A DNA stretch of 49,132 nucleotides, from contig JAHFUI010000008.1 of assembly GCA_023265175.1 (NCBI GenBank), positions 13,170 to 62,301 on the forward strand. Reading direction: 5' to 3'. The stretch is from Acidobacteriota bacterium (GTDB lineage: Bacteria; Acidobacteriota; Vicinamibacteria; Vicinamibacterales; CAVVIG01). Below the pieces are notes generated by a model that saw only the letters and a list, made by a program, of their open reading frames with translations, did no database searches and had not been told where the DNA came from. Position 1 is the first letter of the stretch; the number at the start of each line of letters is the position of its first letter. The position numbers were made by a program, and so were the translations under genes. Below, piece by piece: positions 1 through 49,132 of this stretch.

Positions 1-1142
<1,142 letters not shown>

Positions 1143-1153
1143 GAGGTTCTCCG

Positions 1154-1212
1154 GGGGTCAGATCTTGATTTTTGCGTGCGCGAGGTTGCCGCAAAAATCA
1201 AGATCTGACCCC
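1154..1212. repeat. Perfect 23-base inverted repeat at the hydrolase/thiolase junction
   Basis: Positions 1154-1176 and 1190-1212 are exact reverse complements with a 13-base loop. The arms begin GGGGTCAGATC. Sequences starting GGGGTCAG are common as dispersed palindromes in several phyla, often linked to REP-associated tyrosine transposases; that link here is inference. The repeat supplies the last codons and stop of the hydrolase and lies just ahead of the thiolase ribosome binding site. Confidence 0.9.
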
Positions 1213-2069
1213 GCTTCAGCAGCTCTACGCTGGCGCGCGACGTCTTCAGCGCGTGGGGGTGGGGCTCCACGCGCAACAAGAGCATGAAATGCTGCCACGA
1301 GGGCCGCAAACTCTCGCGGGCGAGTGATCGATCCAAGGTGTCCGGTTCGTTCGAGGACGCCGTGGCGCGCACCAGCGATCGAATCCATGTACGCCATGGT
1401 GCCGTCGACCGGCACGACATGGTCCAGGCTGCGCTCACCGGTCACGATCAGCGTCGGCGCGACGATCCGGGCGCAATCATCCCGAAGGTTGGTGTTCGCA
1501 ATGAGCGCCGCGCGAGCGGCCATCCGTGCCGGTGAAAGCGGCGCCCGAATGACGGCGGCCAGCTGTCGGCAGACAAAGCGCCAGCGCGCGCCGAGGCGCG
1601 GAAAGGCCGACCGGATCTCGTCGCGAAGCCGGAACGGCGACTCGGCCAGAAACAGCGGCCCAAAAAGCCAGGGCCAACGCGCGTACAGCCGATGGCGGGG
1701 CCGCAGGCGCCAGCCCGGGCCCGGCGCCGACACCAGAATGAGCGCCGCGGTGCGTTCCGGACACCGCGCCGCGAATCGGATCGCCGGAAGCGCGCCGAAG
1801 GAGATGCCGCAAATCACCGCGCGCTGGATGTCTGAGTGGTCGAGGACTGCGGTGACCTGACGGACGTCGTTGTCGATGCCGAGCGCCGGATCGAGCGGCT
1901 GGTCGCACCCCGGCTCACCGCGCAGCGGAAACGTCAGCGTGCGGAACGACGGCGCGAGCGCGTCGATAGCCGGACGCAGGTACTCCCATCGGCCCTGGAT
2001 GCCGGGAATCAGGACGAGCGGAGGACCCGCTCCGAACGCGAGCACGGATCGATCCTCAAATTTGGTCAT
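1158..2069 (-). CDS. Alpha/beta hydrolase
   Basis: Serine hydrolase of the alpha/beta fold, 303 residues; substrate unknown. The oxyanion-side motif LIPGIQG is near residue 20. The nucleophile elbow is GISFG with Ser90, the acid is probably Asp216 (SLDHVVP), and the base is His244 (RTGHLG). The final 18 residues are encoded by the 1154-1212 inverted repeat, so the native C-terminus was probably shorter or was replaced. The ATG at 2069 lies inside an 8-base word array and has no Shine-Dalgarno sequence. It sits between the FadN-type gene and the thiolase, suggesting a part in lipid or CoA-ester breakdown, but this is context only. Confidence 0.88.
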   Translation of the reverse strand: MTKFEDRSVLAFGAGPPLVLIPGIQGRWEYLRPAIDALAPSFRTLTFPLRGEPGCDQPLDPALGIDNDVRQVTAVLDHSDIQRAVICGISFGALPAIRFAARCPERTAALILVSAPGPGWRLRPRHRLYARWPWLFGPLFLAESPFRLRDEIRSAFPRLGARWRFVCRQLAAVIRAPLSPARMAARAALIANTNLRDDCARIVAPTLIVTGERSLDHVVPVDGTMAYMDSIAGARHGVLERTGHLGSITRPREFAALVAAFHALVARGAPPPRAEDVARQRRAAEAGSDLDFCGNLAHAKIKI

Positions 2070-2155
2070 CTGGTCATCTGGTAATCGGGTAATTCAATTG
2101 GTCGATTGAACAATCCAATTACCCGATTATCCATTTACTCGATTATCCGATTCAG
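2063..2155. repeat. 8-base word array with inverted arms between fadN and the hydrolase
   Basis: Left words start at 2063, 2071, 2079 and 2087 (TGGTCATC twice, TGGTAATC, GGGTAATT). Right words start at 2115, 2123, 2131, 2139 and 2147 (CCAATTAC, CCGATTAT, CCATTTAC, TCGATTAT, CCGATTCA). The right words are degenerate reverse complements of the left ones, so the arms can pair. The array contains the hydrolase start codon at its left end and the fadN stop at its right end. Confidence 0.9.
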
Positions 2156-4461
2156 TTTCTGAGCGTCTTTCCCGTCTTGAGCGTGTACTGAATGCGATCG
2201 AGCGTCTTCGGCTCGCCGCACAATTTTAAGAACGCTTCGCGCTCGAGGTCCAGCAGGTACGTCTCGCTGACGATGGTCTGATGCGGCAGAGAACCCCCCG
2301 AGAGAATTGAAGCAAGGACGCGGCCGATTGTTGCGTCGTGATCGCTGATGCGTCCCGCGCGCCATGCCAGGTGGACGCCGAGCTTGAGTGCGGCCAGGAC
2401 GCCGCCGCCGCCGACCGGAATCGCGCGCGGCGCAGGCTTGTGGTATCTCTCGCGTACGCGTTCCAGCGCGAGCGCTTTGGCGTCCGCCATCACCCGCTCG
2501 CGGTTCATCGTGGATTGATCGAGGGGCCTGAGATAACCAAGCCGTCTGCCGTCCTCGGCACTTGTCGAGACCTTCGCGAAACCGATCGTCTCGAAGGCAC
2601 GCTGAACGAACGGCAGAAGATTCGCCTGCGCTGGGAGACCGTCGACCATTCTGGCCAGCATCTCCTTGGTGCCCCCGCCCGCCGGGATGAGGCCGACGCC
2701 GACTTCGACCAGCCCGATATATGTTTCCGCCGCCGCCTGCACCCGATCGGCGTGAAGGACGATCTCGCAACCGCCGCCCAGCGTCAGACCGGCCGGACAC
2801 GAGACGACGGGTACATCCCCGTAGCGCAGTGCCTGCGTCGCACCTTGAAACGCGCGCACCATCGCATCGATCTCGTCCCAGTTGCCTTCCTGCGCCTCGA
2901 GCAGCAGCAGCATGAGGTTTGCGCCAGCGGAGAAGTTCGGCGCATCGTTGCCAACGACGAGCGCTTGAAAATTTGCGGCCGCCTCCTTGACGCCCGCGTG
3001 GAGCATCTGGATGGTATCGGCACCGATGGCGTTCATCTTCGAATGAAACTCGAGCGCGAGGACGCCGTCGCCGATGTCGACGAGGCTTGCGCCGGGATTG
3101 CGCCGGACGATCCGCTGGCGGTCTTTCGCGGCTTTCAGAATCTGTAGACCAGGTCCGGCCGTCGGCACGCCGTCCTCGCGGAAGCGATTGGAGCCGGCGC
3201 GCAACACCTGGTCGAGGAGCGACGGAACCTGGGCGTGATCACCCACTGCTTCGAGCACCTCACGGACGCCGATCGCATCCCAAGTCTCGAACGGTCCCAG
3301 CTCCCAACCGAACCCCCACTTCATCGCGCGATCCACATCGTCTATCGAGTGCGCGATGGACAAAGCGATGCGCGCGGTGTAGATCAACGTCGCTCCAAGC
3401 GTGCGGCGGAGGAACGTGCCGACCTTGTCGTGGCCCAGAAACAGCGACCTGATCCTGGCGCCGACATCTTCTATCGGCCGCGCCGCGTCGAGCGGCGGCA
3501 GGCGCGCCGGCAGCTTGGCGCGATAGGTGAGCGTGGCGGGATCGAGGGTGAGGATGTCCGACGGTGCTGTTTCGGCTGCGGCTGTCGCGCGCGGGCGCTC
3601 GCGCTTGTAAAACCCCTGGCCGGCCTTCTCGCCGATCCATCCCCGCTCGATCAGCGCGTCCACCAGCGGAGGCAGTCGAAAGAGGGCACGCGCCTCGTGG
3701 TCCGGCAGGTGCTCTGTGAGATTTCGGGCGACGTGTCCGAGCACGTCGATGCCGGCGATGTCCGCGGTGCGGAAGGTGGCGCTCTTCGGCCGGCCGAGAG
3801 CCGGACCGGTCATGGCATCGATCTCTTCGATCGTGTACTCGCCGGTCTCGAGCGCGCGCAGCACCTGAATCATGCCGAACAGACCGATGTGGTTCGCGAT
3901 GAAGTTCGGCGTGTCTTTCGCGATCACCACGCCTTTGCCGAGATGGACGTCGGCGAACCGCGATACGCGATTGAGGACGGCGGGATCGGTGTCGGCCGTC
4001 GGAATGACTTCGAGGAGCCGGAGGTATCGAGGCGGGTTGAAGAAGTGCGTCCCCAGCCAGTGGCGGCGGAAATCGTCGCTCCGGCCCGCCGATAACGCGG
4101 CGATCGGAATGCCCGAGGTGTTGGACGTGACGATCGTTCCGGGTCGTCGGACCGCATCGACACGCTCGAGCAGCGACTGCTTGACGTCAATCCGCTCGAC
4201 GACCGCTTCGACGATCCAGCCGACGTCGCGCAATCGAGCAAGGTCGCGATCGAAGCCGCCGGTCTCAATCAGCCGCGCGATGTCGGACGTGAAGAACGGA
4301 TCCGGTTTCAGGCCTCGTGCGCGCTCGAGTCCCTCGCGCGCGACTTCGTCCGTCAGATCCAGCAGCAGCGCCGGCACGCCGGCATTCGCGAAGTGCGCCG
4401 CGATCTGCGCGCCCATCGTTCCCGCGCCGAGGACAGCGACCGACCGAATCGATGCCGACAT
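2152..4461 (-). CDS. fadN: 3-hydroxyacyl-CoA dehydrogenase / enoyl-CoA hydratase, FadN type
   Basis: Bifunctional beta-oxidation enzyme of 769 residues: hydration of enoyl-CoA and NAD-dependent oxidation of 3-hydroxyacyl-CoA. The dehydrogenase comes first (Rossmann LGAGTMG at 11-17, catalytic-type His139 in GTHFFNPP, C-terminal dehydrogenase domain about 190-400). The crotonase domain follows (about 460-650, GGGCE with Glu566, second acidic residue near 586). This order matches Bacillus FadN rather than E. coli FadB, where the hydratase is N-terminal. The start has AAGGTGAG just before ATG. It is followed on the same strand by the hydrolase and the thiolase, giving a FadN/FadA pair. Chain-length preference cannot be read from the sequence. 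Confidence 0.93.
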   Translation of the reverse strand: MSASIRSVAVLGAGTMGAQIAAHFANAGVPALLLDLTDEVAREGLERARGLKPDPFFTSDIARLIETGGFDRDLARLRDVGWIVEAVVERIDVKQSLLERVDAVRRPGTIVTSNTSGIPIAALSAGRSDDFRRHWLGTHFFNPPRYLRLLEVIPTADTDPAVLNRVSRFADVHLGKGVVIAKDTPNFIANHIGLFGMIQVLRALETGEYTIEEIDAMTGPALGRPKSATFRTADIAGIDVLGHVARNLTEHLPDHEARALFRLPPLVDALIERGWIGEKAGQGFYKRERPRATAAAETAPSDILTLDPATLTYRAKLPARLPPLDAARPIEDVGARIRSLFLGHDKVGTFLRRTLGATLIYTARIALSIAHSIDDVDRAMKWGFGWELGPFETWDAIGVREVLEAVGDHAQVPSLLDQVLRAGSNRFREDGVPTAGPGLQILKAAKDRQRIVRRNPGASLVDIGDGVLALEFHSKMNAIGADTIQMLHAGVKEAAANFQALVVGNDAPNFSAGANLMLLLLEAQEGNWDEIDAMVRAFQGATQALRYGDVPVVSCPAGLTLGGGCEIVLHADRVQAAAETYIGLVEVGVGLIPAGGGTKEMLARMVDGLPAQANLLPFVQRAFETIGFAKVSTSAEDGRRLGYLRPLDQSTMNRERVMADAKALALERVRERYHKPAPRAIPVGGGGVLAALKLGVHLAWRAGRISDHDATIGRVLASILSGGSLPHQTIVSETYLLDLEREAFLKLCGEPKTLDRIQYTLKTGKTLRN

Positions 4462-4857
4462 CTCACCTTAAATGTAGTCGAACTGCGGTGGCCTGTGGCT
4501 TACCTGCACTCCGAGCGAACACGTCCAAATGCCGGACTTATGGCAGAAAACGCACGGAATGTTCTCGAGGACGATGGTAGGATTTTGGAATATGGCGGTC
4601 AAACGCGAAGCCAGCATCGAGGATCTGTATCACGTCGAGGGCAAGGCCCAACGGGCAGGTGGCATGTCCCGTATGCAATCTTTCTAAGTCGAACACCGTC
4701 ACTACTGGTGTCTAGCAAGTCGTGGTTCTTGCGCGCAGCGTCTCCGTGTTTCGCTAGTGTAGGTCTTCTTGAAATGCGCTGACAGCTGTGCCGGCGATCG
4801 CTCATCACGCCTCGTCGTTTGAGGAAATCGTAAATCTGCTGAACGGGCAGGTGTCCA
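4462..4857. other. Gene-poor scar between fadN and the small cysteine-pair ORF
   Basis: About 400 bases with no intact gene. Except for the short Uma2-like remnant at 4592-4687, translation in all frames gives only short, composition-driven peptides. Base composition is more AT-rich than in the flanking genes. It looks like an old insertion/deletion site. Confidence 0.5.
4592..4687 (+). pseudogene. Uma2-family (DUF820) nuclease-like remnant
   Basis: A 31-codon frame starting MAVKREASIEDLYHVEGKA resembles the N-terminus of Uma2/DUF820 PD-(D/E)XK-fold proteins, which usually begin with a short basic stretch followed by LYxVEGKAE and a GE-x-V motif. Here the resemblance stops after about 20 residues and a stop codon follows; no catalytic core is present downstream. 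A weak TAGGA lies ahead of the ATG. Family assignment is by recalled motif only. Confidence 0.4.
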
Positions 4858-5049
4858 ATGCCTGTGCTTGGAGACAAGGAACCGTGTCGCGCCACTCAGC
4901 GTTGCACCGGGACGATGGAATGGAAAAAAGTTGGAGTCAGTGATGCCGTCTTTTGCGGCGAGGACGATTCGGCCCATCCAGAGGCCGTTCCAGACTACGA
5001 AGCCTGGGTCTGTGATACGTGCAAAGCCGAATGGAAATATTCAAGCTGA
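4858..5049 (+). CDS. Small protein with cysteine pairs, possible zinc ribbon
   Basis: A 63-residue frame with an N-terminal Cys pair (CRATQRC) and a C-terminal CDTCKAEW motif, separated by an acidic, tryptophan-containing middle. Two such pairs could bind one zinc, although the first spacing (C-x5-C) is wider than the usual C-x2-C. The ATG has only a weak AGG upstream. It converges on the E1 gene with 20 bases between stops. No characterised homologue is recognised; it may be the surviving end of a larger gene in the scar. Confidence 0.5.
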   Translation: MPVLGDKEPCRATQRCTGTMEWKKVGVSDAVFCGEDDSAHPEAVPDYEAWVCDTCKAEWKYSS

Positions 5050-5069
5050 CCCGCTACACCATCCAGCCT

Positions 5070-7271
5070 TTAGTACTTGGCGGTGTCGTGAATCGCCTGC
5101 AGGACGTCGGCGGTTTGCGGCAGGATCGCGTCTTCGAGATCGGGGTTGTAGGCGACGGGCGTGTCGAGGGCGCCGACGCGTCTGACCGGCGCATCGAGAT
5201 ATTCGAAGAGATCGCTGGCGATCCGTGCGGCGATTTCGGCGCCGAAGCCGCACGTCAACTGATCTTCATGCGCGATGACCACGCGGTTGGTGCGCTTCAC
5301 CTGCGCGGCGATGGCCTCCCAGTCGTACGGCGCGATCGTCCGTAGATCCAGCACCGCGACGCTGATGCCGTCCTTCTCCGCCTGATGCGCGGCGACGATG
5401 GTCCGCTGGACCAGCGCGCCCCAGGCGACCACCAGCACGTCGGTGCCTTCCTGCCGCAGGCTGGCTTTTCCAAACGGGATCATGAAGTCTTTGCCGGGAT
5501 ACTCGGCCTTGTTGTACGTCTGCCGATACAGGTGTTTGTGTTCGAGAAACAACACCGGATCGTCGCAGCGGATCGCGGTGCGCAGGAGGCCCGCGGCGTC
5601 CATCGCGTTGGACGGAAACACCACCCGGATGCCGGGGCAGTGCGCGAAGATGCTCTCGCCCGACTGGCTGTGATACGGCCCGCCGCCGCGCAGGTAGCCG
5701 CCGATCGCCGTGCGAATCACCATCGGGCACGAGTAGGTGTTGCCCGATCGGTACCGCATCATCGACATCTCGTCGCGCAGTTGCATCATCGCGGGCCAGA
5801 TGTAATCGAAGAACTGGATCTCGACGACCGGCTTGAGGCCGCGGATCGCCATCCCGACGCCGCGCCCGATGATGTTGGCCTCGGCCAGCGGCGAATTGAA
5901 CACGCGATTCTCGCCGTACAGCCGCTGCAGGCCGTGCGTCAGCTTGAAGACGCCGCCCTTTCCGGTGACGACGGCCAGCGCTTCCTTCCGGCTGGCGTCC
6001 GCCACGTCTTCGCCGAAGACGACAATGCGCGGGTTGTGCGCCATTTCGTCCTTGAGCGTGCGATTGATCGCCGCCACCATCGTGTCCGGCTTGCCGTCGG
6101 GTTGTGCCCGTGTTTCGAACGCGGACGAGGTGGGGTCCACGTCGGGGGAGTAGACCCAGAGCGCCGCGGTGTCTCTGGCCGGCTGCGGCGCGTGAAGCGC
6201 TTCGAGCGCGGCGTCGTTGATTTCGCGCTCGACGTCGGCAAGCATGGCCGCGAGGTCGCGATCGGTCGCCAGCCCGTTGTCCTTCAGAAACTCGGCAGAT
6301 CGGGTGATGGGATCGCGCCGCGCCTCCGCTTCGCGCTCCGCGGGCGTCTTGTACAGGCGCTCATCGTCTGAGAGAGAATGCGAGTACGGGCGGATGCACC
6401 GTGCGTGCACGAACGCCGGCCCGTTGCGGGCGCGCACGTACGCCGCCGCGGTGCGCATCGCGCGCACGCTCGCCAGAAAATCGGTACCGTCGATCGAATC
6501 GACGTGGAGGCTGGGAAACGAACGCACGAGCCGCGAGATGTCGCCGCCCGGCGTCTGGAACTCGACCGGCACTGAAATCGCGTAGCCGTTGTCTTCGATC
6601 AGAAACAAGACCGGCAAGCGTCGCAAGCACGTCGTGCCGAGCGCCTCCCAGAACTCGCCTTCGCTCGTCGCGCCTTCACCAAGCGACGTGAACACGATGT
6701 CGTCCGCGTGAAACCGTGACGCGCGATCCTCGATGTCAGCGACGCGGCTGTAGATAACGCTGGCGTCAGCCGCGCCAACCGCGTGCAGGACCTGCGTGCC
6801 GGTGGGACTCGATCCCGAGACGATGTTGAGCGCCGTGTTGGCCCAGTGCGACGGCATCTGGCGGCCGCCTGAGCTTGGGTCGGCGCTGCTGCCGACGGCA
6901 GCCAGCAGCATCTCGAGCGGCGTCACGCCAAGCTGCAGGCACAAGGCGCGGTCGCGATAGTACGGAAAGAACCAGTCGTATGCCGGCTTCAGCGCCAGGC
7001 CGGCGGCGATCTGGATCGCCTCGTGCCCCGCGCCGCTGATCTGAAAGAAGATTTTGCTTTGGTGCTTGAGCTGGATCTCCTTGTCGTCAAGCTTGCGCGA
7101 CAGGAGCATCGTGCGATGCGCGCGCAGCAAGGCGTCTTGATCCAGGCCGTGGAAGATTACACCGCTCGATTGACTCGCGGCACCGCTCAATTGGTTCGCG
7201 GTGCTCGATTGACTCGCGGCGTCCGATTGCCCGCCCACAGCTTCGCTGCCGTTGACGACAGACGATTTCAT
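5070..7271 (-). CDS. Thiamine-dependent 2-oxoacid dehydrogenase E1, alpha and beta subunits fused
   Basis: E1 of a branched-chain 2-oxoacid or pyruvate dehydrogenase complex, decarboxylating the oxoacid on thiamine diphosphate and acylating lipoyl-E2. Alpha part about 40-390, with the cofactor motif GEG (198-200) to DN (227-228). Beta part about 400-733, beginning [14 protein letters not shown] and containing FGEDVA and the conserved [12 protein letters not shown] region. Alpha and beta are usually separate genes; here they form one 733-residue chain. Residues 12-37 are a low-complexity Ser/Gln/Ala stretch coded by a tandem repeat. A TGCTATAAT promoter lies only 9 bases ahead of the ATG, so the message may be leaderless. 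No E2 or E3 gene is nearby; branched-chain substrates are the likelier guess. Confidence 0.92.
7164..7220. repeat. 21/18-base tandem repeat at the 5' end of the E1 gene
   Basis: Three near-copies starting at 7164 (21 bases), 7185 (18) and 7203 (18), all resembling GCTCGATTGACTCGCGG. Every unit is a multiple of three, so the frame is kept and a Ser/Gln/Ala-rich extension results. Probably expandable by slippage. Confidence 0.8.
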
Positions 7272-7279
7272 CGGCGCAA

Positions 7280-7288
7280 ATTATAGCA
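7280..7288 (-). promoter_or_regulatory. Extended -10 promoter of the E1 gene
   Basis: TGCTATAAT on the minus strand, a perfect -10 with the TGN extension. No good -35 is present, as expected for extended -10 promoters. The start codon follows 9 bases later, which implies a leaderless or nearly leaderless transcript. Confidence 0.6.
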
Positions 7289-7295
7289 TCCGGGC

Positions 7296-7345
7296 AACGA
7301 AGCTTGGCACACGCGACGTAGCGCCAGTCTGGCCGAAGCTTCGTT
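7296..7345. promoter_or_regulatory. Paired AAGCTT palindromes in the divergent E1/cupin promoter region
   Basis: Two related sites, 7298-7307 (CGAAGCTTGG) and 7334-7343 (CGAAGCTTCG, a perfect palindrome), with centres 36 bases apart. The wider arms 7296-7308 and 7332-7345 are inverted copies. Each lies where the -35 region of one of the two divergent promoters would be. A dimeric regulator controlling both genes is a reasonable inference. Confidence 0.5.
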
Positions 7346-7356
7346 GTTAAATTAGA

Positions 7357-7365
7357 TGGTATATT
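7357..7365 (+). promoter_or_regulatory. Extended -10 promoter of the cupin gene
   Basis: TGGTATATT, a near-consensus -10 with the TGN extension, ends 11 bases before the chosen ATG at 7377. There is no Shine-Dalgarno sequence, so a leaderless message is likely. Confidence 0.5.
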
Positions 7366-7376
7366 CTCGACCCATC

Positions 7377-7739
7377 ATGAGCGTGCAGACGGTTCGGCTC
7401 CACCGCTGGGATGAAATCGCGCTCGAAAAGGTCACCGAAATGGTGTCGCGCAAGATCGTCACCGGCGAGCGCGAGATGCTCGCGCAAGTGTACTTGAAGC
7501 GCGGCTGCCTGGTCCCCATGCACTCGCATGAAAGCGAGCAGATGACCTACATCCTGCAGGGCGCTCTCAAGTTCATCGTCGGCGGCGAGGAGATTACCGT
7601 CCGCGAAGGGGAAGTGCTGCACATCCCTTCCGCGGTCGAGCACCAGGCCGAAGCGCTCGAAGACACCTTCGAGCTGGACGTGTTCAGCCCGATTCGGCAG
7701 GACTGGCTGGATCACACCGACGACTACTTCGGGCGATGA
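7377..7739 (+). CDS. Small single-domain cupin protein
   Basis: A 120-residue cupin barrel. The first cupin motif reads GCLVPMHSHESEQMTYILQG, giving two His and one Glu as metal ligands; the second reads GEVLHIPSAVEH with the fourth ligand His. Such proteins serve as small dioxygenases, isomerases or sensor domains, and the substrate cannot be told. An ATG at 7356 would add seven residues (MVYSRPI) but overlaps the -10 element, so the ATG at 7377 is preferred. Divergent from the E1 gene across a shared regulatory region, hinting at joint control. Convergent with the rhomboid gene, 15 bases apart. Confidence 0.85.
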   Translation: MSVQTVRLHRWDEIALEKVTEMVSRKIVTGEREMLAQVYLKRGCLVPMHSHESEQMTYILQGALKFIVGGEEITVREGEVLHIPSAVEHQAEALEDTFELDVFSPIRQDWLDHTDDYFGR

Positions 7740-7754
7740 AAGGCGGTGGTTCGT

Positions 7755-8501
7755 TCAGTGCACGCGCCGGTCGTAGTCGTCGGCGCGGCCGCCGGAGTAC
7801 ACGTCGAACTTCCTGCGGACCCGATTGATCTTCCACTTCATATAGCGGTACTTCACTTCCGCCATCGGATGGATGCGGGCGCTTTTCAGGAACAGGTATG
7901 CCACGAGCAGGCCTCCCAAGTGTGTGGCGTGCGCCAGGCCGCCGCCCGTCCCTGACACCGAGGAGAAAAACGAGATCGCGCCCATGATGAGCACGAAGTA
8001 CTTCGCCGGAATGGCGAACACGAAATACATGTAGATCGGACGGTCGGGAAAATACATCGCGTAGGCGAGCAGCAAGCCGTAGATGGCCCCCGACGCTCCG
8101 ATCGTCAACGAGTACATCACCTGCTGCGAGAAGGCGAACGGCAGCACCGCGACGAGCACGGTGATCACGCCGGCGCCGGCGCCGGTGACGAAGTAGAACT
8201 TCAGAAAGTAGCGCGTCCCCCACATTCGCTCGAGCTCCGCCCCGAACATCCACAGCGCCAGCATGTTGAACACGATGTGGAACACACCACCGTGAAGGAA
8301 CATGTAGGTGATGAGCTGCCACAGCCGCAGCTGCGTGAGCACGGCGAGCGGAGACAGCCCCAGCCACCGCGTCAGCGACGGGACGAACGCCGTCGCGAAG
8401 AACATCGCCACGTTGGCGCCGATGAGCGCCTTGAGGGCTGTCGAAATCGGGCCGGGTCCGAAGGAAAACGAGGAAGCGTAAGGCGAAGGATAACGGCGCA
8501 T
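7755..8501 (-). CDS. Rhomboid-family intramembrane serine protease
   Basis: Membrane protein of 248 residues with about six transmembrane segments. Rhomboid hallmarks are present: WQLITYMFLHGGVFHIVFNM (His75 and Asn79 of the HxxxN pair), nucleophile Ser137 in GASGAIYG, and His194 in HATHLGG. It cleaves membrane-embedded substrates; the target is unknown. The basic C-terminal tail (about 210-248) is cytoplasmic. The start at 8501 follows the murJ stop by 40 bases and removes a spurious upstream extension that would lie inside murJ. Last gene of the STN-yqeY-murJ-rhomboid run. Confidence 0.92.
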   Translation of the reverse strand: MRRYPSPYASSFSFGPGPISTALKALIGANVAMFFATAFVPSLTRWLGLSPLAVLTQLRLWQLITYMFLHGGVFHIVFNMLALWMFGAELERMWGTRYFLKFYFVTGAGAGVITVLVAVLPFAFSQQVMYSLTIGASGAIYGLLLAYAMYFPDRPIYMYFVFAIPAKYFVLIMGAISFFSSVSGTGGGLAHATHLGGLLVAYLFLKSARIHPMAEVKYRYMKWKINRVRRKFDVYSGGRADDYDRRVH

Positions 8502-8541
8502 GGCGCGAGCCCCGAATCGTACCACATCCGGACGCGGCGTC

Positions 8542-10164
8542 TTACATTGATCCGGCGCGCGAGTGACCGAGCCGCGTCCGCAGCAACGCCATGGCTTCGC
8601 CAAATTCGGCGATCGCCAGAAGCTTCGCGGCGACAGCGAGCGCCGCCAGGCCCGACGCGATTTCGAGCGCCAGTCGAATCGATTGCGAGGCCAGGCTCTT
8701 GCCGGCGATGATCGTCTCCGCTCCATGCTCCACACCGAAAACGACCGTGGCCATCACGAGGGAGGCGGCTGTAATTTTCACGAGCGCAACCGCGAGATGT
8801 TTCGCGCCGATGCCGTCCAGGCGCCGCCGCAACAGCAGCATCAGGAGAGCGCCGTTGGCGAGGGCGGCCAGAGACGTGCCCAAGGCGAGACCGCGGAAGC
8901 CCATCGCGCGCACGAGCAGGAAACTCAGAACGATGTTCGCGCCGATGGTGCAGAAGCTCACGGTCACCGGTATGCGGCTCTGTCGCAGGGCATAGAAGGC
9001 AGGCGACGCAATCCGGGCCGTCGAGTAGCCGATCAGGCCGACGGCATAGAGACGCAGCGCGGCCGCCGTCGGTGCGGTGTCGGCCGGTAGAAAGCGTCCG
9101 TGCTCGAACAAGAGCCGCACGATCGGTGTGGCGAGCGTGATGAGGCCGAGCGTCGCCGGGACGTTCAGCATCAACATCAGCGACACCCCGCGCGACAACG
9201 TCTCGCGGACGCCGTCGATGTCGTCAGTAGCGGCGCGCCTCGACACCGCCGGCAGCACCGCCGTCGCAATCGAGACGCCGAACAGTCCGATCGGCAAGTA
9301 CATCAAGCGGAACGCGTAGGTCAGCCACGACACGGCACCGGTGCCCTGACTCGTCGCGAGGAGAGTGTTGACGAAGATGTTGACCTGCGTCGCGGCGAGG
9401 CCGATCGTGCCGGGGCCCATCAGCCACAACACCTGACCCAATCCCGGATCGCGCGGGTCGAAGACCGCGCGATACCGAAATCCTTCCCGTCTGATCGAAC
9501 GCCATTGCGTCGCGATTTGGCCGATGCCGCCCGCGACGGCCGAAATCGCGATGGCCATGATCGGCGGCCATCCAACGAGCGGCATGACGGGCACCAGCGT
9601 CAACGCGCCGACGATCGTCGCGACATTGAACGCTGCGGGCGCGAGCGCCGGCACGAAGTAGTGATGCAGCGAATTGAGCATCCCCATCATCACCGCGGCG
9701 ACCGCGGTCATCATGAGGAAGGGAAGCATCACGCGTGTCAGCTGGACGGTCAGTTCGAGCTTGCCCGGAACCGACGCAAACTGCGCGGCGTACGCGCCGA
9801 CGATCGGGTGCGCGAAGAGGATGCCGATCGTCACGAGCGCGCCGGTGATGATGAGCAACCCGTTCAGGACGTTGTTGCCGAGCCGCCATGCGTCGTGCCG
9901 GCCACGCGCCGTGAGGACACGCGTGAAGGTGGGCACGAATGCCGCGCTCATGGCGCCTTCAGCGAACAGATCGCGCACCAGATTTGGAATCCGGAACGCG
10001 ACGATGAAGGCGTCCATTTCGTTCCCGGCGCCGAACAGCGCCGCGAGCACCTGATCGCGGGCGAGGCCGAGGATGCGGCTGGTGAGTGTCGCCGCGGCAG
10101 TCAGCCCGGCGGATCGTGCGAGCCCGAATGAGGCTGAGTGGGAGGGTGTATCGGTGTCAGCCAC
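8542..10164 (-). CDS. murJ: Lipid II flippase MurJ
   Basis: Integral membrane flippase of the MOP superfamily, 540 residues and about 14 transmembrane helices, moving lipid II to the periplasmic face for peptidoglycan synthesis. The N-terminal signature RILGLARDQVLAALFGAGNEMDAF and the FRIPNLVRDLFAEGAMSAAFVP segment are diagnostic. Its start overlaps the end of yqeY by 8 bases, so the two are probably translationally coupled. The other lipid II genes lie 10 kb away in the dcw cluster on the opposite strand. Confidence 0.95.
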   Translation of the reverse strand: MADTDTPSHSASFGLARSAGLTAAATLTSRILGLARDQVLAALFGAGNEMDAFIVAFRIPNLVRDLFAEGAMSAAFVPTFTRVLTARGRHDAWRLGNNVLNGLLIITGALVTIGILFAHPIVGAYAAQFASVPGKLELTVQLTRVMLPFLMMTAVAAVMMGMLNSLHHYFVPALAPAAFNVATIVGALTLVPVMPLVGWPPIMAIAISAVAGGIGQIATQWRSIRREGFRYRAVFDPRDPGLGQVLWLMGPGTIGLAATQVNIFVNTLLATSQGTGAVSWLTYAFRLMYLPIGLFGVSIATAVLPAVSRRAATDDIDGVRETLSRGVSLMLMLNVPATLGLITLATPIVRLLFEHGRFLPADTAPTAAALRLYAVGLIGYSTARIASPAFYALRQSRIPVTVSFCTIGANIVLSFLLVRAMGFRGLALGTSLAALANGALLMLLLRRRLDGIGAKHLAVALVKITAASLVMATVVFGVEHGAETIIAGKSLASQSIRLALEIASGLAALAVAAKLLAIAEFGEAMALLRTRLGHSRAGSM

Positions 10165-10606
10165 TCAGCTTGCCGCGCGCCAGCTCGTTCACCGTCCTTC
10201 CATCGACGTTCTGGCCGGACAGCTTTGCCATGGCGGCTTTCATCACTCGGCCGACGTCTTTGGCGGATGCCGCGCCGGTCTCGGCAATCGCTTCGACGAT
10301 CGCGCGGTCGACCACGGCCGGATCGGCGGCGGGAGGTAGGTACGATTCCAGCACGGCGATTTCAGCGGCTTCCTTGTCCGCAAGATCCTGGCGGCCGCCG
10401 CGCATGAATTGCTCGATGGAATCCTTGCGCTGCTTCACGAGTGCGCTCACAACCTGCCGTGATTCATTGTCGTCGAGCGCACGGCCTTTCTCGACATCGC
10501 GGTTCATGAGCGCGGCCTTGAGCATGCGCAACGCGCTCAAGCGCGCCGGCGCCTGCTTGCGCATCGCATCCGTCATCGCGGCCTGGACCTCGTCCACTAA
10601 GGCCAA
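10157..10606 (-). CDS. yqeY: YqeY family protein (GatB/YqeY tRNA-interaction domain)
   Basis: A 149-residue helical protein related to the C-terminal tRNA-binding domain of GatB. The N-terminal helix with RLSALRMLKAALMN, the middle KQRKDSIEQF and ESYLPP, and the C-terminal DVGRVMKAAMAKL are family-typical. The start is a TTG one base after the preceding stop; the next ATG, ten codons in, would remove a conserved part of the first helix. Molecular role is poorly defined in the family. Encoded between an STN-domain protein and murJ, which it overlaps. Confidence 0.9.
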   Translation of the reverse strand: MALVDEVQAAMTDAMRKQAPARLSALRMLKAALMNRDVEKGRALDDNESRQVVSALVKQRKDSIEQFMRGGRQDLADKEAAEIAVLESYLPPAADPAVVDRAIVEAIAETGAASAKDVGRVMKAAMAKLSGQNVDGRTVNELARGKLSG

Positions 10607-10607
10607 T

Positions 10608-11366
10608 TTATTGATTCTGGGGTCGAGGCGGCGGAGGAAATCCCGGCGGAAGAAATCCCGGCTGCCCGGGCTGCGGTGCCGGTGCGGGTACCACCATGCC
10701 GGGAACAGACACGCCTACCGGAGTAGAAGTCCGCGGGCCCGGATATGAAACCCCAGTGGGCAGCGCAGCAGGCGCTCCCTGTGGCGGGAAAAGCGGCTGC
10801 TGTGGCTGACTGCTCACGGCGCCGGACACCGCCCCCTGCTGCGGATTCGTGACTTGAGGCGGTGGGAACGCGAACACCGCGCCGCCTGGGTTCTGAAGCG
10901 TCACCCCTTGCCCACGGTCATCTTCACCAGGAAACGGCGGCGCCTGCTGTGGGAACGGGGCCGGCTGTGCGAATACCGGCGGCGGCGCCGCGGTCGTCGA
11001 TGACGCCGGAGCGATACTGGCCGGGATCACGACGATGCGCTCGAAGGCGGACACGTTGCCATCAGACGTTGTACGCGGCGCCAGGATGACGCCACTGATT
11101 GATCGCAGGACGATGTCGAGCGCCTGCCGTTCCGGAACGTCCGTCAGTTGCAAGGTCAGTGGTCCGCCAGCGACGCGTTCAGCGTTGATCACCTTGGTCT
11201 GACCGACTCGTTCCCATTCGGCAAGAATCTGCCGGACCGTCGCGTTCTTGGCGACGAGCGTGACGTGGCCGCCTTGCAGCGTGAGCTGCACGTCGGCCGA
11301 CGCGGTCGACACCACGCCCACCACTGCGAGCACATTGACCGCTGCCGCCACCGAAAAGTTGGGCAT
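10608..11366 (-). CDS. Secreted protein with an STN (secretin/TonB short N-terminal) domain and a Pro/Gln-rich tail
   Basis: 252 residues. A signal peptide covers about 1-24, with cleavage likely after TASA. Residues about 25-95 (QLTLQGGHVTLVAKNATVRQ, then GGPLTLQLTDVPERQALDIV) match the STN fold found at the N-terminus of secretins and TonB-dependent receptors. No secretin or barrel follows; the rest is a Pro/Gln/Gly-rich tail, so this is a stand-alone periplasmic STN protein of unknown partner. The ATG at 11366 is supported by a promoter ending 12 bases upstream. It ends one base before the yqeY start. Confidence 0.8.
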   Translation of the reverse strand: MPNFSVAAAVNVLAVVGVVSTASADVQLTLQGGHVTLVAKNATVRQILAEWERVGQTKVINAERVAGGPLTLQLTDVPERQALDIVLRSISGVILAPRTTSDGNVSAFERIVVIPASIAPASSTTAAPPPVFAQPAPFPQQAPPFPGEDDRGQGVTLQNPGGAVFAFPPPQVTNPQQGAVSGAVSSQPQQPLFPPQGAPAALPTGVSYPGPRTSTPVGVSVPGMVVPAPAPQPGQPGFLPPGFPPPPRPQNQ

Positions 11367-11378
11367 TGAGCTATGACC

Positions 11379-11407
11379 AGTATACGCACGCCTCGCGGTA
11401 TTTCCAA
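11379..11407 (-). promoter_or_regulatory. Sigma70-like promoter for the STN-yqeY-murJ-rhomboid genes
   Basis: TTGGAA (11407-11402), 17 bases, TATACT (11384-11379) on the minus strand. The ATG at 11366 follows 12 bases after the -10, leaving at most a five-base leader. Confidence 0.55.
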
Positions 11408-11610
11408 GCGGGGCGTTTGGCCCCCAATCCGTCGATGAAGCGGCCGGCAGTCCTCGCATGCTGTCTCGGCGTTCGTGGTCGCCGGTTCGCGCGAGCTGGT
11501 GACGCACACGCGTGAGCATCGAGGCGCGGACCTCAGCGCGCGGGCCTGTCACACTCGACCGGTCGTCTTACATCGGACGCCTCCGGCGACACCTGGATGA
11601 TCCAGGGTCG

Positions 11611-12210
11611 TCTAATCCGTCGATACGCCAAGCAGACGCGCCGGCCGATCCCGTTACACGGGCACCGGCAGCAGCCGCAACGCCTCGATCCACTCCGCAA
11701 TCTGGGCCGCCGTGGCCGCCCGCCGCAGCACCAGCTGCCGCGCATGCTGCACCACGCGGCCCGGCGTCTGCAGCATTAAAAACCGCAACCGCTTCGGCCG
11801 CGCCGTCAGCAGCTCCGCGGGCAAGGCTCATCGCGTTCACGCCGTCAGCACGTTGTGTGTCAGCACCGCTAGTCATACCCCCGCTGCCGGACTTTGGTCT
11901 GCACCTCCCGCTGCACCCGCCCAGGCAGCCCGAGCGACCGGAACGTCTGCCCCACGAGCGGCGCGCCGCCAAAGGCCGTGAGCGTTTCGGACAACGGGGT
12001 CGGGTCGATCGCGAAGGGGAGCGGCGATTCGGTCGGGGAAGGGTTCCGCGGTTTCAGCCAGCGGTATTCTATCCGCGGCCGCACCCGCGCGGTGCCGCTC
12101 GCTTGCGCTGGCACGCGATCACGTGCCGCCCCCACACCATCACATCGGCCCTCAAACGCCTCTCCTCGCGCGTCGTCGAGCCGGCCGCTTTGCTTATCGA
12201 CGGATCAGGG
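11611..12210. mobile_element. Decayed IS1380-family insertion sequence
   Basis: A 600-base remnant. Near-matching terminal inverted repeats lie at about 11611-11633 and 12187-12210, sharing ATCCGTCGATA followed by a GC-AAGC stretch. Between them is a broken transposase on the minus strand. A further copy of AATCCGTCGAT lies outside at 11426-11436, perhaps an end left by an earlier event. The stretch 11408-11610 shows no gene. Confidence 0.65.
11654..12135 (-). pseudogene. IS1380-family transposase, internally deleted and frameshifted
   Basis: The N-terminal part reads LTAFGGAPLVGQTFRSLGLP, typical of the start of IS1380-type DDE transposases, and stops at 11869 (QRGYD then TAG). The next frame at once gives the family's C-terminal block: VLTHNVLTA, two in-frame stops, then ALPAELLTARPKRLRF and PGRVVQHARQLVLRR, ending at 11654. 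The whole catalytic DDE core of some 300 residues is missing, so the element cannot encode its own transposition. Confidence 0.65.
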
Positions 12211-12223
12211 TTGGCCCGCACGG

Positions 12224-13180
12224 CTAGCGGAAATAGTCGATGACTTGAACCAGGATATCGTCGAGATTGTGCTGCGTTTTGTACCCGATAAGTGCCGTCA
12301 CCTTGCTCAGGTCCGGCAACCGCCGGGGCATGTCCTCGAATCCCGATTCATACGCATCGTCGTAGGGGGTGTATGTGATAAGGGACTGAGAGCCGGCAAG
12401 AGCTCGCACGCGCTCAGCGAGCGCCTGGATCGCCACTTCCTCCGTGTTCCCGATGTTGATGACCTGACCGATGGCCTTGGGCTCGCCGACGAGCGCGAGC
12501 AGTGCGCCAACAACGTCGGCGACGTGCGTGAAAGCGCGCGACTGTGTCCCGTCGCCGAAGACGGTGATCGGCTCCCCCGCCAGCGCCTGCCGCACGAAAG
12601 TTGGGATGACCATGCCGTATCGACCGGTCTGCCGTGGCCCCACGGTGTTGAAGAAGCGGACGATGATGACCGGCAGCTTGCGCTCTTTCCAGTACGCGAG
12701 CGCCAGGAACTCGTCGATGGCTTTGCTGCACGCGTACGCCCAGCGATGCTTGGTCGACGCGCCCAGCACGAGGTCGGAATCCTCGCGAAACGGCACGTCG
12801 TCGCTCTTGCCGTACACCTCGGAGGTCGACGCGATGACCACGAGCTTCTTTTTCTTGCTGGCGTGCTTCAGCACGACCTCGGTGCCGTGCACGTTGGTTT
12901 CGATGGTGTGCACCGGCTGTTCGACGATCAACTTCACGCCGACGGCCGCGGCGAGATGAAAGACGACGTCGCTGCGATCGATGAGCTCGGCGAGCAGCGG
13001 CTCGTTGTTCACCGAGTCGATGAAGTATTCGAACCCGGACCGCCCCTTGAGGTGCGCGATGTTATCGATCGACCCGGTCGACAGATTGTCCAGGATCAGC
13101 ACCCCATGTCCGTGTGCGAGCAGGGCTTCGGACAGATGCGAGCCGATGAATCCCGCTCCACCGGTGATCAGCGCTCGCAC
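12224..13180 (-). CDS. NAD-dependent sugar-nucleotide epimerase/dehydratase (extended SDR)
   Basis: 318-residue Rossmann enzyme acting on nucleotide sugars. The N-terminal NAD site is [12 protein letters not shown], followed by FHLAA, catalytic STSEVYG and Y-ACS-K at about 150, and the substrate-side [15 protein letters not shown]. This set suggests a UDP-sugar 4-epimerase or UDP-glucuronate decarboxylase; which one is not clear. The GTG at 13180 has AAAGGA upstream and overlaps the aminotransferase end by 13 bases. Last gene of the glycan operon, ending beside the IS1380 remnant. Confidence 0.9.
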
Positions 13181-14274
13181 GAGACGTGTCCTTTCAGAAT
13201 GACTGCCGCCACCTCGGCGACGTTCTCGTTCTCCATCCGCGGATGGAGCGGCAGCGAGACGATCTCGTCGCAGATGCGCGCGGCGATCGGGCACTCGGCG
13301 GGAGCGAACTGCGCGAACGCCGGTTGCCGGGGAATCGGAAACGGGTAGTGAACGAGCGTCTCGATGCCCGCGGCGCCTAGGCGACGTTGCAGCGCGTCCC
13401 GTTCGGCTGTCCGGACGACGAACAAGTGGTACACGTGCCCGTCATCGCACCCGGTGGGAAGGGCGATCGGTCCGCCGGCCAGCGCAAAGCGGTAGCGGTC
13501 GGCGAGGTCGCGCCGCCGATCCGTCCAGCCGCGCAGGCGCGGGAGGCGCGCCGAGAGAATCGCCGCCTGGATCTCGTCGAGCCGTGAATTGCAGCCAGGC
13601 TCCTGGTGGCGGTAGCGATCCGTTTGGCCGCCGTTTCGCAGCCGCTTGATGCGATCCGCCAATAATCGATCGTTGGTCACCACGGCGCCGCCGTCACCCA
13701 GCGCGCCGAGATTCTTGGTGGGATAAAAACTGAACGCGCCCGCCACGCCGATCGTTCCGACCGGCCGTCCTCCGGCGGTCGCCAGGTGCGCCTGGCAGCA
13801 GTCTTCGACGATGGGCAGGTTGTGCGCCGTCGCGATGCGGTCGATCGCCGCCATGTCGGCCGCCTGCCCGTACAGGTGAACCGGAAGAATGGCTCGCGTC
13901 CGCGGTCCAATCGCTTCAGCGATCCGCTCGGGGTCGATCGTGTAGCGAACGGGATCGATGTCGGCGAAGACCGGCCGGGCTCCGACCATCGTCACGGCGA
14001 GCGCTGTGTACGCCGCGGACAACGGCGTGGTGATGACTTCGTCGCCCGGTCCAATCTCCAGCGCCCGGAGGATCAGCATGAGCGCATCGGTGCCGCTGCC
14101 GACGCCAACCGCATACGACGCGCCAGCCGCCGTTGCGAATTGCTGTTCGAATTGTTCGACCTCGGGGCCGAGGACGAACCAGCCGCGAGCGACGACGCGA
14201 TCGATCGCGCGCCGAATCTCCGGGGCGTCCTCGCCGGGCGTCAACGACACGAATGGGATGCGCGGGACGGTCAC
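13168..14274 (-). CDS. DegT/DnrJ/EryC1/StrS-family sugar aminotransferase
   Basis: PLP-dependent transaminase of 368 residues that aminates a keto sugar nucleotide. The PLP lysine is Lys187 in [16 protein letters not shown]; the cofactor site GSGTDAL is near residue 60 and VEDCCQAH near 157. Starts with GTG in a GTGA overlap with the upstream SDR stop. A partner keto sugar could come from either flanking SDR enzyme, so the three genes probably make one amino sugar for a surface glycan. Confidence 0.93.
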
Positions 14275-15302
14275 GGGCTGCTCGGCTCCGGCGTGTCTGT
14301 GGCGTCGACGTACTGACGGTAGTGCTGCCGGTAGAAGGCCACGGTTCGATGAAGTCCATCACGCAGCGAGATGGACGGCGCCCAGCCGGTGGTGCCAGCG
14401 AACTTCGACGAGTCGGCATAGAAGCTGCCGATGTCGATGGCCTTTTTCTCGGCGGGCCACTCGACGTACTGAACTCGTCCCGACTGCGCCACATCGACTA
14501 GGAGATCCGTCACCTCGCGGAGGCTGTGCGGCGCCTCGCCGCCGACGTTGAACGCTTCGCCGTTGCACGCATCGTCGGCGCCCGCCCGCAGAAACGCATC
14601 GGCCGCATCGTCGACGTAGACGAAGTCGCGGAGCTGCGAGCCGTCGCCGTAGATGTGGATCACGCCGTTCTCGATGGCGACCCGGATAAACCACCCGATG
14701 AAGCCCTGGCGGTTGTGCCTGATCAACTGGCGTGGGCCGTACACGTTGGTGAGACGCAGCGAGCAGGCGCGCACCCCGAACACGTTGTTGTAGACGAGGT
14801 GGTAGTACTCGCCGGCCGCCTTGTTGATGCCGTTCACGTCGGTGGGGCGCACCAGGTGCGATTCCCTCACCGGCAGCGAATCCGGCCGTCCATACACCTG
14901 ACGCGTGCCGGCGAAGACGACCTTCACGCCTGGATTGTAGGTACGGCAGGCCTCGAGGACAGTGAGCTGGCTGCGGCAGTTGATCTCGAGGTCGCTGTAG
15001 GGATCGCGCATGCTGTCGATGTGACTCACCTGGCCCGCGAGATTGAAGATCACGTCGCGATCGCGCACGAGGTAGTTCATCGTGCTCTGCTGACGGACGT
15101 CGGCGATGTTGACCTGCAGCCGATCGGCCATGCCATCGATGTTGAACAGGTTGCCGCCGTAATCAGGGATCAGCGAGTCGACGAGCAGGACCCGGGCGCC
15201 GAGGTCGACGAGTTGGCGGGCGAGATTACTGCCGATGAAACCGAGGCCTCCAGTGATCATGACCTTGCGGCTGCGGTAGAACTCGCGGTAGCTCACGGTC
15301 AC
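14271..15302 (-). CDS. Extended SDR (epimerase-like) with the catalytic tyrosine position changed to Asn
   Basis: 343 residues. The NAD site is [15 protein letters not shown] and the core [20 protein letters not shown] and [11 protein letters not shown] are intact. The position of the catalytic Tyr in Y-x3-K reads N157-GIN-K161. A family of epimerase-like proteins with NGINK seems to exist, so this may be a true subfamily feature and not decay. Substrate unknown; likely a nucleotide-sugar step in glycan making. GTG start in a GTGA overlap with the upstream glycosyltransferase. Confidence 0.88.
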
Positions 15303-16123
15303 GGGCGCGGCGGACCGGGATACACGCGGTTGGCCGGGTCGGCGGCCCGCTGGGCGAGCGGCGTCACGCCGGCGCGCAGGTGCTCACGGCGAATGACGAG
15401 CGCGTACCACAACACCAGCAGGTCCCGGCCCGTTCTGAAGAGACGTCGAACGTTGAAGAACTCTGATTTGCCGAACGCGCGATGGTAATGATGCACCGGC
15501 ACTTCGACGATGCGGAATCCGCCGTCCTGGATCTTCTTCATCATCTCGACGCAGATGATCCCGCTGGTCTTCGCGAGATTGATGCGGTCGAAGATCGCGC
15601 GGCGCATCAGCCTGAAGTCGCAATCGACGTCGCGCAGCTTCAGGCCGAACAGGATGCTGACGATGTAGTGATAGAGGCGTCCGATCACGATGCGATGAAA
15701 CGGATCGGCGCGGCTGATTTTGAAGCCGTTCACGAGATCGGCGTCTGGCGTCATCCTGGCCCACAGCACCGACAGTTCCGCGGGATCGTACTGCGCGTCG
15801 CCGTCCGTGTAGAAGATCAGCTCCTTGGTCGCCGACCGGAAGCCGGTTTGCAGTGCGGCGCCGTAGTCGCGGTTCTTCGGATGATGCACGGCGCGGACTT
15901 GCGGATAGGTCCGCGCGAGCTCGTCGGCGATTTCGGCCGTGCCGTCGGCGCTGCCGTCGTCGACGACGATGACCTCGAAGTCCGGCGTCAGTTCCGATGC
16001 GGCTTTCACGGTGCGAATCACCATGCTGGCGATGGTGCCGCTGTCGTTGTACGCCGGGAAGAAGACGCTCAGACCCGCTGGCTTGTGCGCGGGAGAGCCT
16101 GACATGTGCGGAGCATCCACCAT
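15299..16123 (-). CDS. Family 2 glycosyltransferase
   Basis: GT-A fold transferase of 274 residues. SVFFPAYND near residue 19, VVDDGSADGTAEIA near 53 and the metal-binding YTDGDAQYDP near 105 are the GT2 hallmarks. There are no obvious transmembrane spans at the C-terminus, unlike the GT2 gene at 16892. A second possible start six codons in (MSGSP) has GGTGGA upstream and may be the real one. Likely adds a sugar to a polyprenol or lipid-linked intermediate. Confidence 0.9.
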   Translation of the reverse strand: MVDAPHMSGSPAHKPAGLSVFFPAYNDSGTIASMVIRTVKAASELTPDFEVIVVDDGSADGTAEIADELARTYPQVRAVHHPKNRDYGAALQTGFRSATKELIFYTDGDAQYDPAELSVLWARMTPDADLVNGFKISRADPFHRIVIGRLYHYIVSILFGLKLRDVDCDFRLMRRAIFDRINLAKTSGIICVEMMKKIQDGGFRIVEVPVHHYHRAFGKSEFFNVRRLFRTGRDLLVLWYALVIRREHLRAGVTPLAQRAADPANRVYPGPPRP

Positions 16124-16178
16124 AGCATGAAACCAGGTCGCGCAGCCCGGCCGCCGCCGTCATCATTCGTCATCGTCT

Positions 16179-16895
16179 TCAGGGCCGCGAGTTTCTGGCG
16201 ACGAGGCGCCAGGGAGTCACGAGCGATTCCACGAAGACGGCACCGGAGAGCTTCGATTCGCCCCGACGCCGTTCGACGAAAGCGATCGGCACCTCCGTCA
16301 CACGACAGCCACGCCGGGCGGCGAGGTACAGCGTTTCAATCAGAAACGAGTAGCCGTCGGAGAAGATCCGATCGAGCGGTAACGAGGCGAGCGTCGCGCG
16401 GCGCCAGCACCGGTACCCGCTCGTGCAGTCGCGCACGTGCAAGCGCGTGACCCGACGGACGTAAATGTTGGCGAAACGGCTGAGCACCACGCGGAACAGC
16501 GGCCAGTTGACGACGGTCCCATCGGGAACGTATCGAGAGCCGATGGCGAGGTCCGCATTCGCGACCGCCGCGATCAATGCCGGCAGCCGCGCGGGATCGT
16601 GTGACAGGTCGGCGTCCATCTGGCAGATCACATCGACCGATGCGCCGAGGGCTTTCTTGAAGCCGTCGAGATAGGCGAGACCCAGGCCGCGGGGTCCCGT
16701 CCTGTGCAACACCTCGAGGCGGCCGGCGTATTGGCGCGCCAGGCCGTCCGCGATCTCACCGGTTCCATCAGGAGACTGGTCATCAACAATCAGCAGCCGG
16801 ACGTTTTCGTGCTGCATCACGCCCGCCGCGAGCAGGGTCACGTTGTCGCGTTCGTTGTAGGTCGGCACGATGACGAGTGCCGTCGGCGTGCTCAC
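16179..16895 (-). CDS. Polyprenol-phosphate mannosyltransferase-like GT2
   Basis: 238 residues resembling dolichol-phosphate mannose synthase. IVPTYNERDN near residue 9, IVDDQSPDGTGE near 37, MDADLSHDP near 96 and GSRYVPDGTVVNWP near 124 are typical of the DPM1/Ppm1 group, as is FVERRRGESKLSG. It would charge a polyprenyl phosphate with a sugar that other enzymes use outside the membrane. GTG start in a GTGA overlap with the upstream GT gene, with GAGGG upstream. Confidence 0.9.
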   Translation of the reverse strand: MSTPTALVIVPTYNERDNVTLLAAGVMQHENVRLLIVDDQSPDGTGEIADGLARQYAGRLEVLHRTGPRGLGLAYLDGFKKALGASVDVICQMDADLSHDPARLPALIAAVANADLAIGSRYVPDGTVVNWPLFRVVLSRFANIYVRRVTRLHVRDCTSGYRCWRRATLASLPLDRIFSDGYSFLIETLYLAARRGCRVTEVPIAFVERRRGESKLSGAVFVESLVTPWRLVARNSRP

Positions 16896-17752
16896 GATCG
16901 CCGACCCTCGAAGCGAAGCGATGAGATCTGCTCGGACACGAGGCCGACGAGGAAAATAACGAGGCTCACAAGGATGAGGAGCACCGACGAATTGGTCACG
17001 TGCGACTGGGTGACGATGGTCCACACCGCGTAGCCCGCGCCGAGAAGAAAGGCGGCGGCGCTGATCGGCAGAAAGATTCGCAACGGACTGAAGATCGTCA
17101 TCACCTTGAGCAGGATCAGGACGAAGCGGACACCGTCGGGGCCCAGATTGATCTTGGAGCTGCCCCGTCGCTCGGCCGCTTCGACCGGCTCGAAGCGGAC
17201 GCTGTATCCCGCCTTCATGAACGCCAGAGTCGTCGTCGTCGGCGTCGAGAAACCGTTTGGGAGAAGGTGGAGGAATTCCAGCAGACACTCCTTCTTGGCC
17301 GCGCGAAATCCCGATGTGAGATCCGGAATCGGTCTCTCAGCCAGATAGCCCGCGACGCGGTTCAACGCGTCGTTGCCGACACGACGAGCGAGGTTGGCGT
17401 GTGAGTGACGTGCGCGCGCGCCAATGACGAGATCGTACGCGTCGAGATGGGAGACCAGACGCGCCGCGTCGCTCGGGCGATGTTGGCCGTCGCCGTCCAT
17501 GATCAGAATGAATGCGCCCGTGGCGTGGCGGATGCCCGTTTTGACCGCGGCGCCGTTGCCTTTGTTGTAGGGATGGCGAATCACGCGTGCGCCCGCGGCG
17601 GCGGCCTCTACGGCCGTCGCGTCGGTCGAGGCATCGTCGATCACCAGGATCTCGTGCCACGTCGAGGCGCCGCGCAACGCCGTGACGAGCGGGCCGATGG
17701 ACGCCGCTTCATTGAACGCCGGGATCACGATCGACGTGTGGATCGTCAACAT
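16892..17752 (-). CDS. Family 2 glycosyltransferase with C-terminal membrane segments
   Basis: 286 residues. GT2 catalytic features are IVIPAFNEA near residue 8, VIDDASTDAT near 37 and MDGDGQHRP near 86. Two hydrophobic spans at about 222-245 and 252-273 anchor it in the membrane. It resembles undecaprenyl-phosphate sugar transferases. It starts 19 bases after ychF on the same strand. First glycan gene of the six. Confidence 0.9.
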   Translation of the reverse strand: MLTIHTSIVIPAFNEAASIGPLVTALRGASTWHEILVIDDASTDATAVEAAAAGARVIRHPYNKGNGAAVKTGIRHATGAFILIMDGDGQHRPSDAARLVSHLDAYDLVIGARARHSHANLARRVGNDALNRVAGYLAERPIPDLTSGFRAAKKECLLEFLHLLPNGFSTPTTTTLAFMKAGYSVRFEPVEAAERRGSSKINLGPDGVRFVLILLKVMTIFSPLRIFLPISAAAFLLGAGYAVWTIVTQSHVTNSSVLLILVSLVIFLVGLVSEQISSLRFEGRRS

Positions 17753-17771
17753 CCGGTAATCCGCGGTTCGC

Positions 17772-18881
17772 TTACGTTGCAAACCGGAAGTTGATGATGT
17801 CGCCGTCCTGCACGATGTACTCCTTGCCTTCGAGCCGCACTTCACCGTGGTCGCGGCAAGCGGCCATCGTCCCGCGCGCGATGAGCGCGTCGTAGCCGAC
17901 CACTTCGGCGCGAATGAAGCCGCGCGCAATGTCACTGTGGATCTCGCCGGCGGCCAGCTGCGCCGCTGTGCCGCGGGGGATCGACCAGGCCCGGCACTCG
18001 TCTTCACCGACGGTGAAGAAGGAAATGTAGCCGAGCAGATCGTAGCTGGCGCGGATGACGCGGTCGAGGCCGGACTCGGCCAGACCCAGGTCGGCCAGGA
18101 ACGCGGCCGCGTCCCCCGGATCGAGTTGGGCGATCTCGAGCTCGATCTTGGCGCACACCGCGGCGGCCGCCGTACCGGCCCGCGCGAGAAATACCGTGAG
18201 ACCGGTGCGCTCGGCGGCGGTCGACAGGCGTGCCGCGCCCTGACCATTGCCCGTGAGCTGATGTTCATCGAGGTTGATGACGATCAGCAGAGGCTTTGCG
18301 GAGAGGAACTGAAAACCGCGCAGCCGTTTCAGATCATCGCCTTTCAAGTCGAGCGCCCGGAGCGGACGTCCTTCTTCGAGCGCGGCCCGACAGAGAGTGA
18401 CGACGTCGCGTTCGCGTTCGAGCTCGGCGGATCGGTTCTTCCTGAGATCTTTTTCGATTCGATCGAGACGCCGCTCCGCGACGCCGAGGTCGGCGAGGAT
18501 CAGCTCATCTTCCATCGCCTGGGCATCACGCGCGGGATCGATGGATCCGGCCGGATGCGTCACCGCCGGATCGTCAAAGGCGCGGATGACGTGGACCAGC
18601 GCGTCCGCGTTCTTGTAAGCAGCCACGTCGACGAGGGTCTTCACGCCGCCGGTGCTGCCGGGCGCGGCGAGATCCGAGAACTCGACGGTGGCGGGCACGC
18701 GCTTTTTCGGGTTGTACATCGCGGTCAGCCGGTCGAGGCGTAGGTCGGGCACCTTCGACATGCCGATCGACGCCTCGGTCCGGCCGTGCGGCGCGCGCGC
18801 GGAGTCCTTCGCGCTCGTCATCAGCTGAAAGAGCGTGGTTTTGCCGGTCGATCCGAATCCGATGAGTGCGGCTCTGAGCAT
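17772..18881 (-). CDS. ychF: YchF/OLA1-type P-loop NTPase
   Basis: 369 residues. The P-loop GFGSTGKT is at 8-15, and the fourth nucleotide-binding motif is NLDE instead of NKxD, the OLA1/YchF hallmark that favours ATP over GTP. A TGS domain ends the protein (about 285-369, with GEIHSDIARGFIRAEVV). It binds ribosomes and is linked to stress responses and translation in other bacteria. Divergent from mraZ; 218 bases separate the two start codons. The P-loop differs from the usual NVGKST form, having STGKTT. Confidence 0.93.
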   Translation of the reverse strand: MLRAALIGFGSTGKTTLFQLMTSAKDSARAPHGRTEASIGMSKVPDLRLDRLTAMYNPKKRVPATVEFSDLAAPGSTGGVKTLVDVAAYKNADALVHVIRAFDDPAVTHPAGSIDPARDAQAMEDELILADLGVAERRLDRIEKDLRKNRSAELERERDVVTLCRAALEEGRPLRALDLKGDDLKRLRGFQFLSAKPLLIVINLDEHQLTGNGQGAARLSTAAERTGLTVFLARAGTAAAAVCAKIELEIAQLDPGDAAAFLADLGLAESGLDRVIRASYDLLGYISFFTVGEDECRAWSIPRGTAAQLAAGEIHSDIARGFIRAEVVGYDALIARGTMAACRDHGEVRLEGKEYIVQDGDIINFRFAT

Positions 18882-19021
18882 CGATAGTCTCGAACACCAA
18901 ATCTCGCATGCTAGTCGAAGGGGCTAGTTTCGCACGGAATTTCAGCGCGACGTCTGCTCCTTCGACGAGGCGAGCAAAAGGCGAAAATTTTGCGTAACTT
19001 ACTGATGGGATAGATATTGCG

Positions 19022-19050
19022 TTGACTTCCTGCCGAGCCTCCTCTACTAT
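19022..19050 (+). promoter_or_regulatory. Sigma70-like promoter of the dcw cluster
   Basis: TTGACT (19022-19027), exactly 17 bases, TACTAT (19045-19050). The predicted transcription start is at about 19057, giving a 43-base leader before the mraZ GTG. This is the best promoter in the window. Confidence 0.8.
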
Positions 19051-19054
19051 CGGC

Positions 19055-19078
19055 GTGGACTTTTATGGAAGAAAGTGG
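19055..19078 (+). promoter_or_regulatory. MraZ operator: three direct TGG repeats on a 10-base period
   Basis: TGG triplets at 19056, 19066 and 19076, read as GTGGACTTTT, ATGGAAGAAA, GTGGTCTGTA. MraZ is known to bind 10-base direct repeats centred on TGG(G) between the -10 and its own start codon, in E. coli and in Mollicutes (AAAGTGG boxes). Spacing and position match, so autorepression by MraZ is expected. Confidence 0.75.
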
Positions 19079-19099
19079 TCTGTAAGAACCGGTATCGCC

Positions 19100-19540
19100 G
19101 TGCTTAGAGGCAACGCACCGGCCCGAATAGATGACAAGGGGCGGCTCAAGGTGCCGAACGTGTTTCGCGCGCTGATGGAAACCAAGTACGGCCGCAATCT
19201 GTTCGTGACCAGCGTCACCGGCGAATACGTACGCATCTATCCCATGCCTGTCTGGCTCGACATCGAGCAGAAGCTCGGCGCGATGCCGTCCACGCACCCG
19301 GCGAGACTGCGCTTTCTCGATCGCGTGAATTATTTCGGGCAGGCCGGCGACCTCGACGCGCAGGGGCGCGTGTTGATCCCGGTGCGGCTGCGCGAAGCCG
19401 CCACCATGGCCGGCGACGTCGACGTGTTGGGCCAATTCAACTATCTCGACGTCTGGAATCACGAACGCTTCCTGACCAAGATGCAGCGCGAACCGTACAG
19501 CGACGACGATGCGCGCGCGCTATCGGAGTTCGGCATTTGA
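19100..19540 (+). CDS. mraZ: Transcriptional regulator MraZ
   Basis: 146 residues, the normal length, made of two SpoVT/AbrB-like halves (about 1-55 and 75-130). It begins VLRGNAPARIDDKGRLKVPN, matching the usual FRG...IDDKGRL start; the second half has YFGQAGDLDAQGRVLIPVRL. The GTG at 19100 gives this N-terminus; upstream in-frame codons lie in the promoter. First gene of the dcw cluster and presumed repressor of it through the repeats at 19055-19078. Overlaps rsmH by four bases. Confidence 0.95.
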   Translation: MLRGNAPARIDDKGRLKVPNVFRALMETKYGRNLFVTSVTGEYVRIYPMPVWLDIEQKLGAMPSTHPARLRFLDRVNYFGQAGDLDAQGRVLIPVRLREAATMAGDVDVLGQFNYLDVWNHERFLTKMQREPYSDDDARALSEFGI

Positions 19541-20424
19541 CGGGACACGTACCGGTCCTGACGGCGGAGGTGCTCCACCAGTTGCGCCCCGAGTTTGGCG
19601 GCGTGTTCGTCGACTGCACCGTCGGCCTCGGCGGCCATTCACGCGTGCTGCTGGCGGCGGGCGCCGCGCGCATCATCGGGTTGGATCGCGATGCCGAAGC
19701 GCTGGACCGGGCGCGCGAGGCGCTGGCGCCGTGGCTCGAAAGGGTCGAGCTCGTGCATGCCGATTACCGGTCGATCGAGGCCGTGCTCGACCGTCTCGGC
19801 GTGGCGGTCGTCGACGGCGCGCTGGCCGATCTCGGCGTGTCGTCGATGCAGCTTGACGAACCCGGCCGCGGTTTCAGCTTCCAGCGCGACGAGCCGCTCG
19901 ACATGCGCATGGACAGAAGCGCGGGGGAGACGGCCGCCGATCTGGTGGCGCGCTCGAGCGAGCGCGATCTGGCCGATGCGATTTTTCAATACGGCGAAGA
20001 GCGCCACTCGCGGCGCATTGCGCGGGCCATCGTCGACGCGCGGCGCCAGTCACCGATTGACACGACAGGACGGCTCGCCGCGATCGTCCGGCGGGCCATG
20101 CCACACCGTGGATGGATGCGCATCGACCCGGCGACCCGCACGTTTCAGGCGCTCAGGATCTGGGTCAACCGGGAGCTCGAGGGACTCGACCGTTTTCTCG
20201 AAGCCGCCGCTCGCCGCTTGCGGCTCGGCGCGCGGCTGGTCGTCATCACGTTTCACTCGCTCGAGGATCGGATCGTGAAGCACACGCTCCGGGCGCTCGA
20301 GCGGAGTGACGTGGCGGCGATGAAAGTTCTGACCAAGAAGCCGATCGTGCCGACCGACGAAGAAGTGCAGCGCAACCCGCGCGCGCGCAGCGCAAAGTTG
20401 AGAGCTGCGGAACGTATTATCTGA
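19537..20424 (+). CDS. rsmH: 16S rRNA (cytosine-N4) methyltransferase RsmH
   Basis: 295 residues. It methylates N4 of C1402 in 16S rRNA using S-adenosylmethionine. The N-terminal HVPVLTAEVLHQL, the cofactor loop DCTVGLGGHS, ADLGVSS, and the C-terminal VITFHSLEDRIVKH are family marks. The start is a TTG in a TTGA overlap with the mraZ stop. The next gene is separated by a 79-base hairpin region, one of only a few gaps in the cluster. Confidence 0.96.
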   Translation: MTGHVPVLTAEVLHQLRPEFGGVFVDCTVGLGGHSRVLLAAGAARIIGLDRDAEALDRAREALAPWLERVELVHADYRSIEAVLDRLGVAVVDGALADLGVSSMQLDEPGRGFSFQRDEPLDMRMDRSAGETAADLVARSSERDLADAIFQYGEERHSRRIARAIVDARRQSPIDTTGRLAAIVRRAMPHRGWMRIDPATRTFQALRIWVNRELEGLDRFLEAAARRLRLGARLVVITFHSLEDRIVKHTLRALERSDVAAMKVLTKKPIVPTDEEVQRNPRARSAKLRAAERII

Positions 20425-20482
20425 ACCACGAAGCACACAAAGGCCACAAAGATTTCTTTGTGGGCTTTGTGACCTTGGTGGT
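20425..20482. repeat. 9-base word hairpin between rsmH and ftsL
   Basis: Left words at 20425, 20434 and 20443 (ACCACGAAG, CACACAAAG, GCCACAAAG). Right words at 20456, 20465 and 20474 (CTTTGTGGG, CTTTGTGAC, CTTGGTGGT). A near-continuous stem of about 28 pairs with a four-base loop. It begins directly after the rsmH stop codon. The ACCAC...ACAAAG lexicon is widespread in unrelated genomes. Confidence 0.9.
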
Positions 20483-20503
20483 TCAAGACGGGGACCGGAC
20501 GAC

Positions 20504-20890
20504 ATGGAAGCCTTCGAGTACGCCATCAAGAAAGACGTTCGCAACAACCCGATCGTCCGCGAGGTCGACGAAGCGCGGCAGCGCGAGTTGTGGAAATCGG
20601 TCGGCATAGCCGGATTGCTGGTCCTCGTGCTGCTCTTCTCGGCGTGGCAGCACTTCGAGTTCCTGCGCCACGGCTACAAAGTCGAGGAGATGCAGCGCGA
20701 GCGCGCCGCGCAGGATGAACTGAGTCGCCAATATCGGCTGGAAATCGAGACGCTGCGGTCGCCGAAGCGCATTGAAGCATTGGCGATGGAGCAACTGCAC
20801 CTCGTCGCGCCGTCGCAGAGCGACGCGATCATCATCGAACGGGTGCTGGCGGCCGATCCTCCGGCCATGTCCGTGGTCGCACGCCGGTGA
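20504..20890 (+). CDS. ftsL: Cell division protein FtsL
   Basis: 128-residue bitopic membrane protein of the divisome. A short cytoplasmic N-terminus (1-31) is followed by one transmembrane helix (about 33-50, GIAGLLVLVLLFSAW) and a periplasmic coiled coil (about 55-85, rich in Glu/Arg/Leu) that in other bacteria pairs with FtsB. Sequence is poorly conserved in this family, so position between rsmH and ftsI plus topology carry the call. Its stop overlaps the ftsI GTG. Confidence 0.85.
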   Translation: MEAFEYAIKKDVRNNPIVREVDEARQRELWKSVGIAGLLVLVLLFSAWQHFEFLRHGYKVEEMQRERAAQDELSRQYRLEIETLRSPKRIEALAMEQLHLVAPSQSDAIIIERVLAADPPAMSVVARR

Positions 20891-23001
20891 GACTCTGGCG
20901 CTTCCCGCGCCGGGAAGATTCCGGCGCCGCGAGATTCGAGCGCATCGGCGGCGTTCTGGGCGGAGACGCACGCAGCGCGGGGCCGCCCGACCTGGCTCCC
21001 GACTGGCGCGTCACCCTGAAGCGCCGCACGATCGTCATCGCCGTGGCGATCGCGTGCTGGGTCGCAGGGATCGAAGCGCGCCTGGTGTACCTGCAGATCG
21101 TTCGACACGCCGACCTCGTCACGCGCGCCGAGAAACAGTACACGCGCACCATCGAACCGCCGGCCAAACGCGGCGACATTGTCGATCGGAAAGGCCGCGT
21201 CCTGGCCACGAGCGTCGACACCGACACGATCTACGCCGTCCCCTCCGACATGAGCGAGCCCGACGCCGCCGTGGCGACGCTGTGCGGCGCGCTCGGGGAT
21301 TGCACCACCAAGGAACGACAGACGCTGACCGATCGTTTCCATCGTGGAACGTTCACTTACGTGCGCCGGCAGGTGTCGCCCGATCAGAAACGCCGCGTCG
21401 AAGCGCTCGGCCTCGACGGCATCTTCTTCGTCAAGGAGAGCCGGCGGTTCTATCCGAACCGCGAGCTCGCCGCGCATGTGCTCGGGTATGTCGGTGTCGA
21501 CAACACCGGGCTGAACGGGCTCGAAGTGGCGTACGACTCGAAGATCCGCGGCAAGAGCGGCAAAGTGCTGGTGCAGACCGACGCGCGACGACATGCCTTC
21601 AGCCGGATCGAGCGGCCGCCGACCTCAGGCGCGACGATCGAGGTGACGATCGACGAGTACTTGCAGCACGTCGCCGAGCGCGAGCTGCACGCGGGTGTCG
21701 TCGCCAATCGCGCCGCCGGGGGCAGCGCCATCATCATGAACCCGCATACCGGCGAAATTCTCGCGATGGCAAACGAGCCGACGTTCAACCCGAACGCCTA
21801 TCGTGATTTCGACGAGATCGATCGCCGGAATCGCGCGGTTCAGGATCTGTTCGAACCGGGATCCACCTTCAAGGTCGTGACCGCCTCGGCGGCGATCGAA
21901 GAGAAGGTCATGCCGGTCGACGCGTTGATCGACACGAATCCCGGCGTGCTCTATATCGCCGGACGGGCCAAGCCGGTGACCGAGGCGAGCCATCACAACT
22001 ACCACGTGCTGTCGTTCGCCGACGTCATCATCAGGTCGAGCAATATCGGCGCGATCAAGATCGGGTTGCGGGTCGGGACCGAGCGGCTGAGCCGCTACGT
22101 GTCGTTGTTTGGATTCGGGCATCCGGTGTCGCCGGACTTTCCCGGCGAGAGCCCGGGCATCGTCTGGAATCCGACGAAGTGGACCGAGAGCGCGCTCGCG
22201 TCGGTGTCGATGGGCTATCAGGTCGGCGTGACGCCGCTGCAGATGATCACGGCGGTCAGTTCCGTGGCCAACGGTGGCGAGCTGATCGAGCCGCGAGTGG
22301 TCCGGGCGATCTACCGCGACAACCGCCGCTGGGCGGTGCTGCCGAAGATCGTGCGCCGGACGATCAGCGCCGATACTGCCGCCACGCTCACGACGATCAT
22401 GGAAGGCGTCGTCGAGAACCCGCACGGGACGGCGACCCGCGCGCAGATTCCCGGCTACACCATCGCCGGCAAGACTGGCACCGCGGCCAAGCTCGTCAAC
22501 GGCCATTATTCGACGTCCGATTACAACGCGTCGTTTGTCGGATTCGTGCCGTCGCGCAACCCAGTCGTGGCCATCATCGTCGTGACAGACTCGCCGCGCA
22601 CCTATCCGAACACCGGCGGTTTCGTCTCGGCGCCGGTCTTCAAGCGTATCGCCGAAGCGACGCTTCGCTATCTCAGCGTTCCTCGGAGCGTCGACCCCGA
22701 GCCGCCGATTCTCGTTGCACGCAACGACGGCAACGTGCCGGTGGCCCTTCCGACGACGACGGCGCCAGTCGTCAGCTTCGTGTCAGATGGTCCGCCGGGA
22801 ACCGTGCCGGATCTGAGCGGGATGAGCGCCCGGGAGGCGACCCACCGCCTTGTCAGGTCGGGGTTGACGGCGCGCATGTCAGGTGACGGGTTCGTCATTG
22901 CGCAGGATCCGCCGCCGGGGGCCCCGATCGATGCGGCGGGGATCTGTCGCCTCACGCTTCAACGGGCGCCGACACATCTTTTCACGAGCGCGCGCCGATG
23001 A
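20887..23001 (+). CDS. ftsI: Peptidoglycan D,D-transpeptidase FtsI (PBP3) with a C-terminal PASTA domain
   Basis: 704 residues. Transmembrane helix about 45-62, PBP dimer domain about 90-270, transpeptidase about 275-600 with STFK (Ser326, Lys329), SSN (384-386) and KTG (529-531). One PASTA domain follows (about 637-693), a feature of SpoVD/PBP2x-like enzymes and not of E. coli FtsI. It crosslinks septal peptidoglycan. GTG start in a GTGA overlap with ftsL; the stop overlaps the murE ATG. Confidence 0.95.
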   Translation: MRLWRFPRREDSGAARFERIGGVLGGDARSAGPPDLAPDWRVTLKRRTIVIAVAIACWVAGIEARLVYLQIVRHADLVTRAEKQYTRTIEPPAKRGDIVDRKGRVLATSVDTDTIYAVPSDMSEPDAAVATLCGALGDCTTKERQTLTDRFHRGTFTYVRRQVSPDQKRRVEALGLDGIFFVKESRRFYPNRELAAHVLGYVGVDNTGLNGLEVAYDSKIRGKSGKVLVQTDARRHAFSRIERPPTSGATIEVTIDEYLQHVAERELHAGVVANRAAGGSAIIMNPHTGEILAMANEPTFNPNAYRDFDEIDRRNRAVQDLFEPGSTFKVVTASAAIEEKVMPVDALIDTNPGVLYIAGRAKPVTEASHHNYHVLSFADVIIRSSNIGAIKIGLRVGTERLSRYVSLFGFGHPVSPDFPGESPGIVWNPTKWTESALASVSMGYQVGVTPLQMITAVSSVANGGELIEPRVVRAIYRDNRRWAVLPKIVRRTISADTAATLTTIMEGVVENPHGTATRAQIPGYTIAGKTGTAAKLVNGHYSTSDYNASFVGFVPSRNPVVAIIVVTDSPRTYPNTGGFVSAPVFKRIAEATLRYLSVPRSVDPEPPILVARNDGNVPVALPTTTAPVVSFVSDGPPGTVPDLSGMSAREATHRLVRSGLTARMSGDGFVIAQDPPPGAPIDAAGICRLTLQRAPTHLFTSARR

Positions 23002-24503
23002 CGTGGGACGAGCTGTCCGCCGTGCTGCGCGCACGCGGGCTCACCCGCACGGACGACCAGGCGCGGACCGATCATCCGTTCGTGACCGGCATCGCCTTCG
23101 ACTCACGGGCGGTCCGGCCCGGGAACGTGTTCGTGGCGCTCAAAGGGCTGCATGCCGACGGAGCGTTCTTCGCGCATCAGGCGATCGAACGCGGCGCCGT
23201 GGCGGTCGTGTCGGAACAACCGCCGGCATCGCCGGCCGGCGTGCCTTGGGCCATCGTCGAAGACGCGCGTCTCGCGCTCGCGCTCCTTGCCTGCGCCTTC
23301 TACGGCCATCCGAGCGCCGCCATGCAGGTCGTGGGCATCACCGGCACGAATGGCAAGACGACGACCGCGTATCTCGTGGCGGCCGTGTTCGAAGCTGCCG
23401 GGATCCCCTGCGGCATTCTCGGCACCGTCGTATGCAAGGTCGGCGGCGATCTGCGTGATGCGACGCGGACCACTCCGGAAGCTCCCCAGGTTCAGGCGAT
23501 GCTGCGCGAGATGGTTGCCGCCGGCTGCGGCGCGTGTGCGATGGAGGTGTCGTCGCATGCGTTGTCGCTGCGACGCGTCGATGGCACGACGTTCGCCGCC
23601 GGCGTGTTCACGAACCTCACGCGCGATCACCTCGATTTTCATGCGGACATGGAGGAGTACTTTCAGGCCAAACGGCGGCTGTTCAAGATGCTGCCGCGCG
23701 ACGCGCCGAGCCTCATCAATCTTGACGATCCGCGCGGCGCGGCGCTGGCCGAGACGGTGGGCCGTCCGGTGACCTACGCCGTGAGCCGCCCGGCCGACAT
23801 CAGGCCTGGACCGCTGTCGTTCTCCCTCGAAGGGTTGACATTCGACGTGCGCACGCCGCACGGATTGATTCAGGTCCGCTCCTCGCTCGTCGGCCGGCCG
23901 AATGTCTACAACATCCTCGCGGCGGTTTCTACCGCGACGGCGCTCGGCGTGTCCGTTGACGCGATCGAGCGCGGCATTCGGTCGCTGCAAGGCGTGCCCG
24001 GCCGATTTCAGGTCGTGTCGAACGCCATGGACGAACTGACGGTGGTGGTCGATTACGCGCACACCGACGATGCGCTGCGGAACCTTCTCGAGACGGCGCG
24101 ACCGCTCGCGCGCGGCCGGCTCATCACTGTATTCGGCTGCGGCGGGGATCGCGATCGGTCGAAGCGTCCGCTGATGGGCGCGGTCGCCGATCGATTGAGC
24201 GACGTCATCGTCGTGACGTCGGACAATCCGCGCACCGAGGATCCGGGCCGCATCATCGAGGAGATTCAGCGCGGTCTGACGGCCGATCGGCGGACCGACA
24301 GCGGACAGCGGCTGCTGACGATCGCCGATCGCGGCGCGGCGATTGCCACGGCGATCGAACTGGCACGTCCGGGCGATCTCGTGCTCATCGCCGGCAAGGG
24401 TCACGAGAAGTACCAGGCAATCGGTGACCGCATTCTGCCGTTCGACGATGTGGAGGTGGCGCGCGAAGCGCTGGCGCGCCGGACCAACTCCGGCGTGGTG
24501 TAA
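22998..24503 (+). CDS. murE: UDP-MurNAc-L-Ala-D-Glu:meso-diaminopimelate ligase MurE
   Basis: 501 residues, cytoplasmic. ATP loop GTNGKTT (116-122), carbamylated-lysine position Lys225 in YFQAKRRLF, and the substrate motif DNPR (409-412), which selects meso-diaminopimelate as opposed to lysine. Hence the organism is expected to have a DAP-type peptidoglycan. ATGA overlap with ftsI. Seventeen bases separate it from murF. Confidence 0.96.
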   Translation: MTWDELSAVLRARGLTRTDDQARTDHPFVTGIAFDSRAVRPGNVFVALKGLHADGAFFAHQAIERGAVAVVSEQPPASPAGVPWAIVEDARLALALLACAFYGHPSAAMQVVGITGTNGKTTTAYLVAAVFEAAGIPCGILGTVVCKVGGDLRDATRTTPEAPQVQAMLREMVAAGCGACAMEVSSHALSLRRVDGTTFAAGVFTNLTRDHLDFHADMEEYFQAKRRLFKMLPRDAPSLINLDDPRGAALAETVGRPVTYAVSRPADIRPGPLSFSLEGLTFDVRTPHGLIQVRSSLVGRPNVYNILAAVSTATALGVSVDAIERGIRSLQGVPGRFQVVSNAMDELTVVVDYAHTDDALRNLLETARPLARGRLITVFGCGGDRDRSKRPLMGAVADRLSDVIVVTSDNPRTEDPGRIIEEIQRGLTADRRTDSGQRLLTIADRGAAIATAIELARPGDLVLIAGKGHEKYQAIGDRILPFDDVEVAREALARRTNSGVV

Positions 24504-24520
24504 GGAGCGGGTGGGAGCCC

Positions 24521-25924
24521 GTGCGTTGGATGAGCGAGATTCGCCTGACCGCGCAATGGGTGGCCGAGGCGATGGCCGGCGATCTCGTGTCGGGCGACCC
24601 GGCGCGCGAGTTCACCGGCGTCTCGATCGACACGCGGACGCTCACTACGGGCGAGCTGTACGTCGGCATCCGTGGCGAGCGGTTTGACGGCGCCGACTTC
24701 ACCCCCGCGGCGCTCGCCGCCGGCGCGGGCGGTGTCGTGCTGCCTCGCGGCCGGGCGCGCGTTGGCTCCGCGATTGTCATTGAGGTCGACGACACGACGT
24801 TGGCGCTGCAGGCGCTGGCGCATCGGGTACGACGCGAGTCGGGCGCGAAGGTCGTGGCGATCACGGGAAGCGCGGGGAAGACCACGACGAAGGAAATCAC
24901 GGCGGAGTTTCTCGCGGCGCGGTATCGCGTGATCCGCAACCGCGGAAACTTCAACAACCACATCGGGCTGCCGCTGTCGCTCATCGATCTGAGGCAGCGG
25001 CCGGAGATCGCCGTCGTCGAGCTGGGGATGAGTCACGCTGGAGAGATCAGCACGCTGGTACGCATCGCCGAACCGGACGTCCGCGTGTGGACGAACGTCG
25101 GAGAGGCGCATCTGGGCTTCTTCCGGTCGCTCGACGAGATCTGCGACGCCAAGGCGGAGATCCTCGAGCGGGCGACCGCGGCCACGCTGCTCGTCGCCAA
25201 CGCCGACGACGAGCGGATCATGGGGAAGACGCCGGCGTTTGACGGGCGGGTGGTCACGTTCGGCATCGAGCGGCCGGCGGCCGTCCGGGCATCCGCGATC
25301 GTCGATCGCGGCATCGATGGCATCACGGCCCGGCTCGACACGCCGCGCGGCGCGTTCGAGATCACAACGCCGCTGGTAGGCCGGGGGAACCTCGCGAACG
25401 TGCTGGCGGCGACGGCGGTGGCGGTCGAATTCGAGGTATCGCTCGATGCGATCGCCGAACGGGCGCGGAATCTGCAGCCGGCGGCTCATCGTGGACAAGT
25501 CGTTCGACTGCCGAGCGGGGTGACGATTATCGATGACAGCTACAACGCCAATCCCACGGCGACGCGACAGGCGCTCGATGTCCTTGCGCGTGAGCGGACG
25601 GCGTTGCGGCGCGTGGCGGTGCTTGGCGAGATGCTGGAGCTCGGCGATCGCGCGATCGCCCTTCACGAGGCGGTGGGCCGCTCTGCCGCGCGCGGTGGGA
25701 TCGATGTGCTGCTGACTGTCGGCGGCGGGCCTGCGGCGGCGCTCGCCATGGCGGCCATCGATGCGGGCATGCCGGCGAACGCCGTCCGGCATTTCGCGGC
25801 CAGCGACGAGGCGGCCGGCGCGGCGGCGGACATTGTCCGTCCTGGCGATCTGGTGCTCGTGAAGGGATCGCGCGGCGTTGGGACCGATCGCGTGGTGGAG
25901 CGGCTCGAGGCGGAGTTCGCCTGA
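24521..25924 (+). CDS. murF: UDP-MurNAc-tripeptide:D-Ala-D-Ala ligase MurF
   Basis: 467 residues. Adds D-Ala-D-Ala to the UDP-MurNAc-tripeptide. ATP loop GSAGKTT (116-122), then NFNNHIGLPL and ELGMSHAGEI, both typical of MurF, and DDSYNANPT in the C-terminal half. Start is GTG at 24521 or ATG at 24530; GGGAG lies four bases before the GTG, while AAGGAG lies further up, so the exact start is uncertain. Its stop shares one base with the mraY start. Confidence 0.96.
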   Translation: MRWMSEIRLTAQWVAEAMAGDLVSGDPAREFTGVSIDTRTLTTGELYVGIRGERFDGADFTPAALAAGAGGVVLPRGRARVGSAIVIEVDDTTLALQALAHRVRRESGAKVVAITGSAGKTTTKEITAEFLAARYRVIRNRGNFNNHIGLPLSLIDLRQRPEIAVVELGMSHAGEISTLVRIAEPDVRVWTNVGEAHLGFFRSLDEICDAKAEILERATAATLLVANADDERIMGKTPAFDGRVVTFGIERPAAVRASAIVDRGIDGITARLDTPRGAFEITTPLVGRGNLANVLAATAVAVEFEVSLDAIAERARNLQPAAHRGQVVRLPSGVTIIDDSYNANPTATRQALDVLARERTALRRVAVLGEMLELGDRAIALHEAVGRSAARGGIDVLLTVGGGPAAALAMAAIDAGMPANAVRHFAASDEAAGAAADIVRPGDLVLVKGSRGVGTDRVVERLEAEFA

Positions 25925-27027
25925 TGCTGTACCACCTGTTGTATCAGGGGCTGTATCCCCTGGATTCCCACACGCTGTCGGTCCTGAACGTGACGCGTTA
26001 CATCACGTTCCGAACCGCCGCGGCCAGTCTGTCCGCGCTGGCGATCAGCCTTGCGCTTGGGCCGTGGATGATCCACAAGCTGCGCGAATTTCAGATCGGC
26101 CAGGTGATCCGGCAGGAAGGCCCGACGACGCACCGTCCGAAGGCAGGCACGCCGACGATGGGCGGGTTGCTCATCCTGACGGCGTCGTTGGTGCCGACGC
26201 TGCTGTGGGCGGACTTGACGAATGCGTACGTGTGGATCGCCGTGGTCACGACGGCGGCATTCGGCGGCATCGGATTTCTCGATGACTACCTGAAGATCGT
26301 CCGGCGATCGCATCATGGGCTCAGGCCACGCTACAAGCTCGCGTGCCAAGTGCTCGCCGCGACCGCGGTCGGCGTCGTGCTCCTGATCCTCGCGCACGAG
26401 GGCGCGTACAGCACGCGCCTCGTGTTTCCGTTTTTCAAACGGCTCATTCCGGATCTCGGCTGGTGGTACCTGCCGTTTGCGATCTTCGTGCTCACGGCCG
26501 AGTCGAACGCCGTGAATCTGACCGACGGTCTGGATGGCCTGGCGATCAGCATCTTCGCGATTGCCGCGGCCGCGTACACCGCGCTGGCCTACGTCACCGG
26601 ACACCGGGTCTTCGCCGAATACCTCCTGCTCGTGCGGTTCCCGCAGGCGGCGGAGCTGACGATCTTCTGCGGCTCGCTCGTCGGCGCCTCGCTCGGGTTC
26701 CTCTGGTACAACTCGTACCCCGCGGAAATCTTCATGGGCGACGTCGGATCGCTGGCGCTCGGCGCCGCGCTCGGCACGGTTGCGATTCTCATCAAGCAGG
26801 AGCTGCTGCTCGGCCTCGTCGGCGGGGTCTTCGTCCTCGAAGCGCTCTCCGTCGTGCTGCAGGTCGGCTATTTCAAGATGACCGGCGGCCAGCGGCTGTT
26901 TCGCATGGCGCCACTGCACCATCACTTCGAGCTGATGGGATGGAGTGAGCCCAAGGTGATCACGCGCTTCGTGATCGTCGCGATCATTTTCGCGTTGTTC
27001 GCGCTGGCGACACTGAAACTGCGATGA
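25924..27027 (+). CDS. mraY: Phospho-MurNAc-pentapeptide transferase MraY
   Basis: 367-residue membrane enzyme (about ten transmembrane helices) that makes lipid I from UDP-MurNAc-pentapeptide and undecaprenyl phosphate. Conserved blocks: GTPTMGGLLIL, FLDDYLKI with the catalytic Asp pair, NAVNLTDGLDGLA, FMGDVGSLALG, and the PLHHHFELMG histidine cluster. TGATG start-stop overlap with murF and ATGA overlap with murD. Confidence 0.97.
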   Translation: MLYHLLYQGLYPLDSHTLSVLNVTRYITFRTAAASLSALAISLALGPWMIHKLREFQIGQVIRQEGPTTHRPKAGTPTMGGLLILTASLVPTLLWADLTNAYVWIAVVTTAAFGGIGFLDDYLKIVRRSHHGLRPRYKLACQVLAATAVGVVLLILAHEGAYSTRLVFPFFKRLIPDLGWWYLPFAIFVLTAESNAVNLTDGLDGLAISIFAIAAAAYTALAYVTGHRVFAEYLLLVRFPQAAELTIFCGSLVGASLGFLWYNSYPAEIFMGDVGSLALGAALGTVAILIKQELLLGLVGGVFVLEALSVVLQVGYFKMTGGQRLFRMAPLHHHFELMGWSEPKVITRFVIVAIIFALFALATLKLR

Positions 27028-28397
27028 CGTTCTCGGTGGAGGGAAAACATGTCACGGTCGCCGGGGCGGCACGCAGCGGCCTGGCCGCAGCCGAGCTGCT
27101 CGCGCGGCGGGGTGCGCAGGTGACGCTGTCGGACACGCGGACCCAGGTGCCGGAAAGTGCCCGCTTGCGCGCGCTCGACATTCGAGTCGAGCTCGGCGGA
27201 CATCGGACGGACACGTTCACGACGGCCGACCTGATCGTGCTGAGTCCCGGCGTGGCGATCGAACAGCCGGCGATCGCCGCCGCCCGCCGCCGCGGCGTGC
27301 CCGTCATCGCGGAAATCGAGCTCGCCTCGCGCTGGTTGCAGGGCCGCGTGATTGCGATCACCGGCACCAAAGGGAAATCGACGACGACAGCACTGACCGG
27401 ACGGATGCTCGCGGCTGCCGGATTCAAGGTCGCCGTTGGCGGCAATATCGGTGCGCCGCTCTGCGCGCAGGTCGTCGACTCGACGCCCGACACGTTGCAC
27501 GTAGTAGAGACGAGCAGCTTCCAGCTCGAGACGATCGACACGTTCCATCCGTGGATTGCGGTGATGTTGAACTTTTCTCCGGATCACCTCGATCGCCATC
27601 CGACAATCGACGCATACGGACGCGCGAAGGCGAGGATTTTCGAAAATCAAGACGAAACCGATTGGGCGGTGATCAACGCGGACGACCCGTCGGTGCTGGA
27701 GCTCGCGAGGCGCGGCCGCGCGGCCAAACGCTACTTTGCCAGGCGCGCGGCGATTGACGAAGGCGTCGTGATCGAGAACGAGTGGATTGTCGAGCGACGA
27801 GGGGGCGCCGCCCAGCCGCTCGTCCCGCTCGACGCCGTGCACCTGATCGGACCGCACCTGGTCAACGACGTCATGGCGGCGGCGGCGGTTGGCGCCATTG
27901 CCGGCGCGGCGCCGGCGGCGATGGCCTCGGCCGTCGACACGTTTCAGGGCCTCGAGCATGTGATGGAGCTGGTCGCCGAGGTCGCCGGCGTGCGGTTCGT
28001 CAACGATTCGAAGGCGACCAACGTGGAGTCGGCGCTGCGGTCGATCGAAAGCTTCGAACAGCGTCTCGTGCCGATCATCGGCGGCCGGTTCAAAGGGGGC
28101 GATTTGACGCTGCTCCGCCAGCCGCTCAGCAGCCGGGCGCGGGCCGTGGTGGCGATTGGCGAAGCCAGGGCCAAAGTGCGCGAGGCGCTCGAGGGCGCGG
28201 TGGAGGTGCACGAAGCGGCATCCTTCGAGGAAGCGATCGCGACGGCGCACGCGCTCGCCCAGCCGGACGGTGTGGTGCTGCTCGCGCCAGCCTGCGCGAG
28301 CTTCGACATGTTTCAGGACTACGCGGAACGCGGCAGGCGCTTCAAGGAGGAGGTCGCGCGGATCGCGCGTACGCAGGAAGAAATCGACCGCAGGTAG
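27024..28397 (+). CDS. murD: UDP-MurNAc-L-Ala:D-Glu ligase MurD
   Basis: 457 residues. The N-terminal UDP-binding domain starts VTVAGAARSGLAAAELL, the ATP loop is GTKGKST (114-120), followed by NFSPDHLDRH with the metal/phosphate ligands and VNDSKATNV in the C-terminal domain. ATGA overlap with mraY. The otherwise gapless cluster breaks right after it: its stop codon is one base from a GTCCGG hairpin and the next gene is 418 bases away. Confidence 0.96.
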   Translation: MTFSVEGKHVTVAGAARSGLAAAELLARRGAQVTLSDTRTQVPESARLRALDIRVELGGHRTDTFTTADLIVLSPGVAIEQPAIAAARRRGVPVIAEIELASRWLQGRVIAITGTKGKSTTTALTGRMLAAAGFKVAVGGNIGAPLCAQVVDSTPDTLHVVETSSFQLETIDTFHPWIAVMLNFSPDHLDRHPTIDAYGRAKARIFENQDETDWAVINADDPSVLELARRGRAAKRYFARRAAIDEGVVIENEWIVERRGGAAQPLVPLDAVHLIGPHLVNDVMAAAAVGAIAGAAPAAMASAVDTFQGLEHVMELVAEVAGVRFVNDSKATNVESALRSIESFEQRLVPIIGGRFKGGDLTLLRQPLSSRARAVVAIGEARAKVREALEGAVEVHEAASFEEAIATAHALAQPDGVVLLAPACASFDMFQDYAERGRRFKEEVARIARTQEEIDRR

Positions 28398-28398
28398 T

Positions 28399-28416
28399 GT
28401 CCGGCTTCAGCCGGAC
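28399..28416. repeat. GTCCGG-type hairpin after murD
   Basis: GTCCGGCT and AGCCGGAC form an 8-pair stem around TC (probably 7 pairs with a four-base loop). It starts one base after the murD stop. Same arms as 493-531 and 29941-29958. It lacks a U-tract, so intrinsic termination is doubtful. Confidence 0.7.
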
Positions 28417-28421
28417 CAGAC

Positions 28422-28547
28422 GTGAGCGGTGAGCAGTCGTCAGTCGGTTTATCGCGGTGAAGGACTGGCTGCTGGGAACGCAGGCTGCCCCGGTCTGCGA
28501 AGCTGGTGCCCTTGCCCGAGGCCGACTGATGACTGCTGGCCGCTCAC
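28422..28547. repeat. 7-base word arms, inverted, in the murD-ftsW gap
   Basis: Left arm 28422-28447 (GTGAGCG, GTGAGCA, GTCGTCA, GTCGG) and right arm 28522-28547 (CCGACTG, ATGACTG, CTGGCCG, CTCAC) are reverse complements with a few mismatches, separated by 74 bases. Confidence 0.85.
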
Positions 28548-28685
28548 GGCGATCCTACCGCGCGCGCGATGTGAGGGCGCACGGACGTGTGACCGGCGCC
28601 GGCCGTTGTTTCGGGTGGAGCGCGGTTCAGCTATAGGCACGGCCCGAAGGCCGCGCGCGACACACGAAACGTCGTCGAAACGTTG

Positions 28686-28790
28686 GGCCGGGCCTTTACG
28701 CCCGGCCGCCCTAGCCGTCTTGAGTCCCAAGAACTTGCACCGAATGAGTCAAGTTTTTCGGTCAAGACGGCTAGCCCCCGCGCAGCGGGG
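28686..28790. repeat. Cluster of palindromes upstream of ftsW
   Basis: Three perfect stems: GGCCGGGC/GCCCGGCC at 28686-28707; CTAGCCGTCTTGA with its complement at 28711-28723 and 28762-28774, enclosing a nested AACTTG/CAAGTT pair; and CCCCGC/GCGGGG at 28776-28790. The stretch 28417-28815 holds no gene. It could insulate or attenuate the downstream half of the cluster. Confidence 0.75.
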
Positions 28791-28815
28791 CTGTGATGAA
28801 GGCGGACTAGGAGAT

Positions 28816-29916
28816 ATGGCTCGCAAGCTGAAGTCCGACCCCGCGCTGTTCATCGCGACCATCCTGTTGGTCGCGCTGAGCATCGTCATGGTCTACAGCG
28901 CCTCGGCTGTCGTGGCGATGGAGCGGACCGGACGCCCCTACTTCTTCTTGACGAAACAGGGGCTCTGGGCCGCGCTCGGCATCGCCGTGCTCGGCGTGGC
29001 CATGCGGATTGATTATCGGACCTACAAAGAGCCGGCATTCATCTGGTCGTCGCTCGCGTTCGTCACGCTCGGCCTGGTTGCGGTGTTGTTCAGCCCTCCA
29101 GTGAACAACGCGCGGCGGTGGTTCTCCATCGGCGGACTGGGGATTCAGCCGTCCGAGCTGGCGAAGCTGAGCGCGATCTTCTTCACGGCCGCCGTGCTCG
29201 AGCGCCGCATGAATCGGATCAACGAGCTGGGATACTCGCTCATTCCGATAGGTGCCGTCGTGGTGTGTCTCGTTGGACTGATTCTGCTCGAGCCCGATTT
29301 CGGCACCTCGATGTCGCTGGTGGCGATCGCCACCGTGATGGTGTTCGCCGCTGGCCTCAACTACACCTACATCCTCGGCGCCGCGCTCTGCGCGTTGCCG
29401 GCCATCGCGTTTCTCGTCATGGGCACCGCATACCGCCGCCAGCGCGTGCTGACGTTTCTCGATCCGTGGAACGATCCGCTCGGCGCCGGCTTCCAGATCA
29501 TTCAGTCGCTGATCGCCGTCGGCACTGGCGGGGTGTGGGGCAAGGGAGTGATGAACGGCGTGCAGAAGCTGTTCTTTCTCCCGGAGCCGCACACCGATTT
29601 CATTTATTCCGTCATCGCGGAAGAGCTCGGCCTCGTTGGCGCGACCGCGGTGGTCGTCTGCTTTTGCGTCATCGCATGGCGGGGCATGCGCGTGTCGCTC
29701 CGTGCGCCGGATCGCTTCGGTGCCTTTCTGGCGCTGGGGCTGACGACGATGGTGGCGGTCCAGGCGTTGGTCAACATCAGCGTGGTGCTCGGGCTGATGC
29801 CGACCAAGGGGATCCCGCTGCCGTTTGTCAGCGCGGGCGGGTCGTCGCTGCTGATCAACCTGCTCGGGATGGGGATTCTGTTGAACGTGTCGCAGCACGC
29901 TTCGTCGGAAGCATGA
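28816..29916 (+). CDS. ftsW: Septal peptidoglycan glycosyltransferase FtsW
   Basis: 366 residues, SEDS family, about ten transmembrane helices. It polymerises lipid II at the septum together with FtsI. Marks: NARRWFSIGGLGIQPSELAK, LEPDFGTSM, the large loop with DPWNDPLGAGFQIIQS, and PTKGIPLPFVSAGGSS. The ATG at 28816 has AGGAG at good spacing; in-frame codons further up lie in the palindrome region and are not used. Followed after 51 bases by murG. Confidence 0.96.
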   Translation: MARKLKSDPALFIATILLVALSIVMVYSASAVVAMERTGRPYFFLTKQGLWAALGIAVLGVAMRIDYRTYKEPAFIWSSLAFVTLGLVAVLFSPPVNNARRWFSIGGLGIQPSELAKLSAIFFTAAVLERRMNRINELGYSLIPIGAVVVCLVGLILLEPDFGTSMSLVAIATVMVFAAGLNYTYILGAALCALPAIAFLVMGTAYRRQRVLTFLDPWNDPLGAGFQIIQSLIAVGTGGVWGKGVMNGVQKLFFLPEPHTDFIYSVIAEELGLVGATAVVVCFCVIAWRGMRVSLRAPDRFGAFLALGLTTMVAVQALVNISVVLGLMPTKGIPLPFVSAGGSSLLINLLGMGILLNVSQHASSEA

Positions 29917-29940
29917 GTACCAGACGAGACGGAGATGACG

Positions 29941-29958
29941 GTCCGGCCAAGGCTGGAC
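29941..29958. repeat. GTCCGG-type hairpin in front of murG
   Basis: GTCCGGCC and GGCTGGAC with one G-T pair, loop AA, followed by ACGACG exactly as at 532-537. It ends nine bases before the murG ATG and could mask the initiation region in the messenger RNA. Confidence 0.55.
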
Positions 29959-29967
29959 ACGACGTAC

Positions 29968-31089
29968 ATGGCAGAGCAATCACGGCGGCTGCGCATCGTG
30001 ATAGCCGGCGGGGGAACCGGCGGCCACTTGTTTCCGGGGATTGCGGTCGCACGCGAGATCGAGTCGCGACGGCCCGATGCGATCATTTCGTTCGTGGGGA
30101 CGTGGCGCGGGATCGAGTCGCGCGTCGTGCCGCTCGAAGGCTTCGAGCTGGATCTGATTCGCAGCGGGGGCCTCAAGGGCAAGTCGCTCGCGGCGCGCGT
30201 GCGCGGATCGATCCTGCTGCCGCTCGGTCTGGCCGATGCCTGGCGGGTCGTGTCCAACCGCCGTCCGCACCTCGTGTTCGGAGTCGGCGGCTACAGTTCG
30301 GGGCCGGTGGTCCTGGTTGCCGCGCTCCGCGGGATTCCGACGCTGCTGCTCGAGCAGAACGCGGTGCCTGGGCTGACCAACCGACTGCTCGCGCCGTTCG
30401 CGCGGGCCGCAGCGGTGACGTTCGAATCGACGACGACGTTTTTTGGCGCGAAGGCGTTCGTCAGCGGTAATCCGGTTCGGCCGGAGTTCCTGAAGGCGGT
30501 CGAATCCGTCGAGGCTCGGAAGGAGTTGGAACCAGATGCAGAAGCGTCGAGCGCGAGGGTTTTAGTCTTTGGCGGCTCTCAGGGCGCGCACGCGATCAAC
30601 GTGGCCATGGTGGAGGCAGCGGAGGAGTTGGCGGCCCACGCGCCCCGTCTTCATCTCACGCACCAGACGGGAGACCGAGATGTGGCGATGGTCGGCGCCG
30701 CCTACCGGAAAGCGGGGTTGGCGGCCGACGTTGCGCCGTTCTTCGACGACATGGGACGGCGAGTCGGACGCGCCGATCTGATTGTCTGCCGGGCCGGCGC
30801 CACAACGCTCGCCGAGATCACGGCGGCTGGCAAGGCGGCGATTCTGATCCCGCTGCCGACGGCGACCGACGACCATCAGCGCAAGAACGCCGAGGCGCTG
30901 GCGGCGGCCGGCGCCGCGGAGGTGCTGATCCAGTCGGACCTGACGGGCCATACGCTCGCCCGCCGGATCCTGACGCTCGCGACCGACCGCGAGACCCGGA
31001 TGCGGATGTCGGCCGCCGCGCGGAAGATGGCGCGCCCCGACGCGGCGCAAATGATCGTCGATCGGGCGCTCGAGCTGGTGAAGATGTGA
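29968..31089 (+). CDS. murG: Lipid II synthase MurG
   Basis: 373 residues, GT28 family. Transfers GlcNAc to lipid I on the inner membrane face. N-terminal glycine loop AGGGTGGHLFPG (13-24), GVGGYSSGP, SGNPVRPEF, and the UDP-GlcNAc site CRAGATTLAEITAAGKAAILIP. The ATG at 29968 matches the usual short N-terminus; an in-frame ATG at 29935 would translate through the hairpin 29941-29958 and add eleven unrelated residues. Confidence 0.95.
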   Translation: MAEQSRRLRIVIAGGGTGGHLFPGIAVAREIESRRPDAIISFVGTWRGIESRVVPLEGFELDLIRSGGLKGKSLAARVRGSILLPLGLADAWRVVSNRRPHLVFGVGGYSSGPVVLVAALRGIPTLLLEQNAVPGLTNRLLAPFARAAAVTFESTTTFFGAKAFVSGNPVRPEFLKAVESVEARKELEPDAEASSARVLVFGGSQGAHAINVAMVEAAEELAAHAPRLHLTHQTGDRDVAMVGAAYRKAGLAADVAPFFDDMGRRVGRADLIVCRAGATTLAEITAAGKAAILIPLPTATDDHQRKNAEALAAAGAAEVLIQSDLTGHTLARRILTLATDRETRMRMSAAARKMARPDAAQMIVDRALELVKM

Positions 31090-31093
31090 GGAA

Positions 31094-31149
31094 TTCAGCG
31101 TTCAGCGTTCAGGGTTCTGGGTTCGGCTCCGGGTTGCGGGTTTGGGGTG
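31094..31149. repeat. 7-base word array between murG and murC
   Basis: Eight words in register from 31094: TTCAGCG twice, TTCAGGG, TTCTGGG, TTCGGCT, CCGGGTT, GCGGGTT, TGGGGTG. Direct only, with no inverted arm, drifting towards G-rich. It fills the gap from just after the murG stop (31089) to the murC start (31154). Confidence 0.8.
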
Positions 31150-31153
31150 CGGA

Positions 31154-32581
31154 GTGCTAGGCAAAACGCGCCGCGTGCATTTCATCGGCATCGGCGGCAG
31201 CGGCATGAGCGGCATCGCGGAGCTGCTCGCCAATCTGGGGTTCGTCGTCAGCGGGTCGGACGAATGGCGCTCGGCGGTCACCGATCGTCTCGCGTCGCTG
31301 GGCATTCCCGTCGCGCACGGACACGATGCTCGGTCGATCGGAGACGCCGATGTCGTGGTGGTGTCGTCGGCCGTCAGGGCGACGAATCCTGAAGTACGCG
31401 AAGCGGTGCGGCGCCAGATTCCGGTGATCCCGCGCGCGGAGATGCTGGCGGAGCTGATGCGCCTGCGGTTCAGCATCGCCGTCGCCGGCGCGCACGGGAA
31501 GACGACGACGTCGTCGATGATTGCGCTGGTGCTCGAACGGGCCGGCCTCGATCCGACAGCCGTCATCGGCGGCCGCCTGAGCGCATTCGGCAGCAACGCG
31601 CGGCTCGGCCGCGGGGAGCTCATGGTCGCCGAGGCCGACGAAAGCGATCGCTCGTTCTTGAAGCTGTTCCCGACGATTGCAGTGGTGACGAACATCGATC
31701 ACGAGCATCTGGAAAACTACGGCGGCTTCGACGACCTCCAGCAGGCGTTCGTCGACTTCGCCAACAAGGTCCCGTTTTACGGAAGCGTGATCGCCTGCGC
31801 CGACGATCCGAACCTCGCCGCGATCATGCCTCGCATGACGCGCCGCGTGACGACGTACGGCCTCGACGCGCCAGGATGTGATGTGACCGCAACCGATGTG
31901 GTCCTGCAACCACTGGGAATCGAGGCGATCGTGAAGCGTGGCGGCCGCCGCGCCGGCGAGCCGCCGGAGCCGGCGGCGCTGGGACGGCTCTCACTTCAAG
32001 TACCGGGCCGTCACAATCTGCAGAACGCGCTGGCGGCCGTCGCCGTCGGCCTCGAGCTCGGGCTGTCGTTCGATCGCATTCGGGCGGGCCTTCAGGAATT
32101 TCGTGGCGTGGAACGTCGCTTCGAGGTGCGTGGCGAGCCCAACCGGGTCCTCGTCGTCGACGACTATGCCCACCATCCGACGGAGATCGCCGCGGCGCTG
32201 GCCGCAGCGCGCGCCCTCAATCGACGGCTGATTGTCGCCTTTCAGGCGCATCGGTTCACACGGACCGCGGCGTTGATGGAAGGGTTCGGTCCCTCACTCG
32301 CCGCTGCCGATCACGTCGTGCTGGCCGACATCTACGCGGCCGGCGAGGATCCGATCGCCGGCGTCACCCTCGACGCGCTCGCGGCGGCCATTCGACGGGG
32401 CACGCGCGCGCCGGTCGACGTCGTGCTGGCGCTGGACGATCTCGTTCCCGCGCTGGTCCGCATCGCCCGCCCGGGCGACGTGGTGATGACGCTCGGCGCC
32501 GGTTCGATCGGAAGCGTGGTGGAACGGCTGATTGACGCGCTGGCGGCGAACGCCGACAGCGCGACCGGGAGCGGCACGTGA
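31154..32581 (+). CDS. murC: UDP-MurNAc:L-alanine ligase MurC
   Basis: 475 residues. The N-terminus RVHFIGIGGSGMSGIAELL and SGSD are MurC-specific; the ATP loop is GAHGKTT (112-118), and DEYAHHP is represented by VDDYAHHPTEI. The first amino acid ligase of the pathway, although encoded last of the four here. Start taken as the GTG at 31154; a TTG four codons up is possible. GTGA overlap with ftsQ. No murB or ddl lies between murC and ftsQ, where many genomes have them. Confidence 0.95.
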   Translation: MLGKTRRVHFIGIGGSGMSGIAELLANLGFVVSGSDEWRSAVTDRLASLGIPVAHGHDARSIGDADVVVVSSAVRATNPEVREAVRRQIPVIPRAEMLAELMRLRFSIAVAGAHGKTTTSSMIALVLERAGLDPTAVIGGRLSAFGSNARLGRGELMVAEADESDRSFLKLFPTIAVVTNIDHEHLENYGGFDDLQQAFVDFANKVPFYGSVIACADDPNLAAIMPRMTRRVTTYGLDAPGCDVTATDVVLQPLGIEAIVKRGGRRAGEPPEPAALGRLSLQVPGRHNLQNALAAVAVGLELGLSFDRIRAGLQEFRGVERRFEVRGEPNRVLVVDDYAHHPTEIAAALAAARALNRRLIVAFQAHRFTRTAALMEGFGPSLAAADHVVLADIYAAGEDPIAGVTLDALAAAIRRGTRAPVDVVLALDDLVPALVRIARPGDVVMTLGAGSIGSVVERLIDALAANADSATGSGT

Positions 32582-33426
32582 GTCGGGTTGCCGTCGCCGC
32601 CGACAAACGGTTTCGCCGCGCCCACGTGAAACCGGCGCGGCAGCGCCGAAACTGGCGCGTGTGGATGGAACGAACCGTTGGTTATGGGCTGATTGCGGCC
32701 GTCGTGCTGGTCGGGGCGTACCACAGCGCGGGAATCGTGGGGCAGGCCCACATGCTTCAAATCGAACGAATCGTCGTGCATGGCAACGAGCAGTTGTCGA
32801 GCGGCGAGGTCCTCGCCGTGCTCAGTGGCCTGCGCGGCCAGAGCCTCGTCTGGACCGATCTGAATGCGTGGCGGCGTCGCCTGTTGTCGTCGCCCTGGAT
32901 CCGCGACGCGGATCTCCGACGATCGCTGCCCTCGACGGTCGAAGTGGTCGTCTCCGAGCGGCGGCCGATTGGGGTCGGACGCATCGATGGCCTCATGTAT
33001 CTGGTCGACGACCGCGGCGTGCTCATCGACGAATACGGACCGCAGTACGCGGAATTCGATTTGCCGATCATCGACGGCCTATCCGCGCGGGCCGACGCCG
33101 GCACGATGACCGACGGCGCGCGGGTGGAGCTGGCCGCGCGTGTGATTGGGGCGCTGCGGTCCAATCCGGAGGTCGCCCGGCGGCTCTCACAAGTGGACGT
33201 GCGGGATGTGCACAACGCGGCCGTGATCCTGACCGGCGACCCGGCGGTGATCGGGCTTGGCGATCAGCAGTTCTTGCAGCGGCTGCAGTCGTATCTGGAG
33301 CTCGCGCCGGCCCTTCGTGAGCGCGTCGCCGATATCGATTACGTCGACCTGCGGTTCGACGGCCGTATTTACGTGCGGCCCGCCGGCAACATGGCGCCGG
33401 CCGGAGCTCCCAAAACGAGGCGATAA
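32578..33426 (+). CDS. ftsQ: Cell division protein FtsQ
   Basis: 282 residues. Basic cytoplasmic N-terminus (1-30), one transmembrane helix (about 33-50), POTRA domain (about 58-128, IERIVVHGNEQLSSGEVL and DADLRRSLPSTVEVVVSERRP), then the beta domain to about 270 with DLRFDGRIYVRP. Links FtsL/FtsB to the divisome. GTG start overlapping the murC stop. Twenty-three bases before ftsA. Confidence 0.92.
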   Translation: MSRVAVAADKRFRRAHVKPARQRRNWRVWMERTVGYGLIAAVVLVGAYHSAGIVGQAHMLQIERIVVHGNEQLSSGEVLAVLSGLRGQSLVWTDLNAWRRRLLSSPWIRDADLRRSLPSTVEVVVSERRPIGVGRIDGLMYLVDDRGVLIDEYGPQYAEFDLPIIDGLSARADAGTMTDGARVELAARVIGALRSNPEVARRLSQVDVRDVHNAAVILTGDPAVIGLGDQQFLQRLQSYLELAPALRERVADIDYVDLRFDGRIYVRPAGNMAPAGAPKTRR

Positions 33427-33449
33427 GCCTCAACGATCCCGGAGGCAGC

Positions 33450-34688
33450 GTGGCACGAAAAGAGCGGTATCTGGTCGGGCTCGACGTCGGAACCTCGAAA
33501 GTGACCGTCGTCGTCGGCGAGATGCTCGACGGTGAAGGGCTCGATATCGTCGGACTTGGCGTCGCCGAATCGCGAGGCATCCGCCGCGGCGTCGTCGTCA
33601 ACCTGGAGGCCGCCGTCGACTCGATCAAGAAGTCGATCGAGGAAGCCGAACTGATGGCCGGCGTCGAGATCGATTCCGTGCATCTGGCGCTGTCGGGTCC
33701 GCACATCAAGGGATTCAACAGCCGCGGCGTGATTGCGGTCGCAGGGAGGACGCGCGAGATCACGCGCGAAGATGTCCGGCGGGCGATCGACGCGGCCAAG
33801 GCCGTCTCGCTGCCGACGGGGCGGGAGATTCTACACGTGCTGCCGCAGGATTTCGTCGTCGACGAACAGGACGGCATCGGGGCGCCCGTCGGCATGACCG
33901 GCGCCCGGCTCGAGGTCAACGTGCACATCGTCACCGGCAGCCAGAACTCGACCCAGAACATCGTCGCGTGCGTGAACCGGGCCGGCGTCGCCGTCGCCGA
34001 AACCGTCGTCGAGCAGCTGGCGGCGAGTGAGGCGGTGCTGACCGAGGACGAAAAGGAGCTCGGCGTGGCGCTCGTCGACATCGGCGGCGGCACGACCGAC
34101 ATCGCGATTTACGAACGGGGGAGCCTGTGGCACACGGCGGTCATCGGCCTGGGCGGCGATCACTTCAGCAACGACATCGCGGTCGGTCTTCGCACGCCGG
34201 TTCCAGACGCCGAAAAGATCAAGCGTAAGTGTGGCTGCGCGTTGTCCGGCATGGTCGACGAGGACGAAACGATGGAAGTGGCGAGCGTCGGTGGCCGCAA
34301 GCCGCGGGTGATGGCGCGCCGTATCCTCTCGGAGATCCTTCAACCGCGCGCCGAGGAGATCTTCCATCTCGTGTGGGACGAAATCAGGCGCGCGGGTTAC
34401 GAGAAGAGCCTCAATTCCGGCATCGCGCTGACCGGCGGCGGATCCATCCTCGACGGCATGCCGGAAATCGCCGAACAGATCTTCGACTTGCCTATCCGGC
34501 GTGGATGTCCGGCCGGCGTCGGCGGACTCGCCGATCACGTGAACAGTCCCAGGTTCGCCACCGGTGTCGGGCTGGTGCTCTACGCGTACCGCAACTCCAT
34601 TGGCGGCGCTGTGCGCGTGCCGGTGGGTGCCGGTGCGTTCGGCCGCGTCGCCGGACGCCTACGCGGCCTGTTCAAGGAATTCTTTTAA
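33450..34688 (+). CDS. ftsA: Cell division protein FtsA
   Basis: 412 residues, actin fold. Nucleotide-binding [15 protein letters not shown] near the N-terminus, [14 protein letters not shown] in the centre and [15 protein letters not shown] near 325. The C-terminal [10 protein letters not shown] is the amphipathic helix that tethers FtsZ to the membrane. GTG start with GGAGG four bases upstream. ftsZ follows after 13 bases. Confidence 0.96.
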
Positions 34689-34701
34689 AAAGGAGCGACG
34701 A

Positions 34702-36048
34702 ATGGCCGAACTGCACAACACGCCGAACATTGATGACGGCGGCGATGAGCGCCGCCTGCGCCTTCGCCTCGACGATGAGCAAGACATGGCAGCGCGAATC
34801 AAGGTCATCGGGGTTGGCGGCGGCGGCAGCAACGCGGTCAACCGGATGGTCGGCGCGCGACTCGATGGCGTCGAGCTCATCGTCGTCAACACGGACTTGC
34901 AGGCGCTTCGCACCAGCAAGGCGCCGATCAAGCTGCAGATCGGCAGCCGGCTGACCAAGGGACTCGGCGCGGGCGCCGATCCGAACGTGGGTCGGTCGGC
35001 CGCGCTCGAAGACACTGAAAAAATCATTCAGGCGCTGGACGGCGCCGACATGGTCTTCGTCACGACCGGTCTCGGGGGCGGCACGGGTACGGGCGCCGCG
35101 CCGGTCATCGCCAGTCTGGCCAGTGAGCTCGGCGTGCTGACCATCGCGGTCGTCACCAAACCCTTCAAGTTCGAGGGCAAGAAGCGGCAGGTGCAGGCCG
35201 AACGAGGGCTCGACGCGCTTCGTGAGTGCGTCGACACGATCATTACGATTCCCAACGAACGGCTCCTCACGATCATCGATCGGACGACGCCGCTGACCGA
35301 GGCATTCGCGATGGCGGACGATGTGCTGCGCCAGGCGATTCAAGGGATTTCGGATCTGATTCTGGTGCCAGGGCTGATCAACCTCGACTTCGCGGATGTG
35401 AAGACCATCATGGCCGGCATGGGATTGGCGATGATGGGGACCGGCATTGCGGACGGTCAGGACCGTGCGGTCGAAGCGGCGCGTCGCGCGATTTCGAGTC
35501 CGCTGCTCGAAGGCGCGTCGGTGAACGGCGCGCGAGCCGTCATCATCAACGTGACCGGCGGCCCCGATCTGTCGCTCGTCGAGGTCAGCGAGGCCTCGTC
35601 CATCGTGCAGGAAGCCGCCGACGAAGACGCGAACATCATCTTCGGCGCCGTGGTCGATCCGGCGTTGACGGGAACGGTCAAGATTACGGTCATCGCCACC
35701 GGCTTCGGTCCGCGGGCAGCCGTGAGCACTGCGGGAGCCGCCGCTCAGACGCCGGTCGATATGACCCGGTACGGAGACCCTGCGCGCCTGCGCGCCGCCG
35801 CGGCCGTATCCGTCGTGCCAGCAGCGGTTACCGAACGGCTGACATTGCGGCGCCTCTCGGCGGGACGCAGGCCGGCGATCGAGATTTCGCTGCCGATGGG
35901 CGAGGGCGGCGCAGACGCGCCGCAGGCGCCCGCGACGACACTGCCGCTTCCGAACCTGGTTGGCGCAGACTCTTTGCGTCACCCATTGGAGGAAGACGTG
36001 AATGGCCCCTTCGACGTCCCCGCATTTCTACGCCGGCAGGAAGGCTGA
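34702..36048 (+). CDS. ftsZ: Cell division GTPase FtsZ
   Basis: 448 residues. Tubulin-like GTPase that forms the Z ring. N-terminal leader (1-30), [17 protein letters not shown], signature GGGTGTG (125-131), a T7 loop with [11 protein letters not shown], a disordered linker from about 350, and the terminal [12 protein letters not shown] that contacts FtsA. Strong AAGGAG seven bases before the ATG. Last dcw gene; no intrinsic terminator is visible in the next 215 bases. Confidence 0.97.
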
Positions 36049-36263
36049 GATCGGGCACCGGATCGGCGATGCTTTCGTCCATGTCCAGGTCAGGTCATCC
36101 TCACGGGGGCAGACGAGCGTCCTGGTGGTAAAGTAAATAGATCCACGGCACACGGGAGCGTCGGCGTCGGAGCAGCAAGCGCCGGACGGCCCGACATCGA
36201 TCAGGACAGGCGGTTCTATCGCCGCCAGCTTCCTCGCGCGTCCTGGCGTGATTATTTCCAATC

Positions 36264-38009
36264 ATGAAGTCCTGGGCCCAACGCGAACGCGCACTCGAAA
36301 TTCTGTCGAAAGAAGTCGGCTACGTTCGCAAGCCGCACGGCGGTCGTGTGCGCATCGCCCTCGCGTTTCCGAACACGTACTGGGTCGCGATGTCGAATCT
36401 TGGGTTCCAGACGGTCTATGGTCTGTTGAACGCGCAGGACAACATCGTGTGCGAGCGCGTCTTCCTGCCGCCCAAGCAGGAGCTCGCGGAGCTTCTCACC
36501 GCGAAAGCGCCTCTCGTCACCCTCGAATCGCAGACGCCCGTGGCAGAGTTCGACGTGTTCGCGTTTTCCGTCTCCTTCGAATGGGATTACGTGAACGTCC
36601 TCACGCTGCTGCGCCTTGCCGGCATTCCGGGACGCGCAGCCGAGCGCGACACGCGACATCCGCTGATCGTGATCGGCGGGGCGGTGACCTTCGTCAATCC
36701 CGAACCGCTAGCGCCGTTCGCCGACGTCATCGCCGTCGGCGAAGGCGAATCCTTGATTCCCGCGTTCGATCGCGCGCTGTCGGCGGCGACCGGTCGCGAC
36801 GATCTCTTGCGCCGCCTCGCGACCGAGCGCGGCTTCTACATTCCGCGCTTCTACGAGCCGCAGTACGCGCCGGACGGCACGCTCGCCGGCTACGCCACGT
36901 CCCCCGGCGTGGACGCGCCGGTCCCCGTCCGCAAAGCGGCGCTGAAAACCACGGAGGCGGTTGATCCGCCCGCGACCAGCGTCTTCACGCCTGACACTGA
37001 ATTCGGATCCCGGTTCCTGATCGAGGTCGTCCGAGGTTGTGCCAACTTGTGCCGCTTCTGCTGGGCCGGCTACAACTACCTGCCGGTTCGCGCGTTTCCG
37101 ACCGAACGCATCCTCGATCTGGCTGCTGCGGCGCGACCTCACGCCAGCCGCGTCGGGTTGGTGTCCATCGCCCTGTGCGATCACCCCGACATCGAAGGAA
37201 TTCTGGCGCGGCTCAACGAGATGGGCTATTCAATCAGTCCGGCGTCGCTCCGCCTCGACGATCTCACCGAGTCGATCGTCCGGGTGTTGCGCGAGAGCGG
37301 GGAGCGGACGATCACGATTGCGCCCGAAACCGGGTCCGATCGCCTCCGTCGCGTCGTCAACAAAACCGTCACGAACGACGAAATCCTCGATCGCGCGGAG
37401 CTGATTTTCGCCAGCGGGATCGAGAACCTGAAGCTGTACTACATGATCGGCCTTCCAACCGAGACGGACGAGGACCTCGTCGCGATTCGCGATCTGACGA
37501 TCCAGCTGCGCGAGTGCATGATGAAGCACGCGCGCGGGCGGGGCACGATCGGCCGAATCATCGGCAGCGTGAATCCGCTCGTGCCAAAGCCGGGGACGGC
37601 CTACCAGTGGCTGCCCATGGAAGATCCGACTGTCGTCGACAAGAAGATCAAGCGGCTGCGCGGCCTGACTGCGGACCTCGACAACGTGTACTTCAACATC
37701 AAGTCAGAACGGCATTCGTACCATCAAGCGCTGCTGTCCCTCGGCGACCGCCGGGTTGCGGCCGCGATCGAGGCGGCCGAGCGCAACGGCCAGCAATGGA
37801 GCGCTGCCGTGGCCGAAGCGGGCGTCGACGCGGACTCTTACATCTTTCGCGACCGCTCGCATGACGCCGTCCTGCCCTGGGACATCATCGACGGCGGCAT
37901 GAACGCGTCCTTTCTCCAGGCCGAGTTCGCCAAGGGCCTGCGCGAGGAATGGACGCTCCCCCTGAAACGACAGCAGGAAAACGCGCGCGTGCTGCCGGTC
38001 ATAGGGTGA
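36264..38009 (+). CDS. B12-binding-type radical SAM protein
   Basis: 581 residues. An N-terminal cobalamin-binding-like Rossmann part (about 30-170, with IGGAVTFVNPEPL and VGEGE) precedes a radical SAM barrel (about 248-480) whose iron-sulfur cysteines are C259-x3-C263-x2-C266 in GCANLCRFC. The C-terminal part, with LPWDIIDGG, resembles the TIGR03960-like family often encoded beside a DUF2344 partner; no such partner follows. Substrate unknown. The 215 bases between ftsZ and this start show no gene, no Shine-Dalgarno sequence and no recognised riboswitch. Confidence 0.88.
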   Translation: MKSWAQRERALEILSKEVGYVRKPHGGRVRIALAFPNTYWVAMSNLGFQTVYGLLNAQDNIVCERVFLPPKQELAELLTAKAPLVTLESQTPVAEFDVFAFSVSFEWDYVNVLTLLRLAGIPGRAAERDTRHPLIVIGGAVTFVNPEPLAPFADVIAVGEGESLIPAFDRALSAATGRDDLLRRLATERGFYIPRFYEPQYAPDGTLAGYATSPGVDAPVPVRKAALKTTEAVDPPATSVFTPDTEFGSRFLIEVVRGCANLCRFCWAGYNYLPVRAFPTERILDLAAAARPHASRVGLVSIALCDHPDIEGILARLNEMGYSISPASLRLDDLTESIVRVLRESGERTITIAPETGSDRLRRVVNKTVTNDEILDRAELIFASGIENLKLYYMIGLPTETDEDLVAIRDLTIQLRECMMKHARGRGTIGRIIGSVNPLVPKPGTAYQWLPMEDPTVVDKKIKRLRGLTADLDNVYFNIKSERHSYHQALLSLGDRRVAAAIEAAERNGQQWSAAVAEAGVDADSYIFRDRSHDAVLPWDIIDGGMNASFLQAEFAKGLREEWTLPLKRQQENARVLPVIG

Positions 38010-38019
38010 CATCGGAATC

Positions 38020-38071
38020 TGGTAATTGAGTAATTTGGTAATTGCAATTGCCCGGTTACCAGATCCGATTA
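38020..38071. repeat. 8-base word hairpin after the radical SAM gene
   Basis: Words at 38020, 38028 and 38036 (TGGTAATT, GAGTAATT, TGGTAATT), a GCAATTGC centre, then CCGGTTAC, CAGATCCG and ATTA in the opposite sense. It fills the gap between two converging genes and includes the stop codon of the SpoVG-like gene. Confidence 0.85.
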
Positions 38072-38374
38072 CGTCGCGATGGCGGCCCGCTCCTCGTACT
38101 CCTGATACGCCTGCAGAATGAGCTCACGCACGGTGTTTTGCGCCGTCGTGTCGACAATCGGCCGGAGCAGCGCGAAGCTGCGACGGTCGCCGTTGATCGT
38201 GTACGAGCGCGCCGGGAACGTGACGTTGTAACCACCCGCGCCACCGCGGCGTTCCCAGATGGAAAAGCCGATCAGCTTCAGGCCGTCGAGCGGCCCTTCC
38301 GTGAAATGCAATTCAGCCTCGGCGACTTTTCCAGGAGGGTTGCCCTTGTCGTTTGGCGTAATCTTGACGATCAT
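38069..38374 (-). CDS. Small conserved-looking protein, possibly SpoVG-like
   Basis: 101 residues, all-beta with a C-terminal helix. The run of AELHFTEGPLDGLKLIGFSI, VTFPARSY, RRSFALLRPI and LILQAYQEYEE parallels the layout of SpoVG (short strands, FPxR-like segment, closing helix ending in A-x-Y-E). SpoVG is a small site-specific nucleic-acid-binding protein; this relation is inference from layout only. The ATG at 38374 has a good AAGGAG upstream, so it is surely translated. A TAGGAG palindrome doublet lies in its upstream region. Confidence 0.7.
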   Translation of the reverse strand: MIVKITPNDKGNPPGKVAEAELHFTEGPLDGLKLIGFSIWERRGGAGGYNVTFPARSYTINGDRRSFALLRPIVDTTAQNTVRELILQAYQEYEERAAIAT

Positions 38375-38426
38375 AACAGTCTCCTTCGTAGTGACGCTGC
38401 GCAACCAGCCGCGCCGGACGACTCGC

Positions 38427-38505
38427 TAGGAGTCCGAGTAATGACCGAAACAGGCTCCTAAATTTAGCTAGGAGCGTGTTCCGGTTTCTCAGACACGCTC
38501 CTAGC
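38427..38505. repeat. Doublet of TAGGAG/CTCCTA palindromes
   Basis: The first stem is TAGGAG/CTCCTA (38427-38432 with 38455-38460). The second is a perfect 13-pair stem (38467-38479 with 38493-38505, arms GCTAGGAGCGTGT). The two units are diverged copies of one another in tandem, as in REP/BIME elements. The rest of the gap to 38672 holds only a small AACGCCA/TGGCGTT palindrome at 38625-38640. Confidence 0.8.
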
Positions 38506-38672
38506 GTCATCAAGACGAATGCCTGCGCGCGATTGCGGACGCGTCGACGTAACCGGTGGTGGAATTTGGGTTTTGGCGTGGTGCGATCTGAGCGGCCGAT
38601 CCGGAGGAGCTGAGGCCGGTGGTAAACGCCAACTGGCGTTGCGAACGCTGCGGAAGGGAGCTAACCGAGGAG

Positions 38673-39056
38673 CTAACCGCCGAGAATCAGGACCTGCGCC
38701 ATTGCCAATTCATCGGAATGCGTGATGGTCAGGAGCGACGATTGGCCGCCGATGGCGGTCAGCCGATGTCCGGCACCCCCGTGAAAACGCAGGTGCGGCG
38801 GGCCACCGTGGCGGACGACCTCGATATCGCACCACAGCACGCCCTGCGAGTGACCGGTCCCGAGCGCTTTCATGGCCGCCTCTTTCGCCGCGAAGCGGCC
38901 CGCGAAATGAATCGCGGGTACGCGCCGATGCGTGCAGTACGCAATCTCGCCGGCCGTGAAGATCCGCTGCAGAAAGCGGTCGCCATACCGTGCGATCGTC
39001 GCCTCGATGCGGTCGATATCGGTCGCATCGAACCCGAGCCCGATGATATTTGGCAT
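38673..39056 (-). CDS. acpS: Holo-[acyl-carrier-protein] synthase AcpS
   Basis: 127 residues. Transfers 4'-phosphopantetheine from CoA to acyl carrier protein. The magnesium ligands are Asp10 (GLGFDATDIDRIE) and Glu59 in RFAAKEAAMKALGTG; Lys62 is also in place. Length and domain are standard. It starts 36 bases from the divergent pgeF. Confidence 0.95.
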   Translation of the reverse strand: MPNIIGLGFDATDIDRIEATIARYGDRFLQRIFTAGEIAYCTHRRVPAIHFAGRFAAKEAAMKALGTGHSQGVLWCDIEVVRHGGPPHLRFHGGAGHRLTAIGGQSSLLTITHSDELAMAQVLILGG

Positions 39057-39092
39057 AGTCTCTGCTCAAAGGGAAAACGCTCCACCACAGAA

Positions 39093-39926
39093 ATGATACT
39101 GCCTCAACCGAGCAGTGCGTTCGAATGGAGACAGTTGGACGCGGGAACGGCGCTCGTGTGCCGGCCGCTCGAAGCCATCGCCCGCCACCTGTTCACCACG
39201 CGGTCGTGGCCTCTGGGCTCATCCGGATCTACAGCCGGTGACGCCGCGAGCTGGAGCGATATCGCCAGATCGATGGACGTCGGGTCGGACCATTTGCTGC
39301 GAGTCCACCAAGTGCACGGCGCGAGCGTGGTCGTCCAGCGCACGGGACAGGCGAGGGCCGAGCACGCCGAGGCGGATGTGATCCTCAGCGACGATCCGTC
39401 GGTCGTGCCGAGCATCCAAACGGCGGACTGCGTGCCGCTGCTGATCGCCGATTCGCGGACCGGCTCGGTCGCGGCGGCGCATGCGGGCTGGCGGGGCGTC
39501 TCCCTTCGCGTGCCAGCGGTCACGGTGCGGGCGCTGGCGGAGGCATTCGGCAGCCGTCCGTCGGATCTTGTCGTCGCCATCGGGCCGGCGATAGGGTCGT
39601 GCTGCTATGAGGTCGGCACCGACGTACGGAGTCAGTTCGAAGCAGCCGGCTTTCCGGCCCCCGACCTGTCGCGCTGGTTCCACAGCGAGCCTGATCAATC
39701 ACCGACGAACCCACCGCTCAATGGATTGAGAAATCGCACAGGCCATTGGTTCCTGGATTTCTGGACCGCGGCGCGCGACCAGCTCATCGAAGCCGGCGTT
39801 CCAGCCGGTCAGGTGTTCGCGGCGGAGCTCTGCACCGCGAGCCATCCGGATGCGTTTTGCTCGTACCGACGCGATGGGTCGCGATCCGGCTGCCTGGCTG
39901 CAGCCATCAGGAAGTTTAAAGCCTAA
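39093..39926 (+). CDS. pgeF: Purine nucleoside phosphorylase / laccase-domain protein PgeF (YfiH)
   Basis: 277 residues, YfiH/DUF152 fold. In E. coli it edits peptidoglycan precursors carrying L-Ser; others show purine nucleoside phosphorylase activity. Zinc-site motifs are VHQVHGASVV, TADCVPLL, AAHAGWRGVS and GPAIGSCCYEVG, with the closing CSYRRDG. The ATG at 39093 is chosen since upstream in-frame codons are antisense to acpS. The last codons (KFKA) lie in the word array shared with rnhA. Confidence 0.92.
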   Translation: MILPQPSSAFEWRQLDAGTALVCRPLEAIARHLFTTRSWPLGSSGSTAGDAASWSDIARSMDVGSDHLLRVHQVHGASVVVQRTGQARAEHAEADVILSDDPSVVPSIQTADCVPLLIADSRTGSVAAAHAGWRGVSLRVPAVTVRALAEAFGSRPSDLVVAIGPAIGSCCYEVGTDVRSQFEAAGFPAPDLSRWFHSEPDQSPTNPPLNGLRNRTGHWFLDFWTAARDQLIEAGVPAGQVFAAELCTASHPDAFCSYRRDGSRSGCLAAAIRKFKA

Positions 39927-40005
39927 AGTTCAAAGTGGAAAGCAAGTGGAAGTGGGAAGTACTTTGGACTTACTTCTAACTTTCGCCTTTGAACTTTGAA
40001 CTTCC
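39915..40005. repeat. 7-base word hairpin between converging pgeF and rnhA
   Basis: Thirteen consecutive 7-base words in perfect register from 39915 to 40005: TTTAAAG, CCTAAAG, TTCAAAG, TGGAAAG and so on, then TTGGACT, TACTTCT, AACTTTC, GCCTTTG, AACTTTG, AACTTCC. The two halves are inverted relative to each other. Both genes end inside it: pgeF with KFKA and rnhA with KFKGES. Confidence 0.93.
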
Positions 40006-40419
40006 ACGAAGCGGCGCGTCCATCGCGGCGTTCGCGAGCCGATCGGCGTGCGCGTTGAGCGCGCGGCCGACGTGTTCGAACGTCACGCGACCGATGTCGT
40101 GCGCGAGCAGGCGCGCGGCGGCGTACAGCGGCTTGAGGCCGGGGTGCTTCACCTTGTAGTTGCCGCGCATCTGCTGGACGAGGAGGAGCGAATCCGATCG
40201 CACGTGCACGGCGCGATGGCCGTGAGCCCGCGCCCATTCCAGCGCCGCAAGCAGCGCGCGATACTCGGCGACGTTGTTGGTCGCCACGCCAATCGATTCG
40301 CAGAACTCCTCGACGAGCGTGCCGTCGGCCTGCTCGATGCGGACGCCGTAGCCGGCCGGGCCGGGATTGCCGCGAGCGCCGCCGTCGATAGAGGCGACGA
40401 TTCCGGGTTCAGGGCTCAA
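39976..40419 (-). CDS. rnhA: Ribonuclease HI-family protein
   Basis: 147 residues, slightly short for RNase HI and more like the compact RNase H group. Catalytic acids are visible: Asp in SIDGGARGNPGPAG, Glu in NNVAEYRALLAAL, Asp in RSDSLLLVQQM, and Asp in NAHADRLANAAMD. Degrades RNA in RNA-DNA hybrids. No ATG fits; the best start is a TTG at 40419, itself within a 7-base word array. The last nine codons are supplied by the array at 39915-40005. Gene symbol is by family, since paralogues cannot be separated here. Confidence 0.85.
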   Translation of the reverse strand: MSPEPGIVASIDGGARGNPGPAGYGVRIEQADGTLVEEFCESIGVATNNVAEYRALLAALEWARAHGHRAVHVRSDSLLLVQQMRGNYKVKHPGLKPLYAAARLLAHDIGRVTFEHVGRALNAHADRLANAAMDAPLRGSSKFKGES

Positions 40420-40439
40420 GGTTCCGAATTCAAGGTGCT
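40405..40439. repeat. 7-base word array over the rnhA start and zinc-ribbon stop
   Basis: GGGTTCA, GGGCTCA, AGGTTCC, GAATTCA and AGGTGCT in register from 40405. It spans the rnhA TTG (40419) and the stop codon of the upstream gene (40430). Confidence 0.75.
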
Positions 40440-41182
40440 GGCTGATCAACGTCGTCCGGCGTGGCGGCCGCCGCGGGGGTGGGCACAAAGTACAGGATGC
40501 GGTTGCAGCTGTCGCACTGTGTGATCGCGTCGTTGCGGCGCACCGTGTTGAACACCTGAGGGCGCAGGCGGACGTGGCAGATGGTGCAGATGCCATTGCG
40601 TGCCTCCGCGACGGCGATACCGTTGCGCTTGCGCGCCACCGACTCGAACACCGCGAGCACCTGTTTGTTCAGCGCCGCGACGATCTCGGCACGTTCGCCT
40701 TCGATGCGTTCGAGTAACGTCTGCAACTCGCCGTGTTCGGCGGTCATGCTCCGGCGGTCCGCGTCCACTGCTTTCTGTTCGGCCGCGAGCTCGGCCTCCG
40801 CGCGCTTGACCACGGCCGCGAGTTCGTCGGCTTCGAGCATCCGTTCGAGCACCTTGTCCTCGATCGTCTTCACCCCGCCCTGGGCAAACGCCATCTCCTT
40901 CTGCACCGCCTGGTATTCGACGTTCGTCTTCACCGCCATCAACTGATCGCGGAATTTGGACAACCGCCCTTGATGGAGCGCCACGTCTTTCTCGAGGGCG
41001 CGGCGCGCGTTCTGGTTCGTGGCGAGTTGCTCTTTGGAGGTGGCGACGCGGGTCCGCACCGCTTCGAGACGCGCCCGGAGCGCTTTTTCGCGCTCGGGTT
41101 CATCGGCAAGGCGGCGGCCGGCGGAGTCTGCGGCGGTGTCCAGCCGCTGGAGCGCGATCAGCCGTTCGAGGTCAGCATTCAT
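40430..41182 (-). CDS. Coiled-coil protein with C4 zinc ribbon (COG1579 type)
   Basis: 250 residues. A long antiparallel coiled coil covers about 1-170 (heptads rich in Glu, Arg, Ala, Leu). A C-terminal zinc ribbon has CTIC and CDSC at about 200-230. Similar proteins are encoded near RNase H and are thought to act in nucleic-acid or translation processes; the actual role is unknown. Starts immediately after the tRNA terminator, so it needs its own promoter, which is not obvious. Confidence 0.88.
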   Translation of the reverse strand: MNADLERLIALQRLDTAADSAGRRLADEPEREKALRARLEAVRTRVATSKEQLATNQNARRALEKDVALHQGRLSKFRDQLMAVKTNVEYQAVQKEMAFAQGGVKTIEDKVLERMLEADELAAVVKRAEAELAAEQKAVDADRRSMTAEHGELQTLLERIEGERAEIVAALNKQVLAVFESVARKRNGIAVAEARNGICTICHVRLRPQVFNTVRRNDAITQCDSCNRILYFVPTPAAAATPDDVDQPAP

Positions 41183-41192
41183 TCAGTCGGGC

Positions 41193-41220
41193 AAAAAAAA
41201 GGCCCCGCCGGGGCGGAGCC
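41193..41220 (-). terminator. Intrinsic terminator after the tRNA
   Basis: Read on the minus strand: GGCTCCGCC, CC, GGCGGGGCC (nine pairs with one G-T), then eight T. A textbook rho-independent terminator, 60 bases past the tRNA 3' end. Confidence 0.92.
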
Positions 41221-41230
41221 TGGATTCTCG

Positions 41231-41272
41231 CAATCAATCTGCAATCTGCGATCTTCAATTTGCCATTCCTTG
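41231..41272. repeat. 7-base word array between tRNA and terminator
   Basis: CAATCAA, TCTGCAA, TCTGCGA, TCTTCAA, TTTGCCA, TTCCTTG in register. Direct array, no inverted partner. Confidence 0.7.
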
Positions 41273-41279
41273 GTCATGT

Positions 41280-41355
41280 TGGTGGGCCCACCAGGATTCG
41301 AACCTGGAACAGGCCGGTTATGAGCCGGCGGCTCTCACCGTTGAGCTATGGGCCC
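41280..41355 (-). tRNA. tRNA with CAU anticodon (tRNA-Ile2 or elongator tRNA-Met)
   Basis: Complete cloverleaf of 76 bases with encoded CCA (41282-41280). Acceptor stem GGGCCCA/TGGGCCC, D stem GCTC/GAGC, anticodon stem GCCGG/CCGGC with loop CTCATAA, T stem CCAGG/CCTGG with loop TTCGAAT. A CAU anticodon means Met or, if lysidine-modified by TilS, Ile for AUA codons. It lacks initiator features, since the first pair of the acceptor stem is matched. Lies downstream of rpoD on the same strand. Confidence 0.95.
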
Positions 41356-41359
41356 GAAC

Positions 41360-41496
41360 CAGTCTACAGTCGACAGTCTTCAGTCGCCAGTCGGAATCGC
41401 ACGGTGACTGCCGACTGCCGACTGCCGACTGCCGACTGCCGACTGCCGACTGCCGACTGCCGACTGCCGACTGTCGACTGTCGACTGTCGACTGTC
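41360..41496. repeat. Heptamer array: five CAGTCNN facing thirteen GACTGYC
   Basis: CAGTC-headed words start at 41360, 41367, 41374, 41381 and 41388. From 41406 there are nine GACTGCC followed by four GACTGTC, ending at 41496. GACTG is the complement of CAGTC, so any left word can pair with any right word in several registers. It fills the space between the rpoD stop and the tRNA. Confidence 0.95.
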
Positions 41497-41503
41497 GACT
41501 TGA

Positions 41504-43222
41504 CTACGTCGTTCGTCCTTCCAAAAACGCCCGGAGCTTCCGGCTCCGTGACGGATGACGGAGCTTACGCAGCGCCTTGGCTTCAATCTGACGGATCCGC
41601 TCGCGGGTCACGGCGAAGCTCTGGCCGACTTCTTCAAGCGTGTGCTCGCTGCCGTCCCCGACGCCGAAGCGCATCTTGATGACCCTTTCTTCACGCGGCG
41701 TGAGCGTCTTGAGGACCGACTCCGTCTGCTCCCTGAGATTCAGGTTGATCACCGCTTCGGCCGGCGAGACGACCTGACGGTCTTCGATGAAGTCGCCCAG
41801 ATGCGAATCTTCTTCTTCGCCGATCGGGGTCTCGAGCGAGATCGGCTCCTGCGCGATTTTGAGGACCTTGCGCACCTTCGACACCGGAATGTCCATGCGC
41901 TTGGCGATTTCCTCCGACGTCGGCTCGCGTCCGAGCTCCTGCACCAGCGCGCGCGAGGTGCGAATCAGCTTGTTGATCGTCTCGATCATGTGGACCGGGA
42001 TCCGGATCGTTCGCGCCTGATCCGCGATCGCGCGCGTGATGGCCTGTCGAATCCACCACGTCGCGTAGGTGGAGAACTTGTACCCGCGGCGGTACTCGAA
42101 TTTGTCGACCGCCTTCATCAACCCGATGTTGCCTTCCTGAATCAGGTCGAGGAACTGCAGCCCGCGGTTGGTGTACTTTTTCGCGATCGAGACGACGAGG
42201 CGAAGGTTGGCTTCGACGAGCTCTTTCTTGGCCTGCTCGGCCTGCCATTCACCGCGGATGATCGTCTCGAGCGTGGCCCTCAGTTCGTCGGGCGCCTGCC
42301 CGAGCTCGTCGGTCATCGTCTTGAGCGTGAGGCGCAGCTCCTTGATCTGGCGGACGGCGTTCTTCTTGTCCTCTTCCCTGAGCCGCTGCTTCTTGTTCTT
42401 GGGGTTCAGCTGGCGGATGACCGATTCGATCTCGCGCTGCACCTTCTGAACGGTATCGACCGCATCTTTCATGTCGTCGATCAGCCGGCGCTTCACCGAT
42501 TCGGTGAACTCGATCTTGCGGATGTAGGTCGACAGTTCGATGCGCGCGCGCATGGCCGCCCACCGCGCGCGTCGGTACTTGCGCTTGTCGCGGGTCGTCG
42601 CGCCTCGCGGCGTGTTGCGGAGCTTCTCCTCGAGCTTTTCCGACGCGGCGCGGGCCCTGCGGACCGCGTCGATCTGCTTCTGGACCTGCCTGGAGCGTTC
42701 CTGAATCCGTTCGTCCGTGATCTCTTCGTCGTTGAAGATGACGAGCTCGCGGATCGTTCGATCGCCGGCATACAGCTTGTCGCCGAGCTCGATCACTCGC
42801 CTGGCGATGAGCGGCGTCCGCGAGATCGATTTGATGACCGCCAGCTTCCCGCGCTCGATCCGGCGGGCGATCTCGACCTCGCCCTCGCGCGTGAGCAAGG
42901 GCACGGTGCCCATCTCGCGGAGATACATCCGGACCGGATCGTTCGTTTTGTCGAGCGCGCCCGGCGTGAGATCCAGCTCGAGCTCCTCCGCGCCCTCACC
43001 GGTCCGGTCGATCGGCTTGACATCGTCGCGCAGGTACTTCTGGTCCGAGTCGATGACCTCGATCCCCGCGCTGCCGAACGTGTTGAACAGGTCGTCGAGC
43101 TCATCGGAGGACGTGATTTCCGACGGCAGCAGCTCGTTGACTTCGTCGTAGAGCAGGTAGCCCTTTTCCTTGCCGATGGTGATGAGCTGCCGGACTTCGT
43201 CGTATTTTTCTTCGATCGACAA
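41504..43222 (-). CDS. rpoD: Primary sigma factor RpoD (sigma 70)
   Basis: 572 residues from the chosen start. Region 1.1 ([21 protein letters not shown]), region 1.2 ([11 protein letters not shown]), a non-conserved basic coiled segment, regions 2.1-2.4 ([30 protein letters not shown]), region 3 ([11 protein letters not shown]) and region 4.2 ([20 protein letters not shown]) are all present. The start is set at a TTG (43222) with GGAGG eight bases upstream. A GTG at 43354 would add 44 poorly ordered residues, overlap dnaG by 49 bases and lacks a ribosome binding site. Downstream of dnaG as in the macromolecular synthesis operon. Confidence 0.95.
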
Positions 43223-43305
43223 GTGCGTATCCTCCAATGCCCGCGAGCCCGGACTCCGGGCGGTCCCGCGCGCGCCGTCGCGTTCCTGCGCACCCCGCTC
43301 CGGGG

Positions 43306-45075
43306 TTACGTGAGCTCTTCGATCCGATGAATGAGGTTTATCTTTCGTTGCCACAGTGCGTCTATCTCATGTCCATACTGACCGGCTCCCAGCCCTTGGA
43401 GCCGGTCGATTTCCCGTTGAATAGCAGCGCGCTCACGCTCCCACCTCAACCGCTTGATGGCCCGGGCGCAGTCGGCGGCCGGGGCGGGCGGCGTGGGGTT
43501 GGCGGCGATGCTGGTGACCAGCTGATTGTTCACCGTACTTAGACGCTGCAAAAGGGCCGACGGTGAGAACGTGCCCGACTGATCGTGCAGGTTCCGGGCC
43601 ATTTCGAAGACTTCGCGGCCAGCCAAGGCGTCCAAATCCTCCCCATCGAGCCCGACCATCGCGTCGAATGCTTCTCGAGGATTATGGATCAGCGCCCAAA
43701 TAAGCCCCTTTTCCGCGTATTTCATCTGTCCGAACGACGGCAGCTCGCGGTCGGTCAGGGTGGCTCGGCGGCTGACCGCCGCCTTGCGAATCTCGGCGCG
43801 GACCACCTCTTCTGTAATGCGCGCCTTGTGCGCAATCCGATCGCCAAATTGGTCCCGCGCGGCGGGGTCTGGAATCCTGGCCGCCACCGCGAGCATCTTT
43901 GCGAGGAACTGGCGCCGGTCGTCGTCCTGGCCGAAGTCGAGCCCGGCGGCCGCCTGGTCGAGCAGATATTCCAAGTATGGCCGAGAATTGCGCAGCCTCT
44001 CACGGTATTGATCCGGGCCGTTGCGTCGAACGTACGTATCGGGATCTTGCCCCGGATCCAGCACCGCGACGTTGACGTCGAAGCCTTCGGCGACGAGCAG
44101 CTCGCACGACCGGACGGCCGCACCCTGACCGGCCGCGTCGGGGTCATAGCTGAGGACGACCTTGGTCGTGAACCGCCGAAGCAATTGCGCCTGCTGCGGC
44201 GTGAGCGCCGTGCCGCACGAGGCGACGACTGGCGCCGCGTTGGACTGGAACACCTGCGCGAAATCGAAATAGCCTTCCACGAGCACGGCGTACCCGAGCT
44301 GGCGAATCGCCGCTTTCGACAGGTTCAGCCCGTAAAGCGTGCGCCCTTTCGAGTAGATCGGCGTCTCGGGCGAGTTGAGATATTTCGGCACCTGGTCGGC
44401 GTCCATGGCGCGGCCGCCGAAGGCAATCACCGATCCCGAATCGCGGCAGATCGGGACCATCAGCCGGTTGCGAAAGCGATCGACGATATCCCCGTTGTCG
44501 CGTTGGACGATCAATCCACTCTGCACCAGAAGACCTTGCGCGAATCCGTGCGCGAGCAGCGCGTTCTTCAAGGCCGTCGACGCAGTCGGGGCGAAGCCGA
44601 GCCCCAGCGACTCGATCGCCTTCGCGTCGACGCCACGATCGGCGAGCTGACGTCGTGCGCGAGCGCCGGCGGGGCTGGCGAGCTGCTCGCGGAAGAATGC
44701 CGCCGCAATCTCGTGGACTTTGAGGAGCGACTCACGCACGCTGGCATCCCGCCTGGCATCGTCAGAGGAGCCTTCGGTCTCCTCGGGCACCGCGACCCCG
44801 AACTTCTGCGCCAGCATGCGCACGGCGTCCTGGAAGCCAATCTTTTCGTGAAGCTCGAGAAACTTGAAGACATCGCCGCCGACGTTGCAGCCAAAGCAAT
44901 GAAAGAATCCTTTATCAGGATTGACCGAGAACGACGGCGTCTTCTCCGAATGAAACGGACAGAGTCCCTTGAACGTCGTGCCCGCCCGCTTCAGCGGCAC
45001 GTACTCCTGGATGACCTGCACGATGTTCGCCTGCAGACGCAGATCGTCGATAAACCGTTGTGGAAACAGGCCCAT
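43306..45075 (-). CDS. dnaG: DNA primase DnaG
   Basis: 589 residues. N-terminal CHC2 zinc ligands C39, H42, C60, C63 (GLCPFH, FFHCFGC). The Toprim catalytic centre is [13 protein letters not shown] with [11 protein letters not shown], and a helicase-binding C-terminal region follows. Makes RNA primers at the fork. The ATG at 45075 abuts a 7-base word array with no Shine-Dalgarno sequence; upstream in-frame codons are array-derived and not protein-like. Confidence 0.96.
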
Positions 45076-45153
45076 GAAATGCAAAATGCAAAACGCATGA
45101 TGCAAAACGCGCGATGCGAGGTTGGTCACATTGCGCATTCTGCATTGTGCATT
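45076..45153. repeat. 7-base word hairpin between mutS2 and dnaG
   Basis: Six words from 45076: GAAATGC, AAAATGC, AAAACGC, ATGATGC, AAAACGC, GCGATGC. Facing words from 45133: GCGCATT, CTGCATT, GTGCATT. NNNATGC against GCATNNN gives pairing in several registers. The array starts on the base next to the dnaG ATG and ends seven bases before the mutS2 stop codon. Confidence 0.93.
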
Positions 45154-45159
45154 ACATCG

Positions 45160-47652
45160 TCAGTCCTTCAACTCCACGACTGTCACCCCGCCTCCGCCCT
45201 GTTCGGGAGGAGCCGTCGCAAACCGAGCGACCAACGGGTGTTGCTGAAGAAAGCCGGCGAGCGCGCGCTTGAGCTGGCCGGTTCCGTACCCATGAATGAA
45301 CCGCACGATGCGCTGGTCGGTCAGGAGCGACTCGTCGAGAAACCGTTCAGCGCGCGCGATGGCCTCGTCGACGCTGCATCCGATGACGTTCAGATCGGCG
45401 AGCGCGCCGTCGCGTGGCTGCAACTGCACGTTCACGCGCGCCGGCGCAGTCACGGCGGCGCCGACGAAGCGAAGGTCGCGTATGCTCACGCGTATCCGCT
45501 TGCCGCGCACGTCGAGATCGGCGGTGCCGTCATGAATCGACGTCACGACGCCCTCGAGGCCTAAACCACCCACCACGACGCGGTCGCCGACGACCGGAGC
45601 GTGCCCGGCCGGCACGTCGGGTCGCGGTTCCTCGAGCGGCTCGAGGTACCGCTTCACGACGGTATCGATCGCGGCGCGCGCATCGGCGCGAACGGATCCG
45701 GTCTCGCCGGTCGACACGCCGCGGCTTCCCTCCTGCGCGATTGCGGCGGTCTTCGTCTTCAACTGCGAGATCACATCGTCGATTTCGCGCCGCGCCTGGC
45801 GTGCCTGCGTTTCGATCTCTTCGTTCAAGTGCAGCCGGGACGTCTCCTCGCGCTGGCGGAGGGCCTCTTCACGGTGCCGCACCCGGACCTCGGCCTCCTC
45901 CAGCGCCTGGCGCTCGCGTGTCGCGAGGCGATGCTCGTGCTCGAGCGCGCGCATGTCGCGATCGATCTTCGCGAGGTGTTCGGACAACTGCGCTTCGCGC
46001 GCGCTGAGGTTCTGACGCGCCGCGGCGACCAGCGACGGGTTCAGACCGAGGCGCGCGGCAATTTCCAGCGCGAGGCTTCGGCCCGCGGATCCGTACACGA
46101 GCTGATAAGTCGGCGCGAACGTGTCGGCGTCGAAGCCGAACGCGGCGCCGGCCACGCCCTGGGTCGTCGAGGCGTATGTCTTGAGCGCGTCGTAGTGGCT
46201 CGTCGCGATGACCGTGGCGCCGCGCCGCCGGAAGTGATCGACGATGGCGACCCCGAGCGCGCCGCCTTCGATTGGATCGGTCCCCGAACCCACTTCGTCG
46301 AGCAGCACGAGCGCCGGCACGGCCAGGCCGCGATCCATCGCCGCGATATTCGCGATGCGCGCTGAAAACGTGCTCAGGCTCGCATCAATCGACTGCTCAT
46401 CGCCGATGTCGGCGAAAAGCGATCGGAACACCGGCAGCCGCGAACCGTCCGCGGCGGGCACGTGCAGGCCGGCCTGCGCCATCATGGCAAGCAGGCCCGC
46501 CGTTTTGAGCGCCACCGTTTTCCCGCCCGTGTTCGGGCCCGTGACGAGCAGGCACGTTGCGGGCGGAATGACCTTGATGGTGACGGGAACGGGCGCGTTC
46601 GACTGTTTGTCCGCGCGTCCTGCTGCGGATCGATCTGAAGCGTGCGTCTCGCCAACTCTTGCGCCGCTCGCCGTCTCGTCGTGCACGACGTCGGACTCAA
46701 TCCGTTCGAGCACCTCCCGCATCAAGAGCGGATGCCGGGCCGCCTGCAGCTCGAACGCGCCGTCGGTCGAGAGTGCCGGCTGGACGCCGCCGACGAGCGT
46801 CGAGAAACGCGCGCGCGCCTGCAGGACGTCCAGCGCCGTCGCGGCTTCGATCGTGCGCTGCAGATCCGAAGCGCGGCTGCGAAGCGAATCGGTGAGCGCC
46901 AGCAGGATGCGCCGGATCTCTTCGAACTCCTGTTCCTCGAGCGCGACGATGTCGTTGTTGATCTCGACGGTGCTGAGCGGCTCGAGAAACAGGCTCGCCC
47001 CGCTGGTCGACGTGCCGTGCACGACCCCCGGAATCGAGCTCCGGTGTTCGGCTTTGATGACGAGCACGTACCGGCCGTTCCGCTCGGTGACGACCTGCTC
47101 CTGCAGGTACTTCGCGGTGTCCTTGCCGCGCAGGTACGACTCCAGCGTGCCGCGCAGACGCGTGCGCTGTTTGCGGAGCCGCTCCCGAATCAGCCGCAGC
47201 TCCGTACTGGCCGTGTCGACAATGTCTCCCGAGGATTCGATCGTCTCGCGGATGCGCGCGGTTTCGCGTTTGAACGACGCCGCCTCGCCGGTGACCGCCT
47301 CGAGCGAAGGAAACGATCCGCTGGCGCGACGAATGCCGGCGCGCGCATCGTCGATGGAATCGAGAAAGTCGGCGAGCGCGATGAGTCGCAGCGGTTCGAG
47401 AGGCCGCCCTTCGACCGTGAGCGCGCCGAGGAGCTGCGACAAATCGCTCGACGCACGCAACGGAAAGAGCGCATTGAGCTCCAGGTAGCGCGTCGTTTCT
47501 GTGGTTGCGGCCAGCTGCTCAGAGACCTTTTGCGGATCAGTGGACGGTTCCAGGCGGCCCAGGCGCTCCGCGCCCATCGGCGTCAGCGCGAAGCTTCGGA
47601 CGGCCTCGACGATCCGATCGAATTCGAGAGCCCGGAGCGCTCCAAGTTGCAT
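45160..47652 (-). CDS. mutS2: Endonuclease MutS2
   Basis: 830 residues. Lever and clamp helices come first, with no mismatch-recognition domain, then the ATPase (Walker A GPNTGGKT at 372-379, LLDEVGSGTDP as Walker B). A long coiled coil (about 560-670) precedes a C-terminal Smr nuclease domain (about 755-830, FIHGYGTGQLKRAL). MutS2 acts on recombination intermediates or collided ribosomes in other bacteria. A low-complexity insert (about 325-352) lies ahead of Walker A. A TATAAT at 47708-47703 inside the end of the MFS gene may be its -10. Confidence 0.95.
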   Translation of the reverse strand: MQLGALRALEFDRIVEAVRSFALTPMGAERLGRLEPSTDPQKVSEQLAATTETTRYLELNALFPLRASSDLSQLLGALTVEGRPLEPLRLIALADFLDSIDDARAGIRRASGSFPSLEAVTGEAASFKRETARIRETIESSGDIVDTASTELRLIRERLRKQRTRLRGTLESYLRGKDTAKYLQEQVVTERNGRYVLVIKAEHRSSIPGVVHGTSTSGASLFLEPLSTVEINNDIVALEEQEFEEIRRILLALTDSLRSRASDLQRTIEAATALDVLQARARFSTLVGGVQPALSTDGAFELQAARHPLLMREVLERIESDVVHDETASGARVGETHASDRSAAGRADKQSNAPVPVTIKVIPPATCLLVTGPNTGGKTVALKTAGLLAMMAQAGLHVPAADGSRLPVFRSLFADIGDEQSIDASLSTFSARIANIAAMDRGLAVPALVLLDEVGSGTDPIEGGALGVAIVDHFRRRGATVIATSHYDALKTYASTTQGVAGAAFGFDADTFAPTYQLVYGSAGRSLALEIAARLGLNPSLVAAARQNLSAREAQLSEHLAKIDRDMRALEHEHRLATRERQALEEAEVRVRHREEALRQREETSRLHLNEEIETQARQARREIDDVISQLKTKTAAIAQEGSRGVSTGETGSVRADARAAIDTVVKRYLEPLEEPRPDVPAGHAPVVGDRVVVGGLGLEGVVTSIHDGTADLDVRGKRIRVSIRDLRFVGAAVTAPARVNVQLQPRDGALADLNVIGCSVDEAIARAERFLDESLLTDQRIVRFIHGYGTGQLKRALAGFLQQHPLVARFATAPPEQGGGGVTVVELKD

Positions 47653-47692
47653 AGGTGAAAGCTAGAAAGCTGAACCGCCGCTGGGAGACAAG

Positions 47693-49006
47693 TCAACCTC
47701 TTATTATACCGCGTGGCCGGGCGCCAGCGGCCAGCACTGCGTCGAGCTGCACATGCAGCTCCTCCTCGGGCTTCATCAAAAACGCCAGGACCGACCCGCA
47801 CAGCAGCAAGCCGATGCCGGCGACGAACGTCAACTCCCAGTTACCGGTCTTGTCGACGATGTATCCGCCCACCAGCGGGGAAACAATCGCCGCCAGCGCG
47901 GACCCTGTATTCATGAAGCCGCTCGCGAAGCCCGAGAAGCGGGGCGCGATGTCCATGGGAATGGCCCACATCGGCCCGACCGTCAGTTCCGCGAAGAAAA
48001 AGGCCAAGCTCAGACACAGCGCGACGACGCCGACGTTGTGCAGCAGCAGGACCGGCAGCGTCAACACGATCGAGCACAGAAATCCGAAGATCACCAGATT
48101 GCGACGCGCCTTCTTCCGGTCGCCGGTTCGCTCGAAAATCCGATCGCTCACGAGTCCGCCGAGCAGATCGCCCAGCACGCCGCCGAGGAAGACGCCGGAT
48201 GCAAACAACGCGGAATTACTCAGCTTCAGTTGATAGCTGTGCAAGAAATACGATGGGATCCAGGCCAGGAAAAACCAGAGCGTCCACCCGTAACAGAAAT
48301 ACACGATGGTGACCGGCAGCATGCGACGCGCCAAGCGTAATACCGGCACCGGCTGCTTGTTTCGCTCGCCTTGGGAAACATGTGCCGGCAGCCGGTCCAA
48401 TTCCGCGGACGTGATGCCCGGATGATCGGAGGGGTTGTCCCGGAAGTACAGCCCCCATGCGATGGCCCAGCCGAAGCTCACGATGCCAACGACGACGAAC
48501 GATCCCCGCCACGTCACGACCAGGATCAACCAGGCGATGAGAGGCGGCGTCAGTGCGTTCCCCAGCCGCGCGCACGAATGCGTGATGCCTTGCGCGAACC
48601 CGCGTTTCGCCGCGGGCATCCAACTCGACATCGCCCGGGTAGCGGTCGGCAACGCAGATACGCCGAGTCCGAGCATGACGCGGCTGACGATCATCCCCGT
48701 CAGCGTGCTCGTCAGTCCCATATACACGGTGGCGGCCGACCAGATCACCGCGAAGATCGTCAGTGCCCGCCGCGCGCCGAACCGATCGCTGACCCAGCCC
48801 CCGATGATTTGGAACAACAGGTACGGATACGCGAACGCGGAAAACACCAGTCCGACCTGCGTGTTGGTGAGATGCAACTCGGGCTGAAAGACCGCGGCGG
48901 CCGTGCTCACGTTGACCCTGACGATGTAGTTGATGAAGTACATCAGGCAGAGCAGAATGAGCACCCGCGTCGTTGTCGCCGGGGCGGGGATGCCTGTCGG
49001 GCGCAT
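47693..49006 (-). CDS. MFS transporter, anion:cation symporter type
   Basis: 437 residues, about 12 transmembrane helices. The loop 2-3 motif GGWVSDRFGARRAL and the layout of the first helices (NYIVRVNVSTAAAVF) fit the ACS family, which takes up organic acids such as hexuronates, glucarate or tartrate by proton symport. The substrate is not predictable. The ATG at 49006 is chosen; a TTG at 49054 would add 16 residues unlike the family. Forty bases before mutS2. The last 126 bases of the window hold no visible gene. Confidence 0.9.
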   Translation of the reverse strand: MRPTGIPAPATTTRVLILLCLMYFINYIVRVNVSTAAAVFQPELHLTNTQVGLVFSAFAYPYLLFQIIGGWVSDRFGARRALTIFAVIWSAATVYMGLTSTLTGMIVSRVMLGLGVSALPTATRAMSSWMPAAKRGFAQGITHSCARLGNALTPPLIAWLILVVTWRGSFVVVGIVSFGWAIAWGLYFRDNPSDHPGITSAELDRLPAHVSQGERNKQPVPVLRLARRMLPVTIVYFCYGWTLWFFLAWIPSYFLHSYQLKLSNSALFASGVFLGGVLGDLLGGLVSDRIFERTGDRKKARRNLVIFGFLCSIVLTLPVLLLHNVGVVALCLSLAFFFAELTVGPMWAIPMDIAPRFSGFASGFMNTGSALAAIVSPLVGGYIVDKTGNWELTFVAGIGLLLCGSVLAFLMKPEEELHVQLDAVLAAGARPRGIIRG

Positions 49007-49132
49007 GCTCGCGCTAGAAGCCTTGACCACGTGAAATCTGAGTACTTGAGTCAAGTTTTGTCGATGACGCGCACAACACCCCCTTGCCCCCGGACGTGGA
49101 GCATCTGGGGTGGCATGGGAGAGCGCGTGGTC

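Follow-up and report, generated by a model that had tools for sequence, protein, structure and literature searches.

An inverted array of seven-base words supplies the C-terminal tails and stop codons of the converging pgeF and rnhA-like genes

A survey of long simple sequence repeats by Mrazek et al. in 2007 reportedly found an excess of heptanucleotide units and proposed slippage as the cause. Parts of the report of Rehm et al. 2015 (PMC4692102) describe heptameric repeats with the words GGGAATC and GGGGA(C/T)T in Xanthomonas and Nostoc. According to the same parts, the Xanthomonas heptamers are stop-proximal on the sense strand, overlap stop codons and form inverted pairs; few of them lie between divergent genes, and their gene context is the same between species. 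The intergenic TAACTGA heptamers of Beggiatoaceae are treated in sections of MacGregor 2015 (PMC4679880). Some of these overlap the preceding gene's stop codon, and the residues encoded by TAACTGA are mostly found at protein edges; the effect of the word on the reading frames is also worked out in these sections. A literature search found no paper on such repeats in the bacterial group studied here.

The window, i.e. the whole analysed stretch of 49,132 nucleotides, contains a conserved neighbourhood of pgeF (+), an rnhA-like gene (−), a zinc-ribbon gene (−), a tRNA gene and a sigma factor gene (−), which we take to be rpoD-like from reading its translation. The zinc-ribbon gene is provisionally named cdsZ-like on a sub-threshold family match. 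The pgeF gene (peptidoglycan editing factor, Cu-oxidase_4 family; 39093..39926, +) matches PF02578 (6.6e-56) and TIGR00726 (155.6 bits, cut-off 141.15 bits). Its start codon is presumed, and PgeF residues are numbered from position 39099. The converging rnhA-like gene (RVT_3/RNase H; 39976..40419, −) matches PF13456 (5.7e-21) and presumably starts with TTG.

An inverted array of degenerate seven-base words, AAAGTTC followed by GAACTTT, is read from the sequence at the junction of the two genes (39910-40005). The array starts at 39910 and not at 39915, where the earlier note had placed it. The left arm (39910..39947, + strand), delimited by inverted-pair and lag-7 analysis, consists of the words GGAAGTT, TAAAGCC, TAAAGTT, CAAAGTG and GAAAGC... 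Inverted-pair analysis places the right arm, in which the word is found on the other strand, at 39968..40005 (−); on the + strand it reads ...CTTTCGCCTTTGAACTTTGAACTTCC. The spacer between the arms (39948..39967) is partly in the 7-base rhythm, too. The two arms are 71% complementary over 38 nt, and the inner pair 39925-39942/39980-39997 (18 nt) is 89% complementary. As RNA the array folds with -34.8 kcal/mol (z -4.0; none of 200 shuffles folded as well), and the opposite strand with -32.3 kcal/mol (z -4.7). The lag-7 score is 15. Tandem Repeats Finder does not report the array at score 50, and it is thus a worn one. In an Rfam search of 39000-42000 only the tRNA was above the cut-off, with no match at the array. 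The G-rich GGGNATC unit is not found in this array. The inverted heptamer array at the pgeF/rnhA junction is real and beyond chance.

The PgeF chain ends with ...A-I-R-K-F-K-A, and its last four residues (KFKA) together with the TAA stop are array bases (39912..39926, +; AAG TTT AAA GCC TAA). The RNase H-like chain ends with ...R-G-S-S-K-F-K-G-E-S. Here the last nine residues (GSSKFKGES) and the TAG stop are supplied by the array (39976..40005, −), with the tail codons GGA to AGT at 40005-39979 and TAG at 39978-39976. Array bases therefore form both tails, as the earlier note had proposed, and both stop codons.

Sequence homology in relatives stops at residues 270-272 of PgeF and 135-137 of RNase H, apart from a few alignments that reach into low-similarity tails or end early. 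In 17 aligned PgeF proteins Ile270 is nearly invariant and no conservation is seen beyond Arg271. Both Ile270-Arg271 of PgeF and the Ala-Met-Asp135 motif of RNase H are intact, and the array begins at or past them. The length of the array-supplied tails falls inside the range of the relatives' tails. Since family conservation ends before the array residues, the array writes stops and probably dispensable tails and does not erode conserved ends. These alignments bear on several statements of the earlier note. In the orthologues examined the family ends precede the array-coded residues (PgeF about 271, RNase H about 135), and orthologues lacking the array, which the note had named as its refuting case, do not share the terminal residues but have tails of different sequence and length. 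The proposed erosion of real coding ends, on the other hand, does not hold. Its interpretation as a whole is partly supported.

The two tails resemble each other (Lys-Phe-Lys), as had been noted. This likeness is not an extra signal, since an array of heptamers yields the same cyclic heptapeptide whichever frame is read: the frames of (AAAGTTC)n translate to KVQSSKF, KFKVQSS and SSKFKVQ. The same property bears on the idea that Lys-rich KFK tails are themselves selected, e.g. for protein stability or efficient termination. Lys-rich PgeF tails do recur (G000, G016 and G013), but A-rich words fix the heptapeptide in any frame, and the tails of other relatives are unrelated, with G030 ending MRD from a G-rich word. 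Selection for such tails is therefore barely credible.

The pgeF/rnhA array is best explained by slippage-driven heptanucleotide repeats that are tolerated at coding edges; we assign this reading a probability of about 0.75. Arrays would arise and change their length through slippage, or short recombination, by 7 nt (and 8 nt). They would persist in unconstrained sequence, which begins near a gene's last conserved codon and also includes some linkers between domains. The first in-frame stop inside the junction array would end each protein, with the array heptapeptide as its tail. A single-base change or the gain or loss of a unit could then shift the stop and rewrite the tail harmlessly, and the hairpin would arise from the second, inverted arm. 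That slippage is the generator and that the tails are neutral to selection is inferred, as is the sequence of events at the junction.

Convergence of pgeF and rnhA is common in the family. Array-less junctions are often tight, from -59 to +16 nt (G012, G006, G005, G020, G002, G003, G015, G001, G053, G031 and G038), and wider array-less gaps are present as well (172 nt in G004, 243 nt in G010, 225 nt in G014, and others). Gaps of array-bearing junctions measure 49 nt in G000, 38 nt in G016, 37 nt in G024 and 53 nt in G023. The junction words are AAAGTTC in G000, AAAACTC/T in G016 and G024 (one genus), AAAGTCA in G013, AGAAGTG in G011 and GGAGTCG in G030. From different words follow different PgeF tails (KLKLKS in G016, KVKVKT in G013, RSEK in G011, MRD in G030); array-written RNase H tails are SKLKREN in G016, EEKLKT in G024 and RSQK in G023. 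Within genus g17 the array is found in G016 and G024 and is missing in G026. The clearest case comes from a comparison of two congeners, the close relatives G012 and G023. Their flanks align, and G023 has one 57-bp segment with the array that G012 lacks. The PgeF tail is RARN* in G023 and RARNYF* in G012, where * is the stop; the TGA comes from the remaining array word. This array-containing indel thus changes the predicted PgeF tail.

The junction array belongs to a large class. The sample comprised 2.03 Mb from 24 genomes: 0.87 Mb came from the own genome and included the window, and the rest was taken from 23 further genomes. Lag-7 segments were counted at a score of at least 14. The sample contains 166 such segments, compared with 4, 2, 7 and 1 at the control lags 5, 10, 11 and 13. 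Lag 8 is also in excess, with 77 segments in 2.03 Mb and 50 in the 0.87 Mb. The own genome has 6.3 lag-7 segments per 100 kb, and hundreds of heptamer arrays per genome are expected in this lineage. Two single-contig genomes contain them, too, with 29 in G029 and 13 in G041 (200 kb each), which excludes broken assemblies as their cause. No lag-7 segments were found in the 10-40 kb sampled from each of G012, G015, G031 and G052. The 292 kb around pgeF relatives of other groups, e.g. Prevotellaceae and Geobacter, contain 14 lag-7 segments; this kind of array is thus not confined to the lineage.

Arrays near pgeF in unrelated phyla were seen in L200 (Prevotellaceae MAG), L194 (Geobacter MAG) and L252 (Parabacteroides MAG), with the words AATTGAC, AATTTTG and AGCCAAT; there are five arrays in 5.7 kb of L200. 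Further repeats are present in the window itself. An array of TTCAGCG/GGGTTCT (31094-31157) starts 4 nt past a TGA (31087) and fills the gap to the next predicted gene. An octamer-like inverted run (GGTAATTG ... CGGTTACC; 38010-38060) follows the stop of a gene at 36264-38009, and G005 has a similar run. A weak heptamer run (ACCTTGA/GCCCTGA/ACCCGGA; 40400-40432) holds the stop of the cdsZ-like gene and the presumed N-terminus of the rnhA product, whose TTG start sits within it. At the matching place, a clear array of the GAACCCT type is present in G026 and G016.

Relative to 1772 genes, called with a home-made caller, the arrays lie close to stop codons and are scarce in divergent gaps. In gaps of at least 20 bp, arrays are found in 10/200 divergent, 77/676 co-directional and 25/163 convergent cases (Fisher p 0.002), i.e. 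10/200 divergent versus 102/839 other gaps. Within co-directional gaps (n=78), 63 arrays are nearer to the stop and 15 nearer to the start (p 4e-8); the median distance is 3.5 nt to the stop and 46 nt to the next start. If stop-adjacent means a start at most 25 nt past the first stop-codon base, 106/1665 gene ends have such an array. In 24 of these 106 the array starts 6 nt or more before the stop, and these array-written tails include weak or doubtful rows (G024 PgeF and G000 L093). In an earlier subset of 48 ends the in-phase match to the word climbs across the stop codon: it is 0.27 between 12 and 24 nt upstream, 0.44 within the codon itself and 0.79 between 10 and 24 nt past the codon's first base. 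A stop-codon bias was also considered and is not used here: TGA accounted for 18/59 versus 476/860 at first and, more weakly, for 49/106 versus 880/1477 later.

The onset of the arrays at the stop codon is sharp, and several of them contain the stop itself in the first word (TAGTCG..., TTAGGAATT...). These features, together with the recurrence of orthologous ends as array sites with different words, would fit arrays that are actively seeded at stop codons, e.g. by some mobile or copying mechanism that is linked to the termination of translation or transcription and takes its word from the local sequence. Selection against arrays further upstream yields the same sharp edge, however, and 21 clusters lie within genes, where they act as linkers. 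Active seeding is considered very unlikely.

Sixty-two inverted pairs were found among 150 clusters, with two loci entered twice. The inverted array could act as a bidirectional transcription terminator or as a 3'-end mRNA hairpin for pgeF and rnhA, with the tails as a side effect of its tight placing. The folds at the junction (z -4.0 for one strand and -4.7 for the other) agree with this, as does the location of arrays at gene 3' ends and their avoidance of divergent gaps. Gene ends with arrays fold better than array-less ones (mean z -1.85 versus -0.44), with z below -2 in 22/59 array ends and 14/120 sampled array-less ends. In Xanthomonas, part of the published account (PMC4692102) has transcripts starting or stopping in G4-type repeats more than in control repeats. 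Against these points, no terminator with a G+C-rich stem and U-tract is detected on either strand at 39910-40012, whereas one is detected nearby at 41221-41200. Canonical terminators are not depleted at array ends (4/101 versus 19/653, p 0.53), and 16/78 co-directional arrays leave no more than 15 nt of other DNA before the next gene. In the array-less rpoD loci of G002, G005, G016 and G026 the stop is about 10 nt from the tRNA, without any hairpin. Furthermore, the complementarity of the arms (0.80; 0.73 when shifted by one word) is no better than the identity within an arm (0.78), so the pairing follows from the word. Among the relatives, the junction of G016 folds with z -3.1 and that of G024 with z -1.2, which is not significant; the z of -2.7 in G023 is due to a G+C hairpin beside the array and not to the array. 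For the pgeF/rnhA junction we regard the terminator or hairpin role as unlikely. A general terminator role for arrays is possible but not supported. A purine-rich-first polarity on the sense strand, tried as a mark of bidirectional terminators, is not supported (31 versus 21, p 0.21; background 361 to 361).

Array positions recur at predicted orthologous gene ends, with largely different words. In 17 orthologue groups with 274 ends, 34 of them with arrays at score 12 (N runs excluded), 71 pairs of orthologous ends share arrays compared with 31.7 expected (sd 4.7; 0/3000 within-genome label permutations), where the pairs of pgeF and rnhA are partly counted twice because these genes have one common junction array. 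The dominant groups are the rpoD-like end (8/19), a gene ending with ..LINHL (6/11) and pgeF (6/19); rnhA ends have an array in 5/18 cases. Word similarity is 0.24 at orthologous ends versus 0.12 elsewhere (p 0.002; the pairs are non-independent). The sharing may reflect either common descent with turnover of the words or repeated birth of arrays at hot spots. The recurrence could also point to a structural element of 3' boundaries, with seven-base periodicity and dyad symmetry as its defining features in place of sequence, and with an inherited position and a free word. Such an element would be seeded at translation stops and rewrite C-termini and linkers as a side effect; we consider this decidedly unlikely.

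In the window, a long CAGTCGA-type array followed by GACTGCC/GACTGTC copies (41360-41500) lies immediately after the rpoD-like stop and ahead of a tRNA. The arrays of relatives at this gene end use other words.

Twenty-one clusters lie within predicted genes and are translated as heptapeptide runs, e.g. QSSVVSR. Four of them, with differing words, are located directly before a common VGDRVIVGGLGL-like stretch in G005, G026, G016 and G002 (L110 15214-15298, L114 15373-15403, L116 1571-1606 and L117 18158-18191). This stretch looks like part of one large gene. In G025 the RNase H orthologue continues through a 138-nt CAGTCGT array (L048 1892-2029) into a MerB-like domain; the array is an open in-frame linker with 21-nt higher-order units. 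Read-through after stop loss, which the earlier note had also suggested, is compatible with this linker. The same RNase H/MerB-like fusion is found in G014, where there is no array, and read-through is therefore not needed to explain it.

Slippage with tolerance at coding edges has limits when taken as a purely neutral process. Neutral slippage alone fails to explain the frequent inverted second arm, which counts against it, and it fails to explain the excess of array sharing at orthologous ends, for which shared ancestry could account. The arrays provide a concrete route from repeat turnover to new protein ends and linkers. The unit length is not a multiple of three, which gives one heptapeptide in all frames and means that changes can move stops; tails can therefore differ between congeners with the folded domain unchanged. 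Annotators of these genomes should regard short basic tails and QSSVVSR-like linkers as repeat-written. Arrays recur at a given gene end with a changed word, and it can be tested whether this reflects an inherited element or a hot spot.

The arrays share the excess of 7-nt units with the long simple sequence repeats of Mrazek et al. The kind of repeat is thus already known and matches published heptameric simple-sequence repeats such as GGGAATC of Xanthomonas. With the latter, as far as described in the parts of that report cited above (PMC4692102), the arrays have in common the tandem 7-nt excess, the proximity to stops, the scarcity in divergent gaps and the inverted pairs. According to the same parts one G-rich word with quadruplex potential dominates in Xanthomonas, whereas here the word changes from locus to locus (AAAGTTC, GAATTAG, CAGTCGT, AGGGCTA and others). 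The TAACTGA repeats are described in the sections of PMC4679880 as one fixed word, nearly always direct and mostly just upstream of starts. In contrast, the word at the pgeF/rnhA junction is AAAGTTC/GAACTTT, and 63/78 arrays in co-directional gaps are nearer to the stop. Locus-specific words, recurrence at orthologous ends and rewritten C-termini and linkers are the features documented here in addition to those of the known heptamers.
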